Source: Auricularia sp. M13 (taxonomy: Eukaryota > Basidiomycota > Agaricomycetes > Auriculariales > Auriculariaceae). Taken from it: DNA of 64,000 nucleotides. The notes under the pieces are model-generated. The model was given only the letters and a program-made list of their open reading frames with translations, ran no database searches and was not told the origin of the DNA. This document shows, one piece after another, positions 1 to 64,000 of this stretch (the stretch's first letter is position 1; each line of letters opens with the position of its first letter). A program made the translations under genes and the position numbers. The stretch is taken from positions 7,440,001 through 7,504,000 of the forward strand of contig CM073193.1 in the NCBI GenBank assembly GCA_037042915.1, given 5' to 3'.

Positions 1-102
1 TGTAGAACGTCTTCCTTCATGATGTCCGCAAAGGGGGCTAGTATCTGCAAGAAAAGTAGTTCACTTGAAATCAATGTCGTGTATGCTCGCCATGACAGCA
101 TG

Positions 103-1913
103 CTACGATTCGATTGACACGGTGTCCTCAGGTTCTGAAGCGACGATGTTCGAGCAGCGCTCGTCGGGGATGACCCATTCCCCCCACATTCCAAGGAAAC
201 CCTGGGAGAGTATCAGATTCCGCCACTCCATATTGTTGAGCGAAATACCTTATCGATGCAAAGCATGGCGCCCTGGAAAGCCTGCCCCGCCACCACGACG
301 GGAGTGGTTTGGCACATGTCAGTCCACGATGCGCCGCGAATGTTCCAAAGTCGAGAGTGGTAGCGCTGCATGAGCTCGTTATCAGCGGCCGTCATGGTCG
401 AGCTTCACCCACGTACCCTATAGCCTGAGAGTCAAGAGGAATCAGCGCACGTTTATCTCTGCGTCAGTAGTTGGCGCACCTCCAGCGACGCAGCCCTGGG
501 ATCGGGGAACGGTCTTCAGCCAAGCCCAACCTAATAACAGCATGTTTCTCACATTGTCTCCAATAGAGCCCCAATACGGCCGACAGTACGGCTCGTCCCC
601 AACGTGCCAGACGCCTTCCATCACGCCGTGTTTGATCTGGACAATGGTAAAATGAAGCTAAGGGCGTAAGGCAACATGCCTTACCAAACGGCAGTCGTGC
701 GGCCTCCCCTGACGCCTTTCGTGAACCTCCAGTGGCGTATCGAGACACGCTATCCACGGGCTGTACGTAACGTGCGTGAGGTGAGCCGTGTATTCCCGCA
801 CGTCGTACACCTTGCAGCGTCCAGGATGGAGATCGATCCATCGGGGTATACACGCTGCATCCTCGTCGTTGCGGACGAGCCATTCGCCCTGCACGCTCTT
901 TTTGGACTAGGGAGGCCCAATAACATTGGTATATAGGGATGGTTAAGATAGCGCAGACTTACCACCAAACACTTTGCAGGATTCTCAAAGCTTGCGCCGC
1001 CAGGAATCGTGATTGGCGTTTCATGGCACGCGCGGTTTCGATCATAATGCACGTTGGAAAGCTGAGCCGACCAGCGTCCTGAGAAATGCTCAGCGCCAGT
1101 AGAAAAGAGAGCTACACCGACATACGCGTAGCGTAGGAGACGCATTCCCTCGGTTCTGCGACGTTCCACTCTGGGGTGCAATACTCGCTCCCGTTCTGTT
1201 GCCAAAACCCGTACTGGGACCACCACTAACAACAAAAGCTCAGTATCAAAAAAGAAAACTGGCAAGAGAGAATGAACGTACCCCTTGTTTACAACGCAAA
1301 GGCTTCAAAACGTCCGTCCCATTATGATTGGCCGTTTCCCAGCAAGCAGAAGGACGCGTCCACGGGCTGCTCCCTGCAAGACGCGCAAATGTTTCCCCTA
1401 TTTCGAAGGGTCGGACACGTGAGGAGGCTCAAATGCGTCCAACTCACGTATCCCACGCTTTACGCACGCGCCGGGTTGCATGCGACCCCAGGAGAACACA
1501 TCATCATCGGTCGCCTGCATTGTCTGAACGAGGAGGCAAGTCGCGATGACTGACCAGAGAACGAGAAGGATCATAGAGATCGAAGCAAGACTGAAGGAGC
1601 TGCCGTCCTCGCCGTTTCGCTCATTCTCTGGAATGTTGCGCAGGGCCTCTGTCCGCGTCGCGTGATACACGCGCACCTGCTGCACCAGTAACACCTCTGA
1701 TCTATCATAATGTTCAATACAGCGCAGGTTCTAGCATACATAGAAGCGGACTTACTCAGTGTGCCTCGATGCATATGGGTACCTAACATGCGGAGCGGTG
1801 CTACCGGACGCATCTTGAGACGTGGTTGGCCTTGTTCTGCGTATATTGTCATGCGCGAATTGCTCGTACGGCGGAGGCGGGTTCTCCGCACTGTCCTCGC
1901 TTGCTACAGTCAT
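103..1913 (-). CDS. single-pass membrane protein with three Cys-rich repeats (hypothetical)
   Basis: The likely start is the ATG at 1911-1913. It opens a short Pro/Ser-rich head with a PPPPY motif, a possible WW-domain ligand. A hydrophobic stretch follows near 1535-1600 (ASISMILLVLWSVIATCLL), so this looks like a single-pass membrane protein. The rest repeats one pattern three times (near 985-1075, 675-760 and 250-310): W...C..TP..I.G..F..P..C, then G.W...D..C (for example CHETPITIPGGASFENPAKC, then CQTTPVVVAGQAFQGAMLC). The last exon ends MWGEWVIPDERCSNIVASE... with a TAG at 103-105. The final intron (202-248, donor GTATTT) is clear. The splice after the Pro-rich exon did not keep frame in my reading, so upstream borders are approximate. 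I recall similar Cys/TP-repeat proteins among Agaricomycete hypotheticals, but I do not know a function. A surface or wall role is only a guess. Confidence 0.6.
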
Positions 1914-2166
1914 TGTTGGAAGAGAGGGTGCAGCAAGTTCGGGCCCAGCAGGCGTCAAACACAACACAGAGATAGGATCCGTGCACCCCTTTTCCAAATG
2001 AGCTCGGCACTCAGTTTGCAATCGTCGCAGTGTGGGGACGTCAGGCGCGAATGTGCGAAAGCGCCGCGTTGCAGGTGATGCCAGGGCTTCTATTCTACAT
2101 TGAGAGCAATTGCGAACGGTTCCAGGAAACGTGAGCAAATACATACATACAGGGGATATATCTGAA

Positions 2167-5100
2167 TCATTCCTTGATCTTCTCCTCGATGCCCTTCTTG
2201 AGCGCATCGCACGTATCCTTGGCGTCGCCGAATAACATCTTGGTGTTGGGCATGAAGAACATCGGGTTGGGCACATCAGCGTAGCCGCTGGACATGCCGC
2301 GCTTCATGACGATGACGTTCTTCGCCTTCCATGCCTCGAGTACGGGCATGCCGGCGATTGCGCTGCCTGGCTCGAGCGCGATGGGGTTCTGAATCACCGA
2401 TCAGGACAGCGCCGGGAGGACGAGTGCGACGTTACGTACCACCGTGTCGTTTGCACCAATGACTAGCGTTACGTCCGTGTCGCTGAAGTCCTCGTTGATT
2501 TCATCCATCTCAAGCACGATGTCGTACGGTACGCCTGCCTCGGCGAGCAACACATTGCACTGGCCAGGCATGCGACCAGCGACAGGATGAATACCGAACC
2601 GGACGTTGATGCCTTTAGATCGCAGGAGGCGTGTCATTTCCGCAATCGCATACTGTGCTTTCGCGACGGCCATTCCATAACCGGGAGTGATGATGACGCT
2701 TTCAGCATTGTAGAGAATGTCTACCGCTTCTTCGACATTCGTCTTCGTTATGGTGCCTTCAATCTTGGGACCGGCGACTGCTGTTGTAGGGGTCCCTATG
2801 CCACCAAACAAGACGTTTGGTAGTGAACGATTCATCGCTCGACACTAAGGACCACGTTGAGTGGTAAGGACACGATGAATATACCTTGCAACCCGACTCA
2901 CCATGATGTACGAAAGAATTGAACCGCTGACGCCTATCAGCGCGCCGACGGTTGTCAGCAAGTCGTTCTCCAACATCAAGCCCTCGGCAACGAGGGCAAA
3001 GCCAGAGTACGCATTAAGGACAGTGATGACAACAGCTATGCGCCAAAGTATAAGCACAGCAACGTTTGCAAGTCCCAGATTTTACTTACGCATGTCAGCA
3101 CCACCGATAGCAGCCGTCAGCGTATAACCCTTGATGAAAGAAAGAACAGTGTTGCCCAGCAAGCAGAGCGCACCGACGACCGGAGCAGTGGGCGCCATGG
3201 ACACGAACGCGCCCATAGTCGCCACATTTGCCGCCAACAAACCCGCGTTGATTGCATGACGGCCAGGAAGGATTAGCGGCTTGCTGCTCATCTTGGCCGC
3301 CAGCTTCAAAAACGCGACAATGGATCCCGTAAACGTAATACCGCCCACAAGAACACCGAGGTAGGCGGTGACAAGGTGGAGAGTCGTCAAATGTTCACCC
3401 GTTGCCGCCAGCACGGACGCTGCGGATGTCATGACTGCTGCAAGACCGACAACGGAGTGCAGCGCGGCAACCATTTGCGGGAGCTCGGTTGCCGTAACCC
3501 TGCGACCGATCCATGTCCCCGTGAGCGCACCCAGCGCGGTCAATGCGCCGAACTGCGCGAGGATCTCTGGCGGGAAACCCACAGCGACGAGGGATGTCAG
3601 CACGCCCGAGCCGATGCCCAACATGCCGAGCATGTTGCCTTGCCGCGCAGTCGTCTGGCTACCCAGTCCGCTCAAGGAGCCAATGCACAACATGGATGAG
3701 GCTAGGTATCCAGCCTGCACGAGGCCCGCAGCGCCAGTCGACGCGGACATGAGAAGGGCACCAGTAAAGGCTGCGGCAGGGATACCGTAGAGATAGGTGT
3801 ATTCCGGAGGGTCAGTCGGGCGCTTGAACATGTCGAGCATGCGGCCTGAAATGACAGAACCACCGAAAATATTGACGTTGGCGAGCAAGACGGAAAGTGC
3901 AGCCAGCCACTGTGGGAAGGTGTGCGGGAAGTAGCCACCGCCCATGACGAAGATACCGCCGACAGCGACAAGACCGCTAATGGCGTTCTACAGGATTGAT
4001 CAGAATGCTGCGAACGAGTTCATCCCACTGAACATACCGTTACGCTCATCAATGGTGAATGCAACGCAGGTGCAACGCCCCAGACAACACGGTAGCCAAT
4101 AAGGCCCGCAAGACCGAAGGTGAAGAAGTTAGCCATGAACGCAGGTGTAGTGGCTTTGCCCAATGCAACCAGAGAAGTCATGCCACCAGTGACGACAGCG
4201 ACGTCGCGCACGGCTTTTTGCCAAGGCGTCAGCGCAACGACTTCTTTAGCCTCCTCCTTCTTTGCCTCGGAGATCTGTGGCGGCGGCGTTGGCGGGGGCA
4301 GCGGGGCGGGCCAAAGGAGCGAGCCCTTGTGAAGAATGATTGAGCGCCTAATGACCTCGTCTTCCAGGTCAAGATAGAACCGATTGTTCACGCCAGCGGG
4401 CGTCATAGAAAGCAGGAATTTGACAATGTTGTTCGAATAGAGCGTCGAGCTTTGCGTGGGCAGGCGGGAAGGCAGATCCGAATAACCTACACACAGTCAA
4501 TATATCAATTAGAATTTGAGGACTATAACGCGTACCGATGATAGTAACGCCGTTGTACACGTACTGCTGGCCGGGTTTAGTTACCTCGCAATTGCCACCT
4601 GCTTCAGCAGCCATATCCACGATGACGGATCCCTGGCGCATAGCAGCCACCATTTCCTTCGTAATGAGCTTCGGGGCAGGTTTACCCGGGATGAGCGCTG
4701 TCGTAATGATGATGTCTACGTCCTTTGCCTGTTCCATGAAGAGAGCCATTTCTGCCGCGATAAATCTGTAATAGCATCATTACTACTTGCCGCATGCGTG
4801 AAAACGGCTAGACGTACTCCGCGGACATCGTCTTGGCGTAGCCGCCGGTGCCAGTACCGTCTTCCTTGACCGCGACTTCGAGGAATTCCGCGCCAAGCGA
4901 TTCTACCTGCTCGCGTGCAGCGGGGCGGGTGTCAAATGCACGTACAATTGCTCCCATGCGACGGGCCTTCCGAGGGTTAGCACGCGTACACCCTGGTAAT
5001 CTGAATACTTACCGTTGCGATAGCGCTTAGACCAGCGACGCCTGTAGAAGGTAATTAGTACCCTGCTGCCCCGAAATCTGCGCACGACTTACCAGCACCG

Positions 5101-5888
5101 ATAATGAGTACTTTCGTGGGTGGGATTTTGCCTGCCTAAGCCCTAACGTCAAGCGACCTGCGAGAATGTATCGTGGAATGATACGCACCGCTGTGACCTG
5201 ACCGGTCAAGAAACGTCCAAAGTTGTTGCTGGCCTCAAGCACCGCCTTGTAGCCGGCAATGTTGGCCATTGAGCTTCATAAGACAGTCAGGATTCAGGAT
5301 TCAACTCAATTGCGGAACAGTGAGCGACGTACCTGAGCGCGTCGAATACCTGGGCACGCGAGATACGCGGCACGCAGTCCATAGCAAAGAGCGTGAGTTC
5401 CTTTTGCTTGAGAGCATCGAGCAGCTGAGGGTTCTGTGCCGGATATACGAAGGATATGAGGGTGCTGCCCTTCTTGAGCTTGTCGATTTCGTCGCTGTTC
5501 TGGTCTGGCAGGAGCGGCGGCCGGACTTTAAGCAGAATATCAGAGTCACCAAGGACGGTGGTTCTGTCGACAATGGTTGCTCCCGCAGCCTTGAGCTGGG
5601 CGTTCGGAAACTGGGCCTCGGAGCCGGCGCCGTCCTCGACCAGCACGCACTTGAAGCCTTTCTTGAGGAGCAGAGTCACGTTCTGCGGCGATATCGCCAC
5701 GCGCCTTTCACCAGGAAAGGTCTCCTTGGGTATACCCACAGTCAGTTCAGAGAACGGAATGCCTGCCTTCTTGTCAGCCCTGTTGTATTGAGCCCAACTT
5801 GGCATGCCGCGACACGCACCCAGCTCTGCCGCTGGCTTGCCATCCTGCGATCTGAGTGATACCGAGAAGGGCCGTTGACGCGCGAGGC
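2167..5888 (-). CDS. mitochondrial proton-translocating NAD(P) transhydrogenase, fused alpha-beta
   Basis: This is one multi-exon gene carrying bacterial PntA and PntB in alpha-beta order. The enzyme passes hydride from NADH to NADP+ across the inner mitochondrial membrane, driven by the proton gradient. The NAD-binding domain I begins [20 protein letters not shown] and continues with [11 protein letters not shown] and the [12 protein letters not shown] segment. Next comes the short alpha membrane part (4020-4406), the beta membrane domain (near 2850-3945) and NADP-binding domain III ([52 protein letters not shown]). It ends [10 protein letters not shown] with the stop at 2167-2169. An intron near 2392-2447 falls right after GANDTV. 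The reading frame stays open upstream of the Met at 5805 to a likely acceptor at 5889-5890. It adds [14 protein letters not shown], a basic, mitochondrial-presequence-like stretch. The first exon with the ATG is not resolved. Family identity is near certain; only the 5' end is open. Confidence 0.93.
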
Positions 5889-6489
5889 CTGTGCGAGGGG
5901 TAAGCTAGGATCAATCTCAGGATTATGTAGAGCGCATACTCCTGAAGCTGAGGCCAGAAGGCAACAGCCTTGAAGTAAAGGCTTGTCGGCTCTGCGCCCA
6001 GCTCGAGCGAGCGCAGAGCACCTGTAGCGACATCGGGGACGGCGGCGGGGTGCGAGCTACGTGGTTGCCAGCTGGCCAACAGTCGAACTTGTTCCAGTCC
6101 CCGGCTCAACCGCGGCGGCCATCGTGATGAGCCCGCGGCAATCACGCCGGTACCCCACATAAATGCGGGGTATTGCGGCGATATCACCGCCAAGGCCGGT
6201 GTGATACCTACTGAAAAATATTATTGTGGAAATGTCTCTCCTTGTCCAGTGAGGCATGAAACCTCTGCGAAAACCATAGAATGCGAGTACGCGAGTACGC
6301 GACCGCATCTACCGTTGAATGATGTAAAAGGACATGCTCACACGCGTGCGTTAGCCATGCATAATCCGAGCCAGACCTTGGGGGCCTTTGCCACACCCTT
6401 CACATTGCTAACCACTCAAACAACCAATTTCATATTCGCCCGGAGGGATCGACTTGAGAGAGTATGCGACAAAATTACTTTGCGGGTGA
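5889..6489. other. unresolved 5' region of the transhydrogenase gene and spacer
   Basis: This should hold the first transhydrogenase exon, its promoter and the 3' flank of ftr1. Open minus-strand stretches exist up to about 6193, but none joins the downstream frame with a convincing donor. No other gene was seen. Confidence 0.4.
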
Positions 6490-8525
6490 TTACGAGGAAG
6501 CCTCGTCGGAGCTGGCATGCGCTTGCTCTTTCTCAATCATGCCCGCGGCGGCTCGCTCACGTCTAGAAGCTCCAGCCTTGCTCTCGCGACCGAGAAGGGT
6601 AGTCCGGCCCTGGAGGAAAGACCCTTTGTCAACGTCCGTACCACCGTATCAAGCAGCTCAGCATACCTCGGTGAACTTCATGTAGACCAGGGCAACGATG
6701 ACCGCAATCCAGTAGAACACATACGAGAGGATGGTGCCCACTAGAACCCCATTAATATTCAGTCCACACGGAGCATCTAGCCGAGGCAGTCACGCACAGG
6801 TTCCGTTGTTCGTCCAGCCAAAGATGGCCGCGAAGATCGTCCAACCGCTGCCGTCAAATTTGTTTTCCGGGTTGCAGCAGTTGAGATGCCACACGCTCCC
6901 GCGGACATCGAAGCTACCGGGCCCGTCGCCAGCCTCGGCCGCGTCTCCGCCAGTCCTACGCCAACGCATTTCAGTTTCTCTTTCGCTTGAAAGGGAGGCT
7001 CAACGCACAGACGATTGAACTTGTCAGCCTCGAACGAGCCGACGGCCTTGGAGAACAGACCCGCTCCGATGAGCAGGAGGAAGTTCGTGATCACGACGAG
7101 GAAGACAGTGAGCGCTTGCGAGAATGATCAGCGCAAAACTTTCATTATAAGCAGAGACTTACTGGTACGGCTGGCAAACTCGTAGATCAGGTATCCGCAG
7201 ACAACGCCACAGATGATGCCGACGATGGCCGCAATCGGAATGGACTCTGCCCGCTGACCGAGCGATACCTGCCAGATGGGATAGGGATTGCATCCAGACA
7301 CAGTTAGACGTGCGTTAGGCAGAAGGCATGAAGAGGAGCTCACCCCACCGACGAAGACGACGGCTTCGATTCCCTCACGGAGGACCGTAATGAACGGGAG
7401 AAGGAACAACGCCCAACGCGAGTTGCGGCTCGTACGATCTAGCTCTGTAGCCGTTGCCGTAGAATGCCGCGCAGGGAGAGCGAATAATGGTGCGGTGTGC
7501 CATGGTGGCATGCGAAGGAGTGGACGCAGTCGCGCAAAAGCCACGCCGGGTTGGGATGTTAATCACATGCGGCGCAGCAGTACCCGTCGGGGAGCCACAA
7601 TCAGATTAGACAAGCCCATGCGACACATGGATGCAATTGAAGACCCGTCGTAGACCCGGAATGGCGAGGGTGGCGGATGCAGAGGTGGAAGCACATCAAA
7701 TCAGATTAGATGTGGTGTCGTGCCGCATCGAAGATCGGGAGTAAAGGTTGATGAATCGGATAAGATTAGATACCACATGGGAGCGGTCAAGTTCCGCGCG
7801 AGTTCGCACATGCCAATTGCACGGCGTCCCATGAAGCCGGCAGACAGCCGAGTCGGCAGAGGGTATCACAACAATTTCCGCGTCGGCCGAAGAAAGAAGT
7901 GGAAAACGTTCAACGAGGAGGGCATGGTCAGAACCGAGGATCGTGCGCGGCAGCAGCGATAAAGACTCACTCTTGCCATCAAACACATGCATGAGCTTAA
8001 CGCGCCATTTCGCTTTGGCGCGATCCATACGCAGCATCGTAACGCCCATAACGAAGATGATGATCGACCTCGAATATCAGATTAGATCAACGACCAGTGC
8101 AGTATCCGCCAAAAATAGCTCACGCAATGAGGTCGAAAATCCCTTCCCAGAGCTCCTCAGCCTTGCCGAAAAGGTCAGAAGCCTGAGTAAACCAGACGGC
8201 AATGAAGGCAGCGCCGATGGCTAGAGCAATCAAGAATCCTGCAAGCGCGCCAGCGAAAATCTGGATGCGGAGCTTGCGGACAAGGCGCTTCTCCCAGCCA
8301 GGAGGCAGCGCCTCGACCTCGCCGTCCGAAGTTGTAGTCGCAGTGACCGGCGCGACAACAGCGTTTTTGTAGATGAGCTGGTCGACGATTCCGAGCAGAA
8401 CGCTCAGAATGATCGCCGCTTCGAGGGTTTCGCGGAAAACCTGCAACGTCGGTGAGCGCTGAGAGCAGGCTCTCTTCAAAGGCGCACAATGAAGAAGATG
8501 GGAACGCTGAACAGATCCTTTGCCA
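6490..8525 (-). CDS. ftr1: high-affinity iron permease Ftr1
   Basis: This is a plasma-membrane iron permease that takes Fe(III) from the partner ferroxidase Fet3. The start is the ATG at 8523-8525 (MAKDLFSVPIFFI). A short intron follows, then VFRETLEAAIILSVLLG, carrying the first REXLE motif (RETLE). The second motif appears as REGIE in LLPFITVLREGIEAVVFVGG near 7345-7410. Membrane segments include GALAGFLIALAIGAAFIAVW, IAAIVGIICGVVCGYLIYEF and VITNFLLLIGAGLFSKAVG. A conserved SVWHLNCCNPE-like loop lies near 6875-6905. The protein ends in a hydrophilic, Cys-free tail, ...MIEKEQAHASSDEASS, with a TAA at 6490-6492. One intron, roughly 7470-7960, is about 500 nt, far longer than the gene's other introns. 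The gene is divergent from fet3, 248 bp away, and the shared promoter holds iron-type GATA sites. Confidence 0.95.
7599..8087. repeat. four dispersed copies of ATCAGATTAGA inside ftr1 introns
   Basis: AATCAGATTAGA occurs near 7599 and 7699. A variant, GGATAAGATTAGAT, occurs near 7758, and ATCAGATTAGATCA near 8076. On the coding (minus) strand this reads TCTAATCTGAT. The copy near 8080 sits just upstream of an intron 3' end and contains CTAAT, so it could serve as a branch site. The other three lie in one long intron. They resemble the GATA-like promoter sites but carry T in place of A. Confidence 0.6.
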
Positions 8526-8611
8526 TGGCGGAAGGGCTGCGGGGACGAGCGCGGGTGGTGCTACAAATCTGGCCTCGCGACTCGGTGTTTTAAAAGCATG
8601 CGCCTCTGTCA

Positions 8612-8620
8612 ATCTGATAA
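8612..8620 (+). promoter_or_regulatory. iron-type GATA site ATCTGATAA
   Basis: This is an exact match to ATCWGATAA, the extended GATA element bound by fungal iron repressors such as SreA, Urbs1 and Sre1. It lies in the 248 bp shared promoter, 87 bp before the ftr1 start codon. The sequence match is seen directly. Iron regulation is inferred from the family and context. Confidence 0.75.
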
Positions 8621-8689
8621 GCCACGCCACGTCCAGGCCTCGCCCGCCTTTCCCATTGCCGGGCTAGCTGTACCTACTTGATCCGCGCT

Positions 8690-8698
8690 TTATCTGAT
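8690..8698 (-). promoter_or_regulatory. iron-type GATA site ATCAGATAA (minus strand)
   Basis: TTATCTGAT on the plus strand is the reverse complement of ATCAGATAA, a second exact ATCWGATAA match. It lies 76 bp before the fet3 ATG. With the site at 8612-8620 it makes an opposed pair about 70 bp apart between the two divergent iron genes. Confidence 0.75.
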
Positions 8699-8773
8699 TC
8701 CCCGTTACTTCGCCCGTTAAAACCCTCGCTCTGGTTCTAGAGGGCCCTCTCACCCCGAGTTGGCCTCGCTCTC

Positions 8774-11297
8774 ATGGCCCTTCTGTCACTCGTCCTCCTC
8801 GCAGCCGCTGCGACACCAGGTCTCGGCGCGCTCGTTGAGAAGTGGCAAGTAGACTTCACCTCCGAGTCAGTCGACATTGGCTGAGCGCTTTTTGCTAGGT
8901 GGGACATCACCTTCGTCAATGCCAACCCCGATGGGCTGTTCGAAAGGCGCGTCGTAGGCGTGAACGGCAGCTGGCCGCCGCCACCCATCGAGCTCACGGT
9001 CAACGACACCTTGCGCGTGCACGCCGTCAGTGGCTTCCATGTCAGAACGAGGCGTTAATGCTGAGCTCGAAATTTAGACCAACAAACTCGACAAGCCCAC
9101 GACACTGCATCATCACGGCATGTTCTTCAACAAAACCAGTTACTTCGATGGAGCCCTCGGAGTCTCTCAGTGGTGAGTCCACGTATGAGACGATGAGTCG
9201 TTCCTCACCTCCCGTTAGTGGTATTCCGCCTGGGCAGACTTTTACCTACGACGTCGATGTGGCCGGTAGTGGTCAATGGGGAACCTACTGGGTCCATGCC
9301 CACGCTTCCGGTCACTACGTGGACGGACTGCGCGCTCCGGTCGTCATTCACAACATTCCCGAAGCTCACGACTACGACGACGAGTTCACTGTCGTTCTCG
9401 GCGACTGGTACCACGACCAGCATGCGGACCTTCTGAAAAAGTTCATCAGTCGCGGGAACCCGGGTGGTGCTGAGCCTGTGCCTGGTAATGTTTTCAACGA
9501 TGTCATTCATTCCTCCATCTCACGCTGTGTCGGCATCAGACTCTGCCCTGATCTATTTCTCCCACAACGGGGCGTATCTTCGCTCGTCCACGAATCCAAA
9601 TGCGGTCGGATTTAGCGAAAACGCGACTCTGCCCTTTGAGCCGGGAAAGACGTATCGACTCCGCATCGTGAACACGTCTGCGTTCTCCATGTTCTTCTTC
9701 TGGATAGACGGGCACGACATGCGCGTCATCGAGGTTGATGGGGTGCGCATTATCTTTCTGAAATATGAAGCATGCATTGATCATGATTTCTCTGAAGACC
9801 GACGTCGAGGAGTTCCCCGCATCGCTACTTTCTCTCACGGTTGCACAACGGTACTCAGTCCTCGTCACAGCGAGGAATGATACTTCGTCGAACTTCCTCA
9901 TTCACGCAAATATGGAGTGAGTCACTTTGACCGACCCTCTTTGCGTCTCGTATTGATTGATATCCAGCACTGATATGTTCGACGTCGTCCCCGACGCGCT
10001 TAATCCCAGTACGTCAAAGGCAAAGCGCACCTGCAAATGAATATTGATGGCACCAAGACACTACGGCTACTGTTGTATACGACAAGAACGCAAAAACTGC
10101 CGACGGTGTAGACAAAGATGCCTATTTCGATTTCCCGGACATTTCTCTCGTCCCAACCATCAAGGAACCCCAGCAGCCAGCGACTCACCAGGTGAGAAAG
10201 GCCGTGGCTGCTTATCAAATGAGCTCGAGTTGAGAGCAATCTCACTCAGATCGTCCTCAACGTCCTGTTCGACACGATGACAGATGGAACCAACCGCGCC
10301 ATGTTCAACAACATCACGTGAGCATCTCGCTAAAGCTAGAGCATTGGCTGACGCATATAGCTAGCTACAACCCTCCTGTGAGTTATTCATCAAGGCGTGT
10401 CACGGTAGCGGCAACTGACGAGCGAAGGTCGTGCCGAGCATCTTCTCCGAGCTTTCCCTCGGGAAAGACGCTGTCCAAGCGCAATTATATGGTCCGACGA
10501 GCTTCGTACTGAACCAATTCGATGTTGTCGAGATCAAGGTCGTGAACTTCGATGCGGGAAAGCATCCGTTGTGAGTCTCGCCACGCCTCATCTCACCTTC
10601 ACCGCCTGACGCACGGTGCAGCCATCTTCACGGGCATAAATTTCAGATTGTGCACAAGTCGACGGACTTCACGTCGGACGACCCCGTTCTGAACCCGCCG
10701 CTTGTGGAGGGACAAGCCAACCCTGTTCGCCGCGATACTGTGCAGGTGCCGAGCATGGGCTCGGCGACGTTGAGATTCGTCGCAGATAACCCTGGCGCCT
10801 GGCTCTTCCATTGCCACATCGAGTGCGTCCTATGTGCCGTCTACCTTCCCCAGCTAATGATGCATAGGTGGCATCTGGAGGCTGGGCTCGCCGTCACACT
10901 CTTCGAGTCCCCACTCGAAGCACAGAAAATTTTGAAGCCTCCGCAGTTCATGTTCGACCAATGTGCGGCGCTGGGCGTGCCAACTGTCGGGAACGCCGCT
11001 GGTCACACGGGCTCGGATCTGGACGGTCTCAAGCTCGGTCCATTCCAGCAGAAGCTCGGTTGGCGACCGAAAGGTAATGTGTATCTGAGCGCGTCGGGCA
11101 TGACACTGACGATACTTCTAGGCATAGTTGCAATGACCGGTTGTGTTCTGACGGCGGTCCTCGGAATGGCTACCGTCGCGTGGTACGCATGGGGAGGGCA
11201 TATCTCGGACGAAGAAGTAGAAGAGGAAGTTCGTCGTCGGCAGGCGGCAAAGAGCGCTCGGCCAAGCATATTTTCGCGCATGAGGGGAAAGAATTAA
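8774..11297 (+). CDS. fet3: Fet3-type multicopper ferroxidase
   Basis: This is a plasma-membrane multicopper oxidase that converts Fe(II) to Fe(III) for Ftr1. The ATG at 8774 gives a signal peptide ([20 protein letters not shown]). Cupredoxin features follow in order: [56 protein letters not shown], then [16 protein letters not shown] and [19 protein letters not shown], covering the type 1 and type 2/3 copper ligands. The Glu of GAEPVP corresponds to the ferroxidase-specific iron-site Glu of yeast Fet3 (E185). That supports a ferroxidase rather than a laccase. A C-terminal membrane anchor ([20 protein letters not shown]) is followed by a short basic cytosolic tail ending RMRGKN. There are many small introns. 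The first, as I read it (GTCAGT...TAG), is only about 33 nt, so its border is doubtful. The gene is divergent from ftr1. Confidence 0.95.
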
Positions 11298-11456
11298 AAT
11301 CGTGGTTACTGTGAAGACGATTTACCAATAAAGATGCTCTGATGTGCTGGTCCCGAATGCGGTAGTGCCACGACAACTTGTACCCTCAGTCCATAACTAA
11401 AGATAAAAGGAAAGCGGCCTCGAACACAGCGTGCGTCGTCGCCCGTCAGTTGGCCG

Positions 11457-13308
11457 CTACAGCAGGTAAGTTGCAGCGGCAGAAAGACCGGCAAGTAATA
11501 GTGCGCCTGCAGATTGCAAGGATGATGCATAGTTCCCACCATCGTCGCTGCCGCCGCTCCCGCCTCTCGGCTTGAGTGCTGGGCCTGCTGTCACCTTTCC
11601 ACCAACGCCGTTTCCAGGAAGCAAGCCTTTCTCTGAGAAGAGAGAATGGATCAACTTGACAGACGGGCAGGACTTCGAGACCTACTTGATGCGGTCTCAA
11701 CGTAGACTCCGCCGCCGGCTGCCCGATGCATTCGCGGATTGATTGGATATTGAGCTTGGGCGTGTGCTTGATAGCGGAGGGAAGGAAATAGCCTATGGCG
11801 AGTGCAACCTGAGACTCCCAAAGGTCATGCCTGCAACGGTCATGAATGGGCATCACACTGAGAAGAGTTACGGACTGCAATACGATGAAGCCGGTGTTCA
11901 ATTGAGTGGCGTTTCCCAGGATGACCTCGAACTGCAATGGTATATCAGTAAATACGCTGCGTTCGTACCCGGGTATGCCAATGCGTACCTGGGTAAGGGA
12001 TTCTTGAGCTGTACGAACACCGGTCTGTACCATCCAGTCTAAAAAAAAAGCGTCACGAATGTAGGCAACTATCCATATTCTGACATACCAAATGTGTCAA
12101 AGGAATCAGCGCCGGTATTCGTCCAGATGATCGGAGTCAATCCCATGGCCATTGAGATGGCGCGGACCCGGTCACTGCACTGTTTTCAGCGTCGCATGGA
12201 GGTTTTATGACCTAATCGACTAACTCAATGTCTCCGAAAGGCGGCCTAGCATCAGGTGACTTAGCCACGCAATGGGTATCAGTCTTTAGCCGCATACCTC
12301 ATGTATTTGGGCGTGACTCCAATAGCATCCTGGATGATCTTCTTCGTCCAGCCAAGCTCTGCAATCACTTGCTCTGTGGTAAGAGTGGTGAGGAGGAGTG
12401 AGACCTGACAACATCGTGAGTTGAAGCCGCTTGCTGCCGAATGTTGACGGGCTGACCAGGTGTGCACCGCGATTTGATGCCCAGCCGCATACTGCGCTTG
12501 GAGGTAGGCGGGACGATCTTTCACGCGAGAGCCTACGACGAAGAAGGTAGACTTGATGCGATTCTTGTCGAGGAACTCGAGCAGGTCTGGAGTATACGGT
12601 GCAGGACCGTCGTCGAAGCTGTTCTCACATTCAACGATCAACATAACAACCTCGCATCTGGTATCTGTCTGGTCCACACACCTTGATCCCCAAGTGAACT
12701 TTTCGTTGCAGGTCGTGACGTCGGTGGCACGGACACAATGGCCGCAAGTCCACCAGCATTCGGTGTCGTTGCCAATGCGCGCTTTGTTCTCGGGCACTGC
12801 GCACATGGCGTCTCCGAGTTTGAAGGGCTTGATGTCGGGAATACCGATGCCAGACGCAGCGACCTCGTCTATCCATTGCAGCACCTCGGGCGAGTCGGTC
12901 GGCGGCGGCACGTCCGACTTCGGATACCGCGTGTTTGGATCGGGGGTCCACCAGCTGGAGACTGCGATCGCAGGCAACAAAGAATGCGTCAGTGCTCGTC
13001 GTTCTCAGGAGAAACCGCCACTGAGGCCAAGCCATGGCGTGCATGGCAACCTCTGGGCACGGCGAGGACGCACGGCTTGGCAGGCCAGGAGCGTTCGGTA
13101 TGTCGCTGGGCTTCGAGCCCGCAGCGACGACAGGAGGCTGCATCGTGGTTTGCGTGGGCATGGCAGGAACAATGCTTTCTATGGGCGGGACAGTGATCGC
13201 GCGGGGGGAAAGTCCTGGCTGCGGTGAACGAGCGTGAAGGTGATGGCCATTGTGCGCGGTGACAGCAACGGCGAAGAGAGTGACACTGGCAGAAGCGGAG
13301 GCCCTCAT
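11457..13308 (-). CDS. GPI-anchored chitin deacetylase (CE4)
   Basis: This polysaccharide deacetylase should convert cell-wall chitin to chitosan outside the cell. The ATG at 13306-13308 opens a signal peptide (MRASASASVTLFAVAVTAHN) and a Pro/Ser/Thr-rich segment. A conserved Cys-rich region follows (CWWTCGHCVRATDVTTCNEKF). The NodB motif SFDDGPAPYTPDLLEFLDKN is formed across an intron. The HTWSH-type metal motif also sits at an intron border (QIAVHTWS). Later blocks are VIAELGWTKKIIQDAIGVTP, VRAISMAMGLTPIIWTNTG and NATQLNTGFIVLQ. The end fits GPI attachment: a Gly/Ser stretch (SGGSDDGG) before the hydrophobic tail AGALLLAGLSAAATYLL and the stop at 11457. Several introns separate the blocks. 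Confidence 0.9.
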
Positions 13309-14380
13309 CGCAGTAGGTCGGAGTGAGGATGAGCCCGAAGGGGAGAGGAAACAATGGGTTCCATCTCGCACTTGGCTCAAATAGCCTCTCACAAGCGCGG
13401 GTAAGGGTTCCTGCTGAGATAAGCGCCGCGTCGCCAAGACCGTACAAGAGAAGTCCAAGATTTCCAAGCGGGAAGCCATCTGGATTTTACCATCCGAGCA
13501 TGCCTGCAAATTTCAGCCAAAATACGAAACGCTCAGCCGCTGGTTGCTTTGGACAATATACAGTATCTTCACCATTGGAGCGTGGGCCAAGCACATCGCT
13601 GCGCCTGTTCGGGAGGAATTGTCAAAGAACCACCAGCTGCGCACGTGCTGCGCGTGCGCGACCGACATGGACTAGGGACGAGCTGCGGGCGCTGAGGTTG
13701 CAGAAAATTCATGAGTTCGAAACTGCTGCAGACGAGTCAGTAAGGACATGACCGGCGGTGCTTTCGAAGTTCAAACCAGGCCATGTCGGTGAGCAGCAAA
13801 AGAACCAAATTACTCATAAACACCGAAACGAGTAAGAAAAAAAGCGACCCTAACTACCCATCCACAGCACTAAAGAAGAGGTAGAACAACAAGTAAGAAA
13901 GTGTCAAAGCGTATCGTAGCGTAGAAAGATAACCACCGGGGATTGATCGAGGGGGTCCTGGCACGGCCAGACGAGCAGCCAGACTGGCACGCAGAGCGGG
14001 AGGGAGATGAGACCTGTCATCCGCGACGGTAAAGGGGGAAAAGCAGCGGCGCGTAAGGAACGTGATGGAAAGCGCAGGGGGTGGGAGTCGGGGCGCGGCG
14101 CGGCTGGGAGGCGAATACATACGGAAAAACGCAAAGCGAGTACGAGAACCCGAGCTAGCTAATGTGTCCGATGATCAGAGGAGATGACAGATGAGGGAAA
14201 AGGAGGAAGAGTGAGAGACGTGTGTGGTGTCTACAGTCCTTGTTATGTCAAGCAAGCAAGCTATAACTCCAACCAATAAATTCCGAACGAGGAGTAGAGC
14301 AGAAAGGCGATCGATTTCGTCACGGGGGTCGTCCGGTCGTCTTGCAGTCGTCGTTGTCGTGCAGCGATGGCTCTGCGCGT
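13309..14380. other. intergenic, no gene seen
   Basis: This lies between the chitin deacetylase start and the 3' end of the next minus-strand gene. It should hold the deacetylase promoter and the neighbour's 3' UTR. Open frames such as 13323-13751 (+) show no family motif or signal peptide. Confidence 0.5.
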
Positions 14381-15723
14381 TTACGACGAAGTGGCAAAGA
14401 GCGAGAGCGTGACGGGAACGGCGTCGCCAAATTGCTCGGAGAACGCAGCGGCGTCACCGGCGAGGACAAGTACGTTGTCGGAGGGATAGTACAGAATTTC
14501 TGTACGCAGAGCAGGCTTGCCATCCGGATTTATCCTAAGGTAACGATGTTAGCGGTGTTACAACGGAATAAAGGCAGACGGGGTGCAAGAGAACGCGAAA
14601 CCGTTGTAATGCCATCGGCTGCTTCTGCGCACAATAACAAATGCACCCGCAGAAAGCTCCACAAGTGAACCAACAAACACAAGAATGTGGCAATCAACAT
14701 GCGGAGCGCGACCGGAGCGGATAGAACAAGGTCGTGCGAAACAACACATACCATTGAGCGGTCAACTCCTTGGAGTAGGTGTTGACAAACCAAATGGCGC
14801 TTTCGGAGGCCTGCGCGATACCCGTGGTTTGGGTAAACGCGTTAGGGTTCGCGAGATCTGGCGTGCTCCACGCCGGCGCTACAAATCATCAGTACAGCTA
14901 CGAGAAGATCAGTGAAACTTACTGGAAGACACGCCAGCAATGTACTTGTAGTTCTCTGAGCCAGGGGCGAGAACATCGCTATCAGAAGCGAAGCCGGTGA
15001 CAGCGCCGATGAAATCCCAGGGAGCACCGGCACCGTTCTTGCCGCGCACATCGACGGGTCCGTTGAGGCCAGGACGCAGACCAGAGATCTCAATATCGAG
15101 AGCGTCGCTGATCTCAGTCACAATGCCGAACCTGCATCGTAGCGATCAGACCCGAGTGATATCAAGCATAACAGATAGGCCAGCCACGCACTCGCCGAAG
15201 AGTTGGAAGTCCTTCGCGAGGAAGCCAATGAAGGTGCCATCGAGCTTGCTTGTGAGCTTGATAATACCCTTAAAGCTGGTGATGGCAGTCGGAAGTTAGC
15301 ACCGATCGCGTCGCCAGGAGCCGTGAGAGCACGGCGACAGCGGGCGTACCTGGGCGGCGGGGGGACACCAGACGGATGGCTGGATGGCGACGGCGACGGC
15401 GAGGCACGAGCGGCCACTAGTGAACAAGCCAGTGATGTCAGCCACGGCGAGAAAATGGGGCATCAGCCTAGCGCCGACGCACGGTGCAGGCCTTCGTTGG
15501 TCGTCGGGGTGCCGCCCGTGCGAGGGATGGTCCGGGGGCGGAGGGGAGGGAGGCCGCGGCGGAGACGCATGGCGTTGGTCATCCGCTCGTGGTGGGCCCG
15601 GCGCGAGTTGGTCGGCGTCGGGGCGAGCTGGGCGGAGCGCATGGCGGCGTCGTCGGGCTGGATGGAGCGCGCTGCAGCTGCGAGCGCGGAGGCTGCGACA
15701 AAGAGAAGGCTGAGGATACGCAT
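14381..15723 (-). CDS. secreted protein, fungal-specific hypothetical
   Basis: The ATG at 15721-15723 gives a clear signal peptide (MRILSLLFVAASALAAAARS) followed by a polar, Arg-rich segment. Later exons carry LTSKLDGTFIGFLAKDFQLF, FGIVTEISDALDIEI, GAPWDFIGAVTGFASDSDVL, ENYKYIAGVSS, then ASESAIWFVNTYSKELTAQW. The last exon reads GKPALRTEILYYPSDNVLVL, AGDAAAFSEQFGDAVPVTL, with a TAA at 14381-14383. The layout (signal peptide; fixed W, Y and G blocks; SAIW...LTAQW; ending in VLAGD...AF...FG) resembles secreted proteins I recall from many Agaricomycetes with no assigned function. The middle is low in Cys. Exon borders are approximate, and the Arg-rich region after the signal peptide may be partly intron. 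Confidence 0.65.
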
Positions 15724-17089
15724 TGTGCTTGTTGTCGGGCAGGGGAGAGTTTTTTCTAGAGTGTCGGCAGGAGATCTGGCCTTGTAAGGAGAGTGAGTGC
15801 TCGCAAAGAGCGGACGCTGGGCTTATTCCAGGCTGGGCGGGGACGGGGACGGGAGGGAGGCGGAGACGGCGCGAGGCTCGACGGACGGCGGGCAGTCACG
15901 ACAGTTGGGAGGCCAAGAACCAGCGCTGGCGGAGGGCGAATTCAGGCGGGGACTCGCAGCACGCGTATTCTGCTCCCATCAGACCGGCCGCATCCTGACA
16001 CGAGCGGTCGTTGCTAGCCCCTATGCTCCCCGCAACCTCCCGCAGTCAACATGCACGCAGCGTGCGCACCAGCACCAGAGCCCAGAGCGCACGAGCCAGC
16101 AGCATGCCCAGAATTTCCACGCAGCGTCACAGGCGACAACCAGGCCGGTTCAGCATGTCCGGCAATCGCGTCAGTTTGGTTCCAGTCATCAGATGGGCAT
16201 TCGAGGCGCCCGACGAACAACACCCAGGACAAGGCCGCCGGTATGCACAACGGACAGAGCACAGAGCACGGAGCACAGAGCACGGAGCACGGAGATGGTC
16301 GTGGTCAGCGGAAAAGAGGGAGAGCTGCCAAAAAAGCGTCGACGTGCGCCGACCGCCTCCATCCCTGTCCTACGCCTGTCCAGGCGGAATGCTCTGCATC
16401 CGGCGCTTATTTGACCCCTCCGCGTTCTAAGTTTCCTTGTCTAGACCCTACTAAACCGAGTATGCTGCATGCAGCGCTTACAATAGTCCGTGCATTTCTC
16501 AGGCACACATCGCTTGTTTTCTATTGAACAGGCACGAGCGCTTATTGGCTGTCATTTTCTGCGGAGAATCAAGCCGCATACAACCAGTGGCAAAGTGCTG
16601 TACTTACAGCAGAAGAAATCCATGCCGTAGTACTTCATATTCTCATGTTGATCTCTTGGCGGAACCTCGACAGCTCTATCTAAGTATAGGAGCATCTGGT
16701 CGGCTAGATATCACATCATGGGGGCCGTTCAGCTCCTCGTTGAACTGGCTTGACTGGAACAGTGCAAATCTGTTCAGATGTTCTCCTGATACTGCACATG
16801 ATAGATGCACCAATCTGAAAGATGGATACCGACCTCACACCATTCCAGGTGCTGCAGTGTACTTGTGCACCGAGCCAACCCGGACAGACGAGCTCCAGAG
16901 CGCGGAATAAGGAGGTGTCGTATGAATCGTGATGCGTATGCTACAATCATGCACGACAAGGGGCATCGTCAAAGCAAGATAAAGCGTGGAGAGGCAAAGA
17001 AGAGGAAAGGCACAAACTTGAGGCACTGGGAAACAAGCGGGGGGGATCCACTACCGTCCGATTAAATACTCGTACAACACAAACCCAAC
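15724..17089. other. intergenic, no gene seen
   Basis: This should hold the promoter of the secreted protein at 14381-15723 and the 3' flank of the Ark kinase. It contains one short tandem repeat, listed separately. The several overlapping plus-strand frames at 15797-16430 are Arg/Pro-rich and lack motifs. Confidence 0.5.
16257..16294. repeat. 7-bp minisatellite GAGCACR, about 5.4 copies
   Basis: GAGCACA and GAGCACG units follow each other directly (A, G, A, G, G) and the run ends with a partial GAG. It is short and lies in non-coding DNA. Confidence 0.85.
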
Positions 17090-20000
17090 TCATCCCTTGG
17101 ACTTGTGCGAGCCCGTCCGGGGCACGGGGTGCGCGGCCTCCTCCGTCTTGCGCTGCCACTGGTCGATGAGCTTCGACACGCCCGAGTACGGCCTGTCCGG
17201 CGTGGGTGAGGCGATCGGCTGCGCGACGCCGCCATTCTGCTCGCGAGGCGGCGTGATGGATTTCAGCGGGGGTCCGGGGCGCCGCGACAGCGACGACGGC
17301 TTGACCGGGATCGGCGACACCAGGGTCACTGGCGATGAGGGGACAGGCGTACTTGATTTGCCAAATAGTACCGAGGTAGACGATTGTCGCCCGTGTCCAG
17401 GAGCGAATGAAGCCGCCGTTGCGCTCGTCGGCGTCCTAAGAGCACCCGTGTTGGACGTCTTGACCGCACCCAAACCCGTGGTAATCGGCTTTAGGTTGAT
17501 TCCTGTATTGCCAGTCGTGATGGGCTTCACGCTCGAGCTGCCAGTAGTCGTCGTGCGCAACGCCGTACCCGTGATGATATTGCGGACACCAGCTCCAGCA
17601 CCACCGCCAGTGCCGGTCGCGTTAGTCCTCGCGCCCGTAATATTGGTCGCGGGCCGAGGCGTCGATGAACCACTGGGTTTGGGTGTATGGCTCGGTTTTG
17701 GCGTTCCCGTGTTCATCACTGGGGTTGCAGTCCGCGCAGCTCCACCAATATATCCTCCACCGAAGTTATAAGTAGGCTTCGTCGGCGACGGTGGTGCCTT
17801 ACTCGGCGATGAAGGCGGCGCAGTATTCTTACGAGCGGGTTGTTGCCGGCCATGGAATGCGCTGCTCGTCGAAGTATACGCGCTCGAGCTAGTAGATGAG
17901 CTGGCAGGCGAGATGCGTCCGGTGCTAACACGCCGCTGCTGAGGAACAGATAAGCCGGGCGACGTCCTCCCAGTGGGCGCTGCAGACGGGGCAGTGAGTC
18001 CAGGCAGCGCGACCTGTCCCGCCCCGCCGCCGCCAGGACTCCAGCGCGGCGCGGCAGGGAGCGCGGAGTAACCAGCGCTTCGAACTTTTCGACCATATCC
18101 GAGATACTGCCCCGCCGTGAAGAACGCCCTTTGTTCGCATCCTGCGGAGGGGCAGCTAGGTTCTGAGGAGTGGGAGTAGAAGCAGAGCCGGCATACGGCG
18201 TTTGGTGCGAAAGCGCCGTGAATGTCGTTGGCTGCTGAGTGGGCGGTGACAATGTCGACGAGCCCGAGCCTCCTCCCGAGCCGTACAGGAACATACTCTG
18301 CGGACGAGCTTTCGCCGGGCTTGGAGGCTGGGGCACCGGTGTCGGTCGCAAGACAGGTGATGGTCCCGGGCTCCTCTTTTGGCCAGCGCCCACACCCATT
18401 TGCCGCGAGGGTGGACGCTCCAGCCGATCGGGTGTCTTCGCAGGTGCAGAATCTGTACTCCACAAGTCCACCAAATCGTGCACCGAGCTTGTCCGTCCCT
18501 TGGGCCGAATCTTGCTCTTCCTTTGTTTGGGCTCGAGGACACTACGACGCTCGGGGATGGCTTCCTCTGGGCCTTTCTCCTCATCACTGCTCGAGGAGTT
18601 GCCTTGTTGCTGGTGCGAAGAAGCCGAAGGCGGATGCCTGTCTTCGACAGGGCTCCAATTGTCAGTGAGCCCAAGATCACGGGGAGACGTTTTGGCTGGT
18701 GCAGGCGCAGCGGACGGCGAAACGCGCAGTGGCTCCGAGGGCAAGGGTCTCGAGCCGAGATAGCTATCACCATTAGATGGTTGCGGGTGTCTGAACGCCG
18801 AGCGGGTCTCTTCGCGAAACACGCTCGCCCTCGCAAACGCGCTCTGCGTCTCCTCCTTGATAGGTTCCGGGCTGTCCGAACGGGCGCTCGGGCGCGGAGG
18901 CAGCGGCGGCTTGGGCGACGGGCTCCTCCGCACAGCAGCACCAGACTTGGCAGGACTGGAAGGCAGCGGCCGCGGGCCCATGGCACGTGGGCCATTGAGA
19001 GACGATCGTGCGACATGTGCTGGCGGCGGCTGCGGTTCGTCGAAATCTCCGGTGAGCCAGTCCTGCTGGGGCAGCTTGCCCGGCGATGCCTTACTTTCCT
19101 CGCGCCGATGCAGGCCCTCGTGCTGGTCGCCGGTTAACCAGTCTGTAGGCTGTTCCCGTTCCTTCCTCGGCGGCTTCGGCTGGGTGATGGCGGACGAAGT
19201 GGCCAGAACAGGACTCTTGATCGCTACGCTGCTCCTGTGGCGCCGCAAACTCGGCCGCGCGCCATCGCGAGGAGAAGAAGGTGCACCAACACCATGACCA
19301 GTAGGTAGCATAGCAGGTTTCGGAGGCAGCGTAGGCGGAGAAGGATCCTTCATAGCGACCCCCGTGACCTGCTGACTTCTGGCGCCGCGCAGCGGTGGTG
19401 TGGGGGCAAGATCACGCCCGTACAGGTGCGCGCCGAGGTTGGGGGCCGGAGGCGACGCGACAGGTGGGGAGAATGCACGATCTAGCGCTTCGAGACTTGG
19501 GAAACGTTCCTCCGCAGACAGCTCCACATCAGTAGGTCTACCCGATACCGCAGGTGTCGCTTTACGCGTATCCTGCAACGGCGCCGAGGGTGCACGTAGT
19601 GCGCTTGGATAATACGAAGGCGTCGTTAAGGTACCAGGGCGAGGCTGGGGCGTCGTAGACGTTGCAGGTGGAGGAGGCGATATGCTCCCATAAACTGACG
19701 GCGGGATGGGCGGCGAGGACACAGATGGGAGGACATGTGAGTTGCGGATGCTCGGTTTGAACGAGTCGCCAAATCCTGTTGTCGGGCTGACGACAGCGGG
19801 TGACTTGGCCTCAACGCGCTTGACATTCAGCGCGGCCATATCCCAAGGAGAGTCATCAGCCTTTTCCTTGGCCTTAACGGCCTCCCAAGCGCGGTCTTCT
19901 TGGGACTGCACTTCTGGTCGGCCGCGACGCATGGGCGCAATTGCATCCAGCACTTGTTGACGTGCAGCAGCAGCACCCGCGCCAGAAGACGATGACGCCG

Positions 20001-21456
20001 CCGCCGCGGGGTTGCGGACAAGAATCCCATCCAGTGAGGATTTGGGGGGTGCCGCAGGAATCGTAGACACTGGTCCACGGTTCTAGACAAATATAGGTTC
20101 AGCGTCCTACATGAAATGTTGGGGACATAAATATCATACGTAGGTAAACTGCGATCGTGTGCCGCGCATTGCATGCACCCGATCGAGAAGGTCAAACACA
20201 GAGGGCCGATGTGCACCGTATTCCTGCAGCATCGAACCTGCAGCGAGTTAGAAAGACGCGATACTTTCTTTAAAAAAAGACACACTGATGAGTTGGTTCA
20301 TTTGGGTGGAATAGACGGGATATGGTGGCGTTGTGTACTGGACGTTCAGGATAGCCAGTGGGCCATGCTCTTCAAACGGTGTCGTGTAATAGCAGAGCTT
20401 ATACAAGAGCACGCCGAGCGCCCAGACGTCTGGAATATCATAGCAGTCAACAAAACCGCCAGTATGAAATGCCAAGGATGAAAGCGGCGCACCAGACTTC
20501 TCGTCAATTGGTCGTCGCAGGTTCGGGTCAATCATTTCTGGTGCGCGGTACTGAAGTGTCGTATGCCGATCCAAGTCGGCGCCGAGAGCTTGAATCTCCT
20601 GTAGAGTGGAGGGCGGGCGCTGGGCGACTGGAGTGGCGGAGCCGAAGTCACACAGCTTATATTTCGTAGATGATGCCTGCAAAATGTTCTCGACCTCAAG
20701 TATGGGTTAGCTATGGGCGGCGTGTACGGGTACATGCTGAAAGGCACCTTGAGGTCTCGATGCAGGAGCGCGGGACGGAGGTTGTGCATGAAGGCGAGCG
20801 CTTCGCATACGTCAACGAATATCTGCAGGATCTCTTGCTCAGTCAAGCGCTCTCGCAGCCTCCGATTCATCATGTCGATGATGCCGCCGCCAGGGCAGAA
20901 TTCCATAAGAATGAAGACTTCGTAGGCGCTGGGTCCAGTGGGTGTCTTTGACCAGGCTGCGTCAATGAGGTGGACGATGTTGGGATGGCCGCGTAGCAGC
21001 CGCTATCACATCCCAATGAGCCAATAGCATGAATGGAACGTGGTTGGCTTACCATGATATCGACCTCCTTGCGGACTTCGTTAAGCATGGGCTCGTTGGC
21101 CACGCGGATGTGCTTGAGGACATGCTGCGTAGTGCCTCCCACAGGCTTGTCTGATCGCACGAGATACACGTGCGCAAAGCCGCCTGCCAGCATGTGCCGC
21201 CATTGTTGCGATTAAATAGGTGCGGAGAAAGCAAGGTCACCAGCGCGGGGTCGTAGTCGTCAACGGTAACGGCCAGACAGCGAGCGCAACACAATTCAAA
21301 ACAACGCAGGACAGTCAGTCAGCGATGGCAAAAAATATGAGAATAATAAGCGACGCTACCTTGGCTCAGGTGCCGTTCCACGCGCACGTTGTGTTCGCCG
21401 ACCTGAATGGCCTGTCCGAACGCCAGTAGCTCCTTGCCAGCACCTGCATGGTACAT
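17090..21456 (-). CDS. Ark1/Prk1-type (NAK family) protein kinase with long Pro/Ser-rich tail
   Basis: In yeasts this family phosphorylates endocytic actin-patch proteins and drives coat disassembly. The likely start is ATG 21454-21456 (MYHAGAGKELLAFGQAIQVG). It is joined by an intron to the Gly-rich loop GGFAHVYLVRSDK. Catalytic features follow: HVLKHIRV (Lys), MEFCPGGGIIDMMNRR, LLHRDLK, KLCDFGSATPV and DVWALGVLLYKLCYYTTPFE. The C lobe ends around HRPSVFDLLDRVHAMRGT at 20150-20230. A tail of roughly 900 residues, very rich in Pro, Ser and Thr, carries three related short motifs (near 18447-18487, 18073-18115 and 17157-17197) and ends GSHKSKG at 17090. At least one intron near 17.9-18.1 kb switches frame in the tail. 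The tail is longer than in yeast Ark1. Identity is firm; the substrates are inferred from the family. Confidence 0.9.
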
Positions 21457-22079
21457 CGCGCCGAGATACAGGCTACGCTGGGTCCCAGGATATCAGCGCA
21501 AGTCGTATGGGAGTCGTAGCTGGTGGTGCTGGCGTACGGGGTGCTCGTACGCAGTGTGGAGGATTCGGAGCGAGTACTACCAGCCCGGCTTCAGACTCAG
21601 CTCCCGCTACTCAACCTCTTGACACTTCACTACAAATCAGGACCACCCTGGCCGTTCTGCTAGCTCCTACTCTCAGCAATGCACAAATTCTTCTGCTCAC
21701 CTTGTGCTGGGATACTTGTACCATTCTACAAGACCTTGCTTTGCTGTGCGGTTGCAAAACCTCTATATCCGACTTCTTGCATATGTGCCCTCTTCGTGCG
21801 ATTTCCCCGCCTCAGCGAGGCACATCAAGTTACTCCATGACCTCTTGGACAGCATGAATCTATCAGCAAAGCATTGCAATTTCTGTGGCAAAGAATGGTA
21901 CATTTTTGGATTGACGACAAACATTCAAGGAGCGAGGCGAGCGCATAGCGCTTTGCAGACACACAAAATCGATTGAGACAAGCCAGCCAAGTCTTATCGA
22001 CGCATCTAGCTGCGAAAGCCTTCAACTATGGCGCAATGACGCGCCCCAAGGAAAACTCACATATCATTTTTTTGGCAGG
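21457..22079. other. intergenic, no gene seen
   Basis: This is upstream of the Ark kinase start and probably its promoter. It is less GC-rich than the genes around it. No motif-bearing frame was seen on either strand. Confidence 0.45.
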
Positions 22080-22082
22080 ATG

Positions 22083-23040
22083 CTCAGGCCGACAGCGCCT
22101 CGGGCTCGCACTCCATCGGCGGATACTGCATTCATGTTTCAGTCATCTGGTCAAATGCTGCGAACGACCCTCAAGACGCGTACCCTGACGCCCCTACGAA
22201 GTTGGTCACCTCCGGCCTGTGTCATCGGCTGAAGCTGGGAATGATGTCAGCAGTGGGCTCAAAGACTCGCGCTCAACACACCCTGGTAGGCGCCCCAGCC
22301 ACCGACCGACGGACTGCATCCTCCGACGCAGGAGCACACATTGGCGGGTACTGCGACGTGCCAAATTCGCTCAGCGGTTCAGGAATGCAGATTGGGTGCG
22401 TACGCGGACACCCTCAACAACAGCCGTCTCGTCGGCGACGGCCTCGACCTGGGAACCTCAACATCGAACCACTGCGAGGCGATCACACGTACTGCGACAA
22501 CACGGACATCGTCAACGACCGTGACCGCTTGACGTTTCACCATCGGGGGGTACTGTCGCCGTGGTCAGTCCGTTCATATAGAGGATGTTACAACATCGCT
22601 TACACGGACGCCGTTCTCATCCGTGTTCTGCAACAACAGATCAGCGAGGAAACAAACTCAAGAGGCGGGTCTGTAAATTTCGCACGTCGAGATGAGGAGG
22701 TACAGCTGTCCCTCCCGGCAGCGCAGCCATGGGAGGGTACTGCGCGTCGCTGTCAGCACAGATCGAGCGAGGGGGACAGATCTACAGACTCTGACGCCGC
22801 GCAACTGAACTCCTTCGCCCTGAGAGCAGCGGTGAGCAGCCGTGCGCCGAAACGTAACGAGAAAAGGTGTACCTGAACGGGCTTTCCAATGGGGTTGTAC
22901 TGACAGCGAGCGAGGGAGTAGCTGAGCATTGCGACGAGCGTTGGCCTTTAAAATCAGACGTACGCGGACTCCGCGGACAAAGGTCGTTGGCGCGAGGGAG
23001 TAGGCAGAATGGACTTCCGGCACGGGTACTGCGAGATGCG
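22083..23040 (-). repeat. array of exon-start-like units, YAG|TAYCC..., spaced about 200-290 bp
   Basis: On the minus strand a block resembling an intron end plus exon start recurs five times, near 23030, 22740, 22550, 22350 and 22120. The sequence is CGCAG or similar, followed by TACCC or TATCC. In one frame four of them give YPPM. In another they give P..G...SG-like strings such as PPDGETSSGHGR. Units are diverged, and some frames meet stops. This could be one gene of duplicated exons or a decayed tandem array. Confidence 0.45.
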
Positions 23041-23146
23041 GCTGATCAGCTTCAAGGCGGCCGGCTCCTGCGGCGAAGTTCCACGCACATGCGAGGGCGG
23101 CGGCGGCGGCAATGACAAGGACGAAGCAACGAACGGAGACGAGCAT
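22658..23146 (-). CDS. possible secreted protein, 5' exon only resolved
   Basis: The ATG at 23144-23146 opens a good signal peptide (MLVSVRCFVLVIAAAAALAC) followed by AWNFAAGAG, a start I associate with secreted Agaricomycete proteins. A TATA-like CATAAATG (minus strand, 23225-23232) lies about 80 bp upstream, so a real promoter and start are plausible. Beyond the first 40 codons the frame has no family features. Donors and acceptors (for example GTACGT near 22970 and CAG before CTACTCC) suggest splicing that I could not complete. The downstream repeat array probably belongs to the same locus. The unspliced frame ends at 22658, but the true gene may continue to about 22083 or be a pseudogene. 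Confidence 0.35.
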   Translation of the reverse strand: MLVSVRCFVLVIAAAAALACAWNFAAGAGRLEADQPHLAVPVPEVHSAYSLAPTTFVRGVRVRLILKANARRNAQLLPRSLSVQPHWKARSGTPFLVTFRRTAAHRCSQGEGVQLRGVRVCRSVPLARSVLTATRSTLPWLRCREGQLYLLISTCEIYRPAS

Positions 23147-24730
23147 TATTCAGGATTGGCTGGGTTTCGCTTTAAGGAGGGAAAGGAGGAGTCGTCCGAC
23201 GACGATGCGCGCTGCGCTCGAAAGCATTTATGGGGCAGGCGAGTGAATCAGTATTCAGCCACCTTTCACTCTCTTCCTTGATTTGGAGGCGCCAATGCCG
23301 CTTGCAGTTTGACCCTGAATCATGCAGAAGCCTCCTGGCGCAATGTTACTCAGCGCTTCGACATGTCCAGGTTTCCTCGAACATCCAGCATTCAATACCT
23401 CCTAACACATTAAAGCGCGTCGAATTCATTCTATTCTATATAACAGGAAATCTGTTATCCGATGAATTGATTGCTACACGTTATAGCAGAGGCTGCCATT
23501 CTCCGAGTCAGCGCCCTTTAATTTGAGGCGCGAGCCCGACGGAGGCTTCTGTCCTGCATGTTGGTCGCGAGTAGGTATATCATAAGCCCGAAAAGCCCTG
23601 GAGAAGCATGTGAGGAAGGCCGCTTATCCTATTTTGATAGAGACAAGAAGGCGTGCGACGAGTAGCGTTCAAGGCCGGGCCCTGGAGCATTCCGCGGAGA
23701 ACAAGCATTGAAAGCCTCGCAAGCGTCATCCCTGAGGTCACGTCGCTAAGCACACTCCCAGGAGACCTACCCCTTCTCCCTTCTTGGCCTTAGTTGACGT
23801 TTTGGATGCCATACGTATATCCACAAAGGCTACCGTAGTCCCCCGGGTAATGAACACTTTTGCGCTATCTCACGAACGACGTCTTCCCTTCCCCGCTCTC
23901 GCAGGCATTGATTACCCCCGGTTTGACATGAATCTTAGCCAAGCTTGCTTGCCGTTGGTGTCCGATGCTGACCACCACGTAGTGAACACTTTGGCCGAAT
24001 ACCTTCTTTTGGCCGCTACAACACTTCCCTTCCCCTAAAATGTCCTCTGAGGGCATCTATGTGTTCAATCCATCCTTTCTATGAAGTTACATGGAAAGGG
24101 AAAGAGTTTACTGGTGTCCAACGGACGGTCACATTTACATCCGCTCTTAAGCGCCGTTTCCGACGATGTTTTGTCTACCGCGACCGTCCACCGTGGCATT
24201 TCCCACTATAAAACACACAGACCTATGGGGAATAGCATATGGCATTGGGCTCTAACGTCACATTGGCCTAGGATGGCCTTGTAGCGACGGGGAAATAGAA
24301 AAAGCAAAAACGTTCACTACGTGGGGGACCGCTCGTTACCGGGTGGAGTACGGTAATACTTTGCCTCACAGATCCTTAATTTTATTCATCTCCAGGGATT
24401 ATAAATAAACGCAGGAGCTTGCTGCACGGTACTAAGGGGCGTCAAGTTGTCCGAGTCAAGTAGGCAGATTTGAGCTGATCAAGATGATATCGCTTTCCTC
24501 ACGCGGTTCGACGATCCGCACGAGGCCAAGCTCGAACCTCAGCTGACTCGTTGCTGGGCGAAGAGGTTTTAGGATGGTTATGCATACCTACAACGTCCAC
24601 ACAAGAAGCTATATAAAAAATGGACTGCAAGCTTACTGGCAGCGATGCAGTCTTGTATATGACAGACCTTATAGAACACACTGGCGCGGGGCTCGGCTAT
24701 CAGGCTACACAGGTGCTCTACCTACTCGAC
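23147..24730. other. long intergenic region, no gene seen
   Basis: About 1.6 kb between the repeat-bearing secreted-protein locus (promoter side) and the 3' end of the monooxygenase. GC is lower than in the genes. The open frame at 23784-24038 (+) has no start context or family features. Confidence 0.5.
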
Positions 24731-27133
24731 TCAGTTGAAATCTCCAGGGAACGATGGCACATAGCCCGCTTCATGCGCCTTGATCTGTAGTGCGAGAAGC
24801 TGAGAATAGAAACGGGCGGCAAACAGGTCTCCGCCCGCGAACCATAGACCAGGGTCTGAAGGGAATGAGGAACGAAGAGATACGGCGAGGTGAGACGTAC
24901 GACCACTGGGACGCCAGATGCCTGAAGTTTCGCGCTCTTGATCCCATTGACCAGTTGCGTGGACATGCCGCGCGATCTCAGGCCCAAGTAACGATTTCGT
25001 GTAAGCACGCAGGTCGTTCCTCTCGTAACTGACATGGACTTTTAGAGAGGGTCTGTGCGGCAGGGTCAAGGCGTTCACTTACCCGGTAGCAAATACGACG
25101 AGGTCAGCGTCTACTTCGGAACCGTCCGAGAGCACAAGACCGGTGCGAGTGAACGCGACAGGGTGCACAGCTCCCCTGACTTTGATCTTAGCCGCTTGAG
25201 CGTCGTGCATCGGCAGTCTGCGCGATAGAGAGAGTGCACACCTTGCCCTGCGCTATAAGATCAGATGTTCCGCCGTTAACATAGTAGCCACCTGTGTGGA
25301 TGCAAACTTGGGATTAGCCTCGGTGCCGCGAAAGGGGTCTCCTTTGGGAATGGAGCTGTGAGGTACAACGTACCGCGTCTGAGAAGAATGCGCTGCAAGA
25401 AACTGTCGCTATCCTCAGGTAGAAGAAACCCGTTGTTTTGCAGTCCCGTAAATAGCTCCCTGTGATGTCGCCTCAGTGTAAGCATGAATTGCATGAAAAG
25501 TATCACTTACTGATCCATGAACTTGAGTTGCTGTTCGATGGGATGCAGGACCTTGCATGAGACTTCGGTAGGCATGGACTGGACTAGACGATCCGCTGTG
25601 TCCGTGGGAAACGAACTGTTCTCTCCATACAGTTCTAGTCATCATGAGTATGCGTCACACTGTATCCATGAGATACGATGCATACTTTCCCCGTTAAACA
25701 GAGCCCACAGCCGCTCGCGGGAGATGACCGCAATTGGCGAGCGCTGGACGATTGTAGCGCGCGCTCCTTTCCTCCACAGGTCTTGGGCAATGTCTTGCCC
25801 TATCGATGATGAGAATACTCGCTCCACGAAGCGATGAAGGGCATGTACCAGAGCATGCGGCGCCAATGACCACGACGTTCTTGCCGGCCCAAACTCTGCC
25901 GTTGCGGTATTCCGATGAATGTATTGTCGCGCCGGCGTATTGTGTCTGGTGTAAGCGTCTCAGCCAATCTCGACAGACGCCCGGGATCCAACAATTCACC
26001 TTTCCAGCCACTTCCGGCACACGTGGCGTGAGCGTTGACAACGTCCCTATTCCAGTCGCAACAACGAGATGTCGAGGATACAAAGTTCTGGCGTTACCGT
26101 CCTCATCGCCGACCTCAACGCGCCACGCCCGCGAAGTCGAGTCATAAGCTGCCGAAGTTATATGCGTAGACGTCCACACTTGAAGATCCAGCTTGCGCGG
26201 ATACGCTTCTAGTTCATCGGCCAGCGCATGACCAGAAGGCCATAGGGGCCATGAGGAAGGAAAGGGGACGAATGGTAGCTCGCCTGCATCAGCGATGAGT
26301 AGGATATCCCAGAAAAAGAAACCAATATTTCATACTGTATTTCGTCGGTGTGTTTAGGCGAAGATCCTGGTATCGCCCACGCCAATTGTCGCCAATCCGA
26401 GCGCTGCGCTCGACGATGACTGAGGTAATTCCCAGATGCTTGAGCCGTGCGGCGACGGCGAGACCACATTGACCAGCGCCAATCTAGCAAATAGTCACGT
26501 ACGCAAGCTGGGTGTCTTCAGAAATGAACGTACGATGAGGACGGTGGGAGTGCGCTTGCTGTCATCGGACCTTTTTCCGCCAGCAAACATGTCACTACTA
26601 GCACCACGGTCCTTGAGCGTATCAAGTGTAGACATGATGGTCCATGCTTTCCAGCCGCTGCCGTCGCGAGACACCAGGTTAAAGCGCGCGGAGCACATGC
26701 CCACGTCCGTCTCGAACATGAAAGATCCGTGAACATACTCCAGCCCGGCATACGGAGACGATAGCTCAGCGCCAGGCTGTAGACGGAAAGATCTGGGGTG
26801 AACGCCTCGAGTCCAATCTGCTAGGCGCTCTGAGAGGAGATCGATTCCGCTGACGGTGTGAAGGTCCCAGGAAAGCGCAAGCAAATCTCTCCAGTGGCAG
26901 TCGTGCACAAAACAGTCACTCAGCGCAGTGAGTGTGAGCGTGTGCATCTGTAACACACTCGATAGACCGCGCAGCCATGTTGAAGCGATGTCTGCGGGTG
27001 ATGGCGGCGTCGGAAGTGAAACGTTGAATCCCGACGCCGGTGGGGTCGACCATCCTTGGCTGTGAGGCCTCAGATCGGTGTGGGACGCGAGCGCTGAGCC
27101 AGGGCGAGAGGCCACTGCTACAGAGTGACTCAT
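24731..27133 (-). CDS. FAD-dependent monooxygenase (FMO/YUCCA-like) with NTF2-like N-terminal domain
   Basis: A soluble NAD(P)H- and FAD-dependent monooxygenase that would N- or C-hydroxylate, or Baeyer-Villiger-oxidise, a small molecule. The ATG at 27131-27133 starts an N-terminal region of about 210 residues that resembles an NTF2/SnoaL fold (DCFVHDCHWRDLLALSWDLH, GSFMFETDVGMCSARFNLVS). The FAD fingerprint GAGQCGLAVAARL follows, then IGDNWRGRYQDLRLNTPTKY and LPFVPFPSSWP. The NADPH-binding part is VVVIGAACSGHDIAQDL and QRSPIAVISRERLWALF. Near the end are DLVVFATGY-like and PGLWFAGGDLFAARFYSQLL segments, with a TGA at 24731-24733. NTF2-plus-FMO fusions are common in fungi. The gene is divergent from the prenyltransferase at 27774, which hints at a biosynthetic pair. 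The substrate is unknown. Confidence 0.88.
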
Positions 27134-27773
27134 GGTGTTGCAGTCGTGGGTCTCGGGGGGTCGATTGGACGCCCCGGCGCGAGCTCTTGTTAAGTAGTGC
27201 GCACATTGGCTGGGCGCTCAACGCTTCGACTGACGACAGCAGACTATTCCAGGCCCCGAGGATGTCCGCACGACGAGCTTTTGACGCCCCACAACCCTCT
27301 TGACGTTTTCGGACGCTGTCATGGCCGAGACAAGAGCATCAATCGTCTACATTGTCTCCGACCCATGGCACATGCGACGCATGACTCCTCGCATGTGCCC
27401 CACACAGCCTGAATGACCTCAAACTCGTATGCAGGTACCGACATGACGAGGACTTTGGGCTATGAACTGTCTATCTCTGGCGATTTGAAGACTTGAAGTC
27501 GCTTAGCTCGTTTTCGAACCCTGGAATCATCCTGACGACTGGTTACTTCGGGAGCAATTGACCGTGGTTTCTTTGGCGGAGGCATGTAGCGAAAGGGCCC
27601 TCCCATCGTGGATCCTTCGCCACAGGATGGTTTGTTGGGAGCTGTCCTATGGCGGTACGGTTCCATCGTTCGCATCGCAGAGTCACAGCGTGTTTGAACT
27701 GCCGCCGAGTGCCTACTAAAGGCAGCATCCCAAATCCTTGCACCAGATTTTCAGCTTCTACCTATTCTCTCTA
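27134..27773. promoter_or_regulatory. shared intergenic promoter between monooxygenase and prenyltransferase
   Basis: This 640 bp separates two divergent start codons, so both promoters must lie here. I saw no exact ATCWGATAA site. A short basic minus-strand frame (27460-27675, with PPPKKPRS and RVRKRAKRLQ) exists but is probably not a gene. Confidence 0.5.
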
Positions 27774-29190
27774 ATGCCTGGTCTCACGTACGCAAATTTC
27801 CACCTGACTCATTGCAATGCCGGAGCTGACCCGATTCGTAGTCTTATTCCCTCGCAATCGAGCAGGGCGGATCTCGACCCTGCGTATGCTCAGCTCGACA
27901 CAAATTCTATATTCTGGTACAACACATTCCGCGGTATGCTCGAGAAGCTTCTCCGGAAGTCCTGCTACAGCGAGCAGAGGCGAGACGATATACTATCGTT
28001 CTTCGCGTCGCATATGGTACCGTACCTCGGGCCCGCCCCGAGGCTCTCTGCACGACGGTGGAGATCCTTCATGACGCAGGACCACACTCCCGCAGAACCA
28101 TCACTAGCCTGGAGTGCTTCTCGCCCTGAGCCACGCACTCGACTCGCCATCGACATAATACCGAACGATATGACTGATCGACCCGCCGCTACTGCTCAAC
28201 GTGCCATAGACTTTGCTGCGGCGCTGAGAGCATACGCCGACGGCCATAACACAGTCCAGATAACGTCTCTCGACCTGGAATTGTTCTACCACATCGCCGA
28301 GCAGCTATTCGTCCCGACGTTGGACACGTCGATCGAGGACCTGATTGCCGACGTCCCCAGCGGCCCTTCGTTGACGTTCTTTGGCGTTGACATCGAGGAG
28401 ACGAGCTCGAAGGTCAAGGCCTACTTCATCCCCGCATTGACCGCCCTGGCGCTTGATCAACATCCTGTACGAGTCGTCTCCGACACCTTCGTCTCTCTCG
28501 GTGACTTCCCGGCGTGGGCCGCCATACTCGGCTACCTTGCCACGTTACCACTGGATGAGATGCCTGTGCCCTTCATCCTCTCCGTCGATTGCGTTCCTCG
28601 TGCCGTAGCGCGTTACAAGACTTACTTCCGGTGCAAAGTCAGCGGGCCAGACGAGTTAATCAACCACATGTCTCTGGGAGGCCAGATTCCCTTGCCCCAG
28701 GTTTCATTGCTGGCGTTCTTTCCCTTTGGAGGCTGCTCGCTCCGAGTCTAGATAACCTGGATGGCCAGTCCTTTACGCTGAGACTGGCCTCTGCCTTTAC
28801 TACGACTTTAAGGAGTCCTCTGAGTACCCGACTGTCAAGGTTTACCTTCCAGCTCAGGTCAGTCTTCGAAGGATACTGTACACGATATAATACTGATCCT
28901 CCCATAGAACTGGTCAACGAATGACCTGAAGGTCTCTCTTGCAATCGCCTCATGGCTGGAGGAGTTCGGGCATCCAGGGTCGGCAAAGTCTTACGTCTCT
29001 TTCGCATCTGATCTCTGGTAAGCATCCACAATGCCGTTAGCATTGAACCAGTGTATTCACCTTGCCTAGTGATCGCCCACTCGCCACGACATCGGGGTTC
29101 CATACCTACGTCGGTATCGCCCCTTCGAAAACTGGTGGCTGCGAAGCGACCACGTATTACAACCTCAACATGTTCCGTCAATCATCGTAG
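27774..29190 (+). CDS. DMATS-family aromatic prenyltransferase, apparently frameshifted
   Basis: This family transfers a dimethylallyl group from DMAPP to an indole or other aromatic (dimethylallyltryptophan synthase fold). The first ATG in frame is 27774-27776. Family features are FFASHMVPYLGPAP, SFMTQDHTPAEPSLAWSA (with the substrate-indole Glu position), RLAIDIIPND, KAYFIPALTALAL and RYKTYFR. Later come YPTVKVYLPAQ, an intron, NWSTNDLKVSLAIASWLEEF, an intron, and TSGFHTYVGIAPS, ending NMFRQSS with a TAG at 29188-29190. Between 28670 and 28800 the family-like reading moves through all three frames: MSLGG in the first, GVLSLWRLLAPSLDN in the second, GLCLYYDFKESSEYP in the third. I found no intron that explains it. 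Two 1-nt losses, in the organism or in the assembly, fit best. A pseudogene is possible. Confidence 0.85.
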
Positions 29191-29715
29191 ATGAGATGCC
29201 CTCACTTGCCATTCTCCCGGTTCCTGTTTATCCCCATGCTGTCCACGCCACCGCTGCTCTGTGCAGTTATCCACTCACCGCTTTCGTTTGTATCGCACTG
29301 TTTTTATGCCTCGTTATATTTGCGCTCCATTTGCCGCAGCCTCCAGCTACCTCGCCTCACCGTTATCTCCGCTATGGACTTTGTTATCGCTGCTTTGATA
29401 TGTATTCCTAAACCTAGAACACTGTATAGCAATGATATGTAGCTTTAGATTGAGTCATATTTTATAGATACTGAGTTTGCTTGTGCTCGGAAGATTGGTG
29501 AATGAAATAAATCATCAAGAGTCTGCTGGCCGAGAACTTTATGACCAGTCGGAGGGAGAGTGTCTACGTTGCAAATAACAATGCTACGAGCTCAGCTCAG
29601 CTTAGGCGAAACTACGGATACATACAGATGTCAACCTTGGGCTATTGTACAATGCGCACGGAATGCACACTGGTTGCCAGTGTGCTCGAGCCTCGCAAAT
29701 ACGCAAGCGGCGAGT
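29191..29715. other. convergent 3' region, no gene seen
   Basis: This lies between the ends of the prenyltransferase (+) and Mediator subunit 8 (-). It is AT-richer and includes GAAATAAATCAT near 29504, a plausible polyadenylation region. Nothing else was recognised. Confidence 0.5.
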
Positions 29716-30474
29716 CTATGTTAACATGGCGTCTGGCTGGTCGAGAGCATCGTCCAGAGCATCCATCTCGTCTTCATCGTCATCGTCATCGCCATCGTCG
29801 ACCTCTTCGATCCCATTCACGCCGCTGGAGGGCATAGCAGGATACACAGACAGGTCCATCGCCACATCGCCGGGACCCAGCCCGCGGAGTCCAGGGATGG
29901 GCGAGCCTGAGGGCAGTCGATATGCAGAAGACCCGTCGTGACGAAGCTGCTGTTGATTGTCTCCATTGCCGTCGCCGTCGCCCTCGCCGTCGCCCTCGTC
30001 CTCTGCGGGAACCTCGACGCGCGCCTTCCAGTCGAATTTCTCGCGCAGCATCTGGACGGCTCGTTGCGCACGCTGCACGCGGGCATCGTGCTCAGCGCGA
30101 ACGTTGTCAATGTTGGCGGTGCCCAACACGTTCTGAACGCGGCGCACGACCTCGCTCTCGCTCTCGAGCACCTGGAACGTCTGCTGGGTACGCAGCAGCC
30201 CGCTAAGCTCGCTATCCAGCGCAGCTTCAGACACTGGCTGAGCTGGATGAAGGACGAGATTGTGCAGCGACTGCGGAATGCCACGTGAGAGCGACGAGGA
30301 GAGCGAGAGAATAACATTGTATTTTGCGAGTACTTCAGGCCAAGTCGGCGTGTACACGTCCGGCCGATCAATGACCATGAGCAGCGATTGGATGGCATCC
30401 AGCAGCTGCGTCGTCTTGAACCGTACCCCGTCCAGAGCCGTAGTTGGCAGCGCCGTTGTAGGCGGTCCGCTCAT
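29716..30474 (-). CDS. MED8: Mediator complex subunit 8
   Basis: An intronless frame of 252 residues from ATG 30472-30474. Med8 sits in the Mediator head module, bridging activators and RNA polymerase II in the nucleus. The N-terminal helices fit the family (VRFKTTQLLDAIQSLLMVID, followed by TWPEVLAKYNVILSLSSSLS). Next come SLHNLVLHPAQPVSEAALDS, SELSGLLRTQQTFQVLESES and a long charged helix ending MLREKFDWKARVEV. The tail is acidic and low-complexity (GEGDGDGNGD, then DDGDDDDDEDEMDALDDALD). The length suits fungal Med8 proteins. The call rests on the order of conserved helices rather than a catalytic motif. It lies in line with the minus-strand gene starting at 33454. Confidence 0.75.
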   Translation of the reverse strand: MSGPPTTALPTTALDGVRFKTTQLLDAIQSLLMVIDRPDVYTPTWPEVLAKYNVILSLSSSLSRGIPQSLHNLVLHPAQPVSEAALDSELSGLLRTQQTFQVLESESEVVRRVQNVLGTANIDNVRAEHDARVQRAQRAVQMLREKFDWKARVEVPAEDEGDGEGDGDGNGDNQQQLRHDGSSAYRLPSGSPIPGLRGLGPGDVAMDLSVYPAMPSSGVNGIEEVDDGDDDDDEDEMDALDDALDQPDAMLT

Positions 30475-30652
30475 GGTCGTGGAAAGAAGGCAACGTCCGA
30501 TTCCGCGCTCCGCCGGTTTCTCGGGTCCCAGCCAGACGTCACCAGAGTGGGAGTTCTCATGTGAAAAGGTAATGCAGATTGTGCAAATCCGTGGTCGTAT
30601 ATAAATTGTACATCAATTCTGAACTCATTGCATGGTAAGACACCTCAACACA

Positions 30653-33454
30653 TCAGATGAGCGCGGCGGTGCGTAGAACCTGGGCGGTCTTGTTGCGTCC
30701 CGCACTGAGTGCCTCACGCGACATATCTGCATACCGACTCAGAGTGCGCACGGCCTCATCGCGCGCATTGCCCTGAGGATAGGCCGAGTGCGGTCCGAAA
30801 GTGCGGTCCAAAAAGCTGTCCAGCACCGAGTTCTCCATGAGAACAGCTGCCGCCTCCTCATGTTGCGCTGCCACCGTCGAGGCCCGAGCGAGCATCTTGT
30901 TCATGGCGAAGAGCGCGTCGCGCGCGACAGACGCTTGCTGCTTGGCGCCATTCCAACCGCGAGCGCCTTCAGCAACCAGAACCCCGAGCTTGATGCCGAC
31001 TTGCTGCAGCATATGCGTGCCCAACACCGCTACGTTGATACTGGTCTCGGCGTGGGTCCTGTCGGGCGTGGCAGGCATAACGCGGTGCAAGATACGCACG
31101 CGCGTATCGCCGCTCGCGGGTGAAGTGTACGTGATGCGCGCCTGGAATGGCACAGAGTCGTCCTTCCACACCTTGCGCTTCTCGCTGGACCCAACGTCAG
31201 GAGCGAACGCAAACGATACGCTGGTTGCATCCGCCGCCTGCGCGCGTGTGTACGTCAAGGTATTTCCGGAGCTCGACACCGTCGTTCCAGGACGAGCGTC
31301 GCTCGTGAAGCGCCACCCGGGCGGGACGTGCAACGTTACGGCGATGTCCTTTGCAACGATGCGTTTCTGAGTCGCAGTGCGTAGTTCCCGCCGCAGCTCG
31401 TCGGGGTTGACGACGTTGACGAGCCCGCCGCTCGACTTTGCCGCTGAGAAGAGGACATCAAGGCATACACCCTCGCCGGCAATACCAATGACGTTGATCT
31501 TCGCCCCCATGCCCGCCGCCAGCTCGCCTGCGCGCCTGTAGAACGAACGCATGTGCTCAGGACTCGTGTCATTGTATCGGTTGGTCGAGCCGATACCCGA
31601 GTTGGACGCTCCGTCAGTACAGAGGAAGATTTCGGCAGGCGAGCTAGTTCTCTTGCGGTAATTCTGCACGAGCCCGAGTGCGAGCGCAGCGGCCGTTCCG
31701 AGAGCCGTGGAGGCTTTCGTGTACAGACCATCCGTCCGACTCTTCAGGTCCTCAAAGGAATTGGCCACGTTTTGCCAGCCCTCTGGCGCAAGTTCCTCCC
31801 CACGCAGTATACCGCCTGCCAGAGACTTGATGCTATCCCCTCTGATCTCGAGGTGTTTATGCACGCCACCGAAGAAACACTCGACGTCGGTGGCGAAAGC
31901 CAGGATCGCAACGCGCCGATTGGGGAAGTGCTTGTTCAGGCGCTCGAGATGCGCATGCATGGCGTCCTGCATGCACTGCAAGCGCGAGATGTGGGTCTCG
32001 TTATATAGCTTGTTGTGTGGGGCGAGGCCCTGCTGCTGCTTCATCTGGTTCCATAACCCTTGCATCTGGTTGACTCGCTGCGTCGATCCCACTGAATTGC
32101 CTGTTAGACGTGAACACAGATGCGAATGATCACTTACTAGAACCCGAGACGTCAATACAGAAAACGGTCAAGCCGTCGTCCTCCCAGTTGACGTAGTTGA
32201 TCCCTTCACCATGCGATTTGGCCTGCTCGGGCGCAGCACCGATGCCCTTGACAAGGACGTACTCTTCGACAGCACGATGGGCCTCGAGGGTCTGGCTAGT
32301 GGTGTTCTTGGTGTTGCAAAAGATGCACTCGGGTGCGGAACCAAGGATTGCGCCGCACGACTGGCAGCTGGGCGGTGCGGCGCTGAGCTCCCTGATCTCG
32401 AGCAACCCGAAGTTTTCGCGGGCGAGAGAGCCGAGATTGAGAAAGACGACATTGGTGTTTGCCTTGGCTACCTTGCGAGTCTTCTTCTTAGGTCCTGGAG
32501 CGGGTTGCTTGCTGGGCGGCGTAGTCATTGCCGAGTCCGAGTACGATGGCGGAGGCTCGTCGACAACGACACTCTTGCGCTTGAAGAGCGAGCCAATGGA
32601 TCCCAAAATAGACGAACGGCGGGAAACTCTGTTCGAAGACGTGCTGGGCGTCGGGCGATGGCGAGAGCTGCTTGGAGCCGTCTTCGGTGCGTCGGCCGCC
32701 TGTTTCGATATGCCAGGAATGTAGAGCATTTTCCGATACGTATCCTCGATGGTAGGATCCTACAGGGAATGACTCAACACCAATGCGCATTTCGAGCGAA
32801 CATAAATTACGCACGTAAGTCTCCACGAAACAGTTCGTAGTGAACATGACGGTCAGCGAGCTCTTGCCGACGCCGCCAGCGCCGAGCACGGCCACAGTGT
32901 ATAGCACGCCCGTGCGTGGCATGAGCTTGGCCAGCCTGATGAAGGCTGCTTCCACATTCTGAGCTGTCTTCGCGGAGGTGCGGAGGACTGGAACGCCGTT
33001 CAGTCGGCCCCAAGCAAGGACCTGGTCGAATGGGACCACCTCGTGGGAAATCAGATCAGACTTGTTGGCGGCTAGGACACATGGCACAGAGTCGGCCTGG
33101 CGAATACGACAGCAAAACTATAGTGAGTTGTATCAGTCAGACGAACTCCTGAGCCAACAGGTTTAGACATGCCTGGTAGATGATTTGTGCCTCCTCCCAT
33201 GACCCCAAGTCAGTCACTGAGTAGACAATGAGGAATCCTTTGGCGGAGCGGGTGGCTTGTTCGCGCGTCGCTGAATACTCCTCCTGGCCAGCGGTGTCGA
33301 TGATATCGAGCAAGCACGCATCCGGGTTGTTGAAGCTAGTCTCGACCTTGGCCGCGCTCTGAACTTGGGCAGTGTAGTCAGACTCGTCTATCTCCTCGTA
33401 GTCGACCTTGGGGTCGAGGGGGGTTGTGAGGATGAAATTGCTGCCGAAGTCCAT
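30653..33454 (-). CDS. circularly permuted Ras protein with zinc ribbon and vWA domain (cpRas1-like)
   Basis: A Ras-like GTPase whose motifs are in permuted order. It starts [13 protein letters not shown] (ATG 33452-33454) and carries G3 first ([20 protein letters not shown]). G4 (VLAANKSD) and G5 (LRTSAK) follow, then the P-loop G1 ([18 protein letters not shown]). Last is switch I/G2 ([12 protein letters not shown], across an intron near 32760). A Ser/Pro-rich basic linker leads to a CX2C...CX2C zinc ribbon ([17 protein letters not shown]), [18 protein letters not shown] and a vWA domain ([34 protein letters not shown]). A beta-rich and helical end follows, ending VLRTAALI at 30653. The vWA metal site starts DVSGS, a DxSxS motif. 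This layout matches the Dictyostelium protein called circularly permuted Ras 1. An acceptor-like TAG before the first Met leaves room for one more 5' exon. Cellular role unknown. Confidence 0.9.
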
Positions 33455-34361
33455 GCTGAGCGTGTACGAACGCGGGTAGGCCTTCAGGATGGCTATTTAA
33501 GCAGCCACTGGCAGAAGCTTGGGCGGGTCTGCATGCATAATTGAACGTGCACCGCCTGACTGTCATAGCGTCGTTCCTTTTCGAGAGATTGACGGCCAAA
33601 AGTAGCCAAAAGTGTGCGCGGAGTCGCAAACGATGATCTGCAAGACCGCCGGCTCACAGCGAACGGTTTTTCTGAGCTTGCTTTGTGGTGTGTCCAGCCG
33701 CCATTCAATCGGATGTAAACGTTTTCGGCTGTAGACTTGAATTAAACCCTCAGGACAAGAGCTGATTACCATCCCCAAACTAGGTGATTTAGAGCACGAT
33801 GTCTCGGTCTCGATCGATCTGAGAGTTTCGGATAAGTATATCCTCAAGGATATCGCGGTTCTGGGGCCCACAATCGCACTTGATAGCAAAGTATGAGAAT
33901 GTTTATGGAAGGTTATTCGCAGATTTGTGCTGAGAATGGGCACAAATGAGACTGCTCGAATCGCCAATTTTTGTGCATATTCAGCTTATAGAGAGTATTC
34001 TCAATAATTATGTATATGTCTCTTTGCTATAATGCCTGAGGAGACGAGCTGGGACGTCTTTTCGCATTGCGGAGGACTTGTCGCGGATGCAATCGGGAAC
34101 GTGCGGTGGCCGCCGGCTGGACACACCATGCTTTGCACTTGGGTAGCGTAACCCTGCGTCCCCAGACTGAACGACGATCTATTCAGCGCGTTGAAATGTA
34201 TGTGACTCTGAATTAGAATCTGGCTGTGTCCAGCAATTCGTCGGCACCGCCTCCTCGCATCCGACTGCCTTTCCAGAACGTCAGGCACGCAGCTGCAGCT
34301 TTCCCGAAGACATATCTGTGATCATTCATGTGTACTTACCATGCGCTGTCTAAATTTTGGG
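33455..34361. other. intergenic, probable promoter of the permuted Ras gene
   Basis: AT-richer spacer between the permuted Ras start and the 3' end of the next minus-strand gene. A small upstream exon of the Ras gene near 33480 cannot be excluded. The frame at 33563-33967 (-) shows no family features. Confidence 0.45.
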
Positions 34362-35652
34362 TCACAGGGTGTTGAAGGTTGCGGCATACACCAAAGTCAG
34401 CCATCCTTGAGGCGATTCAGTACTACTGTCACTGAGGCGTACCGTATAGTGAAGATTGAATTCATACGAGTCAGAAACATAGATACAAAGGCGCAAGTCA
34501 CGCAGCCTCGACGCCAATGAGTCGGAAGTCAGAACGTCCCTCGGGTCATTCATATGGACACCAGAGCAAGTGTTCGCCGACTGTCGCATTCTTGCCCACG
34601 ACAGCCGGATTCGCAGTGTTCCTGTAGAAAAGCTCAGATACCGCATAAACATCACACCACCGGCCAGTTCGAGCCCCCGTCCATGTGGACGTTCGCCTTC
34701 ATGTCATCGTCCAGCCAGCACTTGACGATGTCCAACCCAGCGTTTTGCTGTGCAAGAAGGTCACACGCACACAGCCCATCACTTCTCTGCCGTCGTCTTT
34801 GCTCCGCATGGGCACTCTGAATGCGACCAGCACGTCGGGCTCCTTTGCCACTACCTCTTCTCTGTCCCGCCCGGGGCAGTGTAGGACCAATCACGCCACC
34901 GCCCATCGTTGAAGGCCGGGACAAGCGGATGCTTGGCTGTCCTTGTACTCGCGCAGAAGTGCGGCGGAGGAGAATCGTTGAAGTTCTGGAATAGCCGGTG
35001 GCTAGGCACGCGAAAGGCGTCAATAGGTAACTCGTCGCTGCCATGGCTTGTACGTGATACAGGCTGGGAAGTTCTGCGGCGGATTTGCTGGCAGCTGGGT
35101 ATACGACGCGAGCATGCGATGCCCGCGGTCACTGTTAATCTGCGAAGATTTAGCAGAACGGCTTGTCAGAAACACAGCCCACGCAGATGCCTGGTCAGGG
35201 TCGGTGGTATGCATTCTCGAGAAAGAATCAGCCGCGGCTGACGGTGCATCGAGCAGTGAGCTTGGGCGCGGCGTGAGAGGGTTAATCTGGGCAGCGTCTG
35301 AAACGCGAAGGTGTGAGGCCAAGATGATATGCACGAGCCTGAATGTTGAATTTGGGAAGGACAATTGCAACGGGTCGATGGACTGGTCTGCAGGTCGTGC
35401 GCAACGCCCGTATGGTGACGCAACATTGCCAGCACGAAGATAGCGCTGACAACTGGACAACACTCGGGATATCCACATGTAGGATCTGAGTCTTATAGAG
35501 GTAGGCGTCGTCGTCGAAGGCTGGAGAGCAACAATGCCGACGAGCCAGGTAGCGAACAACGGGTGACGCATCGCAAAATCGTGCAACCAACGGTGGAGCA
35601 GCCAAAGACTAAAATACCGTGCCTTTGCATGAACAACGACAGCATCATGCAT
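34362..35652 (-). CDS. conserved-looking hypothetical protein
   Basis: I do not recognise a function. Several minus-strand exons look coding. The first holds HDAVVVHAKARYFSLWLLHR and FAMRHPLFATWLVGIVALQ, a partly hydrophobic, amphipathic part. The next carries ASAWAVFLTSRSAKSSQINS and LPANPPQNFPACITYKPWQ. Then come FRVPSHRLFQNFNDSPPPHF, CASTRTAKHPLVPAFNDGRW and, after an intron, EPDVLVAFRVPMRSKDDGRE and VMGCVRVTFL. The last exon has MNDPRDVLTSDSLASRLRDL, LCIYVSDSYEFNLHYTVRLS and WLTLVYAATFNTL, with a TGA at 34362-34364. The Met at 35652 is conservative. An open frame continues upstream (GLPRWTQDI before it, and a further coding-like stretch to about 35889) but meets a stop that would need splicing. 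The 5' end therefore lies very close to PEX19, on the opposite strand. Confidence 0.5.
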
Positions 35653-35904
35653 AATATCTTGCGTCCAACGGGGAAGACCCTCTCAATGAGCCTGGATGGC
35701 TGTAGACCGCCGACAGTCGTCAGGCAGCGGTAAGAAGTCCCTTGCCTGTCCTTCAGGGCTTTCGAACTGTGCAGCCAGCGTTGACCGAGGACCAGCAGGG
35801 CACAAGGTATCGGACGAGCTTATGATTGTGGATGTAAGCGGGTAAGCGAGAGCCACTTGATCTCCGACTCGCGTTTCCTCTGTTGGCACTGGCAGTCGCG
35901 CAAG

Positions 35905-37031
35905 ATGAGTGCCCCCAAGCCTACAGTACCCAGGGCGAGCGTGGCCGACGACGACGACGTGGATGATCTGGATGGCGCGTGTATCGTTCCTGATCTCTGC
36001 ATGCGCTCATCCCAGTGCGTGCCACAGACGTTCTTGACGAGTTCTCAAAGCCTGCCCCAGCCTCCAAGCCCAAAGCACCGCAGCCCGCAGCATCGTCTTC
36101 GGCGCTGCCCACGCCGCCGCCAGTCGATGAAGAGCTCGACGACGACTTCGTGCGCGATCTGGCTGCCGGCATGGAGAACCTCATGCGCGACCTGGCCGGC
36201 GACGACAAGGAAGCGCAGGAGGCCATCGAGTCCAGCCGTGCAGAATGGGAGCAAGCCCTCAAAGGCCTGCAAGACGCTGCAGCCACAGCTGGACCTTCAG
36301 CGACAGCCTCTGGTTCTGCACCGTCTGCGGCGACAGACGCCAGCTTCCAGGCGTCGCTACGTGCAACCCTTGACAAGCTCAAGAACAGCGAAGACACTCT
36401 CAAGGTTCCTTCCAATCCCTGGATTTATTGACGAGCGTTAATCATCTTTAACGCAGGCGGATGAGGCGGATGGCGCCTCGGCAGACTCGTTTGCGCAGCT
36501 ACAAGACCTTCTTGCCTCGTTAGCAGGAGATGCAGGTGATGGCGATGGCGACGAGGACGGCCAACTGTCTGGGGTACTCCAGGGTCTCATGCAGTCTCTA
36601 ATGAGCAAGGACATATTATACGAACCCATGAAAGATTTGGGTGCAAAAGTGCGTCACCATCTGCCGCGAGCTCATCAAGTCTCATTGCAGAACAATTCAG
36701 TACCCCGAATATATCGAACAAAATAAAGCTTCCCTGAACGCGGAGGAGCTGAAGCGCTATCAGGAGCAGAGCGCTCTGGTGGGGCGCATTGTTGCCATAT
36801 TTGAGACACCAGGATACTCGGACGACGATTCCGTGCGGTCCGCTCAAGTCTTGACCTTGATGAACGAGGTGCGTATCTACTGCCTGCAAGACCGATGTGC
36901 AGACCTGACCGCGTCTGCAGATGCAAGCCCTCGGTTCTCCCCCACAGGAAATCATGGGTGACATGCCCCCGGGCTTTGAAGCAGGGCCAGACGGCTTGCC
37001 CAAGATGCCGGATAACTGCACCATCTCCTGA
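35905..37031 (+). CDS. PEX19: peroxin 19, farnesylated import receptor for peroxisomal membrane proteins
   Basis: Pex19 binds newly made peroxisomal membrane proteins in the cytosol and docks on Pex3. The start is ATG 35905-35907 (MSAPKPTVPRASVADDDDVD). The N-terminal Pex3-binding region reads DVLDEFSKPAP. Helices follow: DDDFVRDLAAGMENLMRDLA, EWEQALKGLQDAA, FQASLRATLDKLKNSEDTL, FAQLQDLLASLAGD, then LYEPMKDLGAKYPEYI and RYQEQSALVGRIVAIFE. The end, MPPGFEAGPDGLPKMPDNC, is followed by TIS and a TGA at 37029-37031, so the last four residues (CTIS) form a CaaX box for farnesylation. There are three or four short introns. Keeping frame across the first one seems to need a GC donor near 35965, which is unusual. 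Identity is firm. Confidence 0.95.
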
Positions 37032-37531
37032 GGCTCTTGCACTGCATATGGCCCGTCCCTGTCTCAATTTACTGTACCTGGCTAGGAATACACTGTGCGT
37101 GCGTGCGTGCGTTTGCGTCATGCTGAGATGACGAGTAGCTGAGACACCCGCCTTTCGGCGTTGCATCCAGTCTGAACGCACCCATTCAATCTTCCAGTGC
37201 AAGCATCTCTGTGAATCTCTGTGCTCTCGCAGTGTACGTGGTTATATGCCACTCGCGATGTCGAGAAAGCACGCTGCGCGGCTGCGGCTTGTTTAGCTGT
37301 CACGCGCAAACGCGACGGTGCTTGCCGACGTGTCGCGCAACCTCGCCGGTACAATCTATTAGACTCAGCGCTCCATCGAACAAGCATGGAGCATCCAACT
37401 CCTCAAAAGGTCGCCGTAGACCTCGGGTGTGCCTGTTCATCTCTCCACTCCTGACTTGGCACATCGCCAACACCTCCAGCGTCCGGCTCCTTGGACGACG
37501 CCCCGACGTCCTCCTTCGACTCCAGACACTC
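37032..37531. other. intergenic
   Basis: 3' flank of PEX19 and promoter of the CPL1-like gene. A short (GTGC)n run, about four units, lies near 37096-37112. No gene was seen. Confidence 0.5.
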
Positions 37532-38093
37532 ATGGCCCGCAACATCGTCACACTCTTTTGTATCCTCGTCCTCTCCTGTCTCGCGATCGCTGGGCAAGCC
37601 GGCCAGCGCGACGTGCACGCGTCCCTCGCGGAGCTTAACGCCGCCATCGAACTCGGCACGGACGTCTCCGGTTCCGCATGGGGCACGCTCGCCGCGCGCG
37701 TGCGCAAGCGCCAGCAGGAGGCCCTCGACGACAAGTTCTCCGCGGATCCGTCCGCGTTCCTCTGCCCAACGCGCTCCGTCGCGTGCCCGCTCTCCGGCAA
37801 TGCGCTTCCGCGGCCGCGCCTCGACGCCTGGACGGCCGCGGGCTACGAATGCGTCGACCCCATGCAAGACCTCACCAACTGCGGTGGATGCTCTCGCATT
37901 GGCAACGGGTGCGCCTCTGTCTCTCGATTCCCAGGCGCTGCTCACTTTGCTCATGTCTTGTATTCCTCTCAGGACCGACTGCACGCGCATACGCGGAGCA
38001 CACGGCGCGACTTGCGTCCACGGCAAATGCGTCGTTCGTGCGTGCCGCGCGGGTTTCACGTACGACTTCGAAGGGGGGTGCATTCGTGGTTGA
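37532..38093 (+). CDS. secreted CPL1-like domain protein
   Basis: The ATG at 37532 gives a signal peptide (MARNIVTLFCILVLSCLAIA), then a short helical region and a Cys-rich domain: FLCPTRSVACPL, GYECVDPMQDLTNCGGC, an intron (donor GTGCGC, acceptor CTCAG), then TDCTRIRGAHGATCVHGKC and ACRAGFTYDFEGGCIRG. The order CP...CP, then CVD...L.NCGGC, then DCT.I.GA...C..G.C...C..G, is that of the fungal CPL1-like domain. The family is named after a secreted Cryptococcus protein. Basidiomycetes usually carry many copies whose own roles are mostly unknown. It is a small protein, about 165 residues. The intron joins the two halves in frame, so the model is complete. Confidence 0.85.
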
Positions 38094-39101
38094 GACGCTA
38101 AAACTAACGAGATACAGCGACTTGTGCATGCCTCCGAAACGAACTCTTAAACTATTTTGATTGTAACGATTGCCTATGTAGTCAAGCTTCCACTTCCATT
38201 GCCTCACGAACAGTTTCAGATCTTTGTATCTACTTATTTTGCTTGCTATTATACGAACACAGCTTGTATCTGCGGCCTTCAGAGGCCATTTTCACGTGAC
38301 GTCACCAATCTTACACGTGATCCATCGTGTAAACACCTCCCTGCCACTTCCTCCATACTGTAGGTAACTATTCAGCAACCATTTTGTAAAGAAAGTTCTC
38401 GACGTCGTTCGCTCGTATGAATCTCCGAGGGTGGCCAGTAACTGGACTTGTTTGGAGATATGAGTGCGAATCTCGAAATGGATGCATATTGATCCGTTTC
38501 GGAAGAATGTCTCGTCATTCCCATTAATTCCCACTCCTCAATTGTCTCTGCCTCAGTGATCACGTCAGAGTATGTCAGTACGACGGCATACGCGTGTCAA
38601 AAACGTTATTGCATGCTCCACCCTTAGTTCCATAATCCCAGAGCCTTTGAGCCTGCGAGCATCTTTTCCCCATTAAAGCCTCGGGCACTCTCTTCCCTTC
38701 CGCGTCTTGCACTACTACTCTGTGTGCCTGGCGGGGAATAACCAGCCTTTGCTACTCACGGAGCGGGGAGCATGCATAAGCAACGTGCATGATGGCACAT
38801 GGCCTTCTTGCGGAGCATCACCAACCTTATAAAAGGAGATTTGACTTGCACTGACTTCAGGGTGCGAATGACGCCGACTGGCACACTTTACGCGGATTGC
38901 GAATATCGCAGCAATATTGCGGTGGCTCCCTCATTTTCAGGGCTCCGCAATACTCACGGTGGAGGGTCGCCCGTTGTCATGCCTTGGTCATTGTGCGTCA
39001 TGGGAGGGCAAGGTATAAAGGCAAGGGGGTTTTGGCCCTTTCTCCTCAGCAGCAATTGACCTAAAACCACAATCTCTCGACGACAAACCTCATTGACGAC
39101 T
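38094..39101. other. intergenic with promoter of the downstream secreted gene
   Basis: About 1 kb without a gene. It holds the 3' flank of the CPL1-like gene and the promoter of the gene at 39102. Confidence 0.5.
39014..39020 (+). promoter_or_regulatory. TATA box (TATAAAG)
   Basis: TATAAAG lies 82 bp before the start codon at 39102, the usual distance for a TATA-driven fungal gene. It suggests a strongly expressed or inducible gene. Confidence 0.7.
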
Positions 39102-39873
39102 ATGCAGTTCCCTCGCGTTTTCACCGTCCTGTCTTTCCTCTTCGCCTTCACGCTCTGCTTCGTGTCTGCGACACCCATCGAGAGCGACAAGAGCCTCGCT
39201 AAGCGTCAGGAGGCGGAAATCATCGCCATCCTCACGAAGCTGCAAGTCGAGGGAGTTGCCACGGCCCTTGAGATCAGTGCGTTTGCCGTCAACATCCTCG
39301 ATCTTCCGCTCATCCATTCTGCAGAGACTTTGGCGCTCACTGGCCTTGCCACTGAGGAGCAGGTCACGGACCTCTTCACGACTTTGACCGGCCAGATCGA
39401 CGCTGCCACCGCCGCTCTCGGCGAGCTCGAGCCGACCCAGAAGCGCCAGTCCTCGGATGACGTTGCCACCCTCGTCGCCACCATCATCACTGTAAGCCAT
39501 GATATTTGCTCGCTATCCGGGGAATGTGCTCACCGTCGTCTCAGGACATCACCACGGCGCTCGACGGTGTCCTCGACGTGAGTAGCACGCATGTTCTCGC
39601 GCGCCACTGGCCCTGACATTCCTGCAGCAACTCAGCGCCATCCCGACCATCGGCACCCTCTTCACTGGTCTTGACGCTGCGCTCAACCAGCTGCTCAAGG
39701 GCCTCGAGGGGCTGCTCGCCGGCGTCCTCAACCTCGTCGCGACACTGTGAGTTCCATCCATGCAATATAAGCTTGTAAACGGCGCTAACGCATCCCAACG
39801 CAGCTTGGTTAACGTTGCTGCTTTGCTGCGCCGCCTTGCCCTCGGCCTGACCCTGGGATCGCTCGGCCTCTAA
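39102..39873 (+). CDS. small secreted Ala/Leu/Thr-rich hypothetical protein
   Basis: The ATG at 39102 gives a signal peptide (MQFPRVFTVLSFLFAFTLCF) with a likely cleavage after VSA. It is followed by a KR dibasic site (DKSLAKRQ), then helical, Cys-free sequence: IIAILTKLQVEGVATALEIS and LATEEQVTDLFTTLTGQIDA. A second KRQ occurs in LEPTQKRQSSDD. Three short introns follow, separating DITTALDGVLD, AIPTIGTLFTGLDAALNQLL and VAALLRRLALGLTLG. The end is GSLGL with a TAA at 39871-39873. The two KR sites could be Kex2 cleavage points. No enzyme motif is present, and I do not recognise a named family. The strong TATA box upstream suggests robust expression. Confidence 0.75.
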
Positions 39874-40313
39874 ACGCGTCGCTCCCTCGCAATGGACACT
39901 TCACCACACGCATCAGCACGGACAACTTCTAATGGCACTGTAACTTGTAGTTAGAATTACAACACCGGATTGAACTCAACATTTTCAATTGCTTTTTGTG
40001 CCTTCAGTTGCCCTCTGAGCATGCTTCTGAGCCTCTTTAAATTCATGGGGATTTGGTCCCAAGGCGCTGGTCTTGAGATCTGGCGACATCTTTTCTGAGC
40101 AGCGTCACTGGCGGCAGTGCAACGTCGGTGGGACAGTCATTGAAGCACCCGGCTGACAACAGGAAAAGGACAAACTGTCGGAGTTGGTACGCTTTGCAAG
40201 TCCGTTCATCTGACTAATCTGGTTTGCTACATGCATGTTGACTGCGTCGCTGCGCTGTTGAAGCGCTACTATAATATACTGGTACATATGTTCTTGCTCC
40301 TGAATGCCAGAGC
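39874..40313. other. convergent 3' region, no gene seen
   Basis: 3' flanks of the secreted gene (+) and the methyltransferase (-). Nothing else was recognised. Confidence 0.5.
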
Positions 40314-41334
40314 TCACGCTGACTTCTTGGCGGTCGCGACGATAGGAACCATCTCGGTTATCGACAGGCCGCCCGTCTCCGCGTGCAAGCGGTCCCAGTT
40401 CTCGGCCAACGCAGGGAGGATCTTATCCTGCCACTTTTCTCTCTCCTCCTCGGCGACGAGGCCCATGATGATCTTGATGGACGTCTTGCCCGTGTCGCCG
40501 TGGATGATTTCCGCCTTCGAGAACGTCGCCGTCGACGGCAGCTTGCGCACCTGGATGTCCGCGTAACCGCGCGCGGCGAGCAACGCCTCGATAGCCTCGA
40601 CGGACGCCCAGTCGTAGCCGGACAGCGCCTTGTACCTGCTGAGCATGTCGGGCAGGACGAGCGATGAACCTGCCAGTTCCAAGCCGCGCTGAATCAGCAG
40701 GGGCCATCCCAGGTAGTGCCACGTTGTGATGCCCAGCGTCCCTCCGGGGACAAGCATACGGTCGACCTCTGTTCAGCACGACGATCAGAGCACGGGCGGC
40801 AAAGCAAGGCGTTCAGTTGTGCATACCATCCAAAGCCGCGTCCGAGTTGGGGAAGATGCCGAAGCCCAAACTAGTCAGAACGTGCGTGTAGTGGCTCGAC
40901 GGGAGCTTGGTGTCCTAGCATGCTTCGTGAGTCTCATGCGGAATATTAAGTCCGAGTCTGAACGGACATACCTGCGCATCGGCGACCTTGAACTCCGTGT
41001 TCTTCCATCCTTCCTCCTTGGCCCGCTCCTCGGCGCTCGCAACCATGCCCTCGCTGAAGTCCGCGCAGGTCACCTGGTAGTCGAGTTTCGCGCCTTCGGC
41101 CTGGAATCCCGCAATCGCCGCATGGTACGCGCTGGACAGAACACCCGGGCCACACGCGTTGTCGAGCAGCCTGACCGGCTCGCCACGCTTGGTCGCCTCG
41201 ATCACGCCGCTCTGCTTCAGCAGGCCTACAGCAGCAGGCGCGGTCATCTTCTCGCCCTGCCTATAGCGTGCACCGATGTCGCTGGCGGCCCAGTGGTCCT
41301 TGCCCAGGAACATACTGTCTGACGTCGACGACAT
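40314..41334 (-). CDS. class I SAM-dependent methyltransferase
   Basis: A soluble methyltransferase of the small-molecule type. The ATG at 41332-41334 starts MSSTSDSMFLGKDHWAASDI. SAM motif I is VRLLDNACGPGVLSS. Motif II is VTCADFSEGMVASAEERAKE. After two short introns come KLPSSHYTHVLTSLGFGIFP and the motif III region RMLVPGGTLGITTWHYLGWP. The C-terminal part (LPDMLSRYKALSGYDWASVE, FSKAEIIHGDTGKTSIKIIM) fits the family, with the stop at 40314-40316. Such enzymes are common in Agaricomycetes, often in families of unknown substrate. The neighbours here give no pathway. Confidence 0.85.
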
Positions 41335-41747
41335 TTCGTTACAAGAGAGTGTCTGGGCGCGGATGTCCTGGTGAACATGCCAAGGGTCCAGTATTTATGC
41401 ATTACTGGTCTCCTGACGGCGGCCGATGCGGTCCTCCCACGGGCGCCCGTGGGAGACCGCCGCGCCTCCGAGGTACCGCACAGTCACAGTGTGCGTAGTC
41501 ATCATGCATCGTTGTACCAATCCCGAATGGCTTTTCCACAACTAAGGAATTGATAAGGAATTCAATGGAAGGTTGACAGTGCACATGGCGCGAGTGGTTC
41601 CGACTCCTCGTCCAGAACTGAAGTCACTATGTAGATTGAGCTAATTGAGTCGAGGGCGCCGCTGCGGGATGCAAGAAGATTATATACTCTTTGCCACCGC
41701 CTGCATCAGCCAAGCTTCGCGCACCCTGATGACATTGGATTGGATGG
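41335..41747. other. intergenic with a large palindrome
   Basis: Upstream of the methyltransferase and downstream of the F-box gene. The striking element is the inverted repeat at 41428-41460. No gene was seen. Confidence 0.5.
41428..41460. repeat. near-perfect 33-bp palindrome
   Basis: The left arm GCGGTCCTCCCACGGGC and right arm GCCCGTGGGAGACCGC are reverse complements apart from one extra C, with essentially no loop (centre GGGCGCCC). It could form a strong hairpin or bind a dimeric factor. It lies about 95 bp upstream of the methyltransferase start codon. Confidence 0.85.
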
Positions 41748-42899
41748 CTAAGGATATAGATCGACGGGCCCAGGAACATATAACCCGCGGGCGTCCACCT
41801 GTAGGGCCAGCTGCGGATTTGACAGGACGTGGTCGACTGCAAGCGTCGGCCCTGTTGCATCGTCGCAAGCCTGCAGCGTAACGCTCCTTATGCGCCCAGA
41901 CTGGTCGGTCGCAAGCGCCTTGAACACCTTATTGGGAAAGCTTAGTTTCATCGATGCAGTGCCGAGGTCGCGTAGTATGCTCCATCCCTTCGTACATCTA
42001 CTCATGTATTCCAGAGAGAAGCAGGGCCGATTGGTTTGGTGGAATGTGCGCAATGCCCACGCTTCGAGAGGAGTGTCGGGTTCTAGCCCAGCAATTGTAA
42101 TAGATTCCAGAGATGCCACCCTATCGCGCAGCGCGCTGAGGTTCTCAAGCAGCGCCTCGCTGACGTCGCGGAGCAGCTTTGCGCGCGTGAAGACAGAGAC
42201 GTCGACACGGAGCGTCGAAACTTCTGGGCACCCCGAGAGCGCTTCGGCAAGTTCATCCTCGAGATTCTGGCGCGGCGTCAAGGACAGCGATCGGACGGTG
42301 GTTAGGCGAGTGTGAGACATTTTCGGCCATCCAAACCCTCTATCCAGCTCGAGGTGTTCGAGTACAGGCAGGGCTAGTTCATTCGGGCTGAATGGGAACA
42401 CGTAGAAGTAACCCTCTGCCTGCGTAGGAAGTCGGGTTGCGGTGAGCGCCGTGAGCTTGGGCAGAGACCCAAGCCTCGACAGCAGGAACTGGGGGGCGTC
42501 GACGTGGCCCGAACGCACGCAGAGCCGTGCTATCCGATCGGTATGAAGCTCCAAAGCGCTGGCCACAGCCTGAAAGTTGGTGCCCATACGGCGTGTAGCA
42601 TGATCTTCCACAGTCGCGTCCAGCAGCAGGGAGCGGCTGCGAGCCAGGATGGCTGGCAAAGTGGCCGGGTTTGGTACGCCCTTGCCATCGTCGTATGTGA
42701 AGAGCGTCGGTCGCGACCAAAGCCGCGGGCTTGCCAGGGCGCGAGACCGCCAGCCGGCGCATACATGTGTTGCATTGAAGAGGTCGACGAAGGTCAGTTC
42801 TTCGAAGATGAACCACCAGAGCTCGTTGGGCAGAGTATCCAGGCACACCGGCATCGTCAGGGCTCGGAGTCGCTTCAGGTTGTCAAGTTCCGTCATCAT
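41748..42899 (-). CDS. F-box protein
   Basis: An intronless frame of 383 residues. The F-box lies near residues 18-55 (LPNELWWFIFEELTFVDLFN, then CAGWRSRALASPRLWSR) and should bind Skp1 in an SCF ubiquitin ligase. The rest is a Leu-rich, irregular repeat region (LPKLTALTATRLP, LPVLEHLELDRGF, RLTTVRSLSLTP, CPEVSTLRVDVSV, RVASLESITIAGL) that probably makes the substrate-binding surface. This form is hugely expanded in Agaricomycetes, and targets cannot be read from sequence. Start choice: tandem Mets at 42899 and 42896, with another at 42854. The first overlaps the start codon of the divergent aminopeptidase. Confidence 0.85.
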   Translation of the reverse strand: MMTELDNLKRLRALTMPVCLDTLPNELWWFIFEELTFVDLFNATHVCAGWRSRALASPRLWSRPTLFTYDDGKGVPNPATLPAILARSRSLLLDATVEDHATRRMGTNFQAVASALELHTDRIARLCVRSGHVDAPQFLLSRLGSLPKLTALTATRLPTQAEGYFYVFPFSPNELALPVLEHLELDRGFGWPKMSHTRLTTVRSLSLTPRQNLEDELAEALSGCPEVSTLRVDVSVFTRAKLLRDVSEALLENLSALRDRVASLESITIAGLEPDTPLEAWALRTFHQTNRPCFSLEYMSRCTKGWSILRDLGTASMKLSFPNKVFKALATDQSGRIRSVTLQACDDATGPTLAVDHVLSNPQLALQVDARGLYVPGPVDLYP

Positions 42900-44807
42900 G
42901 CACTACGCCCACGAGCCGCCGTCCGCAAAGGGCCTGGTATGCGATTCTGGCCCCCGTTCCCTGTGCGCGCTCAACAACCATAGATCAACTTCGTCAACGC
43001 GTCGCCCAGTCCGTTCCATGCCGTCGCGTCTGCTGCTGTAAGTCTCCCGCCGGCTGGCCAGCACGCGCTCACGCTGTCCCTTGTAACCCAGAGAGCCCTC
43101 GACGCCGCGAACTTCACAAAGATACGCGAGGAAGACGACTGGGAGCGCAACCTAAGGCCCGGCGGCCGCTACTACTTCACGCGCAACCAGCTGGCTCTGG
43201 TCGCGTTCTCGCTGCCACAGGACTGGCAGCCTGGCCGTGGGCTGTCCATGGTGGCCACCCACCTCGACTCGCCAAGCCTGCGAGTGCGTGTGCATAGCTG
43301 GAGTCGCTCCTGACGGCCAACCGAGTCGTCGTAGGTGCGGCCAGTTTCCAAGAAGTCCGCGGAAGGCTACCTCCAGGTCGGCGTCGAGACGTGCGTCGCA
43401 GTTCCTCACCGATGCTGATTACTTGACAAGAGGCTGCAGCTACGGAGGCGGGATGTGCGTACGCTCTCAGAACAATACCATGGCCCATTGACCGCAACAG
43501 CTGGCATACCTGGTTCGACCGCGACCTCTCCGTCGCAGGCCGCGTCGTCGTCAAGAATGGCGACTCATTCAAGACGCGGCTTGTCAAGGTCGACCGCCCT
43601 CTGCTGCGCATCCCGTCGCTGGCCGTTCATCTCGATTCCAGCGTCAACATGTCCTTCGCTTTCAACCAGGAATCTCAATTCGTGCCCGTCCTGGGCCTTT
43701 CGTCCTCTAGTCTGCAGGAAGATGCACCAAATCGTATTGCGCTGGATGCAGCGAACAATCATCACAAGGAGCTGCTGGACGCTGTCGCTGAGGATCTGGG
43801 AGTGAAGGTCGATGACATTCAAGAGGTCGAGCTGTGTCTATATGGTATGTCTAGCATGCGTGCTCGAAGATCTCCTTGTTCATTCCTCTGCAACAGACAC
43901 GCAGCCAGCCACGCTCGGCGGCGCAAAGAACGAATTTATCTTCAGCCCGCGGCTGGACAACCTCTTCTCCACGTCTGTCATGTCTACCCATTCTCTGCCG
44001 CTTCTGCTCGCTGATATTTATTCTAGATTTTGCGCGGTCAAGGCTCTCGAGTATAGCGTTGCAAATAATGCCTCGCTGCGCGGTGGCAATGTGAACGCGA
44101 TCATGCTCTTCAACCATGAGGAAGTCGGCTCCGTCTCGACGTCCGGCGCGCAGTCAAGCCTCACTCTCTCACTCATTGAACGCCTGTCGCCAGGCGCGGG
44201 CCCTACGGCGCGCTCCATCGCCAAGTCATTCCTCATCTCGAGTGATGTCGTACGTATTTCCATTATTTTCGGTGTTCATGTCGACACGGGCTCATCATGC
44301 ACGGCAGGGCCACGCTGTCCACCCATCATACCAGTCCAAGCACGAGCGCAACCACAAGCCCGTGCTCAACGGCGGCGTTGCGGTGAAGACGAACGCCGGC
44401 CAGAGCTACACATCCGAGGGCGTCGGCACGTTCATCGTCAAGCAGCTCGCCGCGGCGCACGGGCGGACGCTGCAGCAGTACGAGGTCCCGAATGATCTGT
44501 ACGTTCTCTTCCTCCGTCCTGCAGTCATTTGAAACTAAGCATCACTTCAGGCGGAGTGGCAGCACCGTCGGGCGTACGTTCCCTCCCTCTCTCTCTCTTG
44601 GCTAGATGATGGACTTATGGTTGCCTTCGTCCCCCAGCGGCCCTGTCGAAGATAGGGATGCGTACTATCGACGTTGGCGCGCCCATACTGTCCATGCACA
44701 GTATTCGCGAGCAAGCTGGCGCGGAGGACGTCGATGCGCTCATCGACCTGTTCACCGCGTTCTTCGAGCGCTATACGGCCGTCGCTGCGAGTATCCAGGT
44801 TGACTGA
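42898..44807 (+). CDS. aspartyl aminopeptidase (M18 metallopeptidase)
   Basis: A zinc peptidase removing N-terminal Asp or Glu, in the cytosol or vacuole (DNPEP/Ape4 type). The first exon, MHYAHEPPSAKGL, is joined by a 47-nt intron to INFVNASPSPFHAVASAA, the family's typical start. Metal and catalytic residues are seen in MVATHLDSPSLRV (His, Asp), SPRLDNLFST (Asp), LFNHEEVGSVSTSGAQS (Glu-Glu), SSDVGHAVHPSYQSKH (Asp) and PILSMHSIREQAG (His). Also present are GGGIWHTWFDRDLSVAGRV, the NAGQSYTSEGVG block and the SGSTVGPALSKIGMRTIDVG block. It ends AASIQVD with a TGA at 44805-44807. There are about eight short introns. Identity is firm. The start codon overlaps that of the divergent F-box gene. 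Confidence 0.95.
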
Positions 44808-45281
44808 GCACCGGTAGGCGGATGTGGACATTTTTCTTCTGGGGCGGGCCGTCAACGCGGTCCCAAGTATTTATCCAGTGACACGACGTTGCATGCCATT
44901 CAGCAATGCCAATGCAGGCTGCTTAACTCGTCGATCAACTGAACATGAATTTTGGGATTCCCGCAACGATATCGTGCTCAAAGACCAACAAGCTCCGCAG
45001 AATTGAGATTATGAGAGGCGAATGAGTAGGTATTTGCATTCAGGTAAGTGAGATGTACAATATCACCAGAAAGACGAGTTCCAAAGACACCACAGCGTAA
45101 TGATACAGGCTTGAGAAGGTAAAGCTACTTACACAGAGAGCAACGACAGCAACGGGACAAACTTGGGACAGCAGAGGCAGCATATCACGTTAGTACGATG
45201 AAGGGTATGGCGCGCAAACTTCTGAGTGCACGGGCAAAATATGGATGAAGTGACGGCCGGTAATATATGTGGAGCATACTC
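44808..45281. other. convergent 3' region, no gene seen
   Basis: Spacer between the ends of the aminopeptidase (+) and MSH6 (-). AT-richer; nothing else was recognised. Confidence 0.5.
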
Positions 45282-48200
45282 CTAGGTAGAGCAAAGTTTT
45301 GCAGCTGTTTGCCGTATGGTATTGAGGACTTCGCGCTGGCGGACGGAGTCATCAGGCAGTGACAGCCCGTTGACAAGTTTCACGAGATAGGCGAAGTCGG
45401 CTTGGACGGGCAGGGGAAGCGCGCTGCGCGATTTGCCCTCGATCTTCTTCTTGAATTTGGTCGCAAAGTCGGTAGAGATGACTTCGGCGCGCTCGACGAC
45501 GTCCGAGGGCACTCCTGCAAGGCTGGCGACGTGAGTGCCAAAGGAGCCTGTAGCGACACCGTCGACGAGCTTGTACAGGAAGACGAGCTGCGTTGGAAGC
45601 GATTGGTACAGGAACAACTATGCAGGAAGAACGCACCTCCCGCCTCTCGTCGTCGACGCGAGTAGCCATGTGCATGTTCCTGACTTGAGGGTGGTATGCA
45701 TAGTCATCGGTAAGGGAGGAGTAATGTGTAGCAAAGCATGACAGCGCCAGAGTATGAGTCGCAATTTCGTGCAAGACGGCCTACGTAGGGTCAGTGTCAG
45801 CAGCGGGGACGGATCATATATGTACGTACGCCAGCAATGGCCATGCCATCGTACGTAGACGTCCCGCGGCCGAGTTCTGCACGACTATGAGCATTCGAAC
45901 TTGGCGGAGAGAGCAAATTTACCATCGAGGATAACCAAGGATTTGGGAGTCGCCTCTTTCAAGATTTTGCAGCTATAAGAGATGTTAGTAGCAGATAGAC
46001 ACCTATGCAACAGAGCATAACATACCACTCGTCCAACTCGACCTTGAACGTACTTGCATTGGAGAACATGTTGTCGTAGGCCCCCATTCTCGTCATGATA
46101 GCATCAACTGGGGAAATGCTACTCAAGATGTATGAGTAATTTCAATATTGAATATAATTCCAACAGATGGCGCACCGTGCATAATCTGCAGGCAGCAGCA
46201 TCCCGAGCTGGGCCATGATCTATGCTATCGTTAACCATGACCACACATCGACAATTTCCGTAGCGCACCACGCCAGCAGCAGTCATACGCATGAGCGTCG
46301 ATTTGCCACCCATGTTAGGGCCTGTAGTAGGAAAACGAGGTTAGCACCGGCTTCTAGGAATGGCTACAGGGAACGTGCCTGTGAGTAACATAACTCGAGG
46401 CTTCGACCCGCCAAGAGCAACATCGTTCGGAATGAACTCGTCCCGTTTCAGACAGAGGGCTGGATGCTTCAGGTTCTTGAACTCGACACTAGCGATGTCG
46501 CTCTCGAATATTTCCGGGCGACAGGTTGCGCCAATTGCTTCGCTCGCCTTGGCCAGCGAGAATAAACAATCAAGCTCAGCGAGCATGCGCACGGCCCGTA
46601 GCCAAGTGCCCCGATCCTTGTCGAATGCAGCAAAGACGCGCGACTTGAATGAATTGATCGCCGAGGTGCGATTCTCGCGCGCTTCCTTGAGCTTGCGGAT
46701 GAGCGAAGCAAGTTCAGGTACTTCGTAGCGTTTCATCGCCTACAGGATATCATGGTCAGTGACAAAGAATACACAATCCGATGCCAACAGACCTTGGTAC
46801 TGTTAGTCTGTGTCCAGTCGGATGGCACTTTTTTCGTCTTTCCAGCAGGCACTTGTACAATGTAAATTTCCTGTGAACGTCAGCTTAAGAATATCGAGGA
46901 CATCGAAGCAGATTTACCTTCTGTCCTTGCGCGCTATGCCAGTAGGTCAAGGGCGTCCTGTGCTCATGGTCAACCCTCTGTTCCCAGCTTGAGGAAATGT
47001 ACCCACCCGACAACTTCCGCAAGTTTTTCTAATTTCCTTTCCAGTTTGCCCTCGATATCGTCAATCTCTTGGATGACTGCATCATAGGTCTCATCTTGGC
47101 CCGCAGCGGGTAGCAAAGAATCTGGGAGCTCGTAAGCATGTATATTGGTCGGTAAAGACTCAGCCGCTTACCCTCGTCCAGCGCGTACATCTCCTCGATA
47201 GCCGTAACATGCGGCGTCAGGTCGGGGACACTATTGAACAAGCGCAGCAAACTCGGAGCCTTCAGCTTTGCGCTATTTTGTAGCTCGGCCAATTTGTCAT
47301 TGAGTCCCTTGAACGTCTGAAAAGCATCGCAAGAGAATCAGCTCTGAGCGCTCGAGCAGGAAACGATGAACCCACCTCGACCACCTTCAAAAAGTCCTTG
47401 ACCTTACACTTGCCGGCATGAATCCGCGTCAACAATCGCTCGAGGTCCGGTACGCCTTTCGCAAGTTTTGCGAATTGCTCGGCGGAAGAGGGATGGTCCA
47501 TCAAGTCTTCCACAGCGTCAAGACGGTCATTGATCGCCGCCACCTCCCGCAACGGCGCGCAGAGCCACATCCTGAAGAGGCGTTTGCCTTCAGCCGATAT
47601 TCAGCAATTTGAATCACGGCAGGAAGGACTGGTTGGGCTTACCGAAGGGTGTGATGCAGCGACCGAGCAGGTCCAAAAGCGAGCCTTCAGCCGTGCCGTC
47701 GCTGTTAGCCAACACCTCCTACAAAATGACGATGTGAATGGAGAAAGATAAGGACGCGAGAGCACGTACGAGATGAGCAAGTGTCTGCCCGTCCAAAATG
47801 AGCCCCACTCCCTTTCGCATGGGATCGAGCGCGTTGAAGTTGCGCATGCTGAGGATGTTCTTGTCCAAGTTGAGCTGGCGAAGGTATGCGATTGTTGCGC
47901 CGAGGGCCTCGATTGGCGCCCGTTCATGAAGCATCGCTCTGATCGCCTGGACAATATTTAGTACTGCGCGGGCACGGAGTGCTGAATATGCGTACCTGCG
48001 GAACTTCAGCATACTCATCCTCCTCCATGGCATCCTCCGGCTGCGGGTAGAGCTCTTTCAGAGCTTTCAGAGTCTGCTCGTGGGATAGAACGTCGGTCGG
48101 GCGCTGCCAAGTCCAAAGGCAGTTCCCAGGCAGGACGGTCTTTAACAGACGCATCGTTTCACTGCTCAAATTTCCCTACAACTACTTTCAGCTGTGCCTT

Positions 48201-49840
48201 CCAAACCTGCAACAAGGAAGCAGACCTTGATTCCGAGCATCTCTTTAACTCTGGTCCTCCTGAGCACAGTTTCTAACTTCGTGCGGCACGCATCGTCCTC
48301 AAACGACGCCATGTTGAACTCGCTCGTACTGCAGTCCAAGACGCACACGCCGAATCTGCCGTCGCCGGATTCGACGACAGAGACGCAATGTCCGGCCTCT
48401 TCATCCAGCGGGTCGACCAGCGTGCCCAATGTAAAGACCTGGTTCAAGACGCGGCGAACGATCTTGTCCTCCTTGCTCTTCGTGCCAGCCGTTTTTGCAA
48501 GACGCATTTCCGCGCCAAGCGCGGTCTCGTCTTGCATGACTTTGCCAACCTTGTACCCGCGCATCAGAAATTTACTGTCAAAATACAGCGTCAGGATTCG
48601 CAGGCTAACATGCAAGCATATAAACGCACACTGCCCAGAAGTCGAAGCTCTGCTCAGGCACGCCGACCATGCACATCTTGACCCTCTCGGTAAGCTTGAG
48701 ATCGAACTCCTGGTGCCCGATGCGGGCGTCGTTCTCGTAGAGCTCGAAGAACTTGCCCTTCTGGAAGAAGAGGACGGTGTCGTACTGGTTCTGCTTGATT
48801 TCCCAGAATTGGCGCTCGAACGGCGTAAAGCTCTTCCACGCGCTCTTAGGAATGTAGATGGTGCGCGGGTCGTAGTCAGGATCGGTCGGCGCGTTGCCGT
48901 CCTTGTCGCGCACGTCCTTGAGGAAGGAAAAGCACTCGTCCTGCTCTTTCTTGCCGTCTTTCTTGGTCTGGACGCGACGCTCGGCGGCCGTCATGAAAAG
49001 GTCACCGCCCTCGCCTCCTGCGGATGGCGCTGAGGCTGCAGCTTTCTTGGGCGCAGCCTTGGCCTTGGTCTTGGGTTTGGCCACAGGCTCGTCGACCTCG
49101 GACATCTCAACATCCTGGTCCAAGTCCGACGGGACGCCAATATCGACGTCCTGGTCGGAGTCGTCACCGCTCGGAGCGATAAAGTCGTCGTCCTCGCCTC
49201 CATTGCGTTTCTTCTTCGGCGCAGCTTTCTTTTTGATGAGTTTCTTCTTGGTCTGAGGCTCGTCGTCTTCATCCTCGTCTAAGTAGAGCATGGAGGGACG
49301 TGGGCGCTTGGTACGACCTGGGACACCCGTCAATATGTCAACTTACAGATGATAACTGGGACTCACGATTGGAGCCGAGTTTTGCGGTCGGCGAGGAAGG
49401 CCTGTCACCTGCCTCGCTCGACGACCTGCCAGAGTCTTCTTCGAGTTCTGAGTCGACGTCAGCCTTGCGCTTTAGCCGGCCCTGGACAGATATTGAGCGC
49501 GATATCAGGATGGGGACGCGACGGAGCGCACCAGACGCGGCTTTTCGACCTCGACAGACTCGGTGTCGGAGAGCATGTCGACGTCAATGGGGTCGCTGCT
49601 GGGCGGCGTATCCTTGCCACTGTCTCGTGACGCGTGCGACGACTTGGACGCGGCAGACGAGGACGTCATTGGCCTGCGAGGCCCGGCTGGCGTCTCGGGC
49701 TCCTTAGAGACCACCGGGCTCGACGACGCCGCGACACTGGAGCCCTTGGACGGCGTCGCGGCGGCCTTGCCCAAGAAGCCAAATAGGGTCTTTTGCTTGA
49801 GCACAGGCGCGTTCTTCGAGTCCTGGGCTTTGGGCGGCAT
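45282..49840 (-). CDS. MSH6: DNA mismatch repair protein Msh6
   Basis: Msh6 pairs with Msh2 (MutSalpha) to recognise base mismatches in the nucleus. The ATG at 49838-49840 starts [15 protein letters not shown], followed by a PCNA-binding PIP box (QKTLFGFL). A long acidic and basic linker has patches such as [15 protein letters not shown]. The mismatch-binding domain shows [18 protein letters not shown], with the Phe-x-Glu wedge as FFE, and [13 protein letters not shown]. The connector, lever and clamp follow over many exons. The ATPase Walker A is [17 protein letters not shown] near 46270-46320. The C-terminal helix-turn-helix region ([29 protein letters not shown]) ends TAAKLCST at 45282. 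The PIP box plus FFE wedge identify Msh6 rather than Msh2 or Msh3. About fifteen or more short introns. Confidence 0.95.
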
Positions 49841-49916
49841 GATGAAGCGAAAGAGCGGAGTAACACGTCGCGTCGCCAAACTCCGACACTTGGCTTCTGC
49901 CATCACCGCCCAAGTC

Positions 49917-50342
49917 ATGGCGGCAACTGAGCAGTACTATGACACCAACGCAAAGCGTCTCAGCTTCCTCGGACACCTCTCAATTGGAGTCCTTGACATC
50001 AAACGGTCTGAGAAATTCTACACCGCGGTTTTCAAGCCATTCGCCGTGCATTTGGTCTTCAAAGGAGCCAAGACTCTCGGCTACGGCTGGGGAGAGCGCG
50101 AGCCGCTCAACATTTTCGAGCGTGCAGATGCGAGCCCGCCTGGAGAAGGATGCCATATTGCATTCAACGCGCCCAATCGCGAAGCTGTTGATGCTTTCTA
50201 TGCCGCTGCTCTCGCAAATGGCGGGCAGGACGACGGGCAGCCTGGCCTCCGCCCGGAGTATCACGCAAACTACTATGCGTGCTTTGTGAAGGATCCGGAT
50301 GGCTACAGGCTCGAGGCCGTGTTTCAACAACCACTGGACTGA
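49917..50342 (+). CDS. VOC-superfamily (glyoxalase/dioxygenase-like) protein
   Basis: A small metal-dependent-fold protein of the vicinal oxygen chelate family. The VOC core starts LSFLGHLSIGVLDIKRSEKF and continues YGWGEREPLNIFERADASPP, GCHIAFNAPNREAVDAFYAA, PEYHANYYACFVKDPDGYRL and EAVFQQPLD, with a TGA at 50340-50342. The possible metal ligands are His (GHLSIG), His (CHIAF) and Glu (RLEAVF). The Met at 49917 is chosen as the start, for a 141-residue protein. The same frame is open back to ATGs at 49839 and 49842. That would add 26 residues rich in Lys and Arg with no acidic residue ([20 protein letters not shown]), which looks like a mitochondrial presequence. No intron. Substrate unknown. 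Confidence 0.85.
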   Translation: MAATEQYYDTNAKRLSFLGHLSIGVLDIKRSEKFYTAVFKPFAVHLVFKGAKTLGYGWGEREPLNIFERADASPPGEGCHIAFNAPNREAVDAFYAAALANGGQDDGQPGLRPEYHANYYACFVKDPDGYRLEAVFQQPLD

Positions 50343-50754
50343 ATACAGCTTCGGGTTGCCACAACGGGCAGCACTTTTCTTCAAATTGGGCTAATGGGGG
50401 GTCTGTCTTTCCACTGGAATTACCGCGCGAGGTGTCAGGATGTACAGTAGAGAGCGCAGGAAAGGGTTGTATGATGCCCGGACATGTAGAAATGAAATTA
50501 GGAGAAGTAGCAGGGCCCGGAGGACATAAACTGTAACACTGTCTGAGTGTGTTGGTCGCATAAATGAGATCCAAAACTCTGATAATTGTGCAGTAACAGC
50601 GGCGGTCCCAAGCAACTTTTCGCGCGATTAGTGCGAGGGAATTACTGTGGGAATGGCCCTGCGCAGTGCCGTTGTTGCAACCGCGGCGATGACTATGGTG
50701 CGGCGCGCTATTTGACCAGCAGCGTCCATCACGTGCAGGCGCGCGATCGCTATC
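50343..50754. other. intergenic, probable promoter of the DExH helicase
   Basis: Between the VOC gene and the helicase, both on the plus strand. A CACGTG E-box lies at 50730-50735, 20 bp before the start codon. No gene was seen. Confidence 0.5.
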
Positions 50755-53700
50755 ATGCCCCCGAAAAAAGGTATAGTCAAGTCTGGCAACGCAGGCAACG
50801 CGTCGTCTGCAAGCGCGCCGCCAAAGCCGAAGACAACACACAAGAAGGGCAAAGGGCCACCAGAAACCGTAGAGCCGCCGCCTAATACGAAGCCAGCACC
50901 AGCACAGGCCCAGGTCCCAGCACCATCACTATTTCCTGCGTTTTCCAAGACGCCGCTGAGCCTGTTGAATGAACGGTGCGTGCCCTGAACCGTGGTGTTG
51001 ACGCGTGCTTACGAGGAGAAGCTGTCAGAAGAATGTGCGAACCGCGTTCAATGTCAGTCACTGAAGGTTCACCCACTCACGCTTGCGGCCCACTCAGGAC
51101 TGGAACAAACCCATCGTAGACACCGTGCGTATTTGCCTGCTATATTCCCATGCATTGAAGGTTGACGGATGCATGGCCTGCTCAGAGACAAGGCAAAGAT
51201 GGATATTCATTCGTTGTCACGTTGTCGCGCCGAAACAACAAGACCAGCCTGAACGAGTCCGTCCGTTTCGAACCCCACCCTCCGTATTACATGCCTTCAC
51301 CAGTGGAGGCTCGCCATTGGGGTGCAACGTACGCGCTGTATAGAGTAAGCGATGCCACTGCTCTCTGCACACCGATCCAGCGCTCACTCGTCCACCCAGG
51401 TGGCCAACCACCTACAGTTAGATCGTGTACTGCCCCCAGGTCCACGCGAGTACTGGAAGCAGCTTGCGGCGGAGCACAGGATTGCGCCGCAGCATCTCGC
51501 ATGGATGTACGACCCGGACCCATGGGCAGCCAAACGTTCCGTCGAAGAACGCCAAACGAAGGCTGCAACGCGCAAGGAGGAGACCAAGGCTGCGCCCGTG
51601 GTATCCCCCGAGGAGCGCAAGGCGGCGCGCGAGTTTGAAAATGCAGTCGAAGTACGCATGGCGCCTGCCATGCGCGACATCGTGGAGAAATGCATTAAGG
51701 AGGTAAGCAAGGACGCAATTCGAGAGGCAGCGCTCATGCGGATACATAGGCCTCCGCTGCTCACCCCGAAGTGCACTCGAGTACGACGGAGGCCAGGGAT
51801 TTTACTTCAGATACGAAGCTTGCAGGAAACTTGCAGAAGCTGGGCTTCAAGGAGCATCATATTCGCCGCACGCTGGAAGTTCTTTCGAGCTCTTCACCTA
51901 TTGCCGACTCGCTGCTCCGCGCAGGTTCTCCTTTGGATGCCGCGATACAACACCTTGTTCTCTCATGCCCAGAGTGCGATTTGCCGCAACGCTTTCTGCC
52001 AGCCAAGAATTCGTCCGCACCATTCGTCGCATCTGCTCATTCAGGTCAGGAGAATTTACGAATACGGTGGATGGAAGAGCGTGCGACCAAGGAGGCTGGC
52101 TTCCCCGCTGTGATCGTCAAATCGTGCAGTACCGACCCGCGCGTATCTGGCAACTTCGCGCAGCTCCTGTCGAAGCTCAATTCTGTTCTTCTCGGCCGTG
52201 GCGAGCAGTGGGAGCCTTGCCTGGTGGAGCCAAGTAAAGAGAGGGAGGCTCTCAGGAACGACGAGATCGACGCCGTGAGGGCGGTTTATCCAGACACGCA
52301 CTTCGACGCGAATACTGGCGAACTACGAGTGCCCCTCCTTGATATTGACCTGGCGCTCCACATTGTCTTAGATCCTTCACACCCTTACCCCGAGACGGAC
52401 GCATTGCCAGCTATGTACCTCACATCGACCGACCAACCGCCATACGTTCGATTACATATTCTTGCGCAAACGCTGCAAACCGATCTGGGCGAATCTGGCG
52501 AGGGACGAATCTTTGGCGCGATAGAGGCCGCTATGTCTGCCTACGAGATTGTTCAAAGTCAGGGACCACCGGAGATGAGCGAAGTCATGAAGCATCTCCT
52601 TTCTTCTCCCAGCGCTGTAAAGGCGAAGAAGTCGAATCAGCCGGACGGAGTGCGCCGCGCTGGAACAGCGGGCCAGACGACACGTCATAGTGCCCTCAAG
52701 GACGACCGCTCGCACGAGCAGGTGCGCAAGGACTGGGAGGCAGTTCTCAAGTCCGAAAAGTACACCAAACTTCTGGAGACGAGGAAATTGCTGCCAGCAT
52801 ACGCGATGAAGGACGACGTTGTAGCCGCTGTGGAAAGAAATCGTGTACTAGTCGTCGTAGGCAATACTGGTGCGCTTATCCTTATCCTATTTTGTTATAC
52901 TCACATACTGCCCAATAAAGGTTGTGGAAAGACAACGCAATGTGCGTGGAAGTTGAGACGTCTGCTTGTGGTACGAAGTCTGATTTTTTTCGCAGTGCCG
53001 CAGTTCATATTGGACAGCATCATAGCTTCAGAGCGCGGCGCAACTGCACAGATTTTAATCACTCAGCCTCGTCGGGTAGCCGCCATGTCAGTCGCCTCCC
53101 GGGTCTCGGCGGAGAGGGCAGAGGATGGCAGTGTCGGGTACGCCGTCCGCGGTGAGAGTAAAGTTTCAAAACGAACAAAACTTCTGTTTTGTACCACCGG
53201 TGTCGCCCTTCGGCGTCTTGGTCCAGGTGGCGATGGGTTGGACAATGTCACGCATATTATTGTTGATGAAGTGAGCATTTTATTGCATGGGCTGAGGGCA
53301 AATAACGTGACTTCTGGTCCCAGGTGCACGAGCGTTCCGTGGATGGAGACTTCCTCCTTCTTGAGCTGAAGGACCTCCTCAAGCGAAACAATAAGATCAA
53401 GGTTATCCTCATGTCTGCCACTATCAACCAGCAAACGTTTGCGGATTATTTCAATGGGGCACCAGTGATCGAGATACCTGGGAGGACCTTCCCGATAGAG
53501 GATATGTGAGTTATCCCGCCATCTGTGGCCGACCTGGTCCTGATCTCGCTCCCAGATACATCGAGGATGTAATTGCCGATGTGGCGTATAGACCAAGCAT
53601 GATACGAGGTACCAGAGAGTTTGAGGATCTCAAAGCGGCCGTCCAGCGGGACAATGCTCGCCTTAGCGAAGATAGCGTTCGCACGTTGGCGGCTATCTCA

Positions 53701-55775
53701 GCTTCAACGTCAGTCGACCCCGAGGTGAGGCGGCATTCTTCCTATCTTAAGGCTCGGTGCTGATAGATGCTTCTTAGTTGGTCGCCGCGGTGCTGGAATA
53801 TGTGCTGAAGAAGACTCCACAGGGAGCTATTCTCATCTTCATGTCCGGCGTGCAAGAAATCCGACAATGTATAGAGGCGATCAAACAATCCAAGTGTGGC
53901 AGCCGAGTAGATGTTCTACCTCTGCACGCGAATTTAACACCGGACGAACAACGGCTCTGCTTCGGACGCACGGCGCGGCAGAAGGTCGTTGTATCAACCA
54001 ACGTTGCTGAGGTCTGTGCATTGCCGAGTTCAACACACTGATACTGATTGTAGTTTCAAGACGTCCGTTACAATCGACGACGTTGTCTGTGTTATCGATA
54101 GCGGCATAGCAAAAGAGATGCGATATGACGCCGACGCAGGCTTATCGAGGCTTGTGGAGACTCGCATTAGCCAGAGCAGTGGCTCGCAAAGACGTGGTCG
54201 TGCTGGTAGAACCAAGCCAGGAACATGCTTCAAGCTGTACACGCGCCGAACGGAGCAAAATATGCGCAGATTCGTGCAGCCTGAGATCCTGCGCGTTCCG
54301 CTTGAATCTCTGTGCCTATCGGTCAAGGCCGTGCGAGAAGACGAAGAAGTCAAGGTTCGTGCGATCTACCCTCGATGTTGTTGACTGATCGTGGGCAGGA
54401 TTTCCTTGGGCGTGCCATTGACCCGCCGTCGGTGTCTGCCATAGACAGAGCATGGGTCAACCTGAAGGCACTAGGTGCCATTGGAGAGGACGACGAGTTA
54501 ACTGCATTGGGAAAACATATGGTCAGTGCCTTCCGGAGATGAAAATATGTCCTTCTCACAGTGCCCAAGGCGACAATGCCACTCGATCTTCAACTGGCCA
54601 AGGTATATCTGCTCTCGTACCATTGTCGCAGACCGCTTATTCGATCAACAAGATACTCATCTTGGGTGCTATCTTCTCTTGCATAGAGCCAGTCCTGACC
54701 ATCGCAGCTTGTCTATCAAGCAAACCCCTCTTTCTCAATCCTCTTGACAAGCGGAAAGAGGCCAACAGGTCTGCCCAGTTTCTGCTGCAAGGTGTACAAC
54801 ATCTAAGGTCTCCGCACAGTGCTCGCCTCCGCTTCTTGACAGGAAATAGCGACCTTCTCACCTACGTTGCGGCATATGACGCAGCCGTCGCGGAGATGGC
54901 AAATGGGCGTTATGCACGCGAGTTCTTGGAAGATGTAAGCTCGATGGCATTTTCTTCTCGTCGGCGAATGACTCTTCTGCAGAACTTCATCTCGCAAACA
55001 GCCTTCCGAGAGATCAGGTCTCTTCGGGAAGACTTCTGGCAATGCCTCGTTGACATAGGCTTCGCCCCGCGACAAGCCAAACCAAGTGATGCTGTCTTCA
55101 ACACCAATAGCGCTGAGGAGAATGTTGTCAAAGCCATTGTTGCCGCCGGACTCTGGCCGCGCATTGCCAAGGTCAAGACGCCGCGCACGCAGTTTCAGCA
55201 GACGCAAGGTGGGACTGTGGAGAAAGACAACGAGGCGCACGAACTGCGTTTCTTCGACTTGCGCTCGGACCAGCGTGTATTCGTCCACCCTGGGTCATCG
55301 CTATTCTCGTCAACGTCTTTTAAATCCCAGTTCGTTGCGTACTTTACGAAGACCTTGACATCCAAGCTCTACATTCGTGACGTCAGCGAGGCAAGTTGGA
55401 CCGCATCTATCTCGCACGCGCGCTGACCTGAGTCTCGCAGGTCCCACTTTACAGCATACTTCTCTTTGGAGGGCCTATCACAGTCAATCATGTCGGTGGC
55501 GGCCTAGTTATACGAACCCGCGTTTCAGATGACGACGAGGGCCAAGACATCAAGCTCAAAGCATGGCCGCGGATAGGTATCCTTGTTAACTTCCTGAGGT
55601 TAGCATTCCGTAAACCGCGCTGGCTTCTCGCTGTACTCAATTTGCCGACAGACGACTGCTCGACGCTGAGTTGGCGTCCGCGATAGACGACCCCGCTCTA
55701 CTCGCCCATTTTGCCGAGACGCCAGTGCCGACCACAATGGTGCAGTTATTGGAGAAGGATGGCATGTCAGTGTGA
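50755..55775 (+). CDS. DExH-box RNA helicase with UBA and RWD domains (DHX57/DHX29/YLR419w type)
   Basis: A cytosolic ATP-dependent RNA helicase of the DEAH/RHA group. Start ATG 50755 (MPPKKGIVKSGNAGNASSA), a basic low-complexity head. Then DGYSFVVTLSRRNNKTSLNE, a dsRBD-like block, a UBA-like region (AGNLQKLGFKEHHIRRTLEV) and an RWD domain (RNDEIDAVRAVYPDTHFDAN). Helicase motifs follow: I GNTGCGKTTQ, Ia TQPRRVAAMSVASRV, II DEVH (split by an intron), III LMSATIN, IV ILIFMSGVQEIRQCI, V VVSTNVAETSVTIDDV, VI QRRGRAGRTKPGTCFKLY. The winged-helix and ratchet regions (LEDDELTALGKHM-like, LNPLDKRKEANRSAQFL) and an OB-fold end follow, with the stop at 55773-55775. Motif II reads DEVH, so DExH rather than DEAH. 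An intron splits the P-loop codons. There are about a dozen introns. Relatives act in translation initiation or are uncharacterised. Confidence 0.93.
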
Positions 55776-56014
55776 AGCTGCAGACGCACAACATCCAAGT
55801 ATCAAGCCGCGACTACCGATCATACTTGAACATATCTTGGAGCTCTCGTCGTTGTGCGAATGAATAAGCCACGTTTTTCTTGACCGCAATCAGCTTGCAG
55901 TGAATACCTGGCAAACAGAGACGCCTGAGCACACAATAGATAATAGAATTCAGACATAGAAAGGCGATTCATGGGAGCGGATGGGGCATATGCAGTTGTC
56001 CGAGGCTGCTCTAT

Positions 56015-58767
56015 CTATTGATCGACCATGCTCGACTCGAGCGCGAGGCGTAGCATTTCGTCTTCTTCAGCTTGGTTCTGCGGGACCATACTGCGCTTCT
56101 GCGTTGGCGGCCTAGGCGGGGAAGCACCTTCCACCTGCCACGGGTACCTGTTCGCTGCGATAACGGACTCTTTCGTCGGCGGCGGGCGGGACCAGACGCT
56201 AGGCGGCCGCAGGGCAGGCACAGCGCGAGGTTTGGGCGGCGACGGTGGCTTGGGCGCGGCACTGGGCGACGATGACGGCGAGATGGCAGGAAATTCCGCG
56301 TCGAGGCCGCGCTTGGATGGGGTAGCAGCGGGTATGGGTATCCCATCGAGCGAGAACGCAGATGGACTCGTCCCTGCCTCGATGGCCTCCGGACGGAACG
56401 GCGGCGTCACCTGCACCTTGCGGTTCGAGTTCGTGGGCATCGCGCGCGGATGCGACGCATTCGAGTTCGACGACCGGCGCGACGACCACGCCGAAAGCTG
56501 CGGCGACACGGGCGGGCTCGGTACGGGTGTCAGCGTGAAGATGTCGCCTGGCTCGCGGTCCTCCTCTAGGTCGCCCAACGAACCGGATGGGCTGTCGGTT
56601 GCGTCGCTTTTAGACACCTCGACAAAGTCCGAAGACGAGTGTGAGTTAGAAGAGGAGGCGAGTGACGACGTCGATTCTAGCGAGCTGCTCAAAAGCTGGC
56701 GCTGGCGGGCTTCCTCCTCTTCGCGACTGAGCATAAGCACGTACTCGAGCGCCTCGGCCTCCTCCAGGCCGAGATCGTTCAGAGCCGTGCGTTGCTCACT
56801 CGCTTGGCCAACGTACGAAGACCGGCTGCTACTGCCCTTCGCCGCACGGCTGAATTTCAACGCATCCAACGAATCGGCGATATCCTTCTTCATCTCGAAT
56901 TGCTCTGCGATACACTTAATAAATCGCGCCAATATGCTGCCTGGACCACATACCTTGCCACTTTGGTGAGATGTACCGGGCGGCTGCCGCTTTGCCCTTG
57001 CGTTTGCCACCGGCGAGGTCAGAAGAGACCCTGCGATCGACGCGCCAGGCCATGACGCGGTTGGCCACGGAAGCGACAACGTGCGTGTCGGCCAGTATGA
57101 GCGCATGCACCTCTTCAGTGCCAATGTCCGCGAGGTTGCGCGGAACCGGAGTCGAGAACGTGCGCAATGACTCGTACGTGAGTGCATCCCAGACGGTGAT
57201 TGAGCCCCCAGAGCTGCAAAACATAGTTCAGCTCGTGTACAAATCCGAGATATTGTGACGATCTTACCTGCCAGTGGCCAGAAGGCTGTCTGTAAGCTCG
57301 AGCGCCGTGATGGCGCCGTCATTGTGTGCGACCCAGCTCTTGGCGACTTGGAGCGACGGCCAGTCGTAAATATGCACCCATCCAGCCTTGTCGCCAGAGA
57401 CCACAAAGTGGTGCCCCGCGTCACCGCCCGCCATCGTGGGCTTGGAAGGGACAGCGAAAGACGAGCGTAGACAAGTCAATCGGCCATGGGAGCTCGGTAG
57501 CGAAGGCGTGCGTTGTATCGACGATGGGATTATCGCCGAGTTCTACGTCCACTCGATGTATGACCGAATCCCCGTCGTAAAGGACCGCGAGCAGGAGTTT
57601 GCCATCGGTCGTTGAATCGACTTTGATGGCAGGAGCTCGTGTAGGGCGCTCCGGCGCAGAGTCCTCAGAGGGGGGCGTCACAGGCGGGGCTGCAACAGTC
57701 GTCAATCGCAAATTATCGGTATTGCAGGTGCCGTTCGCGGCGTCGATCTTAAAGCCCGTCCACGCGAGTATCTGACCGGTTTGCATGCCGACTACGACAC
57801 ATCCTGAAGAGATATTGAAGGCAAGACTCGCACAGGCATCACGTTCAGCAAGCGGCGTCGAGGGCGCATAAGTCCAGAGACATCGCAAATGGCGGGTCTC
57901 CCAAAGCTTGACAGTGCCATCGGCAGCAGCGCTCGCGATGACGTGCCCGCCGGACGCAGAGAACTCGACGCAGGTGACGGCGCCGTTGTGCGCGTCCGCG
58001 GGCGTACAGACGATGTTGCGCGGTGCGCCGAGGGTCATGACGTTGGGCATACGGGTGAACGCGAGCTCGCCGCCGAAGAAGCCCCAGGCGACCTTGCCCG
58101 TGCCGCCGTCCGAGGCGAGCGCAATGGCTGCGGGCATCGGGTGGTCGCCCGTGGGGCGCGGGGCGAGCGCGCCGCGCGAGTCGACGAAGCCCTTGAGCTT
58201 CTTGCCCGTCAGCGCGTGGCTGCGTGCGACGACGCCGTGCACGGCCGATGTCGTGAGCAGCGCGGCGCCGTCGACCATCAGATGCATCTGGCCTATCGGC
58301 GCCCATTGCGGCGCGTGAGTCACCGTGGGCGCGCGGGATCGCTGCCATCGCCTGGTACAAGCTGGTCAGTGCGCCCGGACGAGGCAGCGCAGCGAGACCG
58401 CGCACCTGACGAGCTTGTAACGGGCAATGTACTCTTCGCGCCACGTCGGCCGAAGACGCCGGAGGGCCGGCCGATGCTGCACGCTGTCGAGCGCGACCTC
58501 GGGGCCGACGCGCACGAAGTAGACGAGGAACGCCCGGAGCCAGGTGTTGTCCTCCTTCACGTGGTCATACAGCAGCTTGTTCGCCTGGCCGAGCGCGAGC
58601 AGGGCCTGCGGCTCGAGGAAGGCAGTGATGTGGGTGAGCGCCTCGGGCGGCACTGCGAGAAGGTGGGCGCGGGCGGGGCCATGCTGAGCGTCGTGGTCTG
58701 CGGTAACGGGGGTGCTGCGTGGGTTCTGGGGCTGTTTCTGGGGCTGGTTGCGGGGCTGATGGCGCAT
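56015..58767 (-). CDS. F-box/WD40 protein with C-terminal UIMs (Ufo1/Pof10-like)
   Basis: An SCF substrate receptor. The F-box is VPPEALTHITAFLEPQALLA (near 58600-58670), followed by NKLLYDHVKEDNTWLRAFLV. WD40-type repeats follow, clearest in AVTCVEFSASGGHVIASAAA plus DGTVKLWETRHLRCLWTY, GCVVVGMQTGQILAWTGF and later AHNDGAITALELTDSLLATG and GSITVWDALTYESLRTF. The last 400 residues are Pro/Ser-rich and hold two ubiquitin-interacting-motif-like helices. One is EEAEALEYVLMLSREEEEA; the other is at the very end, EEDEMLRLALESSMVDQ, before a TAG at 56015-56017. F-box, WD40 and C-terminal UIMs in that order match yeast Ufo1, with S. pombe Pof10 the nearest other guess. The start used is the Met at 58767; in-frame sequence and another Met (58888, different frame) lie upstream. 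Confidence 0.85.
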
Positions 58768-59064
58768 ATAACGGCGGGGCGGCGACGGAGGGCTGGGGCG
58801 ACGTCGCAGGCGGGCTGGGTGACCGTCTGCGCTCAAGAGGAGTCAGGGCGCTTATCAGCTCCGGCTCATCACTCTGACTTAGCACCATACAACAGGGCTC
58901 GCATTTCTACAGGGGACGACAGTACTTCTATGCGGGATACAGATCGGGACGCAGAGAGCGCGTACATAAAAGCAAAAAAGGAGAGCGGGACAGGGTGCGC
59001 GGGTAATATGTGCAATGAGCATGGGCCTTGGTCAGATGTAATCGAGAGTTCGCGCAGAGGTCCG

Positions 59065-61363
<2,299 letters not shown>

Positions 61364-61470
61364 CGACGCTGACAAGGAAGGGCCAACGGTCGGGCTCCGG
61401 AACCATTCGCCCTTCTGCGCTCCACCTGCTTCCGACAACACAACTTGTACAATGTATTCGCACACTATTC

Positions 61471-63501
61471 CTACTCAAACTCGTGAAGCCCGTAGCACAG
61501 ACGCTCGTTCGCAGCCAGCTCCCGTCTCAGCGTGTACGCCCCGCTCATCAGTCCGCAATGGTAGCACCAGTTCGACAGGCACAGCGAGCACTGGCCCGAG
61601 TCCCTTGCGTGTCAGCTTTCTTCTCGTCTCGCCACATGGCAGCCCACGCACCGTCATATGGTTGCACCCCGTAACGCGCTCTGCGGATACGGAAAAAGGG
61701 TCAGTCACGCCTAATGCGTCCAGAATGCATTGCGAGTGGCCGACCTGTTGGTGTATTGCACCCTGCGCCGCCCCAATCTCAGCTCAATCGCGGCCACACC
61801 CGCCCAAGGGAAACCACGCACCAGGGCAGTATTTCCATCCGTTCTCGCGCACAACGTCAAATAGCAGGTCCGCGCCGTCCTCGCATTCGTGCGGCGGCGG
61901 CGGAAGCGCCGCGTTCGCCGCCGTGTCCTTGGGCTTCCGCGTCACCCGGAGCTTTCGCCCGGCAGCTTTCACCTTGTTCTTCAGCTTAAACACCATCTTG
62001 AACAGCCTGGTTGGCGGCGGCTTAATGAACTTGTGGACGAGCTCCGCGCCGTGCTCGTCCACGGGCTTATTGCAGCCCTTGCACCAGCGGAAACAGCAGT
62101 CGGGCAGTGGACACGCGATGACCTCCGCCGCATGGTAGTCCATGGTGTCCACATACGAATAACGGCTGCACCTGCGTATTTCGCGATCTCAGTTGCGGAT
62201 GAAAGACATGGGTAGCCACTGGGCTTACCCGCGGCACGTGATCTTGGTCGAGAACTTCTCGAACTGCAGGTCGTTCCACCGCCTCCACGTTCCCTCGTCG
62301 ATCTGAACCTCAAGCAGGACTCCATCGGTCACCACTAGAGGCGATGAGATGTTTCCTTTCATGCCTCAGCTTGAGAAAAAACACGTACTCCCGCGTTGGC
62401 CAGCATCCGGCATGACGACGCATAAAGGGCACAAAATCGGGTACTCGTGCTCCTCGACCTTGAACCGCACGTATTGTATGAGGCATGAAGGGCAATAGTT
62501 GTGGTCGCATCCGTCCATGTGCACTGGACTGGTCAGGGGTCCAAAAGTGTCCATGCAAATCGTGCATGTAAACGTCGCTGCGCTTGACACGGGGAGAACT
62601 GTCGGCGCTGGAGGCTGAACGATGACGGGGGGCGGTGGAACCCTCATGCCTATGGCCCACACGGGAGGATCAATATCATCCACAGGAGGGGCGAGTGGTG
62701 CGGGCTCTGGATGTTCTCCCTGCACAGCGTGCATGGGCAGCGTGAGGAATGTGCCCATGTGCGGTGGTGGCAATATGACCGTGCCCATGGGCGGTGATGG
62801 CCACGCGAGAGGTAGATGTGTCTCCAGCGCGAAATGGTAGATGACGCATCTCGGGGTGAGAGTGCCTGCAATAGTCATGTTGCGTGTGGGTGCAACAATA
62901 GAGGTTGACTCACTTGAAGGCGCGGCAACTTCAGAGCAGGCCGCGGTGAGATAGCGCGCGGCGGAGACCGACGTCTTGAAGACTATTATGCGGCCATGAC
63001 CCTCATCTGAGTCTTCCTGCAAGCGAGACCGGAAGTCGTACAGAAGAAAGGTCGCTGGCGGCGCGATCGCATTGGTCCCGGGCACGACGCTAAACAACAC
63101 AAAAGCCTCATCGCCGACGGTGACCAGATGCGCAACGGCAACGCTGAGATGCATTTCGGCTTGGAAATCGTTAGGCTCGACGAGCAGTTGGCTGCGGAAG
63201 CCACAGTCAGGCGCGCGATCTGGCAGGCGAAGCACAATAACGGGACTCACAACGAGAACTCGTGCGGCCTGACACAGGTGACCTTGTGCAGGCCGATGGT
63301 GTCAGTGTTCATGCTGGAGATACGCAGGACGGAAGCCGCGTGTTTGCGCTGGGCGTCGGGAATGCGCTTGACGATCGCGCCGTCCGCGTCCAGGGCGGCG
63401 ATCGCGGCCGCCAGACACGCGCCGACGATGGCGACCTTGCCCATGCCCGGCTGGACGAGGCCGGCGGGCGCGCTGCATGTGGCAAGCGGCTCTGCGGACA
63501 T
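61471..63501 (-). CDS. RBR-type (RING-IBR-RING) E3 ubiquitin ligase
   Basis: This should pass ubiquitin through a RING2 Cys thioester. RING1 is FTCTICMDTFGPLTSPVHMD, GCDHNYCPSCLIQYVRFK and ILCPLC near 62410-62570. The IBR region has DYHAAEVIACPLPDCCFRWC and KGCNKPVDEHG. RING2 is built from three exons: GWKYCP; RVTGCNHMT; and DSGQCSLCLSNWCYHCGLMS. It ends RLCYGLHEFE with a TAG at 61471-61473. In this reading the usual catalytic Cys position corresponds to the residue after GCNHMT, at an intron border. The N-terminal half (MGKVAIVGACLAAAIAALDA, SVAVAHLVTVGDEAFVLFSV) is not a domain I can name. A Pro-rich linker with repeated MG.-type turns precedes RING1. The Met at 63501 is a conservative start; an open frame runs up to 63807. 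Confidence 0.85.
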
Positions 63502-63880
63502 GCTGGGCCGCCGTGCTGGGGGTGCGGGGCAAGGGCAGAGTACAAATCCCGGCCAAGTGCCAGTGGCGGGCGCGCTCCCGGGCACTGCAGCACAGCACCT
63601 GCATGCTGTCACGGGTGACTCTGCCGCTTCTTCGCGCCCATACGGGTTTGGGGCGGAGCGGACGCTTTTTGGCCTTGCGTTGCGGTTGCCACTCGATGAT
63701 GCTGCCGTCAGCTGAGCCGAGCCTATCTGCGGTGCCTGAGGATCGTCACGCGTCAGGAATCCTGATCTTTGCACCGGTAAATAAAATATCATCATTACAT
63801 ACAACATGTGCGGCCATCAAACCCAGAGAAATACAGGAATAAACTACATAACTGAAAAAACCCAGCGCACTCTGCGGGGT
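63502..63880. other. 5' region of the RBR gene
   Basis: Either the 5' exon or the 5' UTR and promoter of the RBR ligase. A minus-strand frame is open to a Met at 63807. It is Ala/Pro/Cys-rich and I could not confirm it as coding. Confidence 0.4.
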
Positions 63881-64000
63881 CACATGCTCAGAGCGTAGTC
63901 TGCCCAAAGGCGCTCCAGCGCCATGACGGCATGGGCCGTAGTCTGAGTCTCGCGATGCGTCGTAAAGTTGACAGACAAATGGCTGTAAATTGCATTTAGC
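63881..64000 (-). CDS. 3' end of an unidentified gene, cut by the window edge
   Basis: The last 39 codons of a minus-strand gene entering from beyond 64000. The reading is AIYSHLSVNFTTHRETQTTA, then HAVMALERLWADYALSM and a TGA at 63881-63883. The amphipathic, well-composed helix and the sharp stop make it look like a true C-terminus, but it is too short to assign. Confidence 0.5.

Follow-up and report, generated by a model that had tools for sequence, protein, structure and literature searches.

The gene at positions 30653 to 33454 on the minus strand of the window, the whole stretch of 64,000 nucleotides analysed here, places a basidiomycete-like fungus among the holders of the cpRAS-VWA family described by Elias and Novotny (2008; PMC2430557). 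Its predicted 881-residue product combines the motif order G3-G4-G5-G1-G2, the TIE signature within G2 (DPTIEDTY), a VWA domain in the C-terminal half and four cysteines upstream of it. Taken together, these features suggest a protein with an ordinary Ras fold that would act as a non-lipidated GTP/GDP switch, be placed in the cell by its C-terminal module and exert control through a flexible tether, a reading to which we assign a probability of roughly 0.65. The architecture has been known since 2008; what goes beyond the 2008 text is its occurrence in a fungus, outside the holders named there, and the presence of a second, diverged gene in the same genome.

Gene structure and the rotated Ras domain

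The start codon lies at 33454 and the stop codon ends at 30653, and four exons splice into a product with zero internal stops:

33173..33454, minus strand: exon 1, residues 1-94, with the N-terminal extension, strand 3, G3 DTAGQEE (switch II) and strand 4
33118..33172, minus strand: intron 1, 55 nt, GC-AG (CAG|GCATGT), phase 0
32815..33117, minus strand: exon 2, residues 95-195, a single open frame with G4 NKSD, G5 TSAK, helix 5, a short joint, G1 GAGGVGKS and helix 1
32760..32814, minus strand: intron 2, 55 nt, GT-AG, phase 0
32138..32759, minus strand: exon 3, residues 196-402, with G2 DPTIEDTY (switch I), the low-complexity linker, the zinc ribbon CQSC...CIFC (327-343) and the first VWA strand with DVSGS
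32092..32137, minus strand: intron 3, 46 nt, GT-AG, phase 1
30653..32091, minus strand: exon 4, with the remainder of the VWA domain, a putative beta-rich region, a putative C-terminal helical region and the stop codon

The beta-rich and helical regions of exon 4 come from a low-confidence model only: AlphaFold runs on exon 4 and exon 2 alone, with no relatives in the input, gave pLDDT values of 42.7 and 47.5, respectively. For intron 1, a GT-AG reading disrupts the frame and was rejected in favour of GC-AG, alternative GT donors having been dismissed by eye only. With the GC-AG model the alignment to HRAS crosses the exon 1/2 junction without a gap, and the corresponding intron of the second gene, itself set by eye, is GT-AG at the identical place and phase. 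Intron 3 has two in-frame acceptor AGs, each leaving the frame open, of which the first yields DVSGSSNSVG and the second DVSGSM; the second is preferred because DVSGSM fits DxSxSM, the usual VWA metal-site signature.

Every motif quoted in the initial annotation is found in the quoted sequence and order, with DTAGQEE at residue 53, NKSD at 112, TSAK at 141, GAGGVGKS at 173 and DPTIEDTY at 196. Its boundaries for the gene, given there with no strand, are likewise recovered, as is its description of a protein that starts near switch II and ends its GTPase at switch I. G3 lies one 55-nt intron upstream of exon 2 and G2 one 55-nt intron downstream, while G4, G5 and G1 (residues 112-180) fall within this exon; since these three share one uninterrupted exon, their order is independent of splicing. 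At the DNA level this also upholds the earlier claim of one gene, rather than two divided ahead of GAGGVGKS. That two adjacent genes, or an error of assembly or gene modelling, mimic a permuted Ras is extremely improbable: the model is predicted from DNA and needs one GC-AG intron, but apart from the shared exon there is a second locus on another contig with the same order, and an identical architecture is described in the published account of the family (PMC2430557).

The domain is recognized as Ras both in its native order and when rotated. Against the whole protein the Pfam Ras profile matches in two stretches (E=1.4e-35, 122.7 bits); taken apart, residues 1-164 cover profile positions 28-160 with 93.7 bits and residues 160-227 cover positions 2-45 with 38.8 bits. 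Rearrangement into the usual order merges these into one stretch spanning positions 2-159, and the score rises from 122.7 to 136.6 bits. In a comparable manner, the rotated domain aligns with residues 4-160 of HRAS in the PDB (E=7.8e-41) at 142.8 bits, against 126.2 unrotated, with gaps of three residues close to the artificial join and of one residue further on. Among its 367 PDB matches (E<=1e-20), each of the best 60 carries the name HRas, KRas, NRas or plain RAS. Both switch regions are near-identical to those of HRAS in the printed alignment, and the effector loop differs from the human HRAS sequence YDPTIEDSYRK at one residue of eleven. All five G motifs are intact, and Gln57, the equivalent of HRAS Gln61, is present, which suggests selection for them. 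From these matches we infer that the rotated chain forms an ordinary Ras G domain, in which a short joint would connect helix 5 to strand 1. The protein has the effector loop and all of the G motifs in common with canonical Ras (HRAS, KRAS, NRAS), but departs from it in the rotated order, with G1 fourth, in the absence of a CaaX box and in the fusion to further domains.

The first 44 residues precede the HRAS match and are poorly conserved, with 10 of the 44 (23%) identical in the second gene. As the first Pfam Ras stretch reached back to residue 27 and there covered profile positions also matched by the second, a duplicated strand 2 ahead of G3, left over from a tandem duplication, was considered. 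It was rejected because the intact sequence (93.7 bits) is the highest of ten by 0.3 bits only and so does not score above chance, removal of the first 44 residues giving 91.7 bits and eight shuffles of them 91.4-93.4 bits.

The linker, zinc ribbon and VWA half

The G domain is followed by a linker of about 90 residues, between the end of G2 at residue 205 and the start of a conserved pre-ribbon block at residue 298. Residues 207-293 consist to 60% of Ser, Thr, Pro, Lys and Arg, against 31% for the whole protein, and the linker is identical to the second gene at 25 of 90 aligned positions (28%), whereas the part spanning G3-G5 reaches 38% and that with the ribbon 41%. This stretch (residues 207-293) is probably a flexible spacer. 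Several short motifs occur within it (residues 239-292; window 32469-32630, minus strand). Residues 239-257 are basic and somewhat amphipathic, a feature to which we attach low weight, residues 265-268 read PPSY, a pattern able to bind WW domains, and residues 285-292 read PKKKTRKV, which we take, again with low weight, to resemble a nuclear localisation signal. The last of these and the amphipathic basic stretch may point to different cell locations.

Beyond the linker lie a four-cysteine ribbon, formed by CQSC at 327 and CIFC at 340 (C327, C330, C340 and C343), and a VWA domain with DVSGS at residue 398. The latter is detected as PF13519 VWA_2 over residues 393-478 (E=1.7e-8 for the whole protein), with a further sub-threshold VWA match over residues 517-568. 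The MIDAS set, which we judge by eye to be complete, presumably comprises D398, S400, S402, the Thr of STALG (531) and the Asp of CTDG (562). The last cysteine of the protein is residue 612 and the chain ends in VLRTAALI; as its C-terminus has no cysteine, there is no CaaX or prenylation box. The initial annotation had proposed a CX2C...CX2C ribbon and a vWA domain with DVSGS on the same chain as the GTPase, as well as the lack of a lipid box, and in these respects it was correct.

Its further proposal, a tethering of switch I to the vWA part such that the nucleotide state could gate ligand or metal binding there, is not supported. Direct mechanical coupling of this kind, with the nucleotide state altering what the VWA domain binds, would draw on switch I being the final element of the G domain ahead of the VWA half, and on the second gene, in which changes to the switch motifs coincide with changes to two VWA metal ligands, a coupling-compatible pattern seen in a single case. 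However, the Ser/Pro/Lys-rich linker described above intervenes, and its length, composition and low conservation relative to the flanking parts weaken direct gating because a flexible spacer would separate switch I from the VWA part. We consider direct gating distinctly improbable and favour control through the flexible tether.

A plausible but weak relation may link the VWA half to Sec23 and Sec24. These COPII subunits are built in the order zinc ribbon, VWA-type trunk, beta-rich region and helices, with a gelsolin domain as a further part. The window protein resembles them in having a zinc ribbon followed by a VWA-type trunk and probably a beta-rich and helical region, together with a weak profile similarity of the trunk; it differs from them in its intact MIDAS signature, in the absence of a Pfam trunk match and in carrying a GTPase on the same chain. 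The genome has four loci of the Sec23/Sec24 type (G000:C2, L026-L029), three of which are Sec24-like by eye, and these genes, assembled roughly by eye, were compared with a profile of the two cpRAS-VWA sequences. Over the full length the score with these rough genes was 36.7, against 14.4-18.6 for five column shuffles and 13.9 for a reversed control. For the ribbon and trunk, hhalign gave 36.6 (E=2e-4, probability 47%), against a mean of 15.7 and a maximum of 32.9 for 40 column shuffles and 17.4 for the reversed control, with the ribbon out of register in that the first cysteine pair was aligned to the second Sec24 pair. The beta-rich and helical part scored 16.5, below the 18.7 reached by the best shuffle, the aligned segment being the expected one. 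Among the Pfam results, PF08033 (Sec23_BS) appears in the corresponding region of the second gene at E=0.1 and is unlisted for the window protein; PF04811 (the trunk) is likewise unlisted for the window protein or its pieces, and no gelsolin match is listed for the window protein. No Sec23 or Sec24 chains were recovered from the PDB, either with the C-terminal half, which gave one unrelated match (E=0.7), or with the two-sequence profile, which gave nine (E 0.13-0.5).

A second, diverged copy and the proposed mode of action

When the protein was searched against the organism's own genome (52.1 Mb, 14 contigs), 15 matches at E<=0.01 were obtained, of which four are its own exons, eight are overlaps with ordinary Ras-family matches and three belong to one further locus. 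This locus, G000:C4:4044451-4047340, lies on another contig and, arranged as in the window gene, contains the N-terminal, ribbon and VWA parts (E=3.3e-22, 7.5e-8 and 1.1e-48, respectively). Its model, with exons at L025 1052-1342, 1403-1690, 1742-2489 and 2539-3941, yields an open frame of 909 amino acids. In the chosen splice model the three introns agree with those of the window gene in place and phase (0, 0, 1); intron 1 was placed by visual inspection, and introns 2 and 3 are one of 26 open combinations. As this combination was picked by similarity of its junctions to those of the window gene, the agreement is partly one of choice.

The two proteins share the start MxFGSxFIL. The paralog retains an intact G1 (GAARVGKT) and all four ribbon cysteines, but its G3 reads LDPSTSQ and its G2 PDVVAPDQGSYSRK, so that both switches are changed, and its G4, altered in part, reads NFSD. 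In its VWA domain DNALG stands in place of STALG and CSNN in place of CTDG, altering two metal ligands. Because the paralog has lost its switch motifs, active switching is evidently not needed in every copy, and the sequence suggests that it is probably a non-switching partner or a subfunctionalised copy. This degraded sister gene provides a natural comparison for what the protein needs, and is the most interesting addition of this analysis.

The persistence of the paralog as a 909-residue open frame despite its broken G3 and G2, together with the published C-terminal-half relatives that have no cpRAS domain (described in PMC2430557), could alternatively indicate that the G domain serves as a scaffold that binds nucleotide but has no working cycle, the VWA half being the functional part. 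The window gene keeps all five G motifs and Gln57, which speaks against such a scaffold, and we regard it as unlikely. The switch reading is retained for the window protein. Under it, the rotated G domain would cycle between GTP and GDP, as predicted from its motifs, and its HRAS-like effector loop may dock Ras-type effectors or GAPs. The lipid tail being absent, positioning would fall to the ribbon-VWA half, possibly in a Sec23/Sec24-like manner, and to the basic linker. The GTP state would then control the choice of the partner that assembles with the VWA module, acting by way of the flexible tether and not through direct mechanical gating. A more speculative extension, which we consider highly improbable, is that the intact and the damaged copy form a heterodimer like that of Sec23 and Sec24, whose assembly would be controlled by the lipid-free, self-carried Ras-type switch while the dead copy serves as a structural or regulatory partner. 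If true, the pair would be a one-chain counterpart of the GTPase-plus-coat logic that is split between Sar1 and Sec23.

Family relationships and genomic context

The cpRAS-VWA family was defined by the order G3-G4-G5-G1-G2, a RAS-family G2 with TIE, a poorly conserved N-terminus (40-66 residues) and linker, a possible four-cysteine finger ahead of the VWA/Sec23-24-trunk domain and a length of about 840-970 residues (PMC2430557). The window protein is like DdiCPRas1 and its relatives in the motif order, TIE, the four-cysteine finger, the VWA half, the length and the variability of N-terminus and linker; the likeness to the Dictyostelium protein suggested in the initial annotation is well founded, as the text of the 2008 paper describes the same order, a possible four-cysteine finger and a VWA domain (PMC2430557). 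It differs from the family as defined then in its fungal holder and in a genome that carries a second, motif-degraded copy. The holders named in the text of that paper, all metazoans or protists, are Branchiostoma, Strongylocentrotus, Amphimedon, Monosiga, Capsaspora, Dictyostelium, Acanthamoeba and Naegleria (PMC2430557), with fungi absent from among them, and no report of a fungal cpRAS was found in the literature searched. Unlike the Naegleria protein, the one described here has no RING finger that we could find. With DdiCPRas2 it shares a circularly permuted RAS domain, but that protein has 3933 amino acids and macroglobulin-like domains in place of the VWA domain, as given in the same source (PMC2430557). 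The YRG/YlqF proteins are likewise circularly permuted P-loop GTPases, but their order is G4-G5-G1-G2-G3, whereas here G3 comes first. Some mushroom proteins are named "circularly permutated Ras protein 1" in public databases.

The defining paper inferred that cpRAS arose early in eukaryotes and was lost independently at least eight times, and the permutation breaks the turn between strands 2 and 3, once argued to harm folding (PMC2430557). The occurrence of two copies in a fungus is relevant to this count of losses, and the family shows that such a permutation persists. Later mentions, in the parts of those papers covered, consist of the cpRAS name or the 2008 paper in tables, a reference list and one sentence on patchily distributed families (PMC3505798, PMC8296547, PMC11764893, PMC5125639), and no report on cpRAS-VWA function was found in the literature searched. 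The present gene makes a fungal host available for functional study of cpRAS-VWA, and the closeness of its effector loop to that of human Ras makes effector-binding tests simple. Scans with exon 4 against viral contigs gave three pattern matches, and scans with the exon-4 alignment of both copies against prokaryote genomes gave 69, none of which was confirmed in either set.

Several other genes in the window were noted. Immediately downstream of the cpRAS gene, an open frame (29719-30612, minus strand) has a sub-threshold match to Med8 (E=0.00066), and positions 35994-36431 on the plus strand match Pex19, a peroxisomal membrane protein import factor (E=1.1e-11). A tryptophan dimethylallyltransferase is encoded at 27720-28748 on the plus strand (Trp_DMAT, E=1.8e-47); indole prenyltransferases of this type are frequent in secondary-metabolite clusters. 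The short introns are in keeping with a fungal genome, as are nearby genes such as those for Trp_DMAT and Pex19. A 788-codon open frame at 17719-20082 on the minus strand has no Pfam match at E<=1e-5. In the genome as a whole, DUF6533, a domain typical of mushroom-forming basidiomycetes, has 49 matches (E<=0.001), as against its presence in 0 of 14 control genomes.
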